Shown piece by piece: positions 1-48,705 of a stretch of DNA of 48,705 nucleotides. Source of the DNA: a virus; the IMG/VR virus record IMGVR_UViG_3300030329_005201, positions 1 through 48,705 of that record, one strand, 5' to 3'. Within the stretch, counting starts at the first letter, position 1; each line of letters opens with the position of its first letter. The notes beneath the pieces are model-generated. The model saw only the letters and a program-made list of their open reading frames with translations. It was not told the DNA's origin and did not search any database. A program made the translations under genes and the position numbers.

Positions 1-17
1 ACACATTTTTATTATAG

Positions 18-118
18 AAGTCAGATCACCCCCCTGTCAAGGGGGTGATTGTCGATTGTGAAAGAAAATAGCCAAAAAATCTGACTTTGGGGCTTGACAC
101 CCGTCTATGACGGGGTGT
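18..118. other. Left-end nested hairpins (non-coding)
   Basis: The sequence shows a 9-bp perfect inverted repeat, AAGTCAGAT at 18-26 with ATCTGACTT at 79-87. It encloses a very strong hairpin of 9 bp (ATCACCCCC 25-33 with GGGGGTGAT 41-49, loop 34-40). A second hairpin follows at 97-118 (ACACC-GTC with GACGGGGTGT, one bulge). There is no T-tract, so an intrinsic terminator is not obvious. The bases could act at RNA level (processing, 3' end protection) or DNA level (origin or end structure). I see no supported gene in 1-205. Confidence 0.6.
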
Positions 119-205
119 ATAGTCCGTGATGAGGATGGGGGTGCGTCCATCTCCTGTGGTGGTTGGTCTTTTCTCCTGTGTACCTATACATGTACCCCTA
201 TCCTC

Positions 206-388
206 GTTCTCGTAGCTTAATGGTAGAGCATATGGCACCAAGCATAACCTACAACCATGATAATAATCCATACCGTGGTCATGGTCAGCGGAGTAGTAGC
301 GATAACTGTTTTCCCTCCTTAAACAGCACGCAGCTTGCGCATGGAAGCGCACGGTCCATAGGACTGGGTTCGATTCCCAGCGAGAACT
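206..388 (+). tRNA. Interrupted or enlarged tRNA (anticodon unassigned)
   Basis: The ends are those of an ordinary tRNA: acceptor GTTCTCG (206-212) with CGAGAAC (381-387), D-arm GCTT-AATGGTA-GAGC (215-229), and T-arm CTGGG-TTCGATT-CCCAG (364-380) with a canonical T-loop. Between D- and T-arm lie about 134 nt instead of about 22. TATGG (231-235) pairs perfectly with CCATA (356-360), as an anticodon stem interrupted by about 120 nt would. Alternatively TATG pairs locally with CATA (243-246) over an 8-nt loop, leaving a giant variable region. The insert itself folds into hairpins (ACCATGA/TCATGGT, CTGTTT/AAACAG, TGCGC/GCGCA). I see no clear group I intron core. CCA is not encoded. Amino-acid identity cannot be given. 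Confidence 0.6.
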
Positions 389-392
389 ATTT

Positions 393-498
393 AACAGCAG
401 TGGTTATGGTTTTATACATGAATCACACACATTCTATATATGCTGGACAGGCGTATATAGCGGTTGCAAACCGTTTATACTCCGTATTTACTGCTGTT
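393..498 (+). other. Three-hairpin closed RNA-like domain
   Basis: A 9-bp perfect closing stem, AACAGCAGT (393-401) with ACTGCTGTT (490-498), encloses three further hairpins: GTGGTT...AATCAC, TATATATGC (435-443) with GCGTATATA (451-459) over a 7-nt loop, and CGGTT-GCA-AACCG. The shape is cloverleaf-like, but the loops lack U33 and the TTCRA T-loop, so this is not called a tRNA. The element starts 5 nt after the interrupted tRNA, suggesting one transcript. Function unknown. Confidence 0.45.
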
Positions 499-593
499 AT
501 CCATATTCTGATTTTTGATGGATCGTGTTATCGGCTAGGTACATGGTTTATCAAAGTAACTAAGGTTCATGTAAAATCATTTTTATATGTTCA

Positions 594-738
594 TTAGTTC
601 TACTTGTACAGTATGCGAACTAAAAATTTGTCTTGCGAGGGAAGTGAAACTAGTGGTTATATTATCTTAGTATAAAAACTTATTTCAGGGAATCTTTTAA
701 GATAATAGACTGATTAGTTTCAAAGTGTACTGTACGAG
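594..738 (+). other. Structured non-coding segment with alternative stems
   Basis: CTTGTACAGTA (603-613) can pair with TACTGTACGAG (728-738) over 11 bp including one G-U. Competing with it, TTAGTTC (594-600) can pair locally with GAACTAA (617-623). Inside, GAAACTA pairs with TAGTTTC and ATTATCTT with AAGATAAT. The mutually exclusive long-range and local pairings resemble a switch, but no riboswitch family is recognised. No ORF with a ribosome site lies here. Confidence 0.4.
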
Positions 739-742
739 TTCT

Positions 743-811
743 CCCGTTGTTGTTTAACGAGTAAAGCGGCTCATTTAATGAGCAACACCTGTGCAAGTCA
801 GGTCGACGGGA
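743..811 (+). tRNA. tRNA-like cloverleaf with UUA anticodon loop (degenerate or suppressor)
   Basis: Acceptor CCCGTTG (743-749) pairs with CGACGGG (804-810, one G-U). The D-arm is GTTT-AACGAGTA-AAGC (752-767). The anticodon arm is GCTC-ATTTAAT-GAGC (769-783), with a 4-bp stem and 7-nt loop whose central triplet is TTA. The T-arm is ACCTG-TGCAAGT-CAGGT (787-803). A UUA anticodon would read the UAA stop codon. The D-loop lacks the GG pair and the T-loop has G in place of the second T, so the elbow contacts are missing. At about 68 nt it is also short. It may be a decayed tRNA or a tRNA mimic. UAA is used as an ordinary terminator by neighbouring genes. Confidence 0.35.
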
Positions 812-812
812 C

Positions 813-912
813 TGCTCACCATGCAAAATCATAGAGGAAGGGTTAATGCCCGCTATGTTTGAGCTGCCTCTGTAATTTAAACCTTAAGGGTAGGTTTATG
901 GTATGGTGAGCA
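813..912 (+). other. Closed hairpin domain in the leader of the transglycosylase gene
   Basis: A perfect 10-bp stem, TGCTCACCAT (813-822) with ATGGTGAGCA (903-912), encloses CATAG...CTATG with a nested GGG/CCC, and TAAACCT with AGGTTTA over a 7-nt loop. It begins right after the preceding cloverleaf and ends about 10 nt before the AAGGAGG ribosome site of the gene at 937. It is therefore probably part of that gene's 5' leader or a processed RNA. No T-loop motif is present, so it is not a tRNA. Confidence 0.45.
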
Positions 913-936
913 CTTTAACATTAAGGAGGAGAAATC

Positions 937-1479
937 ATGGGACTAGGTTTATTATCTATGATATTGTGTCACGTGGTGGCATTATATGACATGCCTAATG
1001 CAGAAACTGCGTGTAAAAATATGGATCATATAGTTAAATACTCGTATGAAAATGATATTCAGCCTGAAACATTAATTTCGCTTATTTATTATGAGAGTCG
1101 ATGGACACCTCATGTTGTCTCTAAATCAGGAGCATGTGGTTTGACACAAGTACTGCCGAAATATACCAAAGGTACTTTAGGTAAGCATTTATCATGTAAA
1201 GACCTTAAAGATCCTGAAACTTCAATAAAGGCAGGAGCAACCATATTAAGTTCTCATTTGAAACATTATGATGATAATCTTAACTTAGCATTATGTGCAT
1301 ATAACCGTGGACGTAAGAACTGTAAAAGTTTATTCATTAAACGAAAGGGCAACTCCTACTCAAGGAAGATAAAAGGACATGCTGCCCAGGTCAAAGAAGG
1401 TCGATATGACACCATGGACTGCTTAGATCAGGATGAGTGTTGTATTGATCCACAATGGCATGTACCCATTCATTACTAA
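937..1479 (+). CDS. Lytic transglycosylase (SLT-type lysozyme fold)
   Basis: The 180-residue product should cleave the glycan strands of peptidoglycan. The SLT signature is visible in order: IYYESRWTP with the catalytic Glu near residue 53, SGACGLTQVLP (about 63-73), and CAYNRG (about 121-126) near the end of the domain. The N-terminus (residues 1-16) is hydrophobic and could be a short signal or anchor. The ATG at 937 is chosen because AAGGAGG lies 8 nt upstream. The last 30 residues are Cys- and Asp-rich and outside the usual domain. The gene heads the rightward block and could serve lysis or, as in many myoviruses, wall penetration. The family assignment is firm; the exact role is inferred. 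Confidence 0.85.
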   Translation: MGLGLLSMILCHVVALYDMPNAETACKNMDHIVKYSYENDIQPETLISLIYYESRWTPHVVSKSGACGLTQVLPKYTKGTLGKHLSCKDLKDPETSIKAGATILSSHLKHYDDNLNLALCAYNRGRKNCKSLFIKRKGNSYSRKIKGHAAQVKEGRYDTMDCLDQDECCIDPQWHVPIHY

Positions 1480-1481
1480 CT

Positions 1482-1787
1482 ATGACTGAAGAAGACTATA
1501 TCTATACCATGGCTAAATATAAAGAAATAAGTGATCTACTTAGTCACTATGGCGTAAATATTCTATATGGATGTCCCGGAGCAAAGGGCACCGTTGTTGT
1601 TGAATTTGGTCAGTGTAAGCATGACATTGCAATAGAGTTAGGGATTAATGAATTAACATGGCTAAAACCTATTTTAAGTAAGCTATATGAGTATGATACA
1701 AGTGACCTTTCTAAGGAATTACGTACATTAGAAACTGAGAATACTTATTTGAGAAATCGTATAGCTGAACTTGAAAAGGGACTGTAG
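1482..1787 (+). CDS. Unknown protein with C-terminal coiled coil
   Basis: About 101 residues starting MTEEDYIY at the ATG at 1482, two bases after the previous stop; this is preferred over an upstream in-frame ATG inside the transglycosylase gene. The C-terminal third (SKELRTLETENTYLRNRIAELEKG) has a heptad-like pattern suggesting a short coiled coil. I do not recognise the family. The last codons and the TAG stop lie inside the acceptor stem of the following tRNA (from 1778), so mRNA and tRNA overlap. Confidence 0.65.
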   Translation: MTEEDYIYTMAKYKEISDLLSHYGVNILYGCPGAKGTVVVEFGQCKHDIAIELGINELTWLKPILSKLYEYDTSDLSKELRTLETENTYLRNRIAELEKGL

Positions 1788-1850
1788 CCCAATTGGTAGA
1801 GGCACAAGACTTAAAATCTTGCAAGTATGGGTTCGAATCCCATCAGTCCT
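1778..1850 (+). tRNA. tRNA-Leu(UAA), short variable loop
   Basis: A full 73-nt cloverleaf: acceptor GGGACTG/CAGTCCT (one G-U), D-arm GCC...GGC with loop CAATTGGTAGA, anticodon arm CAAGA-CTTAAAA-TCTTG giving anticodon TAA (codon UUA), variable loop CAAGT, T-arm ATGGG-TTCGAAT-CCCAT. CCA is not encoded. The variable loop is only 5 nt, whereas bacterial tRNA-Leu is normally type II with a long variable arm. UUA is a common Leu codon in this A+T-rich phage, so it may supplement host decoding. The 5' end overlaps the stop codon of the preceding gene. Confidence 0.9.
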
Positions 1851-1862
1851 ATTGGAGGTAAC

Positions 1863-2078
1863 ATGAGAAACTATTGGACAAATGCTGCAGACTATATTCG
1901 AGAGTGCCCAAGCGTTAAAAGGAATGAAAATTACACGCTTAAATTAAGCAGAAGAGAAGCATCTGCACTCATTGAACATATAGCTAAAGCAGTAAATATG
2001 GATCCAAATCTCATGGCAAAAAAGTTAAGTGACTATAAATCTAGGTCAAGTACGGTGCTTGATATAGAAGTAGTCTGA
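1863..2078 (+). CDS. Small unknown protein (71 aa)
   Basis: Starts MRNYWTNAADYIREC at the ATG at 1863, five bases after a clear GGAGG site. An upstream in-frame ATG lies within the tRNA and is rejected. The segment LKLSRREASALIEHIAKAVNMDPNLMAKKL looks helical and basic, compatible with a small nucleic-acid or protein-binding factor, but no family is recognised. Confidence 0.7.
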   Translation: MRNYWTNAADYIRECPSVKRNENYTLKLSRREASALIEHIAKAVNMDPNLMAKKLSDYKSRSSTVLDIEVV

Positions 2079-2095
2079 TCTACAAGGAGGTAGAT

Positions 2096-2389
2096 ATGAT
2101 GGAGATTAACCCCCGCTTATTTGAAGCAAACTTTGACTTTAATGAAGATTCTAGTGAGCAGTATATACACGTAACATCTAAGACATATGCACAAGATATA
2201 TTTGATTCTCTAGATGAAAGCCAGAAGAATGAGCTACTTAATATTATAAGTGACATTTCTTTAGATGAAATAATCTGTGAGCTGATGTATAAATTAGGTG
2301 TAGACATGTTACAGGAACACTCTCATCTAAACGTGCTTCGAATTTGTTTAAAAACATCTGACATGTTAATAGGTCTTCTTTCAGAATAG
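2096..2389 (+). CDS. Small unknown acidic protein (97 aa)
   Basis: The ATG at 2096 follows an AAGGAGG site, with a second ATG immediately after. The product is acidic and predicted mostly helical (DESQKNELLNIISDISLDEIICELMYKLG). No motif is recognised. It lies in a string of small, well-spaced genes, typical of phage early accessory genes. Confidence 0.65.
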   Translation: MMEINPRLFEANFDFNEDSSEQYIHVTSKTYAQDIFDSLDESQKNELLNIISDISLDEIICELMYKLGVDMLQEHSHLNVLRICLKTSDMLIGLLSE

Positions 2390-2398
2390 GAGGATCTG

Positions 2399-2713
2399 AT
2401 GGAATCAGTAGGGTTCTTTGTTATCGTACCCGGTAAAGATAGTTTATCCGCGTTTAACTCAGCTATAAACACCACCATTTATGATAAGAATGAGTATAGG
2501 GCACTAAGTATTTTTAATGGCATACCTCTATCTAGTCTTAATAGAGAAGAAAAGCTTACTTATGCAGAGTTACTACTTCACAGTAGTAAGCATATTGAAG
2601 GCTATTCATGGATAGTCGATACTGATGGTCCAGCAGCATGTGTGTCCCTTGGTCCCTCTGAAAAGCATGATGATTTAATTGATTATTTATTTTTTGGTTG
2701 GTCAGTTGATTAA
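2399..2713 (+). CDS. Small unknown protein (104 aa)
   Basis: Starts MESVGFFVIVPGKD at 2399 after an AGGAGG site, 9 nt behind the previous stop. It has a mixed alpha/beta appearance and no recognised domain. It is the last gene before a long hairpin (2720-2773), so it probably ends this transcription unit. Confidence 0.65.
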   Translation: MESVGFFVIVPGKDSLSAFNSAINTTIYDKNEYRALSIFNGIPLSSLNREEKLTYAELLLHSSKHIEGYSWIVDTDGPAACVSLGPSEKHDDLIDYLFFGWSVD

Positions 2714-2719
2714 GAATTT

Positions 2720-2773
2720 ACTGGGTTGGGGGTGGTCTATATGATTCATCTCCTTGGCCATGCCCAACCCAGT
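2720..2773 (+). terminator. Long hairpin after the first gene block
   Basis: ACTGGGTTGGG (2720-2730) pairs perfectly with CCCAACCCAGT (2763-2773). The stem extends, after one mismatch, with GTGGTC/GGCCAT for about 17 bp in all, closing an 18-nt loop. No uridine tract follows, so termination would be factor-assisted or the hairpin may be an mRNA 3' stabiliser or processing site. It separates the small-gene block from the promoter of the methyltransferase. Confidence 0.55.
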
Positions 2774-2808
2774 TCAATCTCATTTATAAATTTTATCTGC
2801 TTTTACTG

Positions 2809-2869
2809 TTGACCAATATAATATATGTCAGCTATAGTGTATAATGGTACTTGGTACCGTTAACTATAG
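2809..2869 (+). promoter_or_regulatory. Promoter with overlapping dyad operator for the methyltransferase operon
   Basis: TTGACC (2809-2814) and TATAGT (2833-2838), spaced 18 nt, form a sigma70-like promoter. CTATAGT (2832-2838) and ACTATAG (2863-2869) form an inverted repeat centred on GGTACTTGGTACC, which overlaps the -10 box and the start region. That is where a repressor dimer would act. The ATG follows at 2881. No dedicated regulator gene is recognised nearby; self-regulation by the methyltransferase is possible but unproven. Confidence 0.6.
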
Positions 2870-2880
2870 TTGAGGTTTAA

Positions 2881-4005
2881 ATGGGATATCTAACAGATCA
2901 AATAATCACGTACATAGGCAATAAGAGAAAGCTATTAGACTTCATTGATACAGCAGTATGTGATGTCAAAAAAGAATTAAACAAACCCTCTTTATCTATA
3001 TTTGATGGATTCTCCGGCACAGGAATTGTTGCTCGGAAACTAAAGTCCCACGCAAACTTCCTAGTTACAAACGACCTTGAGAAGTACTCTCATGTAGTAA
3101 ATACATGTTATTTAGCTAATAAGTCTGAAGTAGATAGTAAGCAGCTTAATGATATAGTATCTTACTTAAACGAAGTAAAGACAGATAAGATCTATGATCG
3201 TCCTGGAATTATAGAATCACTATATTGTCCAGAAGATGAGAGTAATATAAAAGAAGCAGATAGAGTATTTTATACTAAAGAGAACGCTCGAATAATTGAT
3301 AATATTCGAAGACTACAGAACGATAACTACACACAGGATTATAATCTATTCTCGTCAATAATCGGACCATTACTATCGGAAGCTTCCGATAAAGTTAATA
3401 CTTGTGGTGTATTTTTAGGCTTTTTCAAAGATAAGAATACGGGTGTAGGTAAGTACGGTGGTACTACTTCTAAGGCTTTAAAAAGGATTAAAGGTACTAT
3501 AAACTTATCAGTACCTATTCTTTCTGATCATGAATGCGAGTGTGTTTGTTTAAATGATGATACAAATAGTGTAGTTAAATCACTTAAACATGTAGACCTG
3601 GCATATTATGACCCTCCTTATAATCGGCACTCCTATGGTGCCAATTATTTCATGCTTAACATTATTACAGATTATGAGTGGCCACTAGATATAAGTAGAG
3701 TTAGTGGTGTGCCTAAAGACTGGAATAGAAGCATGTACTATAAAAAAGCAGAGTCTAAAGAAGCTTTAATAAATCTCATAGACAATACTAATGCTAAATA
3801 TATATTATTATCCTACAGTAATGAAGGGTATATTCCTTTTAAAGAAATGACAGATATATTAAACAGCTTTGGTAAAGTACGTATTTATGAGAAGTCGCAC
3901 CGTAGGTACAATACACATGTATCTAAAATGGCAAGTAGACCTGAAGACTTCAAGACTAAAACCAAAGAATATTTGTTCTTAGTCAAAAAGGGTAAAATAT
4001 GTTAG
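2881..4005 (+). CDS. DNA adenine N6-methyltransferase (D12 class)
   Basis: The 374-residue product should transfer methyl from SAM to adenine in DNA. Visible motifs are YIGNKRKLLDFI near the N-terminus (residues 11-22), the SAM-binding motif DGFSGTG (42-48), and the catalytic DPPY (244-247) in YYDPPYNRHSY. The order (SAM motif before DPPY) and length fit the alpha-type D12 family that includes Dam and FokI-type enzymes. No partner restriction endonuclease is adjacent, so it is probably a solitary enzyme protecting phage DNA or altering expression. The gene follows a regulated-looking promoter, and its stop overlaps the next gene by 7 nt. Confidence 0.9.
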   Translation: MGYLTDQIITYIGNKRKLLDFIDTAVCDVKKELNKPSLSIFDGFSGTGIVARKLKSHANFLVTNDLEKYSHVVNTCYLANKSEVDSKQLNDIVSYLNEVKTDKIYDRPGIIESLYCPEDESNIKEADRVFYTKENARIIDNIRRLQNDNYTQDYNLFSSIIGPLLSEASDKVNTCGVFLGFFKDKNTGVGKYGGTTSKALKRIKGTINLSVPILSDHECECVCLNDDTNSVVKSLKHVDLAYYDPPYNRHSYGANYFMLNIITDYEWPLDISRVSGVPKDWNRSMYYKKAESKEALINLIDNTNAKYILLSYSNEGYIPFKEMTDILNSFGKVRIYEKSHRRYNTHVSKMASRPEDFKTKTKEYLFLVKKGKIC

Positions 4006-4613
4006 CATTGAGACCACCAAACTATTTCATCGATAATATCAAAGCTCACTTCGATGAGAGGCGTTACAAGTTCTTTGACGGCAATAAGCCGTTCAACCTT
4101 AACATCATCGGTGTAAGAGGCACTAGCGTAGCCTCAGGACGCTTTGACGACTACATATGTATGATATACAGAACAGACAAGCTTGAATGGGTGCTAGACC
4201 TGTGTGAAGCAACGACGGATCCGGGCAAGATTTATTTAAAGAATCCCATTAATAGAAAGGGTTGTGCTGTACTTGCTCCGGGGCAATACCGGGGTGCATA
4301 TAAAATTGGTATGCATAGAAACAAGTATAAAGCATTAGTTCAATCAAATGGACCTGTAAAAGTATATAGAGATAATAATAGAGATGATGTAATTAACTAC
4401 GGTGAAGCGGAATATACAGGGCATTTTGGAATTAATATACATAGAAGACATCCTGGGCTTAAAGATGATTTTGTTAAAGGCTCTAGTGCGGGTTGTCAAG
4501 TTTTCAGGTATTCAAATGAGTTCAAACATCTTATGAACTTAGCTACAGTATCTGCAGATATTTATGGTAATTCGTTTACATATACATTACTTGAAATAAA
4601 AGATTTCCTATGA
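3999..4613 (+). CDS. Probable cell-wall enzyme with SAGC motif (YkuD-like)
   Basis: 204 residues. The central part reads GRFDDYICMIYRTDKLEW...EATTDPG...GCAVLAPGQYRGAYKIGMH..., followed by FGINIHRR...GSSAGCQVF (about 145-170). A His followed by S-x-G-C resembles the active site of L,D-transpeptidase (YkuD) folds, with Cys as nucleophile. This architecture recurs in phage proteins usually left unnamed. It is translationally coupled to the methyltransferase gene (overlap 3999-4005) and lies two genes upstream of a peptidoglycan-binding-domain protein, supporting a wall-active role. The fold call is by eye, so confidence in the specific reaction is moderate to low. Confidence 0.6.
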   Translation: MLALRPPNYFIDNIKAHFDERRYKFFDGNKPFNLNIIGVRGTSVASGRFDDYICMIYRTDKLEWVLDLCEATTDPGKIYLKNPINRKGCAVLAPGQYRGAYKIGMHRNKYKALVQSNGPVKVYRDNNRDDVINYGEAEYTGHFGINIHRRHPGLKDDFVKGSSAGCQVFRYSNEFKHLMNLATVSADIYGNSFTYTLLEIKDFL

Positions 4614-4843
4614 CGGATAACCCTATATATTATAACAAAAAAAGACCTTATGTTGTGGTATCTCATTGGCATAATCCTAGCAATAACTATCCCATCTTTA
4701 ATGATTCTCGCTGTGAGTACTTTTCCTCTCTTCAAGAAGCCGAAGAAAAAGTAGATGTATATATACAAAATGGAATATCTACTTCATTAGGGATTAAAGT
4801 AATGACAGGATATAGTATTCTTAATATAAAAAAGGTTGCTTAA
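4610..4843 (+). CDS. Small unknown protein (77 aa)
   Basis: Overlaps the previous stop by the ATGA arrangement at 4610 and the next start by TAATG at 4843, so all three genes are translationally coupled. The sequence (MTDNPIYYNKKRPYVVVSHWHNPSNNYPIFNDSR...) has no hydrophobic segment and no recognised motif. Its position between two probable wall enzymes suggests a lysis-related accessory role, by context only. Confidence 0.65.
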   Translation: MTDNPIYYNKKRPYVVVSHWHNPSNNYPIFNDSRCEYFSSLQEAEEKVDVYIQNGISTSLGIKVMTGYSILNIKKVA

Positions 4844-5964
4844 TGAATATAGAAGTAGGTATATGGTGTAATGGAGACAAGCCCAGAAAGGATATTGATC
4901 AGTATGTTGCAGACTTGTGCAAACTAAACGTTGATTGTGCTACTCTACTTGTTCATGTCCCATGTAATTCTACTTCTAAAGTCAATAAAGTAGTACGTAG
5001 ATATAATCCTAATGAACTTAAGCGTGATTCTCAGAAGATCAGAGATGCAGGTATAGCTGTAAGTTGGTTATTCTGGTTAGATATAGATCATATTGACTTA
5101 TATTTATATGATATAAAGCGATTAATATCATTATTTATTCCTGATTATATTGAATACAATGTTGGTTACTCCTGGTCTCATAAAGGTTATGATACGAGTC
5201 GAGGATTTGCCGACGCATTACATCATAAATATAATAACTTATCATTATCGAAGTACTGTAAGCCTGAAGTATATGTGACTACTGATCCTCACATATCCAA
5301 GGAAGTAGAAGCATTACTAATGCAAACCCATGTTACCGGACTTAAAAGTCAGTGCTTTTCATACTATGATAATATCTATGATAGACATAAAACACATGAT
5401 AAAGTTTATAGACCTATATTAATGCAAGATTATGGATATAGTCAGGCTAAAAAATATCTTCAATCTGGAGTTATAAGGGACTATGTATCTGGATTAGCAT
5501 GCTTTAAACAAAGTCATCCGAATTACTACTATAATACTGAAGAAGGCACTAGAACTCATGATAAAGTTGCTGCACTAAGAGATGCATTAACTTCTTCCCT
5601 CACCTGGACAAATAAAGTATCCTATTGGGGACTATTAAGTACAAAAGGCATTAATGAAGAAAGATTAACTGCACGAAGGTTTATATCCAGCATAAAAAGA
5701 GAGTTTGATAAATATAAAGATCCATACCCTCTAAGTGATTTTGATGCTACTTACCGGATACAGTGGTTATTACGTGCATTTGATTATGAAATTGGCGTTG
5801 ATAAACCTGATGGTATATATAATGAGCATGTTGCATATTCTCTTAGACTAGTAGAAACTGATTTAAATATCCATAATACCCATGATCGGTGTATAGATGT
5901 ACTTGTATATAACAAACTGCTAGAAAAATGGTTTGAAGAAAACGACTCTCCTCCATTTGAATAA
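4843..5964 (+). CDS. Endolysin-like protein: glycosidase-type barrel plus peptidoglycan-binding domain
   Basis: 373 residues. The N-terminal about 270 residues (VGIWCNGDKPRKDIDQYVADLCKL..., AGIAVSWLFWLDIDHID..., IEYNVGYSW...) read like alternating strands and helices of a TIM barrel, as in glycoside hydrolases. The C-terminus, ATYRIQWLLRAFDYEIG followed by DGIYNEHVAYSLRL (about 305-345), matches the PG_binding_1 pattern: an LQ-type helix, then D-G-x-x-G/N-x-x-T/H-x-x-A. The combination suggests a wall-degrading lysin. The catalytic residues cannot be named from sequence alone. There is no signal peptide, so a holin or alternative export route would be needed. Confidence 0.6.
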   Translation: MNIEVGIWCNGDKPRKDIDQYVADLCKLNVDCATLLVHVPCNSTSKVNKVVRRYNPNELKRDSQKIRDAGIAVSWLFWLDIDHIDLYLYDIKRLISLFIPDYIEYNVGYSWSHKGYDTSRGFADALHHKYNNLSLSKYCKPEVYVTTDPHISKEVEALLMQTHVTGLKSQCFSYYDNIYDRHKTHDKVYRPILMQDYGYSQAKKYLQSGVIRDYVSGLACFKQSHPNYYYNTEEGTRTHDKVAALRDALTSSLTWTNKVSYWGLLSTKGINEERLTARRFISSIKREFDKYKDPYPLSDFDATYRIQWLLRAFDYEIGVDKPDGIYNEHVAYSLRLVETDLNIHNTHDRCIDVLVYNKLLEKWFEENDSPPFE

Positions 5965-5966
5965 CA

Positions 5967-6422
5967 ATGATTGCAAAACAAACCTGTAAATTATGTGAAA
6001 GACCCTTACCTTTAACTACTAACTTTTATTCAAAAGATAGAAAGTCTTCTACGGGGTTTAGAACTGTTTGCAAGCATTGTGCACGTAGAAGACGTAATTT
6101 AAAACTAGATCGTAGGCGTAGAAAAATATTAGGCGTGTTGAGCTCACAAGGATGTATTGATTGTAATGAAAGAAATCCTTTATTATTAGAGTTTGATCAC
6201 GTAATTGGTGATAAAGAGTTTTGTATATCAGATCAGTTTTTAAGAAAACCTTGGGATGTTATAGAAGAAGAAATAGAGAAGTGTGTAGTTAGATGCAAGA
6301 ACTGCCATGCCATAAAGACAATTATAGAGCATAACCATTATCATAACTTGCCTGAAAGAGAGTATTGGATTAAGGAGTACTATAAACGATTAAGCCGACT
6401 AAAAGGTTTTAAATGTGAATAA
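5967..6422 (+). CDS. HNH endonuclease-like zinc protein
   Basis: 151 residues. An N-terminal zinc knuckle (CKLCERPL...CKHCARRRR) and basic linker are followed by CIDCNERNPLLLEFDHVIGDKEF and EKCVVRCKNCHAIKTIIEH, the H-N-H beta-beta-alpha-metal fold with two CxxC pairs. Such proteins cut DNA. In phages they act as free-standing homing nucleases or in packaging. It starts 2 nt after the endolysin-like gene and overlaps the next by 8 nt, so it is integrated in the operon and not an obvious recent insertion. Confidence 0.8.
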   Translation: MIAKQTCKLCERPLPLTTNFYSKDRKSSTGFRTVCKHCARRRRNLKLDRRRRKILGVLSSQGCIDCNERNPLLLEFDHVIGDKEFCISDQFLRKPWDVIEEEIEKCVVRCKNCHAIKTIIEHNHYHNLPEREYWIKEYYKRLSRLKGFKCE

Positions 6423-6825
6423 TGATCTTCAGAATAAATTATTTGATAATTACCCAGTAATATTCAGTGCCAAAAATGAACCTGTGACGGTTCCGGTGTG
6501 GTCTATCGAAACTGGTGACGGGTGGTATCATTTAATCGATACTTTATGTAAAGGTATTCAACGTTATTTGAGACTACAACGAGAATATAACAGTGATTTT
6601 AATATCAGCCCTGTTATAGCAACCCAAGTTAAAGAGAAGTTTGGACAACTTCGGTTTTACTATACAGGTGGAGATAGTTATGTTGATGGTATGGTTACCA
6701 TTATTTCACATCTATCAGCTAAGACTTGTGCAGAATGCGGTATAATAGGTGACATGCATAGAAGTTATATGGTCAGAAGCCTATGCACGATATGTTATGA
6801 GCAGAAAGCTAATGAAGAAGAATAA
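6415..6825 (+). CDS. Zinc-ribbon phage protein of unknown function
   Basis: 136 residues with a C-terminal cysteine set CAECGIIGDMHRSYM...CTICYEQ, a treble-clef or ribbon-like zinc site. Before it, WYHLIDTLCKGIQRYL and VKEKFGQLRFYYTGGD form a conserved-looking body seen in many phage hypotheticals. No enzymatic motif is visible. The start at 6415 overlaps the HNH gene. Confidence 0.65.
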   Translation: MNNDLQNKLFDNYPVIFSAKNEPVTVPVWSIETGDGWYHLIDTLCKGIQRYLRLQREYNSDFNISPVIATQVKEKFGQLRFYYTGGDSYVDGMVTIISHLSAKTCAECGIIGDMHRSYMVRSLCTICYEQKANEEE

Positions 6826-6970
6826 AGTAAAAGTTTATATGAATAAAAGCGATATAGAGTATTTAGTTAATGAAATGGGCGAGGAAGACGCCATCAAGTT
6901 TCTAACTAAACTTAAAGAAGATAATGTATTTGATCTTTATATTTATGAAGAAGAAGAGCTAGAGAATTAA
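6812..6970 (+). CDS. Very small acidic protein (52 aa)
   Basis: The ATG at 6812 lies in the tail of the previous gene (14-nt overlap) and gives MKKNKVKVYMNKSDIEYLVNEMGEEDAIKF..., ending EEEELEN. An internal ATG at 6839 is an alternative start. The stop abuts the tRNA at 6971 directly. No family is recognised. Confidence 0.5.
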   Translation: MKKNKVKVYMNKSDIEYLVNEMGEEDAIKFLTKLKEDNVFDLYIYEEEELEN

Positions 6971-7099
6971 TCTAGGGTGGCGGAAATGGTAGACGCGTCG
7001 TATTGTCTATGCGATGACTTATGATCGGATGTGTGCCTGCTAATGCAACCGTACAGATCGATGTGATTAGGTCTTAGAGGTTCGAGTCCTTTCCCTAGA
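6971..7099 (+). tRNA. Type II tRNA with a giant (about 60-nt) variable arm, GTC loop
   Basis: Acceptor TCTAGGG (6971-6977) pairs with CCCTAGA (7093-7099). The D-arm GCG-GAAATGGTAGA-CGC is of the Leu/Ser class, and the T-arm is AGAGG-TTCGAGT-CCTTT. The anticodon arm TCGTA-TTGTCTA-TGCGA (6998-7014) is intact with a 7-nt loop, and its central triplet GTC would read Asp codons. That clashes with a Leu-type body, and U at position 37 is unusual. The variable region spans 7015-7075. It opens with GACTTA paired to TAGGTC (7016-7021 with 7068-7073) and contains GATC/GATC and CGG/CCG. The gene sits at the convergence of the two large transcription units. Confidence 0.7.
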
Positions 7100-7101
7100 G
7101 C

Positions 7102-7701
7102 TTAAACGTGCTCAAATGCCATAGTAAAAACTACACTAGTATCTTGACCAGTTGTCGCTGTAGACCCTGAGCCCGGCTGATGCTTTCTTCGTATAAATGG
7201 GACAATACAATCACCCTTAGTTAGGGTGACATCTAATCCTTGATCCGCATTATACAGGTAATACTGTGTTGCAGCACTTAACTGTAGGTTAGATCCTAAC
7301 TGTGTCAGTGTAGGCTCTGTTCCCGTATTATACGCCGGAGTAAACTTACATACAGCTGCCTCATAAAGCCACGGGTCGGAACTCCAGTTAGTTAGGTAAA
7401 CATCAAATTTAATTAGTTTACAATCATATAACACCCTAAGTTGTCCCGTATAATCCTGAATATCTGCCAAAGTCGAAGGTAATGCTGCATTAACATTAGC
7501 ACTCGACTCATCTATAGACACTGTTGCGTCTACGCCATCACGATCACTACTGTAATAAGAAAAGGTATTTTTACTGTAAGGATAAAACCATTTAGCTGCA
7601 CTTGCTGAACTTTCCAGTCTGCCTTTAATTGCCCATTCTTTATAAAACTTAGTTTCTTCAGACCCTCTAAGGTCTCTTTTTCCAATTCTATGTAAACCCA
7701 T
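7102..7701 (-). CDS. Virion-associated protein, unknown (199 aa)
   Basis: The last gene of the leftward structural operon, ending 2 nt from the convergent tRNA. It starts MGLHRIGKRDLRGS with an AGAGGA site. The body is Ser/Thr/Asp-rich and beta-like (DATVSIDESSANVNAALPSTLADIQDYTGQLRVLYDCKLIKFDVYLTN), typical of small fibre or decoration proteins. The function is inferred from position downstream of the fibre genes. Confidence 0.6.
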   Translation of the reverse strand: MGLHRIGKRDLRGSEETKFYKEWAIKGRLESSASAAKWFYPYSKNTFSYYSSDRDGVDATVSIDESSANVNAALPSTLADIQDYTGQLRVLYDCKLIKFDVYLTNWSSDPWLYEAAVCKFTPAYNTGTEPTLTQLGSNLQLSAATQYYLYNADQGLDVTLTKGDCIVPFIRRKHQPGSGSTATTGQDTSVVFTMAFEHV

Positions 7702-7713
7702 TATAATCCTCTT

Positions 7714-8037
7714 TTAATTATGTCTTAAACCAGGACCAACACCTGCTACTACAATGTAAGTAGTACCTGCCGCTGACCCAATCCCAGATATTGCACATGA
7801 AGGTACTGTGCCTGATTCAAAAACAAGAGCAGCACCTGATGCTATTTGCACATGAGAGGATGTAGCAGTTCCACCTAATGAAATGTACAAAGTATTAGAA
7901 GCGTGAGTATTCTGAACTAAAAGATACTCCCTTTCATTATTTGCTGCTAACAATGTTGCAGCTACTGTACCCACAGTACCTGTAGTTTCAGTAAAGCTAT
8001 TTCTTTTAACCGAAAGACATCTAACTCGATCACTCAT
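7714..8037 (-). CDS. Small beta-rich virion protein (107 aa)
   Basis: The pattern VAATLLAANNEREYLLVQNTHASNTLYISLGGTA...GAALVFESGTVP...GTTYIVVAGVG is a compact beta-sandwich type found in phage head or tail decoration proteins. An AGGAGT site precedes the ATG at 8037. No exact family is named. Confidence 0.6.
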   Translation of the reverse strand: MSDRVRCLSVKRNSFTETTGTVGTVAATLLAANNEREYLLVQNTHASNTLYISLGGTATSSHVQIASGAALVFESGTVPSCAISGIGSAAGTTYIVVAGVGPGLRHN

Positions 8038-8041
8038 TATA

Positions 8042-8464
8042 TTACTCCTTAAACCGATCCATAAAACATACCATTAAATTCTTTTCTGATACACTTTGTA
8101 CTAATTCTAATAGTTTAGCTTTAGTAAAACTTTTATCTTTAAATGGATTAAACTCACTTTTATATACACTATCCAATATAGTAGATAGGTTTGCTTTACT
8201 TGTAGATGAACTAAACGAAGGAAATGGATCAGCTCGCTTTGTTAACATCCAGTTTTGACCATCAGTAAACCATAACCATCCATCCGGCAAACCATAATTA
8301 GCAGCAGAATCATTAGGTGTATAACCTAAATACTCTAAAAATGGAATAGCAGTTAAAAACGCGGGTTTTCTATCTGAATCAATTTCCATATTATAACCAT
8401 GAAGAAACCCTCCAGGTTTAATATTGGTTTGATAATTTACAATAAATAATTTCATATTATTCAT
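8042..8464 (-). CDS. Unknown protein of the fibre region (140 aa)
   Basis: MNNMKLFIVNYQ start overlapping the previous gene's stop by 8 nt; the second Met at 8455 is an alternative. It has an aromatic-rich middle (DGWLWFTDGQNWMLTKR) and a Lys-rich helical C-terminus. No domain is recognised. Its place between fibre-type genes suggests a chaperone or minor virion protein. Confidence 0.55.
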   Translation of the reverse strand: MNNMKLFIVNYQTNIKPGGFLHGYNMEIDSDRKPAFLTAIPFLEYLGYTPNDSAANYGLPDGWLWFTDGQNWMLTKRADPFPSFSSSTSKANLSTILDSVYKSEFNPFKDKSFTKAKLLELVQSVSEKNLMVCFMDRFKE

Positions 8465-9623
8465 CCATTAATAATATACAACTACCTGATTCAGTAGTAC
8501 TAAATCTGCTTGCTGAAATAGCATATCCTTTTTTGTTTCCTAATAAATCAGTTAGTACAGTAGTATTTATAGCTTCACTAGGACAAACATATACTTGCCT
8601 TAATGATCCTACAGCAGCATAAGGAGAGTTATACTCATGATAGTTTAGTGGAAATTTAACTAGATATCTATTTTTCTTTGTTAGGGCAGCACTTGTAGGA
8701 CTTCCTAGCTCTGTTTGCCATGCGCTAGTTTTAAGAAAATTATTATTATAACTCATTATTGGATACCATGAACTACTTGGTGTTGCTGTACCTAATGTAC
8801 CGTTTGTTTCATCATAGTACAAGAAAGAACAATGCCCATCATCTATAGGGTCTTGATACCAAGGTGCAGAAACGGTTCCTGTACCACTAGAATCGTATAA
8901 CCATGCTTTTCCAAGTCCACCATTTGAAGCAGTTCCTTCATCTGATGATAAATCAGCACTGCCCCCAATAACACCCCACATTCTTGCAGGATCTTCATCT
9001 ATTTCACCCGTATCAAAGGGTTTAATTATTGCACCAGCTAAACTAAAATATGATAAGTTACCTGATGTATCACAATCATTAAAAAATACTCCAAAGGATT
9101 CATCAGTCTCATAAATGCAAACTTGATCATGACTTTTCTTTGTAGCATCTTTATTATTTGGTGCAGCACATATCCAACCAGAAAATGATCCAGCTACTGT
9201 ATTATAAGGATTATTATTTCCCGTCCAATCGTTATCAAAGGCGTCATCTGTAACACCTGTCCAAAATCCTATATATATAAATTTAGCTCCGCCAGTTACA
9301 GCACCTTGACCATTATTACCCATTGCGTCTGTAGGCGGTATAGTTGTAGAGCAAAATGCTACTCTATAATTAGCTACTTTTTGAGCAGTTGTAGCACCAG
9401 ACTGATCTCCGGGTGAGTCTTTGGGTTTAAATACTATATATGGCTTTGCACTTGATCCGTATGTTGTACCATCATAAGCTACTTCCCAATAAGTTAAATT
9501 GGAACCCCCGCCACCTGCATTATCTTTTAATGCTACTAAAGCAGTATTATCCCAAGATGACCCTGGGTCAGATATAGTAGTAGGTAAAGTTTTTTTCCAT
9601 GTTAATGTAGGTAGATCAGCCAT
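8457..9623 (-). CDS. Probable tail fibre or appendage protein (388 aa)
   Basis: Rich in Gly, Ser, Thr, Asn and aromatic residues with no hydrophobic segments, including an N-terminal TLTWKKTLPTTISD and a linker GGGGS. The composition and position, next to the lectin-like protein, suggest an adhesin or fibre tip. No recognised domain. The gene follows the LamG-type gene by 7 nt and is presumably co-expressed with it. Confidence 0.55.
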   Translation of the reverse strand: MADLPTLTWKKTLPTTISDPGSSWDNTALVALKDNAGGGGSNLTYWEVAYDGTTYGSSAKPYIVFKPKDSPGDQSGATTAQKVANYRVAFCSTTIPPTDAMGNNGQGAVTGGAKFIYIGFWTGVTDDAFDNDWTGNNNPYNTVAGSFSGWICAAPNNKDATKKSHDQVCIYETDESFGVFFNDCDTSGNLSYFSLAGAIIKPFDTGEIDEDPARMWGVIGGSADLSSDEGTASNGGLGKAWLYDSSGTGTVSAPWYQDPIDDGHCSFLYYDETNGTLGTATPSSSWYPIMSYNNNFLKTSAWQTELGSPTSAALTKKNRYLVKFPLNYHEYNSPYAAVGSLRQVYVCPSEAINTTVLTDLLGNKKGYAISASRFSTTESGSCILLMDE

Positions 9624-9630
9624 ATATCTA

Positions 9631-10824
9631 TTATCCTTTTACAGTCTGTAAGTGCAAGTGATTAGGACCATAATCACCAATATCATTTAGTGGGAAGTAG
9701 AACTTTATTTGAGATTTAATAGCAGATATACTACTTGCTATCGCTCCATTTCCGCTATTATAAATGTCATCTACGTAACTAGTAGAGTTAACATTAGATA
9801 TATCTATTCCCCAACAACATACATCGTTAATAATGCCCATGTTATTAGCTTCATACCCTAAAGTTGCTATGTCGTATGAGGCATGTGAGTATCCGCCTCC
9901 AATATTTAAATCGTTTGTAGTCTGAAAGTCATTCGTAGACAGGTTATCTGCAGTATTAGCTAATGTTAACGCTACATTATTTACATATGCTTTTATATCT
10001 GAGCCATCATAAATCATTACTATATGATGCCAATGGTTTTCACCTAAGACACCATCATAGGAAACCTCAATGCCGATCGCATGAGTATTCGCAAGGTTGT
10101 TCGTTGTGGTCAGTGTAGAAGTGCCTGTGTTTATGCTGGCAATCACATGCGTCTCTGCTGCCCCTGTACCATGCGCAACGGTAACGGATTGTCCCACGTA
10201 GAAGCCTGACACATCATTAACAACGCAGTTTTTTTGCCCCGAAGATGCTTGCGCAGTTAATCCAGAACTGCTACCATCACTATAGCCTTCAATTTTAGAG
10301 GTACCACTCGCCCTACACGAAAATATTAGTTTGCCTTCTTCACCACTTTCACCGGAAAACCATACTCCCCAACCTTGTCTCTTTGTTCTACCATTATTAG
10401 ATGCTGAAGTATGTACCTGATTAGTTACTAATGGCCTATCTAAGTCATTCCAAGTCCAAGTACTAGAAGTACTTTTATAAAATAACCAAAAACTTATAGA
10501 AAACGTATCTGTTTTAGAGAAGTTATATACAACATTATTTGCGTCATAAACTGATGTACAATCGTCAGTAGCTGCATTAAATGTCGCGTGGTGTGACCCT
10601 AAGTTAGTTATTGTTTGATTTGCTACAAATAATGACGTATCTGGTCCTGCTAGGTATACGCCTGTACTAGACGCTTCATCTGCAGCTTTTATATCTGAAG
10701 GAATTACTATAGGATTACCCATTATTTCTACACCCGCACTACCACCACCACCAGTACTGATAGGTGTTTTGGGTTGTAGAATAATTCCTGGATTATAAGA
10801 TCTATAACTTAATGGAAGTGCCAT
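9631..10824 (-). CDS. LamG/concanavalin-like lectin fibre protein with inserted module
   Basis: 397 residues. Residues about 95-180 (FSKTDTFSISFWLFYKS..., WGVWFSGES...LIFSCRASG) and about 262-340 (NHWHHIVMIYDGSDIKAYVNNVAL..., INDVCCWG) form the two halves of a LamG/laminin-G jelly roll, a glycan-binding fold common in phage receptor-binding proteins. Between them sits a separate beta module (about 189-255: LTAQASSGQKNCVVNDVSGFYVGQ...) with higher GC (88 of 180 bases in 10081-10260 against 16 of 60 in 9961-10020). This suggests a recombinational insertion. Receptor binding is inferred. Confidence 0.7.
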   Translation of the reverse strand: MALPLSYRSYNPGIILQPKTPISTGGGGSAGVEIMGNPIVIPSDIKAADEASSTGVYLAGPDTSLFVANQTITNLGSHHATFNAATDDCTSVYDANNVVYNFSKTDTFSISFWLFYKSTSSTWTWNDLDRPLVTNQVHTSASNNGRTKRQGWGVWFSGESGEEGKLIFSCRASGTSKIEGYSDGSSSGLTAQASSGQKNCVVNDVSGFYVGQSVTVAHGTGAAETHVIASINTGTSTLTTTNNLANTHAIGIEVSYDGVLGENHWHHIVMIYDGSDIKAYVNNVALTLANTADNLSTNDFQTTNDLNIGGGYSHASYDIATLGYEANNMGIINDVCCWGIDISNVNSTSYVDDIYNSGNGAIASSISAIKSQIKFYFPLNDIGDYGPNHLHLQTVKG

Positions 10825-10826
10825 AA

Positions 10827-11072
10827 TTACCAGCTAACTCCTAAACTAACTCCGGCTATATACTCATTATCATTAAAAACACTGATATCGTTCCAAATAG
10901 CTTTGCCGTAAGCCTTTGCAAATAAATCGTATTCATCTGTCTCATGGTCATACCTAAAGTAAGTTTCTGCAAAATCTGTATTTAAATCTAAACCTAATTT
11001 ATAACCATTTTCTTTAGGATTTAATTTTTCTACTTCTTTTACAAGCACACTTTCTTTTATTGATTCTGCCAC
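10827..11072 (-). CDS. Small ORF (81 aa), GTG start or frameshift extension of the holin-like gene
   Basis: The codon at 11072 is GTG with only a weak GGA upstream. The reading frame continues upstream without a stop into a run of ten A (11085-11094 on the complement) at the end of the previous gene, in the -1 frame. It may therefore be made as a fusion by slippage. The sequence ends YIAGVSLGVSW after alternating polar and apolar residues, like the last strands of a small beta structure. Function unknown. Confidence 0.5.
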   Translation of the reverse strand: MAESIKESVLVKEVEKLNPKENGYKLGLDLNTDFAETYFRYDHETDEYDLFAKAYGKAIWNDISVFNDNEYIAGVSLGVSW

Positions 11073-11080
11073 AGAGTCCG

Positions 11081-11575
11081 TTAATTTTTTTTTTGATTAT
11101 TAACTACTCTAACAGCTTTTTCAATTTCTCCACTTAAAAAGTTATCTGCTCCTGAGTTGCCACCAAACTCTGCTTTTAGTGCATCCCAGGTTTCACCAAA
11201 TACTAAATCTTTTGATTTACTAATAGCAATAGACTTTAATCGAGCCTTCTCTTGATCTGTAAGCTTACCATCTTCTGCAGCGGCTTTGAACTCATCCGCC
11301 ATGGTTTGAGACAGTTCAGATACAACGCCAAATACAACTTGGTTGGTCTTTAATAAAGCCCTTTTAACCATATCATATTTAACCTTTTCTTCAATTAATC
11401 TTTTTAGATATTTTCCACACCATAATAATACAGGCACTAAAGCAACTCCAACAATCCATGGTATGCCTTCACCTAGTAATTTGATCCAAAAGCTACCTGA
11501 TCCATCTTCTGCAAATGCAATAGATGGGATTAAAGTTAAAAATGTAAATAGAGATAAAAATAATGATTTGTTCAT
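11081..11575 (-). CDS. Holin-like membrane protein (signal sequence plus TM)
   Basis: 164 residues. MNKSLFLSLFTFLTLIPSIAFAED is a signal-type segment, and GIPWIVGVALVPVLLWCGKYL (about 38-58) is a transmembrane helix. The rest is a charged, helical cytoplasm-type tail with VKRALLKTNQVVFGVV...EFKAAAEDGKLTDQEKARL. The layout resembles phage LL-H-type holins and signal-arrest membrane proteins, but it sits among fibre genes, so a virion role is not excluded. AAGGAAA precedes the ATG. It ends at the A10 run described under the next ORF. Confidence 0.5.
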   Translation of the reverse strand: MNKSLFLSLFTFLTLIPSIAFAEDGSGSFWIKLLGEGIPWIVGVALVPVLLWCGKYLKRLIEEKVKYDMVKRALLKTNQVVFGVVSELSQTMADEFKAAAEDGKLTDQEKARLKSIAISKSKDLVFGETWDALKAEFGGNSGADNFLSGEIEKAVRVVNNQKKN

Positions 11576-11587
11576 GATATTTCCTTA

Positions 11588-13900
11588 TTAAGCTGGTACT
11601 CCGAATACGGAGAAGTTAATTGCGTACTCATTATTCGATGTAAGGTCTGGTACAACCTTTACTCGATTTGCTGTCTCATCATTATAATCTAAAGTGTGTA
11701 TGCAGAGATAAGTAAATTCGTTACCGCTTACATCATTAAAGCTTTGAATATATCCATAAGGCATATAACATGTAATGATTCCTGAATCAAATCTAGCGAT
11801 TGATACCTGCACACTTTGATTCGTAAACGAAGTATAGTTTGTTAATTTTATTATAATAGGGTGGACGTTATCACCGGCTGAGGTGACTTTTCTTACCGTA
11901 GTAGGTAGTTCCTGTGCGCCACCTGCCTTCCATTCAGTCGCATGCTCATTCTCTAAAGTCCCACCATATATGTTTGCGCCTGTTCCAGAAGATGTTGACC
12001 AAAAGCTTGACGTACCGCTTTGTGAGTTATTAGAGTAATTCACAGCAATGGAGTTTCTATAGACAACACCATAACAAAACGCCACTCCATATGATAAGTT
12101 TCTTTCTACATTAGTAGAACCTATCTTTGCTTTTACTTCACCGTCATAATCAACATTAAATTTATAAATTCCTGTTGAGCCATCCCATACACGAAGACCA
12201 TAGGTTATCCCTCCTAATGCTGCCGTGGACTGATTACTGCTATTAGCAGTACGTATATAACCGTTATTCGAAGAATTTCCTTGTATATCCACTCGGATAT
12301 AATTATTTGCTCCTGTTTCTCTTATTATGATATCTCCGGCACTTGCCGTAGGTGCAATAGCTATTATTTCTTTTGTACCTGTTGAATCATATTGTTTTAA
12401 TGAATCATCAGCTATAACAGTTCTTTTTATAGGAGTAGCAGCAGCGTCATATAAATCAATACTATCTGCATCAATTATCACACCATCTTTTCCAGAAGTG
12501 TTATTAAACTTAATAGCAGTATCAGATATATCAGCTATAATTTGTGAAGCTGATTTAACTCGTATATATGGTGTAGGGGATACTTCTACTCTAATGTTTG
12601 AACCTGCATCATTTGCTTTAAATAATGAACCTGTATTTAGATTTAGCTCTGTTCCAGTAGCAAAGTTACATTTTGTAGATGCTGATGCAAAATTCAATGA
12701 ATATGCAGATACATCCCACGTCAGGTGGGTAGCACCTGACACTGTGCTCTTAAACGTGACATCTGCGTCATTAAAGCTAGTAGCACCCGTGTTAGTTGTA
12801 GCAGCACTACTAGTTAGTGTAGTCCCTGTGATAGTAACGTTACCGCTTAATGTGCTTGTTCCGCTGCTAATAAACGCTGTATTCACAGTTAAGTTTTTAA
12901 CTGTTAATGTATCAGTATTTGTTCCGGAAACTAAGCTACTATATAGATTTGAAGCAGTCATATAATAATTTGCTTCATCAGTAATGTTTGCTTCTAATAA
13001 CGTATTAGTATTTGCGGTTCTAGCTACTGTACAGATCTTAATGGCTATGTGCGTTTCTACTGCCTCACCTAGAGGATCAGTTATTAAATAATCATCATTA
13101 TATTTGTAATGCACACACCATCTTAATTGTTTTCTATGGCTAGGGGATATTGATGTCGTAGAATCATGTAACTTATTAGTTAAATTCGTATATGTAGCAC
13201 TGGCAGTACCAAGGTTTTCAATAATATTATCTTCTTTAGGAGAAATATCTTCAAACCATGTTAATAACCAGAATTCGTCTGTAGTTCCAGCAGATGGGGT
13301 TACGATTGCTGGAGGTAGTATTTTATAGTGGTCGCCTACTGCAATGCTATTTGCTCCTGAAGGAAGGGTTATAACGCTACCACTAACACCTTGTATAGTA
13401 AATGTTGAACCTGAGTGAGTGCCGGATAAAAACTTTACCCTGCAAGGATAAGCGTTTGCATTGCCAGCCGCTGCCCACAACTGATAGCCATTAGAGTAGT
13501 TTACTTTCTCAGTATCACTAAAGTCATAGTTACCTCCATTTGCTGCAGTAGATGTAACTTGACCTACAGTAATATAATTTTTAGTATCATCATTATAATC
13601 AAAATCACTACTAATACTTATATACCTGCCAGATAGCACTGCTTGACCTGAAGCAAACTTCAAGTCATTAGTATTAGGACTAGCTTCAGTAGCTTTAAAT
13701 GATTTACTACCAGATCCCGAGTATAGACGAGCTGGTGTACCTATAGCAGATTTTAATGAGTGAAGTATCCAATAACGTAGTTCTTCAGAGTGTTCATTAA
13801 TATCCCAATCAAATAACGGTACACCTTGTTGAACAATTCTACCAAAATATGATTTACTCTGCTGAAATGCATCTTTACTTATATTAGCTGTATTTGCCAT
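11588..13900 (-). CDS. Tail fibre / baseplate-attached protein (770 aa, DUF6519-like start)
   Basis: The N-terminus (KSYFGRIVQQGVPLFDWDINEHSEELRYWI, residues 15-45) has the x-G-V-x-x-QQG-x-x-x-x-D-x-D-x-NE pattern of baseplate-bound DUF6519-type proteins. The remainder is Ser/Thr/Gly/Asn-rich repetitive beta sequence (SGTSTLSGNVTITGTTLTSSAATTNTG..., FKANDAGSNIRVEVS..., TNVERNLSYG), typical of trimeric fibre shafts. The C-terminal about 150 residues look like a globular tip. It probably links baseplate to receptor-binding parts. Confidence 0.65.
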   Translation of the reverse strand: MANTANISKDAFQQSKSYFGRIVQQGVPLFDWDINEHSEELRYWILHSLKSAIGTPARLYSGSGSKSFKATEASPNTNDLKFASGQAVLSGRYISISSDFDYNDDTKNYITVGQVTSTAANGGNYDFSDTEKVNYSNGYQLWAAAGNANAYPCRVKFLSGTHSGSTFTIQGVSGSVITLPSGANSIAVGDHYKILPPAIVTPSAGTTDEFWLLTWFEDISPKEDNIIENLGTASATYTNLTNKLHDSTTSISPSHRKQLRWCVHYKYNDDYLITDPLGEAVETHIAIKICTVARTANTNTLLEANITDEANYYMTASNLYSSLVSGTNTDTLTVKNLTVNTAFISSGTSTLSGNVTITGTTLTSSAATTNTGATSFNDADVTFKSTVSGATHLTWDVSAYSLNFASASTKCNFATGTELNLNTGSLFKANDAGSNIRVEVSPTPYIRVKSASQIIADISDTAIKFNNTSGKDGVIIDADSIDLYDAAATPIKRTVIADDSLKQYDSTGTKEIIAIAPTASAGDIIIRETGANNYIRVDIQGNSSNNGYIRTANSSNQSTAALGGITYGLRVWDGSTGIYKFNVDYDGEVKAKIGSTNVERNLSYGVAFCYGVVYRNSIAVNYSNNSQSGTSSFWSTSSGTGANIYGGTLENEHATEWKAGGAQELPTTVRKVTSAGDNVHPIIIKLTNYTSFTNQSVQVSIARFDSGIITCYMPYGYIQSFNDVSGNEFTYLCIHTLDYNDETANRVKVVPDLTSNNEYAINFSVFGVPA

Positions 13901-13911
13901 TATATTATCCC

Positions 13912-14481
13912 TTAGGTATATTCACTCTTACTTAAGAACTTTAGCTTAATTTCTCTAACTACACTAACACCACTTGTTTTTGTGAATGCTGTATGTGCTA
14001 TCCAATTAATCATATAGCCACTATCTGCCGTACCAGTAGCATTTCCTCCGAATAAAGCAAACTCTCTTAACAATACATCATCTACTGCGGAGGTTAATGA
14101 TACAGTTATTTTTAGTAGTCTTGATTTTGAACCACTAGTTGGTGTGCCAACCGCTGCTTCTGATGTAACATCTAAATATGAAAAATCAGAAGAGCTTAGT
14201 GCAAATCTCGCCTTTTCGTCCTTTAATGTAGTATCTGTATATAATAGATCTGTCCCAGGTACAGGAGTTTGAGAATCCCATGCAGCTAAACCAGCACCAA
14301 CTGCCATATACTGTATGCCACCTAAAGTAGGATTAGCATTTGTTGCTGTTTCTGCAAATAATGCAGACATAAGAGTTGAACCAGTTACCTGGGGTTGGTT
14401 ATGCATCCAGTCACCAACTACAACTCTGCCATCCTCATATGTTAATGTGTCTCTCCAGATTCCTTTAATTATTAAACTCAT
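13912..14481 (-). CDS. Tail-collar/fibre-type protein (189 aa)
   Basis: Begins MSLIIKGIWRDTLTYEDGRVV. The central GGIQYMAVGAG and LLKITVSLTSAVDDVLLREFALFGGNAT...GYMINWIAH are recurrent in phage proteins encoded directly after tail protein I. This suggests a baseplate-proximal fibre adaptor. No catalytic motif. Confidence 0.6.
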   Translation of the reverse strand: MSLIIKGIWRDTLTYEDGRVVVGDWMHNQPQVTGSTLMSALFAETATNANPTLGGIQYMAVGAGLAAWDSQTPVPGTDLLYTDTTLKDEKARFALSSSDFSYLDVTSEAAVGTPTSGSKSRLLKITVSLTSAVDDVLLREFALFGGNATGTADSGYMINWIAHTAFTKTSGVSVVREIKLKFLSKSEYT

Positions 14482-14493
14482 TATGTTCTCTTA

Positions 14494-16002
14494 TTAAGAT
14501 ATAGTATCTGTATAACTATCTGAGAATAACGCTATGTTCTCATCCGGCACGTATGCGTCATATATTATATTATAATTTGCATAGCTTGCTTTCAACTTAT
14601 TTATAACAAGGTCTATCTTATCCACAATTGGTTTTCTAAGACTATCATTAGATGTACTCAGCTCTTTTATTCTAAATCGAGTACTTACATCATTTTTCCA
14701 TCCGGGCGGAGCATCCGGAACGTACTTAACAATGTCACCACCATATGTATAAGTCACTCTAATGTTATTAGAACCTGCGGTAGGTATCTTTCCATTAGTG
14801 CCGTTACCAAACGTTATAGTGCTAATTAATGTAGTGGAGTTTTCTGCTACAGTATAATGTAAATCAGTTGCACTTGATGAAGCAAATGAAGACACTTCAA
14901 TCCATTCCTCAAAAGTCCCGCTTTCAGATACTTCCAGGATGATTCTTCTAGCGACTACATCATACAGTACAAATGTTTGGCTTGCCGATCCGTTTGAACT
15001 ACCTAACACATAGTTTGACACAGTTTTACTCGGAGCATCTATGTTTGATGTTGCGTAAGTGTCTGTAGTATCCACTGTTGTAGAAGTAATGCTATTTGTA
15101 GTTATTACCCTTCTATATCCTTCTTCTTTATCAAAAGAAAAGCCTAACAAAGTAGTTATAAAATCAGATATAGACTCATCTCTACCTTTCTTTTTATATG
15201 TAGGTACTAGCTCATTAGCTTCTTTACGTTGTAACTCTCCTTTGTATTCTTGATTAGGATTCCAACCAATAAGGGACAATAGGTGGTTTAGTGTACTCAA
15301 ACTCACATCATATATAGACCTATTATTGTATATATGTGTATCTATATCTGATTTTAATGAATCAAATAATAATCCAAGTATTTCAATATATCGTTCAACA
15401 AACCCACCAGTTAATGAATAATCTCCGATTGTGACCGATGAGATACTTTCATCCTGCTTCCTCCACTCTAATGGAAGCAAATCATACATTACAGTACCAT
15501 GACCGTATCTTGAATATCTATAGCCATAATCTAATGAACTATTTATATTATACTCAAACCTGGCAGGTAAGTTCCCTCCCATTAAAGCAATAACAGCATA
15601 ATAATAATAGGTGTCCGGTGAACACGTATCATCAGTAATTGTTGCTGCTTGTGGTATAAAGTTAGTATCTGTATGAAGTATCTTTACGTTTGTATCTGTT
15701 ATGTTTGTCTTATACTCATACCTACCCCTTACTATAGCATAAAATCTTCTATAGTTATCTATAGTTGGAGACGTGGGTGTAAACGTTATCGTTACGCTTT
15801 TACAATTGATATGTGGTTCAACTTTAAAAATACCAAAGTTTAACTCATTGTTTTGTATGGCAGATACATTAAGATTATCAGTATCTATATTGCCAAAATG
15901 GAACATCTTTGAAGCAACAGGAAGACATGATGAACCACTAGGATTATTTAATCCTTTATTGGTAGATAAACCTCTTGTTATTCTAATTTTTGCAAGAGAC
16001 AT
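14494..16002 (-). CDS. Tail protein I (P2 gpI-type) with extra gpJ-like beta domain
   Basis: 502 residues. The block LLPLEWRKQDESIS...VERYIEILGLLFDSLKSDIDTHIYNNRSIYDV (about 175-232) and the following NHLLSLIGWNP...RKEANELVPTYKKKGRDESISDFIT are the gpI-family core, which joins the baseplate wedge to fibres. Residues about 330-422 (YVLGSSNGSASQ...FGNGTNGKIP...IRVTYTYGG) resemble a domain in the neighbouring gpJ. This is longer than classical gpI (about 180 aa), with added N- and C-terminal parts. It is encoded two genes after gpJ, the usual order. Confidence 0.75.
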   Translation of the reverse strand: MSLAKIRITRGLSTNKGLNNPSGSSCLPVASKMFHFGNIDTDNLNVSAIQNNELNFGIFKVEPHINCKSVTITFTPTSPTIDNYRRFYAIVRGRYEYKTNITDTNVKILHTDTNFIPQAATITDDTCSPDTYYYYAVIALMGGNLPARFEYNINSSLDYGYRYSRYGHGTVMYDLLPLEWRKQDESISSVTIGDYSLTGGFVERYIEILGLLFDSLKSDIDTHIYNNRSIYDVSLSTLNHLLSLIGWNPNQEYKGELQRKEANELVPTYKKKGRDESISDFITTLLGFSFDKEEGYRRVITTNSITSTTVDTTDTYATSNIDAPSKTVSNYVLGSSNGSASQTFVLYDVVARRIILEVSESGTFEEWIEVSSFASSSATDLHYTVAENSTTLISTITFGNGTNGKIPTAGSNNIRVTYTYGGDIVKYVPDAPPGWKNDVSTRFRIKELSTSNDSLRKPIVDKIDLVINKLKASYANYNIIYDAYVPDENIALFSDSYTDTIS

Positions 16003-16006
16003 TTAA

Positions 16007-16561
16007 TTAACCTGCGACGGGTGTTTCTTCTGCAACTTCCATTCTAGTCATATTACCAGATGCATCATAAGTCGCTGTAACTGCCAACTGTACTAACGGA
16101 GTATCTGTTGTAAAGTTCGTAGATGTTCCGGGCGCATAACCTTTAATTGTAGCAGCAGTTAAGTTGCCGTTTCCATCATAAGTTGAACCTTCGATTTCAA
16201 AGTTAGCTTGATTAAGTGCTCTAATATCTTTAACATAACTAATTAGTTCATCAAATGTATTTGAAACAGTATCACCATATAAATTATAATCATCAAATGC
16301 TGCACCAGTAAATTGAAGAACAGTCCCTCCAGATACATTAAATGCCGCTGCTGGAACTTTTATTAAATAATGTCCTTTCATATTGGTAGCATCAGCTTCT
16401 ACAACCATAGATCCTGCTGATAATGACACTGCAGCACTAGTGCCGTCTGATTTACCTGCATACAATGTCACACTAGCATTTGTTAATCCTGTAACAGGAA
16501 CACCCGCTAAGGAGGCATGCATATATACATGATTAATGGCATCTTTCTTAAACCTAAACAT
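16007..16561 (-). CDS. Baseplate-region beta protein (184 aa)
   Basis: Starts by TAATG overlap with the end of gpJ (16561) and a GGAGG site. Text such as GVPVTGLTNASVTLYAG...GHYLIKVPAAAFNVSGGTVLQFTGAAFDD reads as an Ig-like beta sandwich, as in phage needle- or fibre-decorating proteins. Its position between gpJ and gpI is shared with baseplate components in other myoviruses. Specific role unknown. Confidence 0.6.
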   Translation of the reverse strand: MFRFKKDAINHVYMHASLAGVPVTGLTNASVTLYAGKSDGTSAAVSLSAGSMVVEADATNMKGHYLIKVPAAAFNVSGGTVLQFTGAAFDDYNLYGDTVSNTFDELISYVKDIRALNQANFEIEGSTYDGNGNLTAATIKGYAPGTSTNFTTDTPLVQLAVTATYDASGNMTRMEVAEETPVAG

Positions 16562-18354
16562 TAACTAATCCCTCCAATAGTATTTACTGTGCTTGTTGGC
16601 ATAACGGGTATTTCAGTATCAAATATAGTTATATTTCCTACATATGCACTAGTAACTATCTTGTATGTATCACCATATTTATTTGTATTTGTACCTGCAA
16701 CTGCTTTAAACGATATTTCAGAATTATCACTAATATAGTTAGTACCTACTGTTCCAGTAGCAGCTTGCATTCCAGATACTGATCCTATAACATTAAATGC
16801 TGTTGAACTTGTAAAGAAAATAGTCCACTCTTCTTCCTTTAATGCGTTTCCTGTTGTTACTGTGTTTGTAGTTCCAGTGTCGCCATCAACAAACGTAGTA
16901 TTAGCGATACCTGTAGATACGCTTTCTACATAGGGTACTCTATGGAATTGATGTACATCGACATAATCTACACCTAAAGTAGATTCAATGGCTTTCATTA
17001 ATCCGGATAAAGGTAACAGTCCGGGCAGCTCTGTAGAATCAGTATTTTGTATAAAGGATAATATATCTGATACTACCCTGAAAAATACATCTGATTTATA
17101 ATAGTTTTCTAATACATGTACATCTACATTTAATTTTATAGTTACAGGAGTAATAGGTAGAATATATAGCCTAATTGCTGAACAAGCCTTAGCCTTTATA
17201 GCTTTACCTACATTACCTAATATACCTGTTCCCGATTGTTTATCTATATTCCATGTACCAGATGGTACAGGATTATCACCAGAAGTCGCTACATAAATCG
17301 CCTCCTTTAAAGGAGAACCTTGGTACCAAACTGCTTTTGCCTTATTAACACCTGAGACAGAACGGGCGATAGCTTCATAATCTGCATGAGTAACTGCTCT
17401 GTTCTGTGTAGTAAAGTATGCCGGAGCAGATATTCTTGCTTCGTCAATTGTTTCCCTATCAGATCCTCCTGAGGGCTTATTTGTATTTATAATAGATGAT
17501 ACATGTATATTAGGCGTAGCTATAACCTTTATTGTTCCTATACCCACATTGTTGGAGGATTTACCACCACCTACACGATAGGTAGCCCTTACATTTGATA
17601 CACCCGAAGCAGGTATTTTACCGTTAACTCCGTCTCCAAATAGTACTGTAACTCTTCCAGAGATGTCCGTATCAATAGTGTAATGTTTAGAAGTAGATGT
17701 TGAATCCAAAAAGTTATCTACTAAGTTCCATGAAATAAATCCAGACCCTTCATCTACTTCGACTCTTAATGCTACATTGCCTACACTGTCAGTAGTTAAG
17801 TTAACGCCACCTAACTGAAAACCCAATCCTGCAACTGCACTACTAGACCCTAAAACCTCATTAAGTACTGTTTGACCTTCTATAAATGACAATGCAGTTG
17901 TTGTTGCAGATGAGATTGTTACTGTATTCAATAGCTCAAAATGAGTGCTCTTTGTGTCTCCAGACGCTTCTCCAATTACCCTAAATGGTAATGAACCTAC
18001 AGTATCTGTACCAGTAAGCGTCACTGCACCTGAAGTAACTACGTCTATAGTTACAACTGAAGATGAAGGAAGTTTTAATTTATAACCAACTAATGCAGCA
18101 TGATCAACAACACTTTGTCTAAGTTGACAGGTAGATAGATACTGCTCATGAATAGCTCTATCGATATAGTAGGATAAGTTATCAGCAATTCCGGAAAATA
18201 GCTCAGCTAATACTACACCTGGATCATGTGGATAAAAATCAGTCCATTCTGGAGTAAGAGTTTGAGCAAGCAATAACGCTTGTGTTCTGAACTCTTCATA
18301 TTCTCTTGTCTTTCTATCTTGTATAATTAGTATATCGTCAAGACTCTTAGGCAT
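16561..18354 (-). CDS. Baseplate J-like wedge protein
   Basis: 597 residues. The N-terminus IIQDRKTREYEEFRTQALLLAQTLTPEWTDFYPHDPGVVLAELFSGIADNLSYYIDRA is the gpJ/gp6-type signature. The centre carries LFGDGVNGKIPASGVSNVRATYRVGGG, then RETIDEARISAPAYFTTQNRAVTHADYEAIARSVSGVNKAKAV, the conserved gpJ core. A C-terminal extension (about 480-597) is Ser/Thr-rich and unusual. The protein forms the wedge ring of the baseplate with gp25 and gpI. TAATG-type coupling exists on both sides. Confidence 0.9.
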   Translation of the reverse strand: MPKSLDDILIIQDRKTREYEEFRTQALLLAQTLTPEWTDFYPHDPGVVLAELFSGIADNLSYYIDRAIHEQYLSTCQLRQSVVDHAALVGYKLKLPSSSVVTIDVVTSGAVTLTGTDTVGSLPFRVIGEASGDTKSTHFELLNTVTISSATTTALSFIEGQTVLNEVLGSSSAVAGLGFQLGGVNLTTDSVGNVALRVEVDEGSGFISWNLVDNFLDSTSTSKHYTIDTDISGRVTVLFGDGVNGKIPASGVSNVRATYRVGGGKSSNNVGIGTIKVIATPNIHVSSIINTNKPSGGSDRETIDEARISAPAYFTTQNRAVTHADYEAIARSVSGVNKAKAVWYQGSPLKEAIYVATSGDNPVPSGTWNIDKQSGTGILGNVGKAIKAKACSAIRLYILPITPVTIKLNVDVHVLENYYKSDVFFRVVSDILSFIQNTDSTELPGLLPLSGLMKAIESTLGVDYVDVHQFHRVPYVESVSTGIANTTFVDGDTGTTNTVTTGNALKEEEWTIFFTSSTAFNVIGSVSGMQAATGTVGTNYISDNSEISFKAVAGTNTNKYGDTYKIVTSAYVGNITIFDTEIPVMPTSTVNTIGGIS

Positions 18355-18713
18355 TATAATACCTCAACATCAAAGCTACCTACACTTTCTTTATCTATTC
18401 TTTGGTAAGTTATGCCGAATACAATCTTACCATCTAGACCTAATTCTTCAATTAAACTAACGTTAAATACTGCCCTCGGTTCTTGCTCGTTAAGTGCTTC
18501 TTTAAGCATATTTACAACAAAAGCAGAGTTAGACATTATATTGGAGAATAGTATTCTTACGTCTGATCTACCCATCGTAGGCTCATAATACCTTTCTTTA
18601 ATCCTCGTATTAATTATTGCCCTTGCGTTTTGCTTGATCTTATCATCATCTTCTACTATAGCAAACCTACCCATAGTATTTATCTGTACAGGAAATTTTA
18701 ATCCAGAAATCAT
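18354..18713 (-). CDS. Baseplate wedge protein gp25/gpW-like
   Basis: 119 residues with NARAIINTRIKERYYEPTMGRSDVRILFSN (about 29-58), the lysozyme-related gp25 family core, and IVFGITYQRID at the end. In T4 and P2 this small protein nucleates sheath attachment at the baseplate. It is immediately followed by gpJ, which is the conserved gene order. Confidence 0.85.
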   Translation of the reverse strand: MISGLKFPVQINTMGRFAIVEDDDKIKQNARAIINTRIKERYYEPTMGRSDVRILFSNIMSNSAFVVNMLKEALNEQEPRAVFNVSLIEELGLDGKIVFGITYQRIDKESVGSFDVEVL

Positions 18714-18721
18714 GATTAATC

Positions 18722-19735
18722 CTAAACTTTAATGCTGTCGTAACTAACTCCAAATATATCAGCAAGACTGACATTAAAAGCTGTTTTAAAGAAGGTGTCA
18801 AGAGCAGGACCCGTCACAGCCATAGATAACAGTGCTCCCGTATTATCTTCCGGGAGATTAGGAACATTACTTGAAGCGTTACTTATTTCAGCACCTAAAT
18901 TAACTGCATTAAACTCTCCTATTATAATAGACATAGGAACTTTTAAATTTAATGCCATATTTAATGCTGCTATAATACTATCGATCCTATTTATTATAGA
19001 TTCAAGTACTGCAATCTTGATTAAAATTGCGTTGAATATATCCATTATAAACGCTATTTGTAGTTCAAAAATATCTATTAATGAATCTATTAAGCCTAAA
19101 GTAAACTGTAATGTACCTTTAAACCCTGGAAACAAATCTATAAACCGTGCTGTTGTCCAATTAGGGTATTCACCTTCACCAGCACCGGGGGCTGGGTAGA
19201 TCATATTATCCCCTTGGTTTGCTTTTTTATCTGTCAGGGGGAAATCTGGTAACTTAATTAATTGCTTCAGTAAATCCCACAGGTCTTTTATTATTGTAAG
19301 TGATGGTCCATACGCTACAAATGTAATTAATACAATAGCTTCATTGGTATCAGTAGATCTTATAGGACGGTTATCATCTAGTCTATCACCAAAACTTTGA
19401 GCTAACAGTGCCATTGCTTCTTGAACAGAATAAGGGTTTGATAGATCAGGCAATACATAAGTATAGCCGCAACCCATATCAATTATGCCCCTGAGAACGT
19501 CTCTAAGTGCGTATAATGCAGTTAACAGCGCAGCTACTGCAGGATTAACTACTAGTATAATTAGTGTCCTTAGTATTTCCAAAAATGTTTGTATAGTTTC
19601 AAGTATGACTTTAACTGCTTCAAGACTAGTTTTTACCAGTCCAATTACACGCTCAATTTCGTCTTTAAATGGAACTTTTAGGTCTATTTCAACCCATTTA
19701 TTAACTTTTACTTTTTCTAGACTAAAGTCACTCAT
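18722..19735 (-). CDS. Large helical structural protein of unknown role (337 aa)
   Basis: Mostly long hydrophobic helices (VIGLVKTSLEAVKVILETIQTFLEILRTLIILVVNPAVAALLTALYALRDVL; LIDIFELQIAFIMDIFNAILIKIAVLESIINRIDSIIAAL) separated by a Pro/Gly loop. It is not a typical membrane protein because the helices carry periodic charges; coiled-coil or baseplate-internal packing is more likely. It lies between the hub/spike genes and gp25. The start overlaps the end of the small GTG gene. Confidence 0.6.
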   Translation of the reverse strand: MSDFSLEKVKVNKWVEIDLKVPFKDEIERVIGLVKTSLEAVKVILETIQTFLEILRTLIILVVNPAVAALLTALYALRDVLRGIIDMGCGYTYVLPDLSNPYSVQEAMALLAQSFGDRLDDNRPIRSTDTNEAIVLITFVAYGPSLTIIKDLWDLLKQLIKLPDFPLTDKKANQGDNMIYPAPGAGEGEYPNWTTARFIDLFPGFKGTLQFTLGLIDSLIDIFELQIAFIMDIFNAILIKIAVLESIINRIDSIIAALNMALNLKVPMSIIIGEFNAVNLGAEISNASSNVPNLPEDNTGALLSMAVTGPALDTFFKTAFNVSLADIFGVSYDSIKV

Positions 19736-19895
19736 CTTTCATTTTTTTGTAGAACTCAATATTAGCCTCTACATCCTTTTTCATTCTTTGAAGTTTAGCT
19801 GCTTCATTTTCCATTTTTTTATGTAATTGAAGCTTTAACTGTAATAACGCATCTTTAATGTTAGATATACCACCCTTTACGAGTTCTGGATCCAC
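19728..19895 (-). CDS. Small coiled-coil protein with GTG start (55 aa)
   Basis: The frame reads VDPELVKGGISNIKDALLQL..., then KKMENEAAKLQRMKKDVEANIEFYKKMKDE, stop TGA at 19728-19730. The GTG at 19895 has AGAAGG spaced 6 nt, and the gene overlaps the upstream stop and the downstream ATG by a few bases, as every other gene in this operon does. The helical, charged sequence predicts a coiled coil. Without this gene there would be an odd 141-nt gap. Role unknown, probably a small baseplate or tail assembly factor. An ATG at about 19813 is the alternative start. Confidence 0.7.
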   Translation of the reverse strand: MDPELVKGGISNIKDALLQLKLQLHKKMENEAAKLQRMKKDVEANIEFYKKMKDE

Positions 19896-20497
19896 TTCAA
19901 CCCTTCTTGATTCGTCTGACCCACTGTTGTCGATGCCCGGTTTCCTAGTTGAGTCTTTAATGCTTGACCTCCATCAGTTGCGCTAACAGACCACGCTGTA
20001 AATGCAGATTCTAAACTACTAATATAGTTTAATAAATCTGTGAAATCAACTCCAGTATTTATCCGTAATCTTTGTTCACTACCTATAAATGCTACGATTG
20101 GTATTGCAATTTTAGCAATATATCTTGCTTCCTCTTGCCACTTAGGTACTATATCATCATCTATTTTTTTTACTATCTCATCATGTGTAAAATAAGTAGT
20201 TGTAAACGTAACCTTGGATTCAGCAGGAGGAGGGTTTCCATCCGCATCCAGTATTGGAGCATTAGCACTGGATTCATTCCGCAATTCATCAGGAGTTTTA
20301 TTTATAGATGCCGCATTTTCTTCAGAGGTTGGTTGTGTTAGACCAGTATCTGCAGAGACATCTTTGGGCGTATCTTTTAGTGCATCATAAGCCTTTTGCC
20401 ACTTTTCTGCATATATAACTGCGTATATAGAATCATATATTTTAGTATATAACTCTTCAGCAATATTACTTTCTATTTGTTCTTCAGTTAGTAGCAT
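19877..20497 (-). CDS. Unknown baseplate-region protein (206 aa)
   Basis: Starts MLLTEEQIESNIAEELYTKIYDSIYAV. An N-terminal helical part, a polar linker rich in Asn/Ser/Pro (about 45-92), then a helical C-terminus. No family is recognised. It lies between the spike gene and the small GTG gene and overlaps the latter by 19 nt. Confidence 0.6.
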   Translation of the reverse strand: MLLTEEQIESNIAEELYTKIYDSIYAVIYAEKWQKAYDALKDTPKDVSADTGLTQPTSEENAASINKTPDELRNESSANAPILDADGNPPPAESKVTFTTTYFTHDEIVKKIDDDIVPKWQEEARYIAKIAIPIVAFIGSEQRLRINTGVDFTDLLNYISSLESAFTAWSVSATDGGQALKTQLGNRASTTVGQTNQEGLKWIQNS

Positions 20498-20503
20498 ATT
20501 ACC

Positions 20504-21985
20504 TCAAGTTGTCATTAAAGTTGTGGATACACAACCAATAGGTGGAGGAGGAGGCACTGGAGTTCCAGTGGCAACTAATGCTGGAATTAATACAGTAACA
20601 GTCCAAATATAAAACCCTATAGTAAGGACTGGTGTAGGTGGTATGCCTAATGTGGGTACACCTGCTGTTGTATTTGAAACAATTACAGAGGCGTCATTTA
20701 CCCATAGTTGTGTACCTGTAGCTGGATCATCACCACCTATCATTTTACCACAGCGTATAAACGTACCACCTAGTCCGGGTAAACCATTACATACTGATAC
20801 ACCTGTAAATGTAGTTCCAGCTTGAGTGAACGTGGAGGATAATAAATTTATACCTGCTGGAGGTAATGGTATTGCAAATAATTGATTTTTTAATCCAGTT
20901 AAACATATACCATCATATACATTTATAACTTGGTCTGCTACCACAGGACCATGAAATAAGTTTATTTGTTGCGTAATTGGATCTGGCGTTTGGAACTTAA
21001 GACCAGAACTTCCTACACTTAACTCACTAGCTTTCCCTGTAGCAGAGATTGTGTATGCACCTGCGCATGCAGTCGTAGAAGAACCTCCAACAACCTTTCT
21101 CTCTCCCAAAGAAGCTGTTGTTTTTTTCATGCCACAGTGTACTTTATGTACACCCATGCATAGTTGGTCTGAAGTACCTGAAGAAGTGCCTGAAGAAGTT
21201 ACTGCTGATGTCGTTACCGGAGTAGTACCATCAGACTCGTATAATGCACCTACGAATACCTCATTATTTCCTGTAGTAACTCTTTTAGAATCACCATCTG
21301 TGGTGTGGTCTAATGAACTATCAGTTATTGTTCTTTTAGTACATGTATCTAATACTTGCCCTTCAACGTTATTTATAACGCTACCAGCTATCTTATTAGT
21401 TAATCCACCTTTAGCTACATTTAATATATTTCCTGTAGATATATTGCCATGAGTACCGTCAGGATATAACTCCTTAGAAGACCCGGATGGATGTGACCAC
21501 TTAGACCTATACTTTTCGTTATCAGGATCTTGACCAAATTCTATACCACCTGCTTTTGAGCCTATTGATAAACTTTTACCATATGGTTCACCAGCTTTAG
21601 TATAAGGTGCTCCTGTTAATGAACCTTGAGATCCATCTTTAGAATCATACTCACCAGCAGCATGATTAGGTGTAGTCTTATCTCCTTCTCTTATCGTATG
21701 AGTTCCACTCGTCCAAACAACAGATTCTGGATCGCCTTGCTCAAACTCCACCCAAACCATATCTCCTTCTTTAGGTAGAATGAATAGCCCGCCTTCGATA
21801 TTACTTCCACCAGAAGGCAATGCCCAACCAGATATAGCATGAGAATTGTCAGTAAATTCTACCCCATAAAGTGCAGGTATGTATACTTTAATTCTTCCTA
21901 ACTTTCTAGGGTCATTAATATCTGTAACTATGCCCCTATATTTACCGTAGAATTTATTTCTTAATTTTTCATCTACAATATTCAT
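20504..21985 (-). CDS. Baseplate spike / gpV-gp5-like OB-fold protein
   Basis: 493 residues. Residues about 12-95 (YGKYRGIVTDINDPRKLGRIKVYIPALYG...GWALPSGG...GGLFILPKEGDMVWVEFEQGDPESVVWTSG) are the phage_base_V OB-fold at the start of spikes and VgrG. Gly/Ser-rich beta sequence follows (SVINNVEGQVLDTCTKRTI...), consistent with a needle-type region. The C-terminus is hydrophobic with a Pro run (VPPPPPIGC). It should form the central membrane-piercing spike under the hub protein encoded upstream. Confidence 0.8.
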   Translation of the reverse strand: MNIVDEKLRNKFYGKYRGIVTDINDPRKLGRIKVYIPALYGVEFTDNSHAISGWALPSGGSNIEGGLFILPKEGDMVWVEFEQGDPESVVWTSGTHTIREGDKTTPNHAAGEYDSKDGSQGSLTGAPYTKAGEPYGKSLSIGSKAGGIEFGQDPDNEKYRSKWSHPSGSSKELYPDGTHGNISTGNILNVAKGGLTNKIAGSVINNVEGQVLDTCTKRTITDSSLDHTTDGDSKRVTTGNNEVFVGALYESDGTTPVTTSAVTSSGTSSGTSDQLCMGVHKVHCGMKKTTASLGERKVVGGSSTTACAGAYTISATGKASELSVGSSGLKFQTPDPITQQINLFHGPVVADQVINVYDGICLTGLKNQLFAIPLPPAGINLLSSTFTQAGTTFTGVSVCNGLPGLGGTFIRCGKMIGGDDPATGTQLWVNDASVIVSNTTAGVPTLGIPPTPVLTIGFYIWTVTVLIPALVATGTPVPPPPPIGCVSTTLMTT

Positions 21986-23695
21986 TTATTTACCATGATC
22001 TTCAATTACTCTTTTCTTATTTGTTTCTACGTTAACTTCCATTCTTTCTACTTTTTTAGTCTCAGATGCAGTGCCTACTTGTTCTGATCCTTTAGGCGTA
22101 TCTTTATTGCTCTTGGGTTGTCTTGGGTTTAATGCCTCGTTTATAGCTCCGTTAACACCAGAACCCTTAGCTACACATATAATTTTTGATTTTTTTCCAC
22201 AACGTTTTTTCCTCCCTAATGTACCTTTTTTTCCTTTTAATGTAGTACCAAGGCCATTACTATTGTCATAAGTTAAGTTAACTTCTTCTATAATGTATAA
22301 CCCTTCGCATATATCCGCTACACCAACAACATATACAGACTTTTTTACATCCCAACGCCATGACGGTATAGATGGCACCATTGTTGCTCCAACAACTTTA
22401 TCCCGTGTTCTTCCTCTTTTTCCAGCATGCTTTTTAGCCTTTTTGGGGGTGCTTGGTACTTTGCCTCCAGCATCACCCCTTACACCTTCAACCACAACAT
22501 CATTATTATTTTTAACATGAACTACAGTTGTCGTAACTTTATCACCTGATGAAGCACCTACTCTGGTTACCTTTGTAGTAGTTACAGTTCTACCACCAAC
22601 ATTACTTATGTAATTGCGATCTTTTCCTTGTCCTGTGGAAAGGTACTGACTAGGGTCTATACCACCATCATCAGGTTGGGATGTGCCTGTTGTAGCACTA
22701 CCGTCTAATGCTTGTCTTAAATATTTCCCTAACACATCAGACCTTGTGGCAGGATTCCTTATATTTTCAATGGACTGCCTTATAGCTGATCCACCTTCAG
22801 CATGCTCCAAAGCAAGTACTTCAGCTAATGCTTCACCTTCAACTATCCCACCTCCCATATATTGGGTATCAACGACTCCAACACCTTCAACTAGTTCTTT
22901 ATAGTCGTTTACCTGACCAGCATGCGCAACTGCAGCGTTTTTTACATCTAGAAATGCAAACGGCTTGCATGCTTTAGTCTTTTTACCTGAGCCGGGTACG
23001 TATAGCTTTATGTCAGGATTAAATGACTTTAATGTTCTTTTTCCCATCCTCCACTCTAATAAAAGAATATTATCTTCGACTAAATCTGGTCTTTGGAAAT
23101 AAACAGTATTTTCTCTCACACCCCATATATAACCCATTTTCATGGCCAATCTTTGCAATAACTGCATATCTGATTCCATAGTCTGGGTTAGAGTATATTC
23201 TTCGTCAAACCAAAGATCTTCTTCTTTAGATATATTTATGTCTACATCTAAATCATGATGCTTCGCTATATCCTCTATAACTTGAGATGCAAACCTATTA
23301 TTCAGTTCTTTAGATCTAGCCTGTAGACCAAGCTTAGATACTGATTTATCTGTTCCCTCAATTAAAAGCTCTGGTCCACCATTCTCCGGAAAACTATACT
23401 TCATAGAAGTTATTCTATATGGACCTTTTGCTGTAATCTCATCCTGCCAACCACAATATATTGTTACATAATGAAACGGTTGGATAAGCTTTGAGTTCAT
23501 GAAACTTAAGTCTGGATCTACAAATACTATGGAAAAAGTATCTGGCTTTCCTTTAACAAGATTTACAGCTACACTTTTAACTAATTGCAGTGCAGGTACA
23601 TAACTACCGTTTGCTCCTAGTATATTTATATCGCCTAGATAGAAATCATGGACAAATATATCCAAAAATCCTGATTTTTGATTAAGAGCAGGCAT
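21986..23695 (-). CDS. Baseplate hub, gpD/gp27-like, with basic C-terminal extension
   Basis: 569 residues. The first about 250 residues (FLDIFVHDFYLG..., ITSMKYSFPENGGPELLIEGTDKSVSKLG..., EEYTLTQTMESDMQLLQRLAMKMGYIWGVRENTVYFQRPD) follow the late-control gene D/gp27 family that forms the trimeric hub ring. The C-terminal half is atypical: Lys/Arg-rich segments (KKAKKHAGKRGRTRDKV; KGKKGTLGRKKRCGKKSKI), long polar stretches and several Val/Gly repeats. It stops next to the spike gene, its expected partner. Confidence 0.8.
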   Translation of the reverse strand: MPALNQKSGFLDIFVHDFYLGDINILGANGSYVPALQLVKSVAVNLVKGKPDTFSIVFVDPDLSFMNSKLIQPFHYVTIYCGWQDEITAKGPYRITSMKYSFPENGGPELLIEGTDKSVSKLGLQARSKELNNRFASQVIEDIAKHHDLDVDINISKEEDLWFDEEYTLTQTMESDMQLLQRLAMKMGYIWGVRENTVYFQRPDLVEDNILLLEWRMGKRTLKSFNPDIKLYVPGSGKKTKACKPFAFLDVKNAAVAHAGQVNDYKELVEGVGVVDTQYMGGGIVEGEALAEVLALEHAEGGSAIRQSIENIRNPATRSDVLGKYLRQALDGSATTGTSQPDDGGIDPSQYLSTGQGKDRNYISNVGGRTVTTTKVTRVGASSGDKVTTTVVHVKNNNDVVVEGVRGDAGGKVPSTPKKAKKHAGKRGRTRDKVVGATMVPSIPSWRWDVKKSVYVVGVADICEGLYIIEEVNLTYDNSNGLGTTLKGKKGTLGRKKRCGKKSKIICVAKGSGVNGAINEALNPRQPKSNKDTPKGSEQVGTASETKKVERMEVNVETNKKRVIEDHGK

Positions 23696-23699
23696 AGTA

Positions 23700-23999
23700 T
23701 TAACTAGTTAACAGTACATACCTTGTAGAAGGTATGTTAATTAGTTCCCCAACATGATTATACAAATCATATGAGTACAGAATATTTGGATTAGAGTCAG
23801 CTATATAATACCACAACTCTGGATCATTGTAGAATTTTATAGCTATGCTTTGAAAGGTTTCTCCTTCACGCACTCTATACTGTACAGGATTAACCTCTAC
23901 ATTTACTTTAGGACTTCTAAACGCAAGCCCTAATTCAAAGGTTCTACTCTTACCTAAATATAATGCAAGAGATGTGTCTGTATATCTACTATTAGCCAT
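23700..23999 (-). CDS. LysM-type baseplate protein (gp53/gpX-like)
   Basis: 99 residues. YRVREGETFQSIAIKFYNDPELWYYIADSNPNI followed by LINIPS is a LysM-like fold of the type found in T4 gp53 and P2 gpX, which sits around the hub. The order tube-initiator, LysM, hub, spike matches other contractile tails and R-type or PVC-like injection systems. Confidence 0.8.
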   Translation of the reverse strand: MANSRYTDTSLALYLGKSRTFELGLAFRSPKVNVEVNPVQYRVREGETFQSIAIKFYNDPELWYYIADSNPNILYSYDLYNHVGELINIPSTRYVLLTS

Positions 24000-24005
24000 T
24001 TATTA

Positions 24006-24617
24006 TCACCCGCTCCCGCCAGAAGGCACCTCAGAAAAACTTGACCAGTTATCGGCATTTACCACGCTAGCTGTTATATCACTAAAACTATCTATATATG
24101 TAATTAATGTCATACTAACTTTTGCGCGAGTTGGATATAGTTCCGCGTTATGTTCTTCTTCAATAATATTCAGCTTTTGTACCTTACACTTCCAAGCCCT
24201 CTTACCGTATTCAAATATGATACCAGGGGGAGGAATATATAGACCATTAGCCTTTAAGAACGCATCTGCTACAGGTAGTGTTAATGCCTCAAATTGCTTA
24301 AGTTCATGCATAACTCCAAACTGTCTATATAATTCTTTAAGTGCTTTATTTTGAGAACTAACTACTCTCTTTGAACTTAGGTATACATCAAAACTTAATA
24401 TTTCATCTCCCACATTAACAAACTCAGCTAAACTACCATACCCACCCGGAGGATTATGCATCTTATAATTTACTGACCTTGCCCTTCGTATAATTGTAGG
24501 ATTTAAACCAAATGTTATTGGTATAGACGTTAATACTTTACCCGAAGAATCAATTTTATATATTTGTCCTTTAGTCTTCTTTCCACCAAAGGCTTTAGAA
24601 CCACTCCACTCAGTCAT
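24006..24617 (-). CDS. Tube initiator / baseplate-tube adaptor (CIS tube-like)
   Basis: 203 residues: IPITFGLNPTIIRRARSVNYKMHNPPGG..., EFVNVGDEILSFDVYLSS, GVMHELKQFEALTLP, GIIFEYGKRAWKCKVQKLNIIEEEHNAELYPTRAKVSMTLITY. The last block is the conserved core of the contractile-injection-system tube protein that docks the inner tube to the hub. It lies between the tape measure and LysM genes, the expected place. Confidence 0.8.
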   Translation of the reverse strand: MTEWSGSKAFGGKKTKGQIYKIDSSGKVLTSIPITFGLNPTIIRRARSVNYKMHNPPGGYGSLAEFVNVGDEILSFDVYLSSKRVVSSQNKALKELYRQFGVMHELKQFEALTLPVADAFLKANGLYIPPPGIIFEYGKRAWKCKVQKLNIIEEEHNAELYPTRAKVSMTLITYIDSFSDITASVVNADNWSSFSEVPSGGSG

Positions 24618-24631
24618 TTTTTATTACCTTT

Positions 24632-27427
24632 TTATATTCTGCCTTTTGTACTCAAAGCTTCACTTATTCTTGGAATAAGAGCGTTTATAAACTGTTGAAG
24701 TGAGCTTTCATCTGCAATCATAGCATTAAGCTTTGCGTGTACGTGTACGTTTTGAGTGTTATTTGTTGTACCACCTTCACCTGATCCTATACCCGGTTCG
24801 GCGGTAGGTGTTCCGTCACCCGGTTGTACTTTAGTTATTTTTGCTCCTGCAGTTGCACCGGGTGAGAAATATTCTAATGCTCCTAATCCGCCTTCCTTTT
24901 TGTATACTCCATATCCCACTAATGCCGCAAGGACCGCTGGATTAAGAGCCACTCCAGCCATACCGAGAGGTCCCATAGTTTTAGCAGTACCAACGCCTAC
25001 TGCTTTTGCAGCACCTTGAGCTACTCTATATCTCATATAAGCATCAACTTCTTCATCTTTTTTACTCCATCCCAGAAGTTTATCTACACTAGCCATTCTA
25101 TCTACAACAGTTGACATCGCTGAATGAGCCTTTCCAGGCTCAAAATTCATCATATGATACATAGCTATACTAACCATTACTAGCATAGAAAGTAATTTAG
25201 TTAATAATGATAAAACAGATACTAGAACTATACCTACAACTAAAAACATTTTAACAACTTCAGCTAGTTGTGAACCAAAAGAATCTGCCCCTTTAGCTTT
25301 TTTACCTAAGTCTAAATTCGGGAACATAGCACTAGTAACTGCACCTAACTTCATAAAATCACTTAGAAGATCTTTTGAGACGGTTTTAAACCCTATCCAT
25401 GAGGGACTAATGTCTTCTTTAAATACCTTCCACTCTCGATTAATGTCCTTTAAAATTCGAGGTATTTTTTCTATAATCTCTAATGAATTAGCAACGTGGC
25501 CTGAGCCCGCAATTTTTTTGTAGAAATCTTCTGGCAACCACAGTTCTCCGTCATCCCACGTCCCAACTGTAAGTGCTTCAACTACATCACTAATTATTTG
25601 TGCTATATTCCTTAATTTTTGACCATAACCAACGATACCGGCGATGCCGCCCAATAATCCTGACATTGCTAATGAAGCAGCTAATCCTGAGGCAGCTAAT
25701 AGTCCCATGAAACCTAGAATAACAGGTCCACCACCCATGGCTATGGCACCTACAACTCCTGCTATTACTATCGCTAATGCCATAAATACGCCTAACAACA
25801 TTAAGAATATTCCGGCAAGGATAAGACCTACTGAACTCAATGCTATAAATGCTACTATTGCTTTTGTTATTCCTTTATTTTTATTTAAGAATAAAGCAAA
25901 CTTACCCAATGAATCTTTAATCTGTGTAAGTATTGGCAGTAATGTGTCTGCAATACTTTTTCCTAGTATAGTTTTTATTGCTTCATGAGCTGCTGTAATT
26001 AATGCAAGAGTACCTTTCCAGGTCTTCTCGAACTCATCCCTCATATCTTTTGTTAGACCTGTAGAGTTTTTTATTTGTTTTTCATATTCTCTAAACATTT
26101 CAGCTATTGGCTTTCCACTGTCTCTCGCGCCTTCAGCTAATATTGCAAGTGCTTGGACAAGTTGTTGCTGCAATTTTCCTAATGCAGCTTCTTGCTTAGG
26201 TGTAATTGTTTTCTTTCCAAATTTACCATAAGCCTTTTCTGCAAATGTAATCAGAAGTTGGATGCCATTCTTTAATTCACCTTTTTGATCAAGAAAGTCT
26301 TTTTTAGTTAAACCTAATCCGCCTAACCCAAGACCTGCTAGTTTCCTTTTAACTGCTCCCGATCTCATCATCATTTCGCCTGTTTCTGGATTTTTAGGCC
26401 AAAACGCGGCTATTTGCTGTCTAAATTGAGGGGCAACACCTAGAATTCTATTTGCAGTTCTTCTTGAACTCATACCTGCTTTTGACATTACAGCAGATAA
26501 TGCAAAGATAGAGTCAGAAGTAGCGTTAAGTAGAGCTGGAGCAGCATCAAGAGAATCTAGGTAACCTTTAAATTCTCTTGCAGCTAAAGGAGATATGAGA
26601 GTCATTTTTAGCAGTTTATCTGCTAAACCGGATAATTGTGTTTGAGCATCTTTTGAAGGATCTTTAAATTTGTTAAATGCGACAGCAATGACTCTAGAAG
26701 CCTCTTCCATGCCTATTTCTCCAAATGTACCCATTTGGAAGGCAGCAATTGTTGGAAGAGCTATATTAGCTTGTTCTTGGTCAAGACCAGCTTGCACTGC
26801 CATTCTATGTGCTCTTGCAGTATCTTGAGGGCTAAGTGTAGTTTTTAATGCAACCTTTAGAGCGTTTTCTCTTAATTTTTGTAAAAACTTTGTATCTTTA
26901 TGTCCACTTTTTATTGCACCACCAACTAAACCTGCTTTAACTAATTCTGTTTCAAACTCACCAGCAGCATTTGCTGCTGTAGCTAACTCTCTAGTTATAG
27001 CTGCACCTACACCTGCTGAAACAAATCCAGCAATAAATGAACCTGCTGCTGCTATACCTGCAGCTTGCATGCCTCTTTGCAGATCATCTGCTCTTGCAGC
27101 CCATTCCCCAGGCATCCCTTCTAGTTTTTTTATTTTATTTTCTCTCTTAATACGCTCTCTATCCCTGCGTGCCCATTCAGAGCTACCCATGCCAGAAAAC
27201 CTACCACCACCAGGGTTCCACCTAGATCTCACCCTTTGCTGTTGTAAATTAAACTGCTTTAATTCTAGCTTAGCTTTCTTAATTTGTCGTTCTAAATTGC
27301 GGAATCTTTTTTGGGATTGTCTGACCGACATATTCATGCGTCCCGAGGACCGGGTCATCGCATTAATACCACGCACGAATCCAGTTGTACGTGCTACAAA
27401 GTCAATTCCTAGGACAGTACGTGCCAT
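24632..27427 (-). CDS. Tail tape measure protein
   Basis: 931 residues. The N-terminus has charged coiled coil (RQSQKRFRNLERQIKKAKLELKQFNLQQQR). Residues about 150-420 hold the tape-measure family core (AANAAGEFETELVKAGLVGG..., SSRRTANRILG..., TPKQEAALGKLQQQLVQALAILAEG). Residues about 520-620 hold hydrophobic helices (VGLILAGIFLMLLGVFMALAIVIAGVVG...). By the usual rule of about 1.5 angstrom per residue the tail would be near 140 nm. The ATG at 27427 overlaps the stop of the frameshifted chaperone ORF (TAATG), which is the classical arrangement upstream of a tape measure gene. Confidence 0.9.
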   Translation of the reverse strand: MARTVLGIDFVARTTGFVRGINAMTRSSGRMNMSVRQSQKRFRNLERQIKKAKLELKQFNLQQQRVRSRWNPGGGRFSGMGSSEWARRDRERIKRENKIKKLEGMPGEWAARADDLQRGMQAAGIAAAGSFIAGFVSAGVGAAITRELATAANAAGEFETELVKAGLVGGAIKSGHKDTKFLQKLRENALKVALKTTLSPQDTARAHRMAVQAGLDQEQANIALPTIAAFQMGTFGEIGMEEASRVIAVAFNKFKDPSKDAQTQLSGLADKLLKMTLISPLAAREFKGYLDSLDAAPALLNATSDSIFALSAVMSKAGMSSRRTANRILGVAPQFRQQIAAFWPKNPETGEMMMRSGAVKRKLAGLGLGGLGLTKKDFLDQKGELKNGIQLLITFAEKAYGKFGKKTITPKQEAALGKLQQQLVQALAILAEGARDSGKPIAEMFREYEKQIKNSTGLTKDMRDEFEKTWKGTLALITAAHEAIKTILGKSIADTLLPILTQIKDSLGKFALFLNKNKGITKAIVAFIALSSVGLILAGIFLMLLGVFMALAIVIAGVVGAIAMGGGPVILGFMGLLAASGLAASLAMSGLLGGIAGIVGYGQKLRNIAQIISDVVEALTVGTWDDGELWLPEDFYKKIAGSGHVANSLEIIEKIPRILKDINREWKVFKEDISPSWIGFKTVSKDLLSDFMKLGAVTSAMFPNLDLGKKAKGADSFGSQLAEVVKMFLVVGIVLVSVLSLLTKLLSMLVMVSIAMYHMMNFEPGKAHSAMSTVVDRMASVDKLLGWSKKDEEVDAYMRYRVAQGAAKAVGVGTAKTMGPLGMAGVALNPAVLAALVGYGVYKKEGGLGALEYFSPGATAGAKITKVQPGDGTPTAEPGIGSGEGGTTNNTQNVHVHAKLNAMIADESSLQQFINALIPRISEALSTKGRI

Positions 27428-27651
27428 TATCGTCGTCTTCTAGATCTACGTGGACTTTTGGATTTGGCAGCACTTATAGCTTTTCTTTCATTATCATTAA
27501 CTTCATTTACTAGTTCTAAATAACTCATTCTTTCTTTAACGTGAAGGTTTATTATATCATCTCTACTCCAATGATAATGCCACGCTAAAAAGTGTATTTG
27601 GTTATACAGACCTTTTTTTAGATCTCTTTGATTTTCTTCTGTTAGGTAGAA
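27427..27651 (-). CDS. Tail assembly chaperone, frameshift-encoded C-terminal half
   Basis: This open frame has no start codon of its own near its beginning and opens just inside the end of the preceding gene, in the +1 (equivalently -2) frame. It reads FYLTEENQRDLKKGL..., HFLAWHYHWSRDDIINLHVKERM..., ending SPRRSRRRR, then TAA overlapping the tape measure ATG. Candidate slip sites are the T6-C run (27649-27655) and the A7 run (27613-27619) on the coding strand. A standalone ATG at 27528 would give only 33 residues. The position and two-frame layout match the G/GT-type chaperones found before tape measures in many phages. Confidence 0.7.
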   Translation of the reverse strand, partial: FYLTEENQRDLKKGLYNQIHFLAWHYHWSRDDIINLHVKERMSYLELVNEVNDNERKAISAAKSKSPRRSRRRR

Positions 27652-28411
27652 AAAAGTTAGCTACGTCTACTGCCACCTCCGAATCTGCACCACATTCAGG
27701 ACACTCAATCTCAATGTTGAGATCAACACCCGGAATAGTGTCTTGAACTACGGACATAACATAATTACGATCTTTAGCTTTCATCCGTGCAACTTGCTCA
27801 AGATTAAACTTCTGACCATCTTCTAATTCAAGGCACTGTGTCATTACAGCACTAAATGTATAATACAATCCTCGGTTTGCATATTTTGATATCTTATTTT
27901 GAATCCCACCCGTTATAAAATGAAATCTTCCCTTTTTATAAAGAGTATCATCAAACTCTATCCCTCTAGGTAGTTCAATGTTTACAAAAGGAGGTTCTTC
28001 CGGGTCATGACCATATACGTCTAATTCTTTAAGGTCTAGATCCTCTTGCAGTTTAGCTTCGCATGCTGCACAGTCAAAGTCCAATGTCCTTGATGATTCT
28101 TCAGATACAATAAAACACTTTAAGACTAAAGCATCAATATCTGCTTGAAACATTTCATTAATATAACGCTCAGGAATTAAATGTGTAGGATTAGACTTTT
28201 TATCCAAGACACCTGGGATCTCTTGAATAACTCGCCTTAATATATTTGAAATAGCACCTTGGGGATTCTTTCGGTTCTTAGGATCGGATAGGGCGTGTTG
28301 ATCTACCCCTGTTAATTCATCGATAATTACTTCTTTATGATAAATACCGTCTCTATAGATTCCAATTGGAAGGGTACATACATTATCGTCAGATAAATGA
28401 TAAATTGACAT
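27602..28411 (-). CDS. Tail assembly chaperone, upstream frame
   Basis: 269 residues: ELTGVDQHALSDPKNRKNPQGAISNILRRVIQEIPGVL near the N-terminus, a zinc-type pair (FDCAACEAK, about 113-121; IECPECGAD, about 236-244), then NFFLPNRRKSKRSKKRSV before TAA. The CxxC pairs suggest a zinc-stabilised fold of the kind in phage T4 gp26-like and related pre-tape-measure proteins. In the overlapping frame the sequence continues for another 74 residues, so two products are expected. It guides tape measure and tube assembly and should not be in the mature particle (by analogy). Confidence 0.75.
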   Translation of the reverse strand: MSIYHLSDDNVCTLPIGIYRDGIYHKEVIIDELTGVDQHALSDPKNRKNPQGAISNILRRVIQEIPGVLDKKSNPTHLIPERYINEMFQADIDALVLKCFIVSEESSRTLDFDCAACEAKLQEDLDLKELDVYGHDPEEPPFVNIELPRGIEFDDTLYKKGRFHFITGGIQNKISKYANRGLYYTFSAVMTQCLELEDGQKFNLEQVARMKAKDRNYVMSVVQDTIPGVDLNIEIECPECGADSEVAVDVANFFLPNRRKSKRSKKRSV

Positions 28412-28449
28412 GTTTAATCCTTATTGTTGTTGATATTATAACAATAGTA

Positions 28450-28929
28450 TTATAGAAGTTCTTTATTAAGTTCCACTAATCCTTCATGAGCAAGCTCAAG
28501 TCTTTGGATAAGGATATCATTTCCATCACCCATCAAGCCCTCATGTTCATAAACAGCAGGCCATGCGTGCCGTGCAATCCATGTTCTAACTACTGTTATG
28601 CCACTTTTATCCCAGAGCTGGATAGTAACATCCCTTCTGAAATCAAATGCATCACCCTGCATGAAACCGTTTTGAACATTAAAGATCTCATAAACCCAGT
28701 TTCTAAGATCATCACTGTCCGTTTTACCTGTTTCTAAAACTATATTTTCAAAACTAGTTTGACCAGGAATTTTTCGTGCTGAAGAAGGATCTCCCCCTTC
28801 TCTATATTCAATTATTTCTGTATTCTGGTTCAAACCATCAACAGATGAAAATCCTGCAATATTATCTATTCCAGAAATAGATATAGTATACTTAAAATTC
28901 CGATACGGATCACGTTGTCGAACTGCCAT
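28450..28929 (-). CDS. Tail tube protein (gp19-type)
   Basis: 159 residues: DPYRNFKYTISISGIDNIAGFSSVDGLNQNTEIIEYREGGDPSSARKIPGQTSFENIVLETG...LRNWVYEIFN is the T4 gp19/contractile tube family signature with the F-x-V-x-I-G-x-x-x-G-F-S/Q start. The C-terminal RTWIARHAWPAVYEHEGLMGDGNDILIQRLELAHEGL is equally conserved. It polymerises into the inner tube and follows the sheath gene directly. Confidence 0.9.
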   Translation of the reverse strand: MAVRQRDPYRNFKYTISISGIDNIAGFSSVDGLNQNTEIIEYREGGDPSSARKIPGQTSFENIVLETGKTDSDDLRNWVYEIFNVQNGFMQGDAFDFRRDVTIQLWDKSGITVVRTWIARHAWPAVYEHEGLMGDGNDILIQRLELAHEGLVELNKELL

Positions 28930-28946
28930 AATTTACCACCTATAGA

Positions 28947-30752
28947 TTAAAGGAATGTTACCACTCCGCCTTCATTTTGCAATTGTGCCCATCTGAAAAT
29001 AACGAACTCGCCTGGGCGATTTGGTGCGATTGCTACTTCAGTAACAAGCCTACCATTTAATGTATCATTTGCAGACTGGACATTATCTGATTCACCTACT
29101 TTAACAATATAAGCCTGCCCTGGCAAATCACCTTTAAGTCCATCAGCTTTCCATAAATCATTAAGGAAATTTTGAATACGTAACTTTATAGTTGCCCATG
29201 TATTAGAGTTATTATTTCTAAATACTGCCCACTGTGTACTATCAGTTATAGAAGACTGTACGTACATAAACACCCTAACCACGTTGATATATCTCCAACG
29301 AATATCTGTAGATAATGTTCTACCACCATAAATAAGAACACCTTCGTTATTAAACGTTCTTATTACATTAATATTAGCTTCATTCAAATCGCCTAGTTTA
29401 GATAACGAAAGGTTAGTTTCAACACCAAACGCAGCAGTTAAATTACCATAAGGTGCGCCGCCAGCAGCAGTCTGCCATGAACCTCCACCATTAGCTAGAT
29501 TATCAACTGAGGCAATCTTGCCTAAAATGTGCCCTAATGGAGAAATAAACTTGGTATCCGATGAAGTACCTATAGGATCTAGAACTTTAATCCTATTAAT
29601 GTACATAGCACCGTATTTATTATTAAAGCCAGCGGCAGTCTTATTTGTTAAAATGGCTGAAACCGCAAGTGCTGGATTAGCCTCGCATACTGCGAAAGTA
29701 GTTTTTCTTGCAGCAGCAAAGTTTAATAATCCATGTATAAAGATACTATCATATACTTTTGCAGCAGTTGTGGCCGAAGCATTTAGCTTAGAAGCATCAT
29801 ATGGAACTGCAGCAACTAATTTAATATCATCATAACCATCAAACGAATATAAACCTGTATCACTAGCAGCAGTACCAATAAAGTCTGCGACTGTAGTTGC
29901 ATCAGCATTTCCATTAAGAATTTCATCAACCCCACCAGCTAATGCTGTGGGACCTGTTTGATTCGCAGGAGATGCAAAGCCAGTATTTCCTGCCGGAATA
30001 GAAGCTACAATATAGTCTGATCCATTAGCCTCACTTGCAAGTACATCAACAATATAATTAGCTGTTCCACTTTTAGCAGTTACTTGCTTAAATAGTTCAA
30101 CATAATCTACCTGATCTTTATAATAGACGTAAATATCATATTCATCAGATACAACAGGTGTATCAATAGCAAAATCAGCATCTATAACAGCAGTAGTAGT
30201 TAATGTATGTGTCAATACACCTGCTTCGGATACTGAAGATACAATGGATTCTACAACAGCAGGAGTACCAGTGTTAATATCTATAGTCTGCCCCTTGAAG
30301 AAACCCTCAGGAGATGCAACTTGAAATACTGCTACATCAGCACCAGGATCTGCGGATAATGTAGTATTAACCAATGGATTTTTTACAGTCTTAATATAGA
30401 TATTATTTCCATAAGCACCTTTGTACTTAGCATCTATTTTTAATTTATTTGTATCTAAAGTTACTGTAGCGGCAGCTTCAGAAGCTGCTGCAGCTACCAT
30501 TCGTGTAACATATAAGGTGCTACCACCTTCATCAAAGAATCCCTTAACTGCGTAGGGCATATCTGAATAATCAATATACCCACCAAAATATTTTAAATAA
30601 TCAGAAAAAGAAGTAAGCTTCTTAGCAACATTAAATTCTCCCCATTCAGTGTACCCAATCAAACCAGCAACACTTAGATCAGCTTCTTGAATTGGTCCAC
30701 TTACAGAGAAATTATCCTCATGAACTATACCTGGAACTTTATACGTAGGCAT
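28947..30752 (-). CDS. Tail sheath protein with an inserted beta module
   Basis: 601 residues. The N-terminus MPTYKVPGIVHEDNFSVSGPIQEADLSVAGLIGYTEWG... and C-terminus (RWRYINVVRVFMYVQSSIT..., FLNDLWKADGLKGDLPGQAYIVKVGE..., VAIAPNRPGEFVIFRWAQ) are diagnostic of contractile sheath proteins. Residues about 130-201 (TTLSADPGADVAVFQVASPEGFFKGQTIDI...) look like an extra surface module related to the insert in the LamG fibre protein. The sheath drives DNA injection by contraction. Confidence 0.95.
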   Translation of the reverse strand: MPTYKVPGIVHEDNFSVSGPIQEADLSVAGLIGYTEWGEFNVAKKLTSFSDYLKYFGGYIDYSDMPYAVKGFFDEGGSTLYVTRMVAAAASEAAATVTLDTNKLKIDAKYKGAYGNNIYIKTVKNPLVNTTLSADPGADVAVFQVASPEGFFKGQTIDINTGTPAVVESIVSSVSEAGVLTHTLTTTAVIDADFAIDTPVVSDEYDIYVYYKDQVDYVELFKQVTAKSGTANYIVDVLASEANGSDYIVASIPAGNTGFASPANQTGPTALAGGVDEILNGNADATTVADFIGTAASDTGLYSFDGYDDIKLVAAVPYDASKLNASATTAAKVYDSIFIHGLLNFAAARKTTFAVCEANPALAVSAILTNKTAAGFNNKYGAMYINRIKVLDPIGTSSDTKFISPLGHILGKIASVDNLANGGGSWQTAAGGAPYGNLTAAFGVETNLSLSKLGDLNEANINVIRTFNNEGVLIYGGRTLSTDIRWRYINVVRVFMYVQSSITDSTQWAVFRNNNSNTWATIKLRIQNFLNDLWKADGLKGDLPGQAYIVKVGESDNVQSANDTLNGRLVTEVAIAPNRPGEFVIFRWAQLQNEGGVVTFL

Positions 30753-30768
30753 TTATATCTCCCCGATT

Positions 30769-31380
30769 TTATGTAATAAAATCAACATCATTATTCTGGA
30801 CATTGGAGACCTTTCTACTTGTTGTAGAAATTTGAGGTTGCATATCGACCTCAACTCTTGCTGTCCAAGTTTTATGGTAAATAGTTTGGTCATCTAATAC
30901 TTGATCTGAGTTTGTGACTACGCTAAATAGCACAACCCAATCTTCATTATTGATATTCAACGTATCATTTACAAGTATATTTGCAATTAATCCTTGCATT
31001 AGCTTTCTATCATGGACAGTCTTTCTCGCCCACGTATGTATATAATATATGACATAATAAGGCTCAGGGTCCGGATACGTCACGACTATATTTGCATTAG
31101 GTGGATCAGGAGTATCAGAAACTAGTATTCCATCTTCTGTTTTAGAGAACTTTCTTTTTCTATCCACAGCCATAGATAAAAAATTTATACTTATTGATGG
31201 AAACACCCTATCATCCGCTAATTCTCCATGAGGAAATCTTCCAATAAATAGTTCTACAGGATTATTATCTATAGTAACTTTACTTGTAGTAATCTTATTT
31301 CCGCTATAAGAACAACCAAAGTAATTAAACCAGGCTTGATCGATTTCTTCTAATGTAACTACAGGAGATGTAAATCCCAT
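30769..31380 (-). CDS. Tail terminator / neck protein candidate (203 aa)
   Basis: Located between the head-completion genes and sheath. The sequence (VELFIGRFPHGELADDRVFPSISINFLSMAVDRKRKF..., YPDPEPYYVIYYIHTWARKTVHDRKLMQGLIANIL) resembles proteins that cap the tail tube at the neck in contractile phages. The gene begins at the stop of its upstream neighbour (31380). Assignment is mainly from position. Confidence 0.6.
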   Translation of the reverse strand: MGFTSPVVTLEEIDQAWFNYFGCSYSGNKITTSKVTIDNNPVELFIGRFPHGELADDRVFPSISINFLSMAVDRKRKFSKTEDGILVSDTPDPPNANIVVTYPDPEPYYVIYYIHTWARKTVHDRKLMQGLIANILVNDTLNINNEDWVVLFSVVTNSDQVLDDQTIYHKTWTARVEVDMQPQISTTSRKVSNVQNNDVDFIT

Positions 31381-32057
31381 TATGGTCGTCTCGGTATATT
31401 AGTTCTATGTGTAATAGATCTTACTTTACGCTTTCTCAGTCCACGACCTTTCCAGTCGCCAGCACTCAATCCTTTAAACGGATTAAACTTTCTTACTAAA
31501 TCTTCAGCTTCTATCTCTAGTTTAGACCATAGCTTTCTGGCTACCATTCTACTAGTACCATGTTCTAAATAACCTGCCACAGTAGTTACTGGTATAGTTT
31601 TACCGTACCGACTACCTGAGTATGAAGCAGAAGGATCAATGTCTACACTTACCGTAAAATCTACAGATCTACTGCCTCTACCCATCATTCTAAAGGTGGA
31701 AGCACCATCAACATTAACCTGTATACTCTTATAATATAAAAACGTCTCTATAAATATTTTAGAATGACCTTTTCTTCTTATAGTAGGATGTTCTGCCAAA
31801 GCTTGCCATGATGCATCTCCAGATAGTATTTTTTCTCTAGCACTGGCTTGTATTTGAAGACCTATATCTTCTACTCCACTATTAAATATAGCTTGATTTT
31901 CAACAGAAAGATCTCTTATAATGTCTTCAACGTCTAATGCACCTTTATTTATGATGCTAAAGACCTGGCCTTTGTACCTACCCTTAGTGCCCGGGCGTTG
32001 AACGTCATGTCCTAGACCTTTAAGAGCAGAGCTTATTAATTCGCTAAAATAAGACAT
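31380..32057 (-). CDS. Head-tail joining / tail completion protein candidate (HK97 gp10-like)
   Basis: 225 residues with a central ASAREKILSGDASWQALAEHPTIRRKGHSK and VAGYLEHGTSRMVARKLWSK (about 170-189). The E/Y-H-G-T-x-x-x-x-A-R pattern is typical of HK97 gp10-like tail-completion and virion-morphogenesis proteins. The C-terminus is strongly basic (KGRGLRKRKVRSITHRTNIPRR). It overlaps both neighbours by one base, indicating tight co-translation. Confidence 0.65.
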   Translation of the reverse strand: MSYFSELISSALKGLGHDVQRPGTKGRYKGQVFSIINKGALDVEDIIRDLSVENQAIFNSGVEDIGLQIQASAREKILSGDASWQALAEHPTIRRKGHSKIFIETFLYYKSIQVNVDGASTFRMMGRGSRSVDFTVSVDIDPSASYSGSRYGKTIPVTTVAGYLEHGTSRMVARKLWSKLEIEAEDLVRKFNPFKGLSAGDWKGRGLRKRKVRSITHRTNIPRRP

Positions 32058-32479
32058 TATGTTACCGGAGCATCAGGGTATTCTTTGCAGGTTATTTCAA
32101 TAACGTTTGGACCACCAAACATTGAACCTGTAGTAACTACTTTAATAATACTATATTTAACACCCCTTACTTTAAGAATGTCATCTCTAGTAATGCGGTC
32201 TCTTTCATCTAAAGCTGCAAACTTTGCAGCCAACTCATTACGACAGATACATAATCGTAACTTATCTTCGTTACGAACACCAATATCTGTTTGTTTATCA
32301 CGATCCCTTTCTTCCATCAAAGCCGCTTTAACGGTTGTAGGTCCAGTATAGGTTCGTGTTCCTTGACGATATAAATCTTGAGTAACAGAGCTAAATTTAT
32401 ATACAGAAATATCTTCACTACTAAAGGCATTTATATTATCTTCTATTAATTTATTCGTAGTTGTTCTATCTATTAACAT
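32057..32479 (-). CDS. Head closure (stopper) protein candidate
   Basis: 140 residues; TYTGPTTVKAALMEERDRDKQTDIGVRNEDKLRLCICRNELA...DERDRITRDDILKVRGVKYSIIKVVTTGSMFGGPNVIEITCKE has the compact beta pattern and D-x-I-x-x-x-G-x-x-Y of gp16/FII-like stoppers. Position after the adaptor gene supports this. Not certain without structural comparison. Confidence 0.6.
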   Translation of the reverse strand: MLIDRTTTNKLIEDNINAFSSEDISVYKFSSVTQDLYRQGTRTYTGPTTVKAALMEERDRDKQTDIGVRNEDKLRLCICRNELAAKFAALDERDRITRDDILKVRGVKYSIIKVVTTGSMFGGPNVIEITCKEYPDAPVT

Positions 32480-33273
32480 TATGATACCACAAGTGTTACT
32501 TCAGAACTGTACGTCTTTATAGAATTCCTATTTGATATGCCTAATCTATATATATAAGTTCCAGAGCTTAATGCACCAGTCGCTTTGTACTCAACTGTAT
32601 GATTATCTGAAATTGTTTTTATTGTAGAAGTTGATACCCACTCTGTATTCTGCTCCTTTCTTTGTATAAAGTAAGAAGAGAACTGAGTAGAATATACTGG
32701 TGACCATGAAAAGGTTCTATTGCTTGCATCAACCACCGTAAGAGTTAATGATGGAGCAGTTAAACCTGTATCTAAAGCGTAATTTTTAAGACCTCGGTTA
32801 TTACGAAGGTCTTCTCTCATCACTGATGATACGGATATAAGTGGAAGAACATTTGTAGCTGGTCTCTCACTATCTAGCCATTCTTTGTATTGTGCCCACA
32901 AATCTTCAACTAGTCTTAACCAGCTATCCGGACTAGGTAGATCTGCATCGAAATACTCAGTTTCTAAACCTTGTACTTCGACCCTTCTAACTGCGCCTGC
33001 AATGTTGGAAGTAGATGTAGGTGTAGTATGATGCTCAACAGCACGAATACCTGCCATTGTTATAGCACCTAATAAAACAACTGCCCACTCATACTGAATG
33101 GGCAGTGTTGTTACTGTATACGTAGCATTTATATCTGTATTTAAACGACTTAATGCATCTATGATAGCATCTGTATACCAGTTATTATCATAGGTCTGTG
33201 TATTTGCATTACCGTCGCCATAATCAAGTACTTTACGACGTATTCGTACTATTAAAGATGCAGAGTCAGCCAT
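32479..33273 (-). CDS. Head-tail adaptor with C-terminal fibronectin III-like domain
   Basis: 264 residues. The N-terminal about 140 (IRRKVLDYGDGNANTQTYDNNWYTDAIIDALSRLNTDI..., YEWAVVLLGAITMAGIRAVEHH..., WLRLVEDLWAQYKEWLD) is a helical adaptor of the kind that sits on the portal. Residues about 175-264 (APSLTLTVVDASNRTFSWSPVYSTQFSSYFIQRKEQ...SGTYIYRLGISNRNSIKTYSSEVTLVV) follow the FN3 strand pattern. Such Ig-type domains decorate phage virions and are thought to bind surface glycans. Their fusion to an adaptor is uncommon. Confidence 0.65.
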   Translation of the reverse strand: MADSASLIVRIRRKVLDYGDGNANTQTYDNNWYTDAIIDALSRLNTDINATYTVTTLPIQYEWAVVLLGAITMAGIRAVEHHTTPTSTSNIAGAVRRVEVQGLETEYFDADLPSPDSWLRLVEDLWAQYKEWLDSERPATNVLPLISVSSVMREDLRNNRGLKNYALDTGLTAPSLTLTVVDASNRTFSWSPVYSTQFSSYFIQRKEQNTEWVSTSTIKTISDNHTVEYKATGALSSGTYIYRLGISNRNSIKTYSSEVTLVVS

Positions 33274-33277
33274 ATAT

Positions 33278-33637
33278 TTAACATATCTTTAACTCATTTG
33301 GAGTTAAAAATACCCTTGAAGTTAAATTAGCTGCTTGAGCCTGTCTTAAATCTGATAATTCGATAAATACAGGCTTGCACCCACATACAATCTCTTTAAA
33401 GACTCCGCAGTCTGTGGAAATATAAACCTTCCCCGCTTTATCAGATTCAATCCAGTTTATAAAGTAGTTGTATGTTTCTGTACTGAACTTAAACTCAAGC
33501 ACTAAATATTCTTGTTCAGTTTTAATTTTAGGGAACTGAACCTTTGTTGCAGAAATACTTTTAGTACTATTATCTAAATCTACTTTAACATCAAAGTACT
33601 TGGGTACTGTTTTATTGTACGAACTTCGTGTTGCCAT
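33278..33637 (-). CDS. Small head-region protein (119 aa)
   Basis: MATRSSYNKTVPKYFDVKVDLDNSTKSISATKVQFPKIKTEQEYLVLEFKFSTETYNYFINWIESDKAGKVYISTDCG... is a beta-rich soluble protein. Being next to the major capsid gene, it may be a decoration or head-completion factor. No family is recognised. Confidence 0.55.
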   Translation of the reverse strand: MATRSSYNKTVPKYFDVKVDLDNSTKSISATKVQFPKIKTEQEYLVLEFKFSTETYNYFINWIESDKAGKVYISTDCGVFKEIVCGCKPVFIELSDLRQAQAANLTSRVFLTPNELKIC

Positions 33638-33685
33638 GATAATCCTGACTTTATGATGCTGATGTAAACAGTATTATCTATTTTA

Positions 33686-34750
33686 TTAAGTAGTTTCAAT
33701 AACAACTCGATAATCACTATTGATAATAGCTGCACCATAAATGGAATACCAAGCTAAACCATGCTTACGCCCAAAGTCAGTAATGCCATTATCACGCATT
33801 TCAACAGGAAGTGCAACACCATAACCAACGCAACCTGCACCAAACATAACGCCCATGTAAACGTCAAAACTTCCGGTCAATGCGTTAGCACTTGACAAAG
33901 CATTGTCCGCTGTAGTCAGACCTTCCGCCTGATTGTTTCCATCATAGATATAAGAAATATCTGCGACAGAAGACGCTTTACCATGAGGCATGTGAGATGA
34001 TTCAATGAAGATAACATCATCAAACCGACCTAATTCACCGTTAAACACTGCCCGTGTTCTATGGTAGTTATTAGCATCTATCCATTGCGCATCTGCTCGC
34101 AGATACCGAGCTTGGTGAGGATGGATAGCACAAACATAAAAATCATTATTAAACTTAGGTGTATTCTTTGTTTGTAACTCTTCAACCATGCGTCGAACTT
34201 CTGCAGCACCAAAAGTATCGTCTGATCCAAGGTCAGTCCTATCAGCAGCATTGCCACCAAAAAGAGTAGTAGGGCTATTGCCACTATCATTAATAGTAGT
34301 ACCTACGTTTTGGACATTATTTAGTGTATAGGTCGCTTCTTTAAGACCAAGAAGCTGGTCACGGATAAGCTTGTCCGGACCCCACTTAGCATAATGACGA
34401 CCGAGTAAGAATGCGTGCTCACTCATAACATCGTCCCAAGCAAGTTGGAGAAGCTTTTCGCTAACTTCGCATGCTTTACCGTACTCTGTAACAACAACGT
34501 TAATAGTTGAAGCAGTCACAGAATCAGTAGCCATCGCATCCCCGTCAGTCAATGCGACGGTAGGTCCACCAAAGTCAGTATATTTGGTAAAAGCAATGGT
34601 ATCACCAGATTGCTTTAATAACTCTTCGCGAACAGTAACAAACTCTTCAAAGCGCATGACTCCAAGAGCGTTATGAAGGATCTCCCGACTGTAAACATCA
34701 GTTACAACCGAAGATGCGCCATCAAAAGTTGTAGTAGTAGTAGTAGCCAT
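33686..34750 (-). CDS. Major capsid protein (N4-gp56 family)
   Basis: 354 residues. SREILHNALGVMRFEEFVTVREELLKQSGDTIAFTKYTDFGGPTVALTDGDAMATDSVTASTINVVVTEYGKACEVSEKLLQLAWDDVM (about 21-110) and FYVCAIHPHQARYLRADAQWIDANNYHRTRAVFNGELGRFDDVIFIESSHMP are the family signatures of the HK97-fold capsid proteins typed by N4 gp56. Codon use is slightly more GC-rich than neighbours, as expected for a highly expressed gene. It follows the scaffold gene by 19 nt. Confidence 0.9.
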   Translation of the reverse strand: MATTTTTTFDGASSVVTDVYSREILHNALGVMRFEEFVTVREELLKQSGDTIAFTKYTDFGGPTVALTDGDAMATDSVTASTINVVVTEYGKACEVSEKLLQLAWDDVMSEHAFLLGRHYAKWGPDKLIRDQLLGLKEATYTLNNVQNVGTTINDSGNSPTTLFGGNAADRTDLGSDDTFGAAEVRRMVEELQTKNTPKFNNDFYVCAIHPHQARYLRADAQWIDANNYHRTRAVFNGELGRFDDVIFIESSHMPHGKASSVADISYIYDGNNQAEGLTTADNALSSANALTGSFDVYMGVMFGAGCVGYGVALPVEMRDNGITDFGRKHGLAWYSIYGAAIINSDYRVVIETT

Positions 34751-34769
34751 AATATTATACTCCTAAATA

Positions 34770-35615
34770 TTATTTAATTAAACCTTTTTTCAAAAGGAGT
34801 CTCTTTTGCTCATTTTGAAACTTTCTAAACTCATTTTTATCAAGTTTAGCAATCTCTCTGCGACCTTTATAGGTATGCGTCTCTATGATATCACCTGAGT
34901 TTGGATCTAGCTTTGGATTAACTGTTCGAGCCAAACTAGGATGTAATGATAATAACTCTTTAGTAGCCGAGTCTTTTGCAGCTTGTGCGATAGCTTGCTG
35001 TTTAGTTACAGCATCTTTAATAGAAGCATCAATTGCTTCTTTTGTGTCACCAACAACTACATCAGAAAACATAATAGAGTTTCTTTTGATTTGTTCTTCA
35101 CGATAAACCTCAAGCTTAGCCCGGTTAATTTCTTCCCTAGCCACCTCTTTAATGCGTTTTGAATCTGATTGCAAAGTATCTACTTGAGCCTTTAGCTCAT
35201 CAATAATCTTTGCAAGTGCTTCATTATTTACTGCATTATTATTAGTATTATCGTTCTCACTCATTGTATCTTCCTTGGACTCAATAACTTCAACTTCTTT
35301 TGCTTTGTTGAATGCTTCTAACTGACTTTTTAATTCACTAATGACACTATCTCTTTCTTCTAACTTAGTTTCTACATCTTTTAGACGATTAGTTAGCTCT
35401 GAGTTGTCATCAGAGATTTGCTTCTTTGTTCTTCGCCTTGGCCTCTTTTTGGGTTGTTCAGCTTCTGCTGCAATTTCCTCACTAACACTTTCTTCATTAG
35501 CTACTTGTGCTGTTGACTCTACAATTTTTTCTGCTACTGCTTTAACCTCTGCGGTCTCTACAATAACTGCACTAGGTTCACTCGTTTCAGGGCTTTGTTG
35601 ATTTTCTTCAGCCAT
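34770..35615 (-). CDS. Capsid scaffold-type protein, with probable nested internal start
   Basis: 281 residues: a Glu/Ala-rich acidic start, a basic patch KKRPRRRTKKQ (about 56-66), then long coiled coils (SELTNRLKDVETKLEERDSVISELKSQLEAF; LAKIIDELKAQVDTLQSDSKRIKEVAREEINRAKLEVYREEQIKR), ending KFQNEQKRLLLKKGLIK. Helical, charged and placed between portal and capsid, it is the expected scaffold. No protease motif is seen. An in-frame ATG at 35264 (Met118) has AAGGA at 7-nt spacing, which would give a 164-residue form beginning MSENDNTNNN. Confidence 0.75.
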   Translation of the reverse strand: MAEENQQSPETSEPSAVIVETAEVKAVAEKIVESTAQVANEESVSEEIAAEAEQPKKRPRRRTKKQISDDNSELTNRLKDVETKLEERDSVISELKSQLEAFNKAKEVEVIESKEDTMSENDNTNNNAVNNEALAKIIDELKAQVDTLQSDSKRIKEVAREEINRAKLEVYREEQIKRNSIMFSDVVVGDTKEAIDASIKDAVTKQQAIAQAAKDSATKELLSLHPSLARTVNPKLDPNSGDIIETHTYKGRREIAKLDKNEFRKFQNEQKRLLLKKGLIK

Positions 35616-35630
35616 TTAAAACTCCGTTAG

Positions 35631-35783
35631 TTATTTCTCGGAAATCCGAGTATTGGGGTCAGTGAGTTTGACCTTATCTACATCTTTAACAGTACCTACA
35701 ACATTTACTTTTCTATCTGAAAAGCTATATATCCATTTTACATTTTTATTAGGAACTTTTTTCGCAGCAAACTTTTGGGCCAT
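35631..35783 (-). CDS. Small protein between portal and scaffold (50 aa)
   Basis: The ATG at 35783 has AGGAG five nt upstream. The product reads MAQKFAAKKVPNKNVKWIYSFSDRKVNVV..., ending TRISEK, stop TAA at 35631-35633, 15 nt before the scaffold start. The spacing and ribosome site are as good as those of its neighbours. It is basic and beta-like with no recognised family; small head proteins in this location are common. Confidence 0.7.
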   Translation of the reverse strand: MAQKFAAKKVPNKNVKWIYSFSDRKVNVVGTVKDVDKVKLTDPNTRISEK

Positions 35784-35839
35784 TGCAACTCCTAAATTCT
35801 TATATTAAGCAAAATACAACATGAAAGATTTGTTGCAAT

Positions 35840-37369
35840 TTAGTTTTTAAGGCTATTTATGCTTACTTTGTCTCCCTGTACAACAGGGTCCGGTGTCTTT
35901 GGATTACCAAAGACACTTCTTGGTTTAGATTTGACATTATATGAAGATTCAATTTCTGCAATTTTTTCAAGACGTTTGATATGATCTGCGTCTGCCTTAT
36001 CTATCATTCTAATAGCATCTTGCTCTCCAATGCCATCCCTTACCAGTTCTGCTACCCTATCTGTTATACCCATATTAAGCCTTGTTTGCTTATTTTGTAG
36101 TTCAAGGCTTTCATCTCTAGGCAATGGTTGACCAAATGATATATCTGTCCGAAATCTACCGCTGCCTAGTTCATCAAACTTAGTTTTAAACGTCGGATTA
36201 ATGAATCTAAGTATTTTAAGCATTAACCTATTTATCTTTTTTAACCCTTTAGCATATGTAATAGTTTTTATACGCCTATTCTCTATCAATGGAAGATATG
36301 TCATATGTAATGCAACACCTGGAGTATTAGATATACTTTTTGATGGATTAAGTACTTGTTCAGGAACACTAGAGATATCTAGCAATGACTTATATATCTT
36401 ATCTAAAAACTGAAGATTTGCTTTAAGGTCTCCGGATAACTCTAGATTAGATGCATCTGCATCTACTGGTAATGACCATACCTTATCTGCACCTCTTTCA
36501 ACATTATCTATTCGTGCTCCTTTTAGTATGGTTACTGGAGAGCCGTGATAATCAATTACATCACTAATATCTGTAGCTTTTTCATTAAGTAGTTTTTGTA
36601 TGGGAATAATATCCTCTAAATCAGATATTCCGAAATCATCATTAGTATTAGGATAGTTCTTTATATGGACTATAGGGATTTCTTCAAATAAATTTGGTTC
36701 TGTACTTTTAAGGTTCTCACCCTGATAAAGCTCAACTAGGTCTTTGGTCCAAATTTCCCTATGCCACATGACAGCTTTTTGGTCAATATTCTCCTTTTTA
36801 AAGAAACCTTTCTTTCTAGTACTGTATTCTACTACTGGATATATAATGTGACACTCAAGCATCTTAGTCCTGTCAGTACCCGTGTCTCCACCGTATATAG
36901 GGAATACGTACTGACTAGGTAAAATACTTGTTTTTATATACTTTTCACCGTCTTCATCATGAGTATCTATAGATAGTCGAATAAATAAATCACCGGTAAC
37001 ACCGCCCATCTGTGTAGCTTCAATCATGAACTGTTCTTTATCGTTGCGTCGCCACTGATCATCTAGTACAGCTTTTATAAAAGAACGACTTTCAGGTTCT
37101 GAAGCCATAGTTAATGGATTATCTGGTATTGTGATTTCAAATCCGTTCTTAACTAAAAAATTTGATTTAATATCAACTATTTTCCTGGTATAGTTAAAAG
37201 TAACACTTCTGGCATCATCATAAGACCAATGTCTTCCTTCATAAAAGTCCCAATAAGTTTTATACTTATTAACCCTATCTCTATGATACGCCCCTAATTC
37301 AAATAGGAAGTCTAATACAGGATTAGATCTATTCATGAATGGTGAATAATCTATATATCTTAGTGCCAT
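35840..37369 (-). CDS. Portal protein (SPP1 gp6-type)
   Basis: 509 residues. HRDRVNKYKTYWDFYEGRHW..., TFNYTRKIVDIKSNFLVKNGFEITIPD, VAMWHREIWTKDLVELYQGENL-type text, IPIVHIKNYPNTNDDFGISDLEDIIPIQKLLNEKATDISDVIDYHGSPVTILKG and the long C-terminal helices (LMLKILRFINPTFK) match SPP1-like portals. It forms the dodecameric DNA gate. It is encoded 3 nt after the terminase gene, the standard order. Confidence 0.9.
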   Translation of the reverse strand: MALRYIDYSPFMNRSNPVLDFLFELGAYHRDRVNKYKTYWDFYEGRHWSYDDARSVTFNYTRKIVDIKSNFLVKNGFEITIPDNPLTMASEPESRSFIKAVLDDQWRRNDKEQFMIEATQMGGVTGDLFIRLSIDTHDEDGEKYIKTSILPSQYVFPIYGGDTGTDRTKMLECHIIYPVVEYSTRKKGFFKKENIDQKAVMWHREIWTKDLVELYQGENLKSTEPNLFEEIPIVHIKNYPNTNDDFGISDLEDIIPIQKLLNEKATDISDVIDYHGSPVTILKGARIDNVERGADKVWSLPVDADASNLELSGDLKANLQFLDKIYKSLLDISSVPEQVLNPSKSISNTPGVALHMTYLPLIENRRIKTITYAKGLKKINRLMLKILRFINPTFKTKFDELGSGRFRTDISFGQPLPRDESLELQNKQTRLNMGITDRVAELVRDGIGEQDAIRMIDKADADHIKRLEKIAEIESSYNVKSKPRSVFGNPKTPDPVVQGDKVSINSLKN

Positions 37370-37372
37370 TTG

Positions 37373-39151
37373 TTAACTCCAGTTACGTTTCTTAGGTACA
37401 CTTTTACCTGACATTCCGAGTGTTCTATTATATATACTCTGTGGACTGTGCCTAGATGTACGTTGATTGAAAACATCCTTATTATAAAAATTTATCATTG
37501 GTATGCCTTTATTATGTATAGCCCATACAAGCATCATAAGACTATCGGCATAATCATCATGAAAACCTGACATCTTTGGATGTGAGATCTTCATATAGTT
37601 GTTCTTATATTCTTTAACAAGATTAGATAACTGCCTTTTGAAGTTTTTATTTTTCTTACTTTTTCGTGCTTGGGCTCCATTAGGAAATGTAACCCTTCCA
37701 GCAGAAATTTCCTGCTTTAGTAAAGTATATCCTTGGTGCTTACTTTTAGATGTAAAAATGAAAGGATGCACGTCAATAGAGTTATGGATCAGTTCCCCGG
37801 ATAATCTTGAATAAATTGGGTCACCTTTACCTGTTGCATCGCAAACCCCTAATCGAGCACTGTATTTCAGTATCTTTTCGATTATTTGAGGGTGTTGTTC
37901 CTCATGATCACCTGTTATTTCAAACCAGTCTTGTATATGGATATGGTATCGATAATCATCACCAATTTTAACTGGATTATCCCACCACACTTTAGCTACA
38001 GTCATAACTGTACTGTCATGTACTTTACCAAAGTCTAAAGAAAATACTTGTTCAGGTGTAGTAAGGTCTGAAGCAACACAAGCATGTCCTCTCTTAAACT
38101 TCACAGTCGTTGTTTTTCCCGACACAACTACTTTAGCAGACTCTGTTCTAGTACGCAATATTCCGCACTTATTTAATTCATCTCCAGTTATTAATGTTGA
38201 TCTTGATTTAACCCACTCGACTTTATAAGCCATTCTGAACTCGTCAGAATATTCGCCCATAATATACATTTCCTGCTCAACAAGCTTTTTATAGAAAACG
38301 TTATGTCGAGCATGGTTTGTATAATCAAACTCATAATGTGATCGCACTTTATCTGAAGTTCTTTTAGCTTTAATATCCATGAGTTTGTGCTTTGCACACA
38401 TCTCACTAAAGTGGCACGTTGTAGGTATTGGTGTCCCTACACAAATCATTGCGCCACCAGTCGCGGCTCTCATTGGACTTAATGACCTTCTTATAACGTA
38501 ACTATCAATATCCTGACATTCATCTATAACCAATAAATCGTATGTAAATCCTTCAAGTTTTGATGTTTTGTTTGCTGTTCTTAGATCGACCGAAAATCCA
38601 TTAGGAAACTTCAATCCTTTGACTTTACTCAAATCTATATTTATGTCTGGATCAGACATAACTCTCATAGCGTTTTCACTACTCGCACAATCCTTAATTT
38701 TTCCGTATATAATCCCTGCTTTATCATAATCTGGACCATATACGCCTACCTTAAAGCCATCTTTAAACTGCTTAAACTGTTCTGCTTTAAATATTTTAGA
38801 TAGAGCTGGAAGCAATACACCTAATGTAAAAACTGTAACAGCTATTGTAGAGGATTTACCCGACTGCCGCGCAATTAAAACGCTAATGTCTATCGTACTA
38901 TCTGATTCCATTAGCACTTCGTACTTCATAATAACATTAAATACTATGCCAGTGAATACTTCTTTCTGATAGTCATATAGATCAAAGCCAGTTAATACTG
39001 CTGAAAAAGGTATAAATAATTCATCTATTAAAAGTTTAGCATCAGTCTTAGTTAATGACTCTTTATTAACTAAATCAGATAGTATAGGACTAATAGAGAT
39101 ATCTTTATCTTCTAAGTCTAGATGTTCATATTTATCTTTTTTGTACTTCAT
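37373..39151 (-). CDS. Terminase large subunit
   Basis: 592 residues. The ATPase half has a Walker A-type ARQSGKSS (94-101) and Walker B LLVIDE (206-211). The RNase H-like nuclease half shows SLDFGKVHDSTVMTV (about 370), CDATGKGDP and the late acidic HDDYADSLMMLVWAI near the C-terminus. It packages and cuts phage DNA at the portal encoded next. I could not identify a small subunit with confidence. The start overlaps the previous gene by 20 nt. Confidence 0.95.
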   Translation of the reverse strand: MKYKKDKYEHLDLEDKDISISPILSDLVNKESLTKTDAKLLIDELFIPFSAVLTGFDLYDYQKEVFTGIVFNVIMKYEVLMESDSTIDISVLIARQSGKSSTIAVTVFTLGVLLPALSKIFKAEQFKQFKDGFKVGVYGPDYDKAGIIYGKIKDCASSENAMRVMSDPDINIDLSKVKGLKFPNGFSVDLRTANKTSKLEGFTYDLLVIDECQDIDSYVIRRSLSPMRAATGGAMICVGTPIPTTCHFSEMCAKHKLMDIKAKRTSDKVRSHYEFDYTNHARHNVFYKKLVEQEMYIMGEYSDEFRMAYKVEWVKSRSTLITGDELNKCGILRTRTESAKVVVSGKTTTVKFKRGHACVASDLTTPEQVFSLDFGKVHDSTVMTVAKVWWDNPVKIGDDYRYHIHIQDWFEITGDHEEQHPQIIEKILKYSARLGVCDATGKGDPIYSRLSGELIHNSIDVHPFIFTSKSKHQGYTLLKQEISAGRVTFPNGAQARKSKKNKNFKRQLSNLVKEYKNNYMKISHPKMSGFHDDYADSLMMLVWAIHNKGIPMINFYNKDVFNQRTSRHSPQSIYNRTLGMSGKSVPKKRNWS

Positions 39152-39536
39152 TTATTTCTTTAAGACGCGCTTCAGCTATTTCTGCTCTTGCTCTTTGCTT
39201 GTATACTTCTTCTTGTAGGGTCGCTCTTGCTTTAAACAACTCAGATTCAATTGAATCTAGTTTTTTACCTTGTTCTCCATTCTTTGACTCAAGGACCTTT
39301 ATTTCTCCTACATAGTCAAACCTTTTCTGCCTAACTGCCTCTAGTACTATATCTAATAGTTTAGATAATACATACGTTATACCAATAATAATCATTACCC
39401 AATTATTATCTTCATTTGCATAGACGTCTAGTGACGGAGATAGCTCTTGTGCTGATGATAAACTGCTATAAGACATCGATAAAAGTATCATACTACAACA
39501 GAAAAATGTAGTATATATTGTTGACCTATTACACAA
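39132..39536 (-). CDS. Membrane protein: signal, TM and coiled coil (TTG start)
   Basis: The first codon is TTG at 39536 with AGGAGG spaced 5 nt, which decides the start. The 134 residues hold a Cys/Ser-rich hydrophobic N-terminus (TFFCCSMILLSMSYSSLSSA), a second hydrophobic helix WVMIIIGITYVLSKLLDIVLEAV (about 46-68) and a long charged coiled coil (KVLESKNGEQGKKLDSIESELFKARATLQEEVYKQRARAEIAEARL). The layout recalls holins or i-spanins and parallels the membrane protein at 11081. Its role next to terminase is unclear. Confidence 0.65.
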   Translation of the reverse strand: MCNRSTIYTTFFCCSMILLSMSYSSLSSAQELSPSLDVYANEDNNWVMIIIGITYVLSKLLDIVLEAVRQKRFDYVGEIKVLESKNGEQGKKLDSIESELFKARATLQEEVYKQRARAEIAEARLKEINEVQKR

Positions 39537-39545
39537 TTTATCCTC

Positions 39546-40817
39546 CTATAAATCAATCCATTCCGCATTGACTCTTAGAGTATCATTATTCTGAATACTT
39601 ACAATCGCTTGACCCGGCCTAGAGACTAAACAACAATCTCCTTCTCCAAAGCGACTAACACCTACAAGACTGGGTACTTTTATACCCATGTAGTTATTAC
39701 ACTCTAGCACTTCTCGCTTATGTAAATGACCTTGCAGTAGCACTCTATAATCAGTGTTCGCATGTAAATCTGCTGTTACGATCTTATCGTACTTTGCAGA
39801 GTTATCTCCATGATTTATTATCAATCTAACACCGTTGATTAAATCATATCCATACCATCTCTTGTTATTAGATATAAAGGTTAAGTTCGCATTAGGTACC
39901 TTATACTTTAAGCCCAACCTTACCCGGTCGAACAGCACCAAGTGCGCAAGCCTATTTTTGTCTTGTATCTTCTTTTCAGTCAATCTATCATGATTTCCAC
40001 CGACGGTCAGTATTGTCATCCTTCTATCAAACAGTTTATATAGTCTGTAGATTAAATCTATTATAATATCTGAGGCACTAACTAACTGCTCTATTCCATG
40101 CAAGTCGTGCTCGACTGCCATAAGAGGTTTCATGTTAGATAACATCCCGTCCATCATATCACCTAGAAAGGCGATATATATCTCATCTTGTTCAGATATA
40201 TCAGCGTTAGATATATACTCAATGCACTTATTTATTCGTTCTTTAACTATATCAATATTATAATCATTATCACTATTTAAATCCGAACTCTTTATTTCCA
40301 CACCAACATGCCAATCACTAAAACAAATGACTCTACATGTCTTACTCGCGCTATGAGCACCTAGAGCATAAGACTCTGAATCTATATTCTCGAATCCTTT
40401 ATTCAAAATTTCAGCTATAGACACTTTCTCACTAACATCGTGCTGTAGGGTTGAAACCTGGCGCTTTAGTTCTCTTATCTCTAACTCTTTTGATTTAACA
40501 ATAGCATTAGCTGACTTTCTAGAGATATAGATCGCTGCTAGTCTATCTGCATCGTTATCCTTACATTCTTCCGGCAGAAAGGGGTACGAAGTTTTCTTAA
40601 TGCCCAATGAAGATAACATTGACTGAAGATCGTCTTTAGTCATATTATTTAGTTTATTAACGTATCTTAGGTAGAGTTCATCGGAACTTAGGTTGTTTCC
40701 TACTGTAATGTAATCATACACGATCTGAGTTAGTAACTCTGTTTCTATATGTAGAATATCGTTTTTAGTGTTAAAAATATAAATGTCATGACTTTTGATG
40801 TATTTATACTTCTTCAA
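39546..40817 (-). CDS. Calcineurin-like metallophosphoesterase (TTG start)
   Basis: The first codon is TTG (40815-40817) behind GGAGG. 423 residues with all metal motifs: FSDWHVG (about 166), FLGDMMDG (about 218), VGGNHDR (about 274), INHGDN (about 335) and LQGHLHKRE (about 364). The N-terminal 130 residues are separate, helical (DDLQSMLSSLGIKK..., SKELEIRELKRQVSTLQHDV) and could bind DNA or a partner. Such phosphatases occur beside terminases in several phages, where a nuclease or phosphatase role in DNA processing is suspected. It is the first gene of the leftward operon. Confidence 0.85.
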   Translation of the reverse strand: MKKYKYIKSHDIYIFNTKNDILHIETELLTQIVYDYITVGNNLSSDELYLRYVNKLNNMTKDDLQSMLSSLGIKKTSYPFLPEECKDNDADRLAAIYISRKSANAIVKSKELEIRELKRQVSTLQHDVSEKVSIAEILNKGFENIDSESYALGAHSASKTCRVICFSDWHVGVEIKSSDLNSDNDYNIDIVKERINKCIEYISNADISEQDEIYIAFLGDMMDGMLSNMKPLMAVEHDLHGIEQLVSASDIIIDLIYRLYKLFDRRMTILTVGGNHDRLTEKKIQDKNRLAHLVLFDRVRLGLKYKVPNANLTFISNNKRWYGYDLINGVRLIINHGDNSAKYDKIVTADLHANTDYRVLLQGHLHKREVLECNNYMGIKVPSLVGVSRFGEGDCCLVSRPGQAIVSIQNNDTLRVNAEWIDL

Positions 40818-40859
40818 AGGGTGCCTCCATATAACATTCGGTTAATGTGCCGGGTGCTA

Positions 40860-40893
40860 TTGACACCCTATATATACTATATTACGGTATAAT
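40860..40893 (+). promoter_or_regulatory. Candidate promoter elements in the divergent intergenic region
   Basis: TTGACA (40860-40865) and TATAAT (40888-40893) are perfect sigma70 hexamers but 22 nt apart, which is too far for a standard promoter. TATATT (40878-40883) is too near. Each may belong to a different start. GGGTG and CACCC (40852-40856 and 40864-40868) form a short dyad over the -35. This is the only gap between the two divergent operons, so promoters for both must be close by. Phage-specific recognition is possible. Confidence 0.35.
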
Positions 40894-40915
40894 TGCGTCC
40901 CATACAAGGGGGTCA

Positions 40916-41233
40916 TTGAAATTGGAACCAGTTTTCTGCTTTAAAGTATTTATAACTCTAATAAATAAAACCATCGAATCTGAAGTTCTTTTTGGTGAAG
41001 AGTTCTACAAAGAGTTCACAACATTTGTTAAGGATAATCATTCATATGATATCCCGTTTTCACTAAGTATTTTAAACTCAGATGGTGAGGAGATTTTTTT
41101 ATCTAAGACCTTGGTTGAAGAAAGCATAATTATGTTCAAACCACTTGGATACATTGACTTTGAAGAATACATAGAACTAGTGTACACAAAATCCAGTAGC
41201 GATAAAGAAATCTCTATTGATACGATAACATAG
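40916..41233 (+). CDS. Unknown protein (about 105 aa), TTG start
   Basis: An ATG further upstream at 40847 would begin inside the promoter region. TTG at 40916 has AAGG at 6-nt spacing and is preferred; TTG at 40922 is the alternative. The product (KLEPVFCFKVFITLINKTIESEVLFGEEFYKEFTTFV...) has a beta-alpha look and no recognised motif. First gene of the rightward late block. Confidence 0.6.
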   Translation: MKLEPVFCFKVFITLINKTIESEVLFGEEFYKEFTTFVKDNHSYDIPFSLSILNSDGEEIFLSKTLVEESIIMFKPLGYIDFEEYIELVYTKSSSDKEISIDTIT

Positions 41234-41242
41234 AGGTATAAA

Positions 41243-41539
41243 ATGGCTTCTAAAGAAGAAGAGTCGGCTAAAAATGAAGAAAAATTTAGAGAGATCGTGA
41301 GATCTACTATACACGTGAACATTTCCCTGTTTAAATATGTCGACCCGGAGATTGTTTCCGATTCTATACTGGAAACGTTCCTTCCGTTCATAAAAACAAT
41401 CGTAGATGCCGAACTAATGATAGTACAAGAGCTAAAACACCTTTCGGAAGTATACTATAATCGAAATAATTGGCATAAATTTGCAATAATATCTCTTTGT
41501 TTAGAAAAGCTGAACAAAATTGATGTCATAACCCCATAA
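41243..41539 (+). CDS. Unknown helical protein (98 aa)
   Basis: A GAGG site precedes the ATG at 41243. The N-terminus is charged (ASKEEESAKNEEKFREIVR) and the rest amphipathic helical (DAELMIVQELKHLSEVYYNRNNWHKFAIISLCLEKLN). No family is recognised. Confidence 0.6.
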   Translation: MASKEEESAKNEEKFREIVRSTIHVNISLFKYVDPEIVSDSILETFLPFIKTIVDAELMIVQELKHLSEVYYNRNNWHKFAIISLCLEKLNKIDVITP

Positions 41540-41551
41540 GGAGTGTATAAT

Positions 41552-41908
41552 ATGTCTGACTATGTTGCAGGTGAACAACAAGCACCAGTAAAAAATGGAA
41601 TTGAAATTTATCCTAAGCTTAAACAACAGTTTTCTCATATTAAGAGCCCATTATTACTCGATATTATAAATAAACGGTATAAATTTGGCTTAGATAAGTA
41701 TGGGCAACCATTAATGTCCCAAGATGGGAGAGATACATACAAAGATATAATGGATGAGCTTGGAGACGCAGCGCAATATATAGCAAAGCTTAAAATAGAA
41801 GTGGGATTTGAGCCCACACCGGAAGATATTGAGCGTATCGATAATATTATACATGTTTGTGATAGTTTAATTCAGTTAACACTAACAAGTGTCTTTGATT
41901 GGGAGTAA
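41552..41908 (+). CDS. MazG-like/NTP-pyrophosphatase-fold protein (118 aa)
   Basis: The ATG at 41552 has AAGGAG upstream and is preferred over GTG at 41543. The core DIINKRYKFGLDKYGQPLMSQDGRDTYKDIMDELGDAAQYIAKLKIEV is the all-alpha NTP-pyrophosphohydrolase pattern (ExxxD, here DELGD), common in phages beside MazG proteins. It probably hydrolyses nucleotide triphosphates or helps control nucleotide pools. The one-domain form is typical. Confidence 0.7.
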   Translation: MSDYVAGEQQAPVKNGIEIYPKLKQQFSHIKSPLLLDIINKRYKFGLDKYGQPLMSQDGRDTYKDIMDELGDAAQYIAKLKIEVGFEPTPEDIERIDNIIHVCDSLIQLTLTSVFDWE

Positions 41909-41913
41909 AATCA

Positions 41914-42429
41914 ATGAATCCATCACAATATAAATCATTAGCTTTAAAAACACTAAACTCAGACCTAACTACCGAACAAAAAAGGTATAATGCACAGTTC
42001 GGCCTAGCTGCCGAGTATGGCGAACTCACTGATATCTTCAAAAAGCACCTATTTCAAAAACATGACCTAGATAAAGAAGCTTGTATTAAAGAAATCGGAG
42101 ACATTTTATGGTATTCAGCATTATGCTGTAGCGTCATGGACGCTAAATTAGATAAAATTGTAGCAGAAACGACATGGTCAACCAAAATCCCACTAGAAAG
42201 AAGCCTAGAAAAGACAATTATTGATACTTACTACGCTTTCCCCATAAATCTAACAAGCTATCCGGCGTTTTATGCTTCATTAAAGACGATGCTACTAGAT
42301 CTGGCGCGAATTGGTTCATACCTAGACACTACTCTTGAAGAAGCGGCTAAGAAAAATATTGAAAAACTTAACAAAAGATACAAAGGCGGAGCTTTTTCTA
42401 AAGAAAAAAGCATTTTTAGGAGTGAATAA
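41914..42429 (+). CDS. MazG-type nucleoside triphosphate pyrophosphohydrolase
   Basis: 171 residues from the ATG at 41914 (GGGAG upstream). The MazG metal-binding motifs are clear: FGLAAEYGELTDIFKKHLFQK (E-x-x-E type) followed by CIKEIGDILWYSALCC (E-x-x-D). In phages MazG-like enzymes cleave dNTPs or (p)ppGpp-related nucleotides and can prolong host metabolism. It follows another pyrophosphatase-fold gene by 5 nt and overlaps the next by TAATG, so all are co-translated. Confidence 0.85.
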   Translation: MNPSQYKSLALKTLNSDLTTEQKRYNAQFGLAAEYGELTDIFKKHLFQKHDLDKEACIKEIGDILWYSALCCSVMDAKLDKIVAETTWSTKIPLERSLEKTIIDTYYAFPINLTSYPAFYASLKTMLLDLARIGSYLDTTLEEAAKKNIEKLNKRYKGGAFSKEKSIFRSE

Positions 42430-42731
42430 TGCACTTAGTAGATAAAATATCAGATACATTAGCAGATTATGGTGAAATTCAAGCATCACGAACAACAGAC
42501 CAAGATATTCTTACATTTAGATTGTATAATGTAAGGAGTTTCCTGTCATTTATACAAAGCAAAAAGAAAAAGTCAAAGCTGTATCGAGGCTTTATGACAG
42601 ATATTATAAAAGATGCATTGATTTACTATATTTATAACAAATACCCTGAGGTTATACCTGAGGAGTTTAAATATGGTTTGACATGTAACGTCGAGTTAAA
42701 TACTCGTAAGGAGATTTATCCAGATGGATAG
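42429..42731 (+). CDS. Unknown protein (100 aa)
   Basis: Starts at the TAATG overlap with the MazG gene. The sequence is mixed (HLVDKISDTLADYGEIQASRTTDQDILTFRLYNVRSFLSFIQSKKKKSKLYRGFM...). A basic patch KKKKSK (about 45-50) may contact nucleic acid. No family recognised. Confidence 0.6.
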   Translation: MHLVDKISDTLADYGEIQASRTTDQDILTFRLYNVRSFLSFIQSKKKKSKLYRGFMTDIIKDALIYYIYNKYPEVIPEEFKYGLTCNVELNTRKEIYPDG

Positions 42732-43035
42732 TGCACTAAAAAAGATTCTTGAATCAGATATATCTGATGTCTCTAAAGTTATCTCCACCTTAGAATCCAG
42801 GTGGGAAATTGACTATATGACTAAAACAGCGGAGTTTAAATGCACTGACTATAGTCAGTATAGCATTAAATATATGATAATAGATCTAATATCTCTAACT
42901 AAACTAGAAATAAATGATATTTATTATCCAACTCCATCGCCGTTCTCTGCAATTTACAATAAAATATCCGACTATAGGGATAAAAAAGAGGCAGAGCTGC
43001 CTTCCACTGTAGAGACGCACACATTGTGGAATTAA
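42724..43035 (+). CDS. Unknown protein (103 aa)
   Basis: ATG at 42724, overlapping the previous gene by 8 nt, with AAGGAG upstream. Predicted helical then beta (LKKILESDISDVSKVISTLESRWEIDYM...). No motif. Together with its neighbour it fills the space between the nucleotide enzymes and the HAD phosphatase. Confidence 0.55.
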   Translation: MDSALKKILESDISDVSKVISTLESRWEIDYMTKTAEFKCTDYSQYSIKYMIIDLISLTKLEINDIYYPTPSPFSAIYNKISDYRDKKEAELPSTVETHTLWN

Positions 43036-43051
43036 ATGTATATGATATAGT

Positions 43052-43600
43052 ATGTTTATGGTCATTTTGCCGGAAACATCTATAAATAAACTATACGTAT
43101 TTGACTTTGATGATACCATAGTATCTAGTACTGCTAGAATAGTTGTTACAAAGAAAAATGGGCGGAAAGTCAAGCTTAAAGCCTCTGCTGCTAGAAAGTA
43201 TAATCTAGATGATGGCGATATAGTTGACGATTCTCAATTTGAATGTTCACCGCCAAAGGCCAAACTTATACCTCATGTGATATTAAAAGTGCTTAACCTA
43301 ATGCACTATCCATATGACCATGAGATTTTGATACTAACTGCACGCAAAAACAACAAACCAGTTACAGAGTTACTACAATCCTTCAACCTGGAAAGCATAC
43401 CTGTTCATGCAATAGGTGACTTTAAAGCTGAAGCTAAAGCTAAGTTTGTTGATGAATTACTGCATAAAAAAACATATCACGCACTCCATTTATACGAAGA
43501 TTCATTAAGTAATATTAAAGCTATTAGAAACGTATGTAGAAAGCATAAAATACCCTTCTACGGTACACTGGTAGATGTAGATTATGAGTATCTTCTTTAA
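43052..43600 (+). CDS. HAD-superfamily phosphatase (SAK/RNA-repair-like)
   Basis: 182 residues. LYVFDFDDTIVSST (about 14-27) is HAD motif I with the nucleophile Asp. ILILTARKNNKPV (about 91-103) is motif II, and LHLYEDSLSNIKAI (about 147-160) is motif III/IV. The ARK-type motif II and length fit the swiss-army-knife RNA-repair-type HAD group and polynucleotide 3'-phosphatases. It could repair nucleic-acid ends; no kinase or ligase partner is visible in the window. Second Met at 43058 is an alternative start. Confidence 0.8.
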   Translation: MFMVILPETSINKLYVFDFDDTIVSSTARIVVTKKNGRKVKLKASAARKYNLDDGDIVDDSQFECSPPKAKLIPHVILKVLNLMHYPYDHEILILTARKNNKPVTELLQSFNLESIPVHAIGDFKAEAKAKFVDELLHKKTYHALHLYEDSLSNIKAIRNVCRKHKIPFYGTLVDVDYEYLL

Positions 43601-44156
43601 AATAGTCTATTGCTTAATTATACCACTAGCTAAATACTGGTACGCACTAACTATGTACTTTACCCGGATGAAGTCCATAGTGCTACCTATCCACCCTACA
43701 ACTCTATCAATAATCCGTTCATTAAAATGGGGTCGGATGTATAAAAAAGACCCTTTGAACGGCAAATTTGATATCTTATATCATCCAACCAAAATACAGA
43801 ATAACATTAATAAGCTAAATAAAATTGGCGATTGTGATGATCACGCAATCTATTGGTGCACAAACATGCTTAGGGGCGGAGTGCCTAAACTATGCAAAAA
43901 AACGTGGTTCTCGTTCTATACCATGAGAAAAGAAGACGGCAGCTACGCTTCACATGCGATTTGTGTTTATACAGCAAACTCAACGTTTTATTTCGCTGAT
44001 TACAATATCCCGATTGAATGTAAATCCATCAAACAAGCTTTTGAAATAAGCTCTAAACAAAGAAAGGCATCATTTATATGTGGTTATGCTATTGAAGTAA
44101 CTAGCATAGACCTAGATTACACACCTAAATTCGGTAAAGGAATACTTATATTATGA
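43584..44156 (+). CDS. Transglutaminase-like Cys-His-Asp protein with N-terminal membrane segment
   Basis: 190 residues. The N-terminus IFFKIVYCLIIPLAKYWYALTMYF (3-26) is a hydrophobic anchor. The catalytic triad pattern is visible: KIGDCDDHAIYWCTNML (Cys84), YASHAICVY (His124) and YFADYNIP (Asp139), the layout of transglutaminase/cysteine peptidase folds. It may crosslink or cleave proteins at the membrane. It overlaps the HAD gene by 17 nt and the MopE-vWA gene by the ATGA at 44153, so it is the first member of the exported-protein string. Confidence 0.75.
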   Translation: MSIFFKIVYCLIIPLAKYWYALTMYFTRMKSIVLPIHPTTLSIIRSLKWGRMYKKDPLNGKFDILYHPTKIQNNINKLNKIGDCDDHAIYWCTNMLRGGVPKLCKKTWFSFYTMRKEDGSYASHAICVYTANSTFYFADYNIPIECKSIKQAFEISSKQRKASFICGYAIEVTSIDLDYTPKFGKGILIL

Positions 44157-46075
44157 GATACATGTATATAATTTTCTTATCCCTAATGTGTTGCTCAGAT
44201 GGCGAGATTATAAAAAATGGCCAAGGGTCGGATTCTGGGGAGGAAGATATATACATTTGTGAAGTCGGAGAGTTCTATGAGTGTGATTATGGTTTTAATA
44301 CCGGAGAATGCCAAAAACCTATTAAGTACTGCTTTGGTACATTTTGGGGCGAGTGTGTAGGCGGCGTTACTGCTACTGATGAGCTTTGCGATGGTCTTGA
44401 TAATGACTGCGATGAACGCATAGATGAAGGCACATTAAACGGATGTGGTCTATGTGGTCCTACCCCTATTGAATTATGTAACGACATTGATGATGACTGT
44501 GACGGAGCAACCGACGAAGGATTTAGGTTCAACGATGATATTTGCAATGGTATCGACGATGACTGTGACGGAGCAATAGACGAGGGTTGGAGCAAACGAC
44601 TATCATGTTTACCGGAAGGTGGGACGGGAGATTGGATTTCTTATGAAGAAAACTCTGGTTGTCATTATGGTTGGCGTTTATGCATAGAGGGCGATTTTAC
44701 AGATTGTTTTGATTATCAGGGACCAGTCCCTGAAGTTTGTAATGGAATCGATGATGACTGTGATAGTCAAGTAGATGAAGTAGTTATCAGTGAACCTTGT
44801 GGAGTAAATGATGTTGGACAATGTGAGTATGGAAGCTTCCTATGCATAGATACTGAAATGCTTTGCCATGGCGTAATCCTTCCGGAAAATGAAGTATGTG
44901 ATGGCATCGATAACGACTGTGACGGCATTACTGACGAAGGCTTAATAAGAGAATGTGAGACCGCTTGCGAAGTCGGTATAGAAACATGCTTTAATGGGAA
45001 TTGGCGAAATTGCACAGCCTCTAGTCCTACTACTGAAATATGCAATAATTTTGATGATGATTGTGATGGCGATGTAGATGAAGATCTTGATTGTCCTTGT
45101 AATGTAGGTGATCATACCATATGTATTAATGAACCTTGTGGTTATGGCATTCAATACTGTACTGAAGATTTAGTTTGGTCTGATTGTGAAGGTAATGTTC
45201 CTTCAAATGAGCTATGTAACGACCATGATGATGACTGCGACCTTGCCGTTGATGAGGCTTTAGTTAGAGACTGTTATGATGGACCAGTAGGGACAATAGA
45301 TATTGCACATTGTGAAGGAGGTAGTTCTACTTGCTTCCGTGGCCATTGGCTGCAGTGTATAGACCAGTCTTTACCTGAGGATGAAATATGTGATGGTATA
45401 GATAATGATTGTGATGGAAATGTCGATAATATGGAAAGATACTTTGAAAAAGTAGACTTCATATTTGCAATAGATGTTTCAGGAAGCATGAACTCTACCA
45501 TAGAAAGTGCTAAAGATGCATTAGAACTTTATGTAGCATCATTTACCGGAACAGAACATTTATTTGGATTAGTTATATTTGGTGAAATAGATGTACCACA
45601 CAGTACAGAGGCTGGCGCGGGGAGATTATTATCACAACCAAGTTCCATTGCGGACTTTATAACTGCCCTAGAAGACCTACCGGGTGATGGAGGCATCGAA
45701 CCTTCATTAGATGTTGTTTATGACTTAGCTAGTCCGGAAAATCCTTTACAAATAAACTGGCGAAATAATGCCACACCTATCATAGTCCTAATTACTGATG
45801 AAATTGCTCAATCAAACAGGAGTTTAGATAATACAACCGTATATAATCAAATACATCCATGCCAACTCCCTGGTTGTAATAGTGCTACAAATATTAACTG
45901 GGTTGATAATGACCCATTAGAAGTATTTATTATCACTGATAGACAGTTCTTTACCGCTTGGGAACAAATCGTTCCTATTGATAAACAAAGGGTATATAAC
46001 CTGGATTTCTTAAATCCAGGTCAATTTGATGTAGAAATTGAACTTATATTCTCTGAGGCATGTGTAGGAGGTTAA
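44153..46075 (+). CDS. Exported MopE-repeat and von Willebrand A domain protein
   Basis: 640 residues. The N-terminus YMYIIFLSLMCCSDGE resembles a short export or lipoprotein signal. Eight copies of the MopE-type Cys/Asp motif (C-D/N-G-x-D-N/D-D-C-D-x-x-x-D-E) start near residues 79, 109, 131, 196, 249, 297, 355 and 413; they are disulfide-bonded metal-binding repeats. Then VDFIFAIDVSGSMNST (about 434-449) begins a vWA domain with an intact MIDAS DxSxS, and VLITDE is a later core strand. Such proteins are surface adhesins or sensors in Myxococcota and relatives; in a phage this is rare. It precedes the protease gene by one base. Confidence 0.85.
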   Translation: MRYMYIIFLSLMCCSDGEIIKNGQGSDSGEEDIYICEVGEFYECDYGFNTGECQKPIKYCFGTFWGECVGGVTATDELCDGLDNDCDERIDEGTLNGCGLCGPTPIELCNDIDDDCDGATDEGFRFNDDICNGIDDDCDGAIDEGWSKRLSCLPEGGTGDWISYEENSGCHYGWRLCIEGDFTDCFDYQGPVPEVCNGIDDDCDSQVDEVVISEPCGVNDVGQCEYGSFLCIDTEMLCHGVILPENEVCDGIDNDCDGITDEGLIRECETACEVGIETCFNGNWRNCTASSPTTEICNNFDDDCDGDVDEDLDCPCNVGDHTICINEPCGYGIQYCTEDLVWSDCEGNVPSNELCNDHDDDCDLAVDEALVRDCYDGPVGTIDIAHCEGGSSTCFRGHWLQCIDQSLPEDEICDGIDNDCDGNVDNMERYFEKVDFIFAIDVSGSMNSTIESAKDALELYVASFTGTEHLFGLVIFGEIDVPHSTEAGAGRLLSQPSSIADFITALEDLPGDGGIEPSLDVVYDLASPENPLQINWRNNATPIIVLITDEIAQSNRSLDNTTVYNQIHPCQLPGCNSATNINWVDNDPLEVFIITDRQFFTAWEQIVPIDKQRVYNLDFLNPGQFDVEIELIFSEACVGG

Positions 46076-46076
46076 A

Positions 46077-46796
46077 TTGAAATATGGAATGTTCTTATTA
46101 AGCATAATTTTATTATCATCTTGCATATCATATACACCCGCACCTAGACCAATATCTTTAGTGGCTAAATCATTTATATCTATTGAAGAAAAAACAACCT
46201 ACACAGTGTGTAAAGACAAAACTTGCACAATTAAAATAAGTGAATCACTTTCCGGAGGATTTGTAGTCGGACAATCAAAAGAAGGTAGTATTGCACTAAT
46301 GACGGCACATGCCTGCGACCCAGATGTAGGACCTTTCACATTAAAAACCACTGAAATAAAAGCATTTGATTATAATAGTGTCCAATATGATACTGAAATA
46401 TTAAAAATAATGAGAGGAATAGATACTTGTGTCATACTTGTAAAAGATGCTAATTTACCTCAACTATATATGGCAAGATCAGCCCCAAAAATTGGTGATG
46501 AGGTATTTACAGTATCCACCCCACATGGTATTAGAAGCACAAATATGATCCCACTATTTAGTGGGTATTATTCAGGACTTGATAAAGAACTTAATATGGA
46601 TGTTTATACTCTTCCAGTAGACTCTGGATCTAGTGGCGGACCAATACTTGATAAAAATGGACATGTACTAGGACTAGTCAGTAAAAAACCTAATTTCTTT
46701 GAACATATACTATACTCGCCTAGATACGGTATAGTTAACCTTATCTATAACTTGTTTAAAAATGGAATCACAGATAAAAACAAAAACAGCATTTAA
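46077..46796 (+). CDS. Trypsin-like serine protease lipoprotein (TTG start)
   Basis: TTG at 46077 has a perfect GGAGG at 5-nt spacing, so it is taken as start; an in-frame ATG at 46089 is the alternative. LLSIILLSSC with Cys16 is a lipobox. The S1 triad is visible: TAHAC (His78), GIDTCVILV (Asp116) and VDSGSSGGP (Ser186), with PVD-x-G-x-S-G-G-P typical of trypsin/HtrA folds. 239 residues, only one domain, no PDZ. It is predicted to be exported and anchored to the membrane. A host or virion target is unknown. Confidence 0.85.
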   Translation: MKYGMFLLSIILLSSCISYTPAPRPISLVAKSFISIEEKTTYTVCKDKTCTIKISESLSGGFVVGQSKEGSIALMTAHACDPDVGPFTLKTTEIKAFDYNSVQYDTEILKIMRGIDTCVILVKDANLPQLYMARSAPKIGDEVFTVSTPHGIRSTNMIPLFSGYYSGLDKELNMDVYTLPVDSGSSGGPILDKNGHVLGLVSKKPNFFEHILYSPRYGIVNLIYNLFKNGITDKNKNSI

Positions 46797-47022
46797 AGAA
46801 CTTATACTAGCCTTCTACTCTATTAATAACTACTCTAAAGTCGCTGCTATTACATTTTTTCTAGCAAAACTTCAATTCATGATAACACTACTAGCTATGA
46901 TTATATCAGCTTATGCTGCACTTATCTGCTGGACCATTTACACCACGTTTGTATGGACTTCAATTGTATCTGCTACACTAGGATGGATAAAACAAAATAA
47001 TGATAGAATACCTGAAAACTAG
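46762..47022 (+). CDS. Small two-helix membrane protein
   Basis: 86 residues from the ATG at 46762, overlapping the protease gene by 35 nt. Two hydrophobic helices are visible (KVAAITFFLAKLQFMITLLAMIISAYAALICW and TTFVWTSIVSATLGWI). It has no motif, but its place between two exported proteins suggests an anchor or export helper. Confidence 0.6.
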   Translation: MESQIKTKTAFKELILAFYSINNYSKVAAITFFLAKLQFMITLLAMIISAYAALICWTIYTTFVWTSIVSATLGWIKQNNDRIPEN

Positions 47023-47725
47023 ATTAGGAATCATAATAGTCTCAGTTATTATAGCTGTCGCTATCTTCATCCATAAAAATAAAACCTTTGCACAATGCCC
47101 AGATAATATGGTGAAAATCAATGAATTCTGTATTGATAAATATGAAGCACCTAATAAAAAAGGCGCTTTTCCACTCATCATGTTTAGCAAAATACAAGCC
47201 GAAAAATGGTGCAAGTATAGAAATAAACGATTATGCTTTGATGATGAATGGACTAGAGCATGTCAAGGTCCCAATAACTACCCTTACCCCTACGGTAATA
47301 AACTAGTTAAAGGACAATGTAATGATAACCAAATAGGACTGTTTAGGAATATTGACGCACATAAACAACACTATTGGCCGGAACATATATCCTCATCCAT
47401 ATATGTACAATACTATGAACAACAATATAACCTAGCTAAAGCATACTCCTCACACGCATCCACATCTGCTGACTATATTGACTTCCTATATAAAGCCAAA
47501 CCTAGTGGACACAAAACTACATGCAAATCCCATGAAGGCGTTTATGACCTAATGGGCAATGTAGAAGAATGGACGCAAAGAAGACACCATACCCGGAAAA
47601 ACTTTACTGGTAAACTTAAAGGTAGATTCTGGGCCGAATCATACTCATGTAATCAATCTGTAACAAACCACGCAGATGGATTCAATATGTATGAAACTGG
47701 ATTTAGATGCTGTGCAGACTTATGA
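47000..47725 (+). CDS. Membrane-anchored formylglycine-enzyme-fold (FGE/SUMF1) protein
   Basis: 241 residues. The TM helix LGIIIVSVIIAVAIFI (9-24) is followed by the FGE-sulfatase domain: CPDNMVKINEFCIDKYEAP, AEKWCKYRNKRLCFDDEWTRACQG, YPYPYGN, GVYDLMGNVEEWT and the terminal YETGFRCCADL. In classical FGE two cysteines five residues apart are essential. Here ESYSCNQSV keeps the first, but the second position appears to be Thr. The fold could therefore be structural or binding rather than enzymatic; it is shared with C-type-lectin variable proteins. It overlaps the membrane protein gene by 23 nt. Confidence 0.75.
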   Translation: MIEYLKTRLGIIIVSVIIAVAIFIHKNKTFAQCPDNMVKINEFCIDKYEAPNKKGAFPLIMFSKIQAEKWCKYRNKRLCFDDEWTRACQGPNNYPYPYGNKLVKGQCNDNQIGLFRNIDAHKQHYWPEHISSSIYVQYYEQQYNLAKAYSSHASTSADYIDFLYKAKPSGHKTTCKSHEGVYDLMGNVEEWTQRRHHTRKNFTGKLKGRFWAESYSCNQSVTNHADGFNMYETGFRCCADL

Positions 47726-47904
47726 AAAAATTTAATGTAGAACAAAAAGATATTGAAGAATATACTAAAAAATGCAGAAAAGCAAAACTGTCATATGAAG
47801 ACATTATTGAATATATGCTTATCTGGAAACAAGAAGCAAATTACTGGAAGTTTATGTGCAAACTAGAACAATTACGCAATAAAGAAAAACAGGAAGACTC
47901 ATGA
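47722..47904 (+). CDS. Small helical protein, first of a tandem paralog pair
   Basis: 60 residues from the ATG at 47722 (ATGA overlap with the FGE gene stop). It reads KKFNVEQKDIEEYTKKCRKAKLSYEDIIEYMLIWKQEANYWKFMCKLEQL... The DI..Y.K....SY..I.E.ML....YW..M pattern is repeated in the next gene. Role unknown; helix and charge pattern suit a small regulator or partner protein. Confidence 0.65.
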   Translation: MKKFNVEQKDIEEYTKKCRKAKLSYEDIIEYMLIWKQEANYWKFMCKLEQLRNKEKQEDS

Positions 47905-48086
47905 AAAAAATTACTAACCGTGATATAAAAAACTATGTAAAAGAACTTAAAGATAATAACTACTCTTATAGACAAATAGCAGAAATGCTTATGTACTACC
48001 GGATACAAACACAATACTGGCAAAAAATGGCTGAATCACTTAATGAAAAAATTACTACACTAGAAACTACTAATAAAACAACATAA
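47901..48086 (+). CDS. Small helical protein, second of a tandem paralog pair
   Basis: 61 residues starting at the ATG at 47901, overlapping the preceding TGA by 4 nt. It reads KKITNRDIKNYVKELKDNNYSYRQIAEMLMYYRIQTQYWQKMAESLNEKI..., aligning along its length with its neighbour. This indicates a recent or maintained duplication. The stop TAA at 48084-48086 is followed at once by the first TGTCCGTAATT repeat. Confidence 0.65.
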   Translation: MKKITNRDIKNYVKELKDNNYSYRQIAEMLMYYRIQTQYWQKMAESLNEKITTLETTNKTT

Positions 48087-48148
48087 TGTCCGTAATTCCA
48101 TAAAATCTATAATTTTTTAATGTCCGTAATTATCTATTGTCCGTAATT
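48087..48148. repeat. Three direct TGTCCGTAATT repeats
   Basis: The 11-mer occurs at 48087-48097, 48121-48131 and 48138-48148, with start-to-start distances of 34 and 17 bp, both multiples of 17. It begins right behind the last gene's stop codon. Arrays of short TGT-starting repeats with this kind of spacing form transposase-binding ends of Tn7/Mu-like elements, and iterons look similar. Only this side is visible; no transposase is in the window. Confidence 0.6.
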
Positions 48149-48169
48149 TTGAAATTTTTAATAAAATCG

Positions 48170-48246
48170 GTTATTAGGTGCGGTGCCATTGGCTCGCAAT
48201 AACGGCTTAAGTGTCGCATTAGACTAGCTAATTTGACACTTAAGCC
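48170..48246. repeat. Inverted repeats (GTTATT/AATAAC and GGCTTAAGTGTC/GACACTTAAGCC)
   Basis: GTTATT (48170-48175) with AATAAC (48198-48203), then a perfect 12-bp pair GGCTTAAGTGTC (48204-48215) and GACACTTAAGCC (48235-48246) with nested ATTAG/CTAAT. Lies downstream of the minus-strand ORF, so it could terminate it. A recombination site is an alternative; I could not match dif or attC consensus. Confidence 0.5.
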
Positions 48247-48258
48247 ATTAAAGCAGTA

Positions 48259-48465
48259 TCATCGCAATATTAGGTCGACTGCGTTATACTTGCTGAAAAT
48301 TTCAATCCGTTCTCGTTTCAAATTTTCGCGGATCTTGCTGTTTTCTTTTTCAATGAAGATGGCGAATTTTTCAAGCCCGAGATCCACTAACAAGCACGTC
48401 TCTTGTTCATTGCTTTCTTTTAATAGATTCAGCACTATTTGCGCGTTTCTGCTCAAGTTTGACAT
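48259..48465 (-). CDS. Small unknown protein on the minus strand (68 aa)
   Basis: The ATG at 48465 has AAGGAT upstream and is preferred over the first in-frame ATG, which gives 30 extra residues. It starts MSNLSRNAQIVLNLLKES..., with a charged C-terminus (KENSKIRENLKRERIEIFSKYNA). Its surroundings have higher GC (28 of 60 in 48181-48240 against 19 of 60 in 48001-48060) and opposite orientation to the phage block, so it may belong to another element or host sequence. No function is assigned. Confidence 0.5.
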   Translation of the reverse strand: MSNLSRNAQIVLNLLKESNEQETCLLVDLGLEKFAIFIEKENSKIRENLKRERIEIFSKYNAVDLILR

Positions 48466-48564
48466 TGGGTTATCCTTTTTTTGTGGTGTTGATCGGATAA
48501 AAGCCCAGTGTATTTTTTGACAGGTTTTTTTATGATCTATTATGCAGGGTTTCAATTAACTTGA

Positions 48565-48705
48565 CGTCTCAAATGTACGTCTCAGTGGCTTGCTGTCTCA
48601 GTCTCAGTGGCTGTCTCAGTCTCAGTGGCTGTCTCAGTCTCAGTGGCTGTCTCAGTCTCAGTGGCTGTCTCAGTGGCTGTCTCAGTCTCAGTGGCTGTCT
48701 CAGTG
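48565..48705. repeat. Hexamer-based tandem repeat array reaching the window end
   Basis: From 48593 the 18-mer CTGTCTCAGTCTCAGTGG is repeated: 48593-48610, 48611-48628, 48629-48646, 48647-48664, a shortened 12-bp copy 48665-48676, 48677-48694, and a truncated copy 48695-48705. The unit is built from GTCTCA, GTCTCA, GTGGCT. Two ACGTCTCA copies precede it (from 48565). The window ends inside the array, so this may be an assembly edge or a real terminal repeat. Confidence 0.85.

Follow-up and report, generated by a model that had tools for sequence, protein, structure and literature searches.

A candidate extracytoplasmic protease and MopE-vWA gene set on a tailed-phage contig

Results

Five envelope-type genes lie in a row on a phage contig

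The DNA analyzed here (hereafter the window) is a single contig of 48.7 kb, deposited as an IMG/VR virus record. It carries the gene set of a contractile-tailed phage, and the attribution of the five genes studied here to a phage, made in a first-pass annotation, was borne out: the window is a true tailed-phage contig, and contamination by host DNA is unlikely because orthologues of the set occur in other phage contigs. The main features are listed below.

About 14-39 kb, minus strand: structural block with terminase, portal, (major) head, sheath, tape measure, and baseplate genes
About 40.8-48.1 kb, plus strand: forward gene run that includes the five-gene set (ORF calls, Pfam and PHROG scans)
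43584..44156, plus strand: TGL, 190 aa, papain/transglutaminase-like cysteine protease with the triad C84-H124-D139 and a GDCDD motif
44153..46075, plus strand: MopE-vWA, 640 aa, eight MopE repeats of the D-x-D-x-D-G type and a C-terminal vWA domain with the MIDAS motif DVSGS
46077..46796, plus strand: TRYP, 239 aa, TTG start, HtrA-like serine protease lipoprotein with lipobox C16 and the triad H78-D116-S186
46762..47022, plus strand: TM2, 86 aa, two-helix membrane protein by hydropathy, between TRYP and FGE
47000..47725, plus strand: FGE-fold protein, 241 aa, N-terminal anchor or signal and an FGE-sulfatase domain

The five consecutive forward ORFs were recovered at the coordinates first given for them, with spacings of -4, +1, -35, and -23 nt. 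Their tight coupling, noted in the first-pass annotation, proved not to be special: gaps of 5 nt or less separate 35 of the 62 neighbouring gene pairs in the window, and the run extends on both sides, with MazG-like and HAD/kinase-like genes upstream and two small ORFs downstream. Since coupling is genome-wide, spacing alone is uninformative, and it was dropped as evidence. Five envelope/export-type genes in a row would be expected by chance with a probability of about 1e-4 in a rough permutation, for which the list of envelope-type genes was hand-made from hydropathy and about two further non-virion ones were counted in the window.

Several other features of the window were recorded. At 206-388 (plus strand), a tRNA-Arg(ACG)-like gene whose anticodon loop is interrupted by 113 inserted nt was called by ARAGORN only when introns were allowed; the insert is seemingly below the typical length of a group I intron and drew no Rfam call. 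The phrog_3000/endolysin-type protein at 3999-4613 (plus strand) matched nothing in Pfam or NCBIfam and has a 45% identical relative in L022, a MopE-vWA record. Beside apparent tail-fibre genes, positions 11081-11575 (minus strand) encode a protein of 164 aa whose N-terminus (MNKSLFLSLFTFLTLIPSIAFA) clearly resembles a signal peptide. At the right contig end, positions 48583-48705 hold a GTCTCAGTGGCT-type tandem repeat, possibly an assembly artefact.

TRYP and MopE-vWA carry lipobox sequences and conserved functional residues

The reading of TRYP as a trypsin-like lipoprotein was upheld by a match to Trypsin_2 (PF13365, E = 4e-10) and by its lipobox cysteine. An AGGAGG site lies just 5' of the TTG start codon. 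Lipobox C16 and the catalytic H78, D116, and S186 are invariant among 13 aligned sequences, and HTRA1 and DegP are the solved structures that the TRYP profile matched best. The Pfam scan of TRYP returned no PDZ match, and the protein stops at residue 239, which is 39 residues past the protease domain. A profile search placed the family at at least 221 viral loci; among 102 full-length members, a lipobox follows a hydrophobic stretch in 92, and the His and Ser motifs are both kept in 88. TRYP frequently adjoins a gene read as PhoH-like (a label given without a Pfam scan), and does so more often than it adjoins lytic genes. When one TRYP variant was compared with INPHARED, only weak degQ matches were returned.

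For MopE-vWA, Pfam bore out both of the domains assigned to it, with PF11617 covering the MopE repeats (E = 4e-22) and PF13519 the vWA domain (E = 8e-8). By reading, the repeats, which are of the D-N-D-C-D-G type, appear to fit a calcium-loop pattern. The LMCC of the window protein aligns with the LFGC of its 50% identical orthologue in L004, and the window protein is probably best read as a lipoprotein. A single-sequence search recovered 11 IMG/VR contigs, and the collection of 20 further MopE regions led to 39 non-redundant phage proteins. All 39 have the vWA domain at the C-terminal end, with D-x-[ST]-G-S and with DE at the third metal position; a loose lipobox pattern is present in 34 of them, and two of the misses lack a true N-terminus. 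A small three-helix membrane protein is a recurrent neighbour of MopE-vWA, found in six phages.

The MopE repeat is prevalent in Myxococcota. A weak match between the MopE region and Sandaracinus MopE-related proteins fits this prevalence and does not assign a host.

In four phages, signal-bearing proteins of the pattern HELVH...HGDPDH...GW, metallopeptidase-like by motif alone, are encoded near MopE-vWA; the one that was scanned had no Pfam match. Their positions are as follows.

L015:9671-10288: signal-bearing HELVH...HGDPDH protein
L023:9467-10078: signal-bearing HELVH...HGDPDH protein
L231:2572-3204, minus strand: signal-bearing HELVH...HGDPDH protein
L234:7363-8007: signal-bearing HELVH...HGDPDH protein

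TGL has a predicted cysteine-protease fold

TGL had been described as a membrane-anchored transglutaminase-like protein. The protease-like fold stood up to analysis, but the anchor is doubtful. C84 (in GDCDDHAIYW), H124, and D139 are invariant in an alignment of 13 sequences, comprising the window protein and 12 phage relatives; TGL occurs in 12 IMG/VR contigs. The AlphaFold model of TGL (pLDDT 89.6) was matched best by Foldseek to the solved structures of vasohibin-SVBP (E = 7e-4) and Legionella LapG (4fgq, E = 2e-3), both with a probability of 1.00, yet with TM-scores of just 0.40-0.53. LapG, a periplasmic protease of the transglutaminase fold, has calcium near its active site that is important for function (PMC4359373). 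Matches in a viral structure library were mostly weak, and one of them carries the annotation COG3672, predicted transglutaminase-like cysteine proteinase; at the sequence level, no match to TGL was found in Pfam (E up to 1), PHROG, or NCBIfam. The N-terminal aromatic helix has a best 19-residue hydropathy of 1.47. Because this helix is only mildly hydrophobic in most relatives, membrane anchoring is uncertain, and TGL may be cytoplasmic.

Whole-record scans detected TRYP, MopE, or both in 10 of the 12 TGL records, and TGL directly adjoins MopE-vWA in two phages. Conversely, TGL was absent from 49 other records carrying TRYP, MopE, or PhoH. A genome scan with the TGL profile recovered a single contig, binned in a Gammaproteobacteria MAG (L051). 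This contig is possibly of phage origin and mis-binned, so no host is assigned.

TM2 is an orphan and the FGE-fold protein is more likely a binder than an enzyme

The call of TM2 as a two-helix membrane protein agrees with hydropathy, but it is an orphan and the least certain of the five genes: blastp against the fetched loci found no relatives. Its weak PHROG match (E = 0.001) is to a virion structural protein, and it is holin-like in size alone.

The domain of the FGE-fold protein was confirmed by Pfam (PF03781, E = 3e-12, 47 bits against a cut-off of 23.3), and its N-terminus, previously read as a membrane anchor, is an anchor or a signal. The nearest solved sequence is that of SUMF2. Three relatives were found, of which one is close and two are distant, and the orthologue in L025 is 46% identical and has a signal-like N-terminus. 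The copper-site pair C-x4-C is absent from both the window and L025 proteins, in which C217 alone stands at the expected place and is not followed by a second Cys five positions later (position by inspection). Without the C-x4-C pair that active FGE has, the protein is more likely a binding protein than a formylglycine-generating enzyme, as judged from its sequence. Its predicted structure had a pLDDT of 38 and was not used. A role as the variable protein of a DGR was rejected, as no reverse transcriptase was matched among the scanned genes and the FGE C-terminus is conserved between the window and L025.

TRYP and MopE-vWA recur together in other phages

The first-pass annotation suggested a search for the same gene order elsewhere. 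This order was seen in the window alone, so the five genes are not conserved together as one string. One phage, the 136-kb record G003, has orthologues of four of the genes, scattered apart from the TGL/MopE-vWA pair, and no match to the window capsid protein was detectable in it. There, TGL (42% identical) is followed directly by MopE-vWA (50%), an FGE orthologue (46%) lies at 71 kb, and a TRYP lipoprotein lies at 130 kb.

The link between TRYP and MopE-vWA is more general, and parts of the set, this pair foremost, recur in dozens of further large, uncultured phages. The two genes are separated by no more than a few genes at nine non-redundant loci, namely the window, L014, L017, L058, L061, L091, L114 (with near-copies L123 and L126), L124, and L133, and they do so in differing orders: TRYP then MopE, the reverse, and divergent pairs. 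In a 39-domain vWA tree, where two branches are very long and many forks are weak, adjacency requires five label changes, at least three of which are forced by well-supported branches. Among the records of at least 120 kb that were fetched with TRYP, nine of ten encode a MopE protein. Furthermore, among 34 records selected solely by the PhoH-like gene, MopE is present in 12 of the 25 with TRYP and in none of the nine without it (Fisher p = 0.013, falling to 0.003 when two weak TRYP matches are treated as absences), p-values that overstate the evidence because related phages share ancestry and are not independent samples. In records of at least 120 kb that carry both genes, the median scaled distance between them is 0.17 versus 0.5 expected at random, with positions partly estimated from locus ranges and genomes taken as circular; like the figures above, this one is inflated by shared ancestry. 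Because of this recurrence and of the adjacency in other phages, the view that the components belong together is supported.

Lytic genes lie nearby in a minority of the loci only. At loci of the L091/L114 type, a membrane-anchored protein and an SLT lytic transglycosylase lipoprotein stand beside TRYP; in L004, the second gene upstream of TGL/MopE-vWA encodes an Amidase_2 protein; and an SLT gene is found within about 5 kb of MopE in G002 and about 2 kb in G006. The window has one such gene, which is distant from the set on the linear contig and is possibly related to it.

937..1479, plus strand: signal-bearing SLT lytic transglycosylase (PF01464, E = 8e-23) with an N-terminal hydrophobic segment

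Two TRYP/MopE-vWA loci deserve separate mention. L114:5158-9434 (also L123 and L126) holds a compact five-gene version of the module, in the order TRYP, MopE-vWA, membrane-anchored protein, second TRYP, and SLT lipoprotein. L058 (IMGVR_UViG_2716884848_000001) is a TRYP/MopE-vWA contig whose identifier resembles that of a genome or single-cell project and not that of a metagenome.

Members of the set occur in phages that differ in their structural genes

The window capsid protein had no match in 43 carrier records, at a depth that leaves room for very distant kinship, and this absence indicates that the phages sharing genes of the set differ in their structural genes, a distribution that fits a gene pool tied to one type of host or envelope. 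In IMG/VR the capsid has one relative, a distant one (L235, 42%), and the five-gene set was not seen in that 19-kb fragment. The TRYP/MopE-vWA pair marks a gene pool common to such structurally different phages. No cultured-phage relatives of TGL, TRYP, MopE-vWA, or FGE were found in INPHARED, and about 50,000 deposited phage genomes yielded no pairing of a protease with a vWA lipoprotein. In the open-access literature, no description was found of phage MopE/vWA lipoproteins or of the gene combination.

Discussion

The proposal that the set is extracytoplasmic and phage-carried gained support from the lipoboxes of TRYP and of most MopE-vWA proteins, the signal-like N-terminus of FGE, the kept catalytic residues, and the orthologues found elsewhere. 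We tentatively suggest, giving it close to an even chance, that the set is a phage extracytoplasmic proteolysis module directed against the envelope of a Gram-negative host, most likely aiding the exit of progeny. Its basis consists of the sequences and their motifs, a single predicted fold, and the recurrence and linkage of the genes, from which we infer localization, the protease-vWA interaction, the target, and the purpose. The host Sec and lipoprotein pathways would export TRYP and MopE-vWA into the host envelope, and the core would be formed by lipid-anchored, HtrA-type TRYP together with a lipid-anchored, metal-stabilized stalk bearing the terminal vWA domain. In a metal-dependent manner, the stalk and vWA domain may bind or present substrate proteins, or hold the protease. 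The accessories in the window phage would be the LapG/vasohibin-like TGL, a probably non-catalytic FGE-fold binder, and the two-helix membrane protein. The exported proteases would cleave proteins of the host envelope and so weaken it or the proteins on its surface, allowing progeny to leave.

The main rival is remodelling of the host surface for superinfection exclusion or against re-adsorption, with no role in lysis: the proteases would strip receptors or adhesins, and the vWA stalk would mask or crosslink the surface. Phage exclusion lipoproteins exist, and the same predicted localization and protease evidence would serve this reading as well. It also draws on HvyA, a BTLCP protease that alters the capsule and phage sensitivity in Caulobacter (PMC4241560), and on Pseudomonas LapG, which cuts an adhesin off the surface (PMC4694147). 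However, near-constancy in one large-phage group and recurrence in others exceed the expectation for an accessory gene, and some copies lie beside muralytic genes; we regard exclusion as unlikely. Envelope weakening and host exit are favoured over the exclusion of competitors, only modestly, because the pair is near-constant in one large-phage group, recurs in others, and is sometimes accompanied by muralytic genes.

It is also conceivable that there is no common system, and that host-derived genes were acquired separately in a permissive accessory region, with a joint function for TRYP and MopE-vWA only. The unique five-gene order, the 49 records without TGL, the few relatives of FGE (one close and two distant), and the genome-wide coupling would all be expected in that case, whereas the four genes shared with one other phage, the TGL/MopE-vWA adjacency in two phages, and the presence of TRYP or MopE in 10 of 12 TGL records would not, and we consider this explanation improbable. 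A virion or assembly function, with the gene products decorating the particle or processing proteins of the virion, has the weak PHROG match of TM2 in its favour and is highly improbable given the signal and lipobox sequences of TRYP and MopE-vWA and the position of the set apart from the structural block on the opposite strand.

The proteolysis module can be extended to a broader and more doubtful proposal, which we rate as possible while leaning against it. Large uncultured phages might share an extracytoplasmic machine in which a lipid-anchored serine protease is steered by a lipid-anchored, metal-dependent stalk-vWA protein and is joined by interchangeable extra proteases (LapG-like or zincin-like); such a machine would dismantle a specific host surface structure, replacing or complementing the classical lysis proteins. 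If the proteolysis reading is true, phages use targeted extracytoplasmic proteolysis in infection, and the finding points to an unusual envelope in the hosts of the carrier phages. The genes would moreover be a source of new lipid-anchored proteases and of a LapG-like candidate for cutting surface adhesins.

Comparison with known systems

At the level of domains, the set resembles the MoxR-vWA ternary conflict systems, in which vWA, trypsin-like, and FGE-type domains also occur together (PMC7159879). It differs from them in that its products are separate polypeptides, are predicted to be exported and not cytoplasmic, and come without a MoxR ATPase. The absence of this ATPase, noted in the first-pass annotation, was confirmed in Pfam and PHROG scans of the neighbourhood and the larger window genes; with no MoxR AAA+ ATPase beside the vWA gene in these scans, the assignment to such a conflict system was rejected.

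The individual components have closer counterparts. TRYP shares with HtrA, DegP, and DegQ the protease domain, the H-D-S triad, and a predicted envelope location, but it is predicted to be lipid-anchored, lacks a PDZ domain, is phage-encoded, and is paired with MopE-vWA. TGL is like LapG and the BTLCPs (Peptidase_C93, PF06035) in its predicted fold, its C-H-D triad, and the acidic residues around the catalytic Cys (GDCDD), whereas it has no Pfam family match, a slightly better vasohibin score, and no clear Sec signal, and is borne by a phage. MopE-vWA has the repeated CDGxDNDCDG motif of the MopE-related surface proteins (PF11617); in contrast to these, the phage copies examined all have a C-terminal vWA domain, are probable lipoproteins, and are phage-carried.

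Finally, phage lysis cassettes and exclusion lipoproteins are likewise small clusters of membrane-protein and lipoprotein genes acting on the envelope, and muralytic genes lie near some of the loci described here. To our knowledge, proteases and vWA stalks are not among their usual parts, and no holin or spanin was identified in the set. The set would belong to a known class of phage proteins, those that act on the host envelope, with a genuine possibility of being a novel system.
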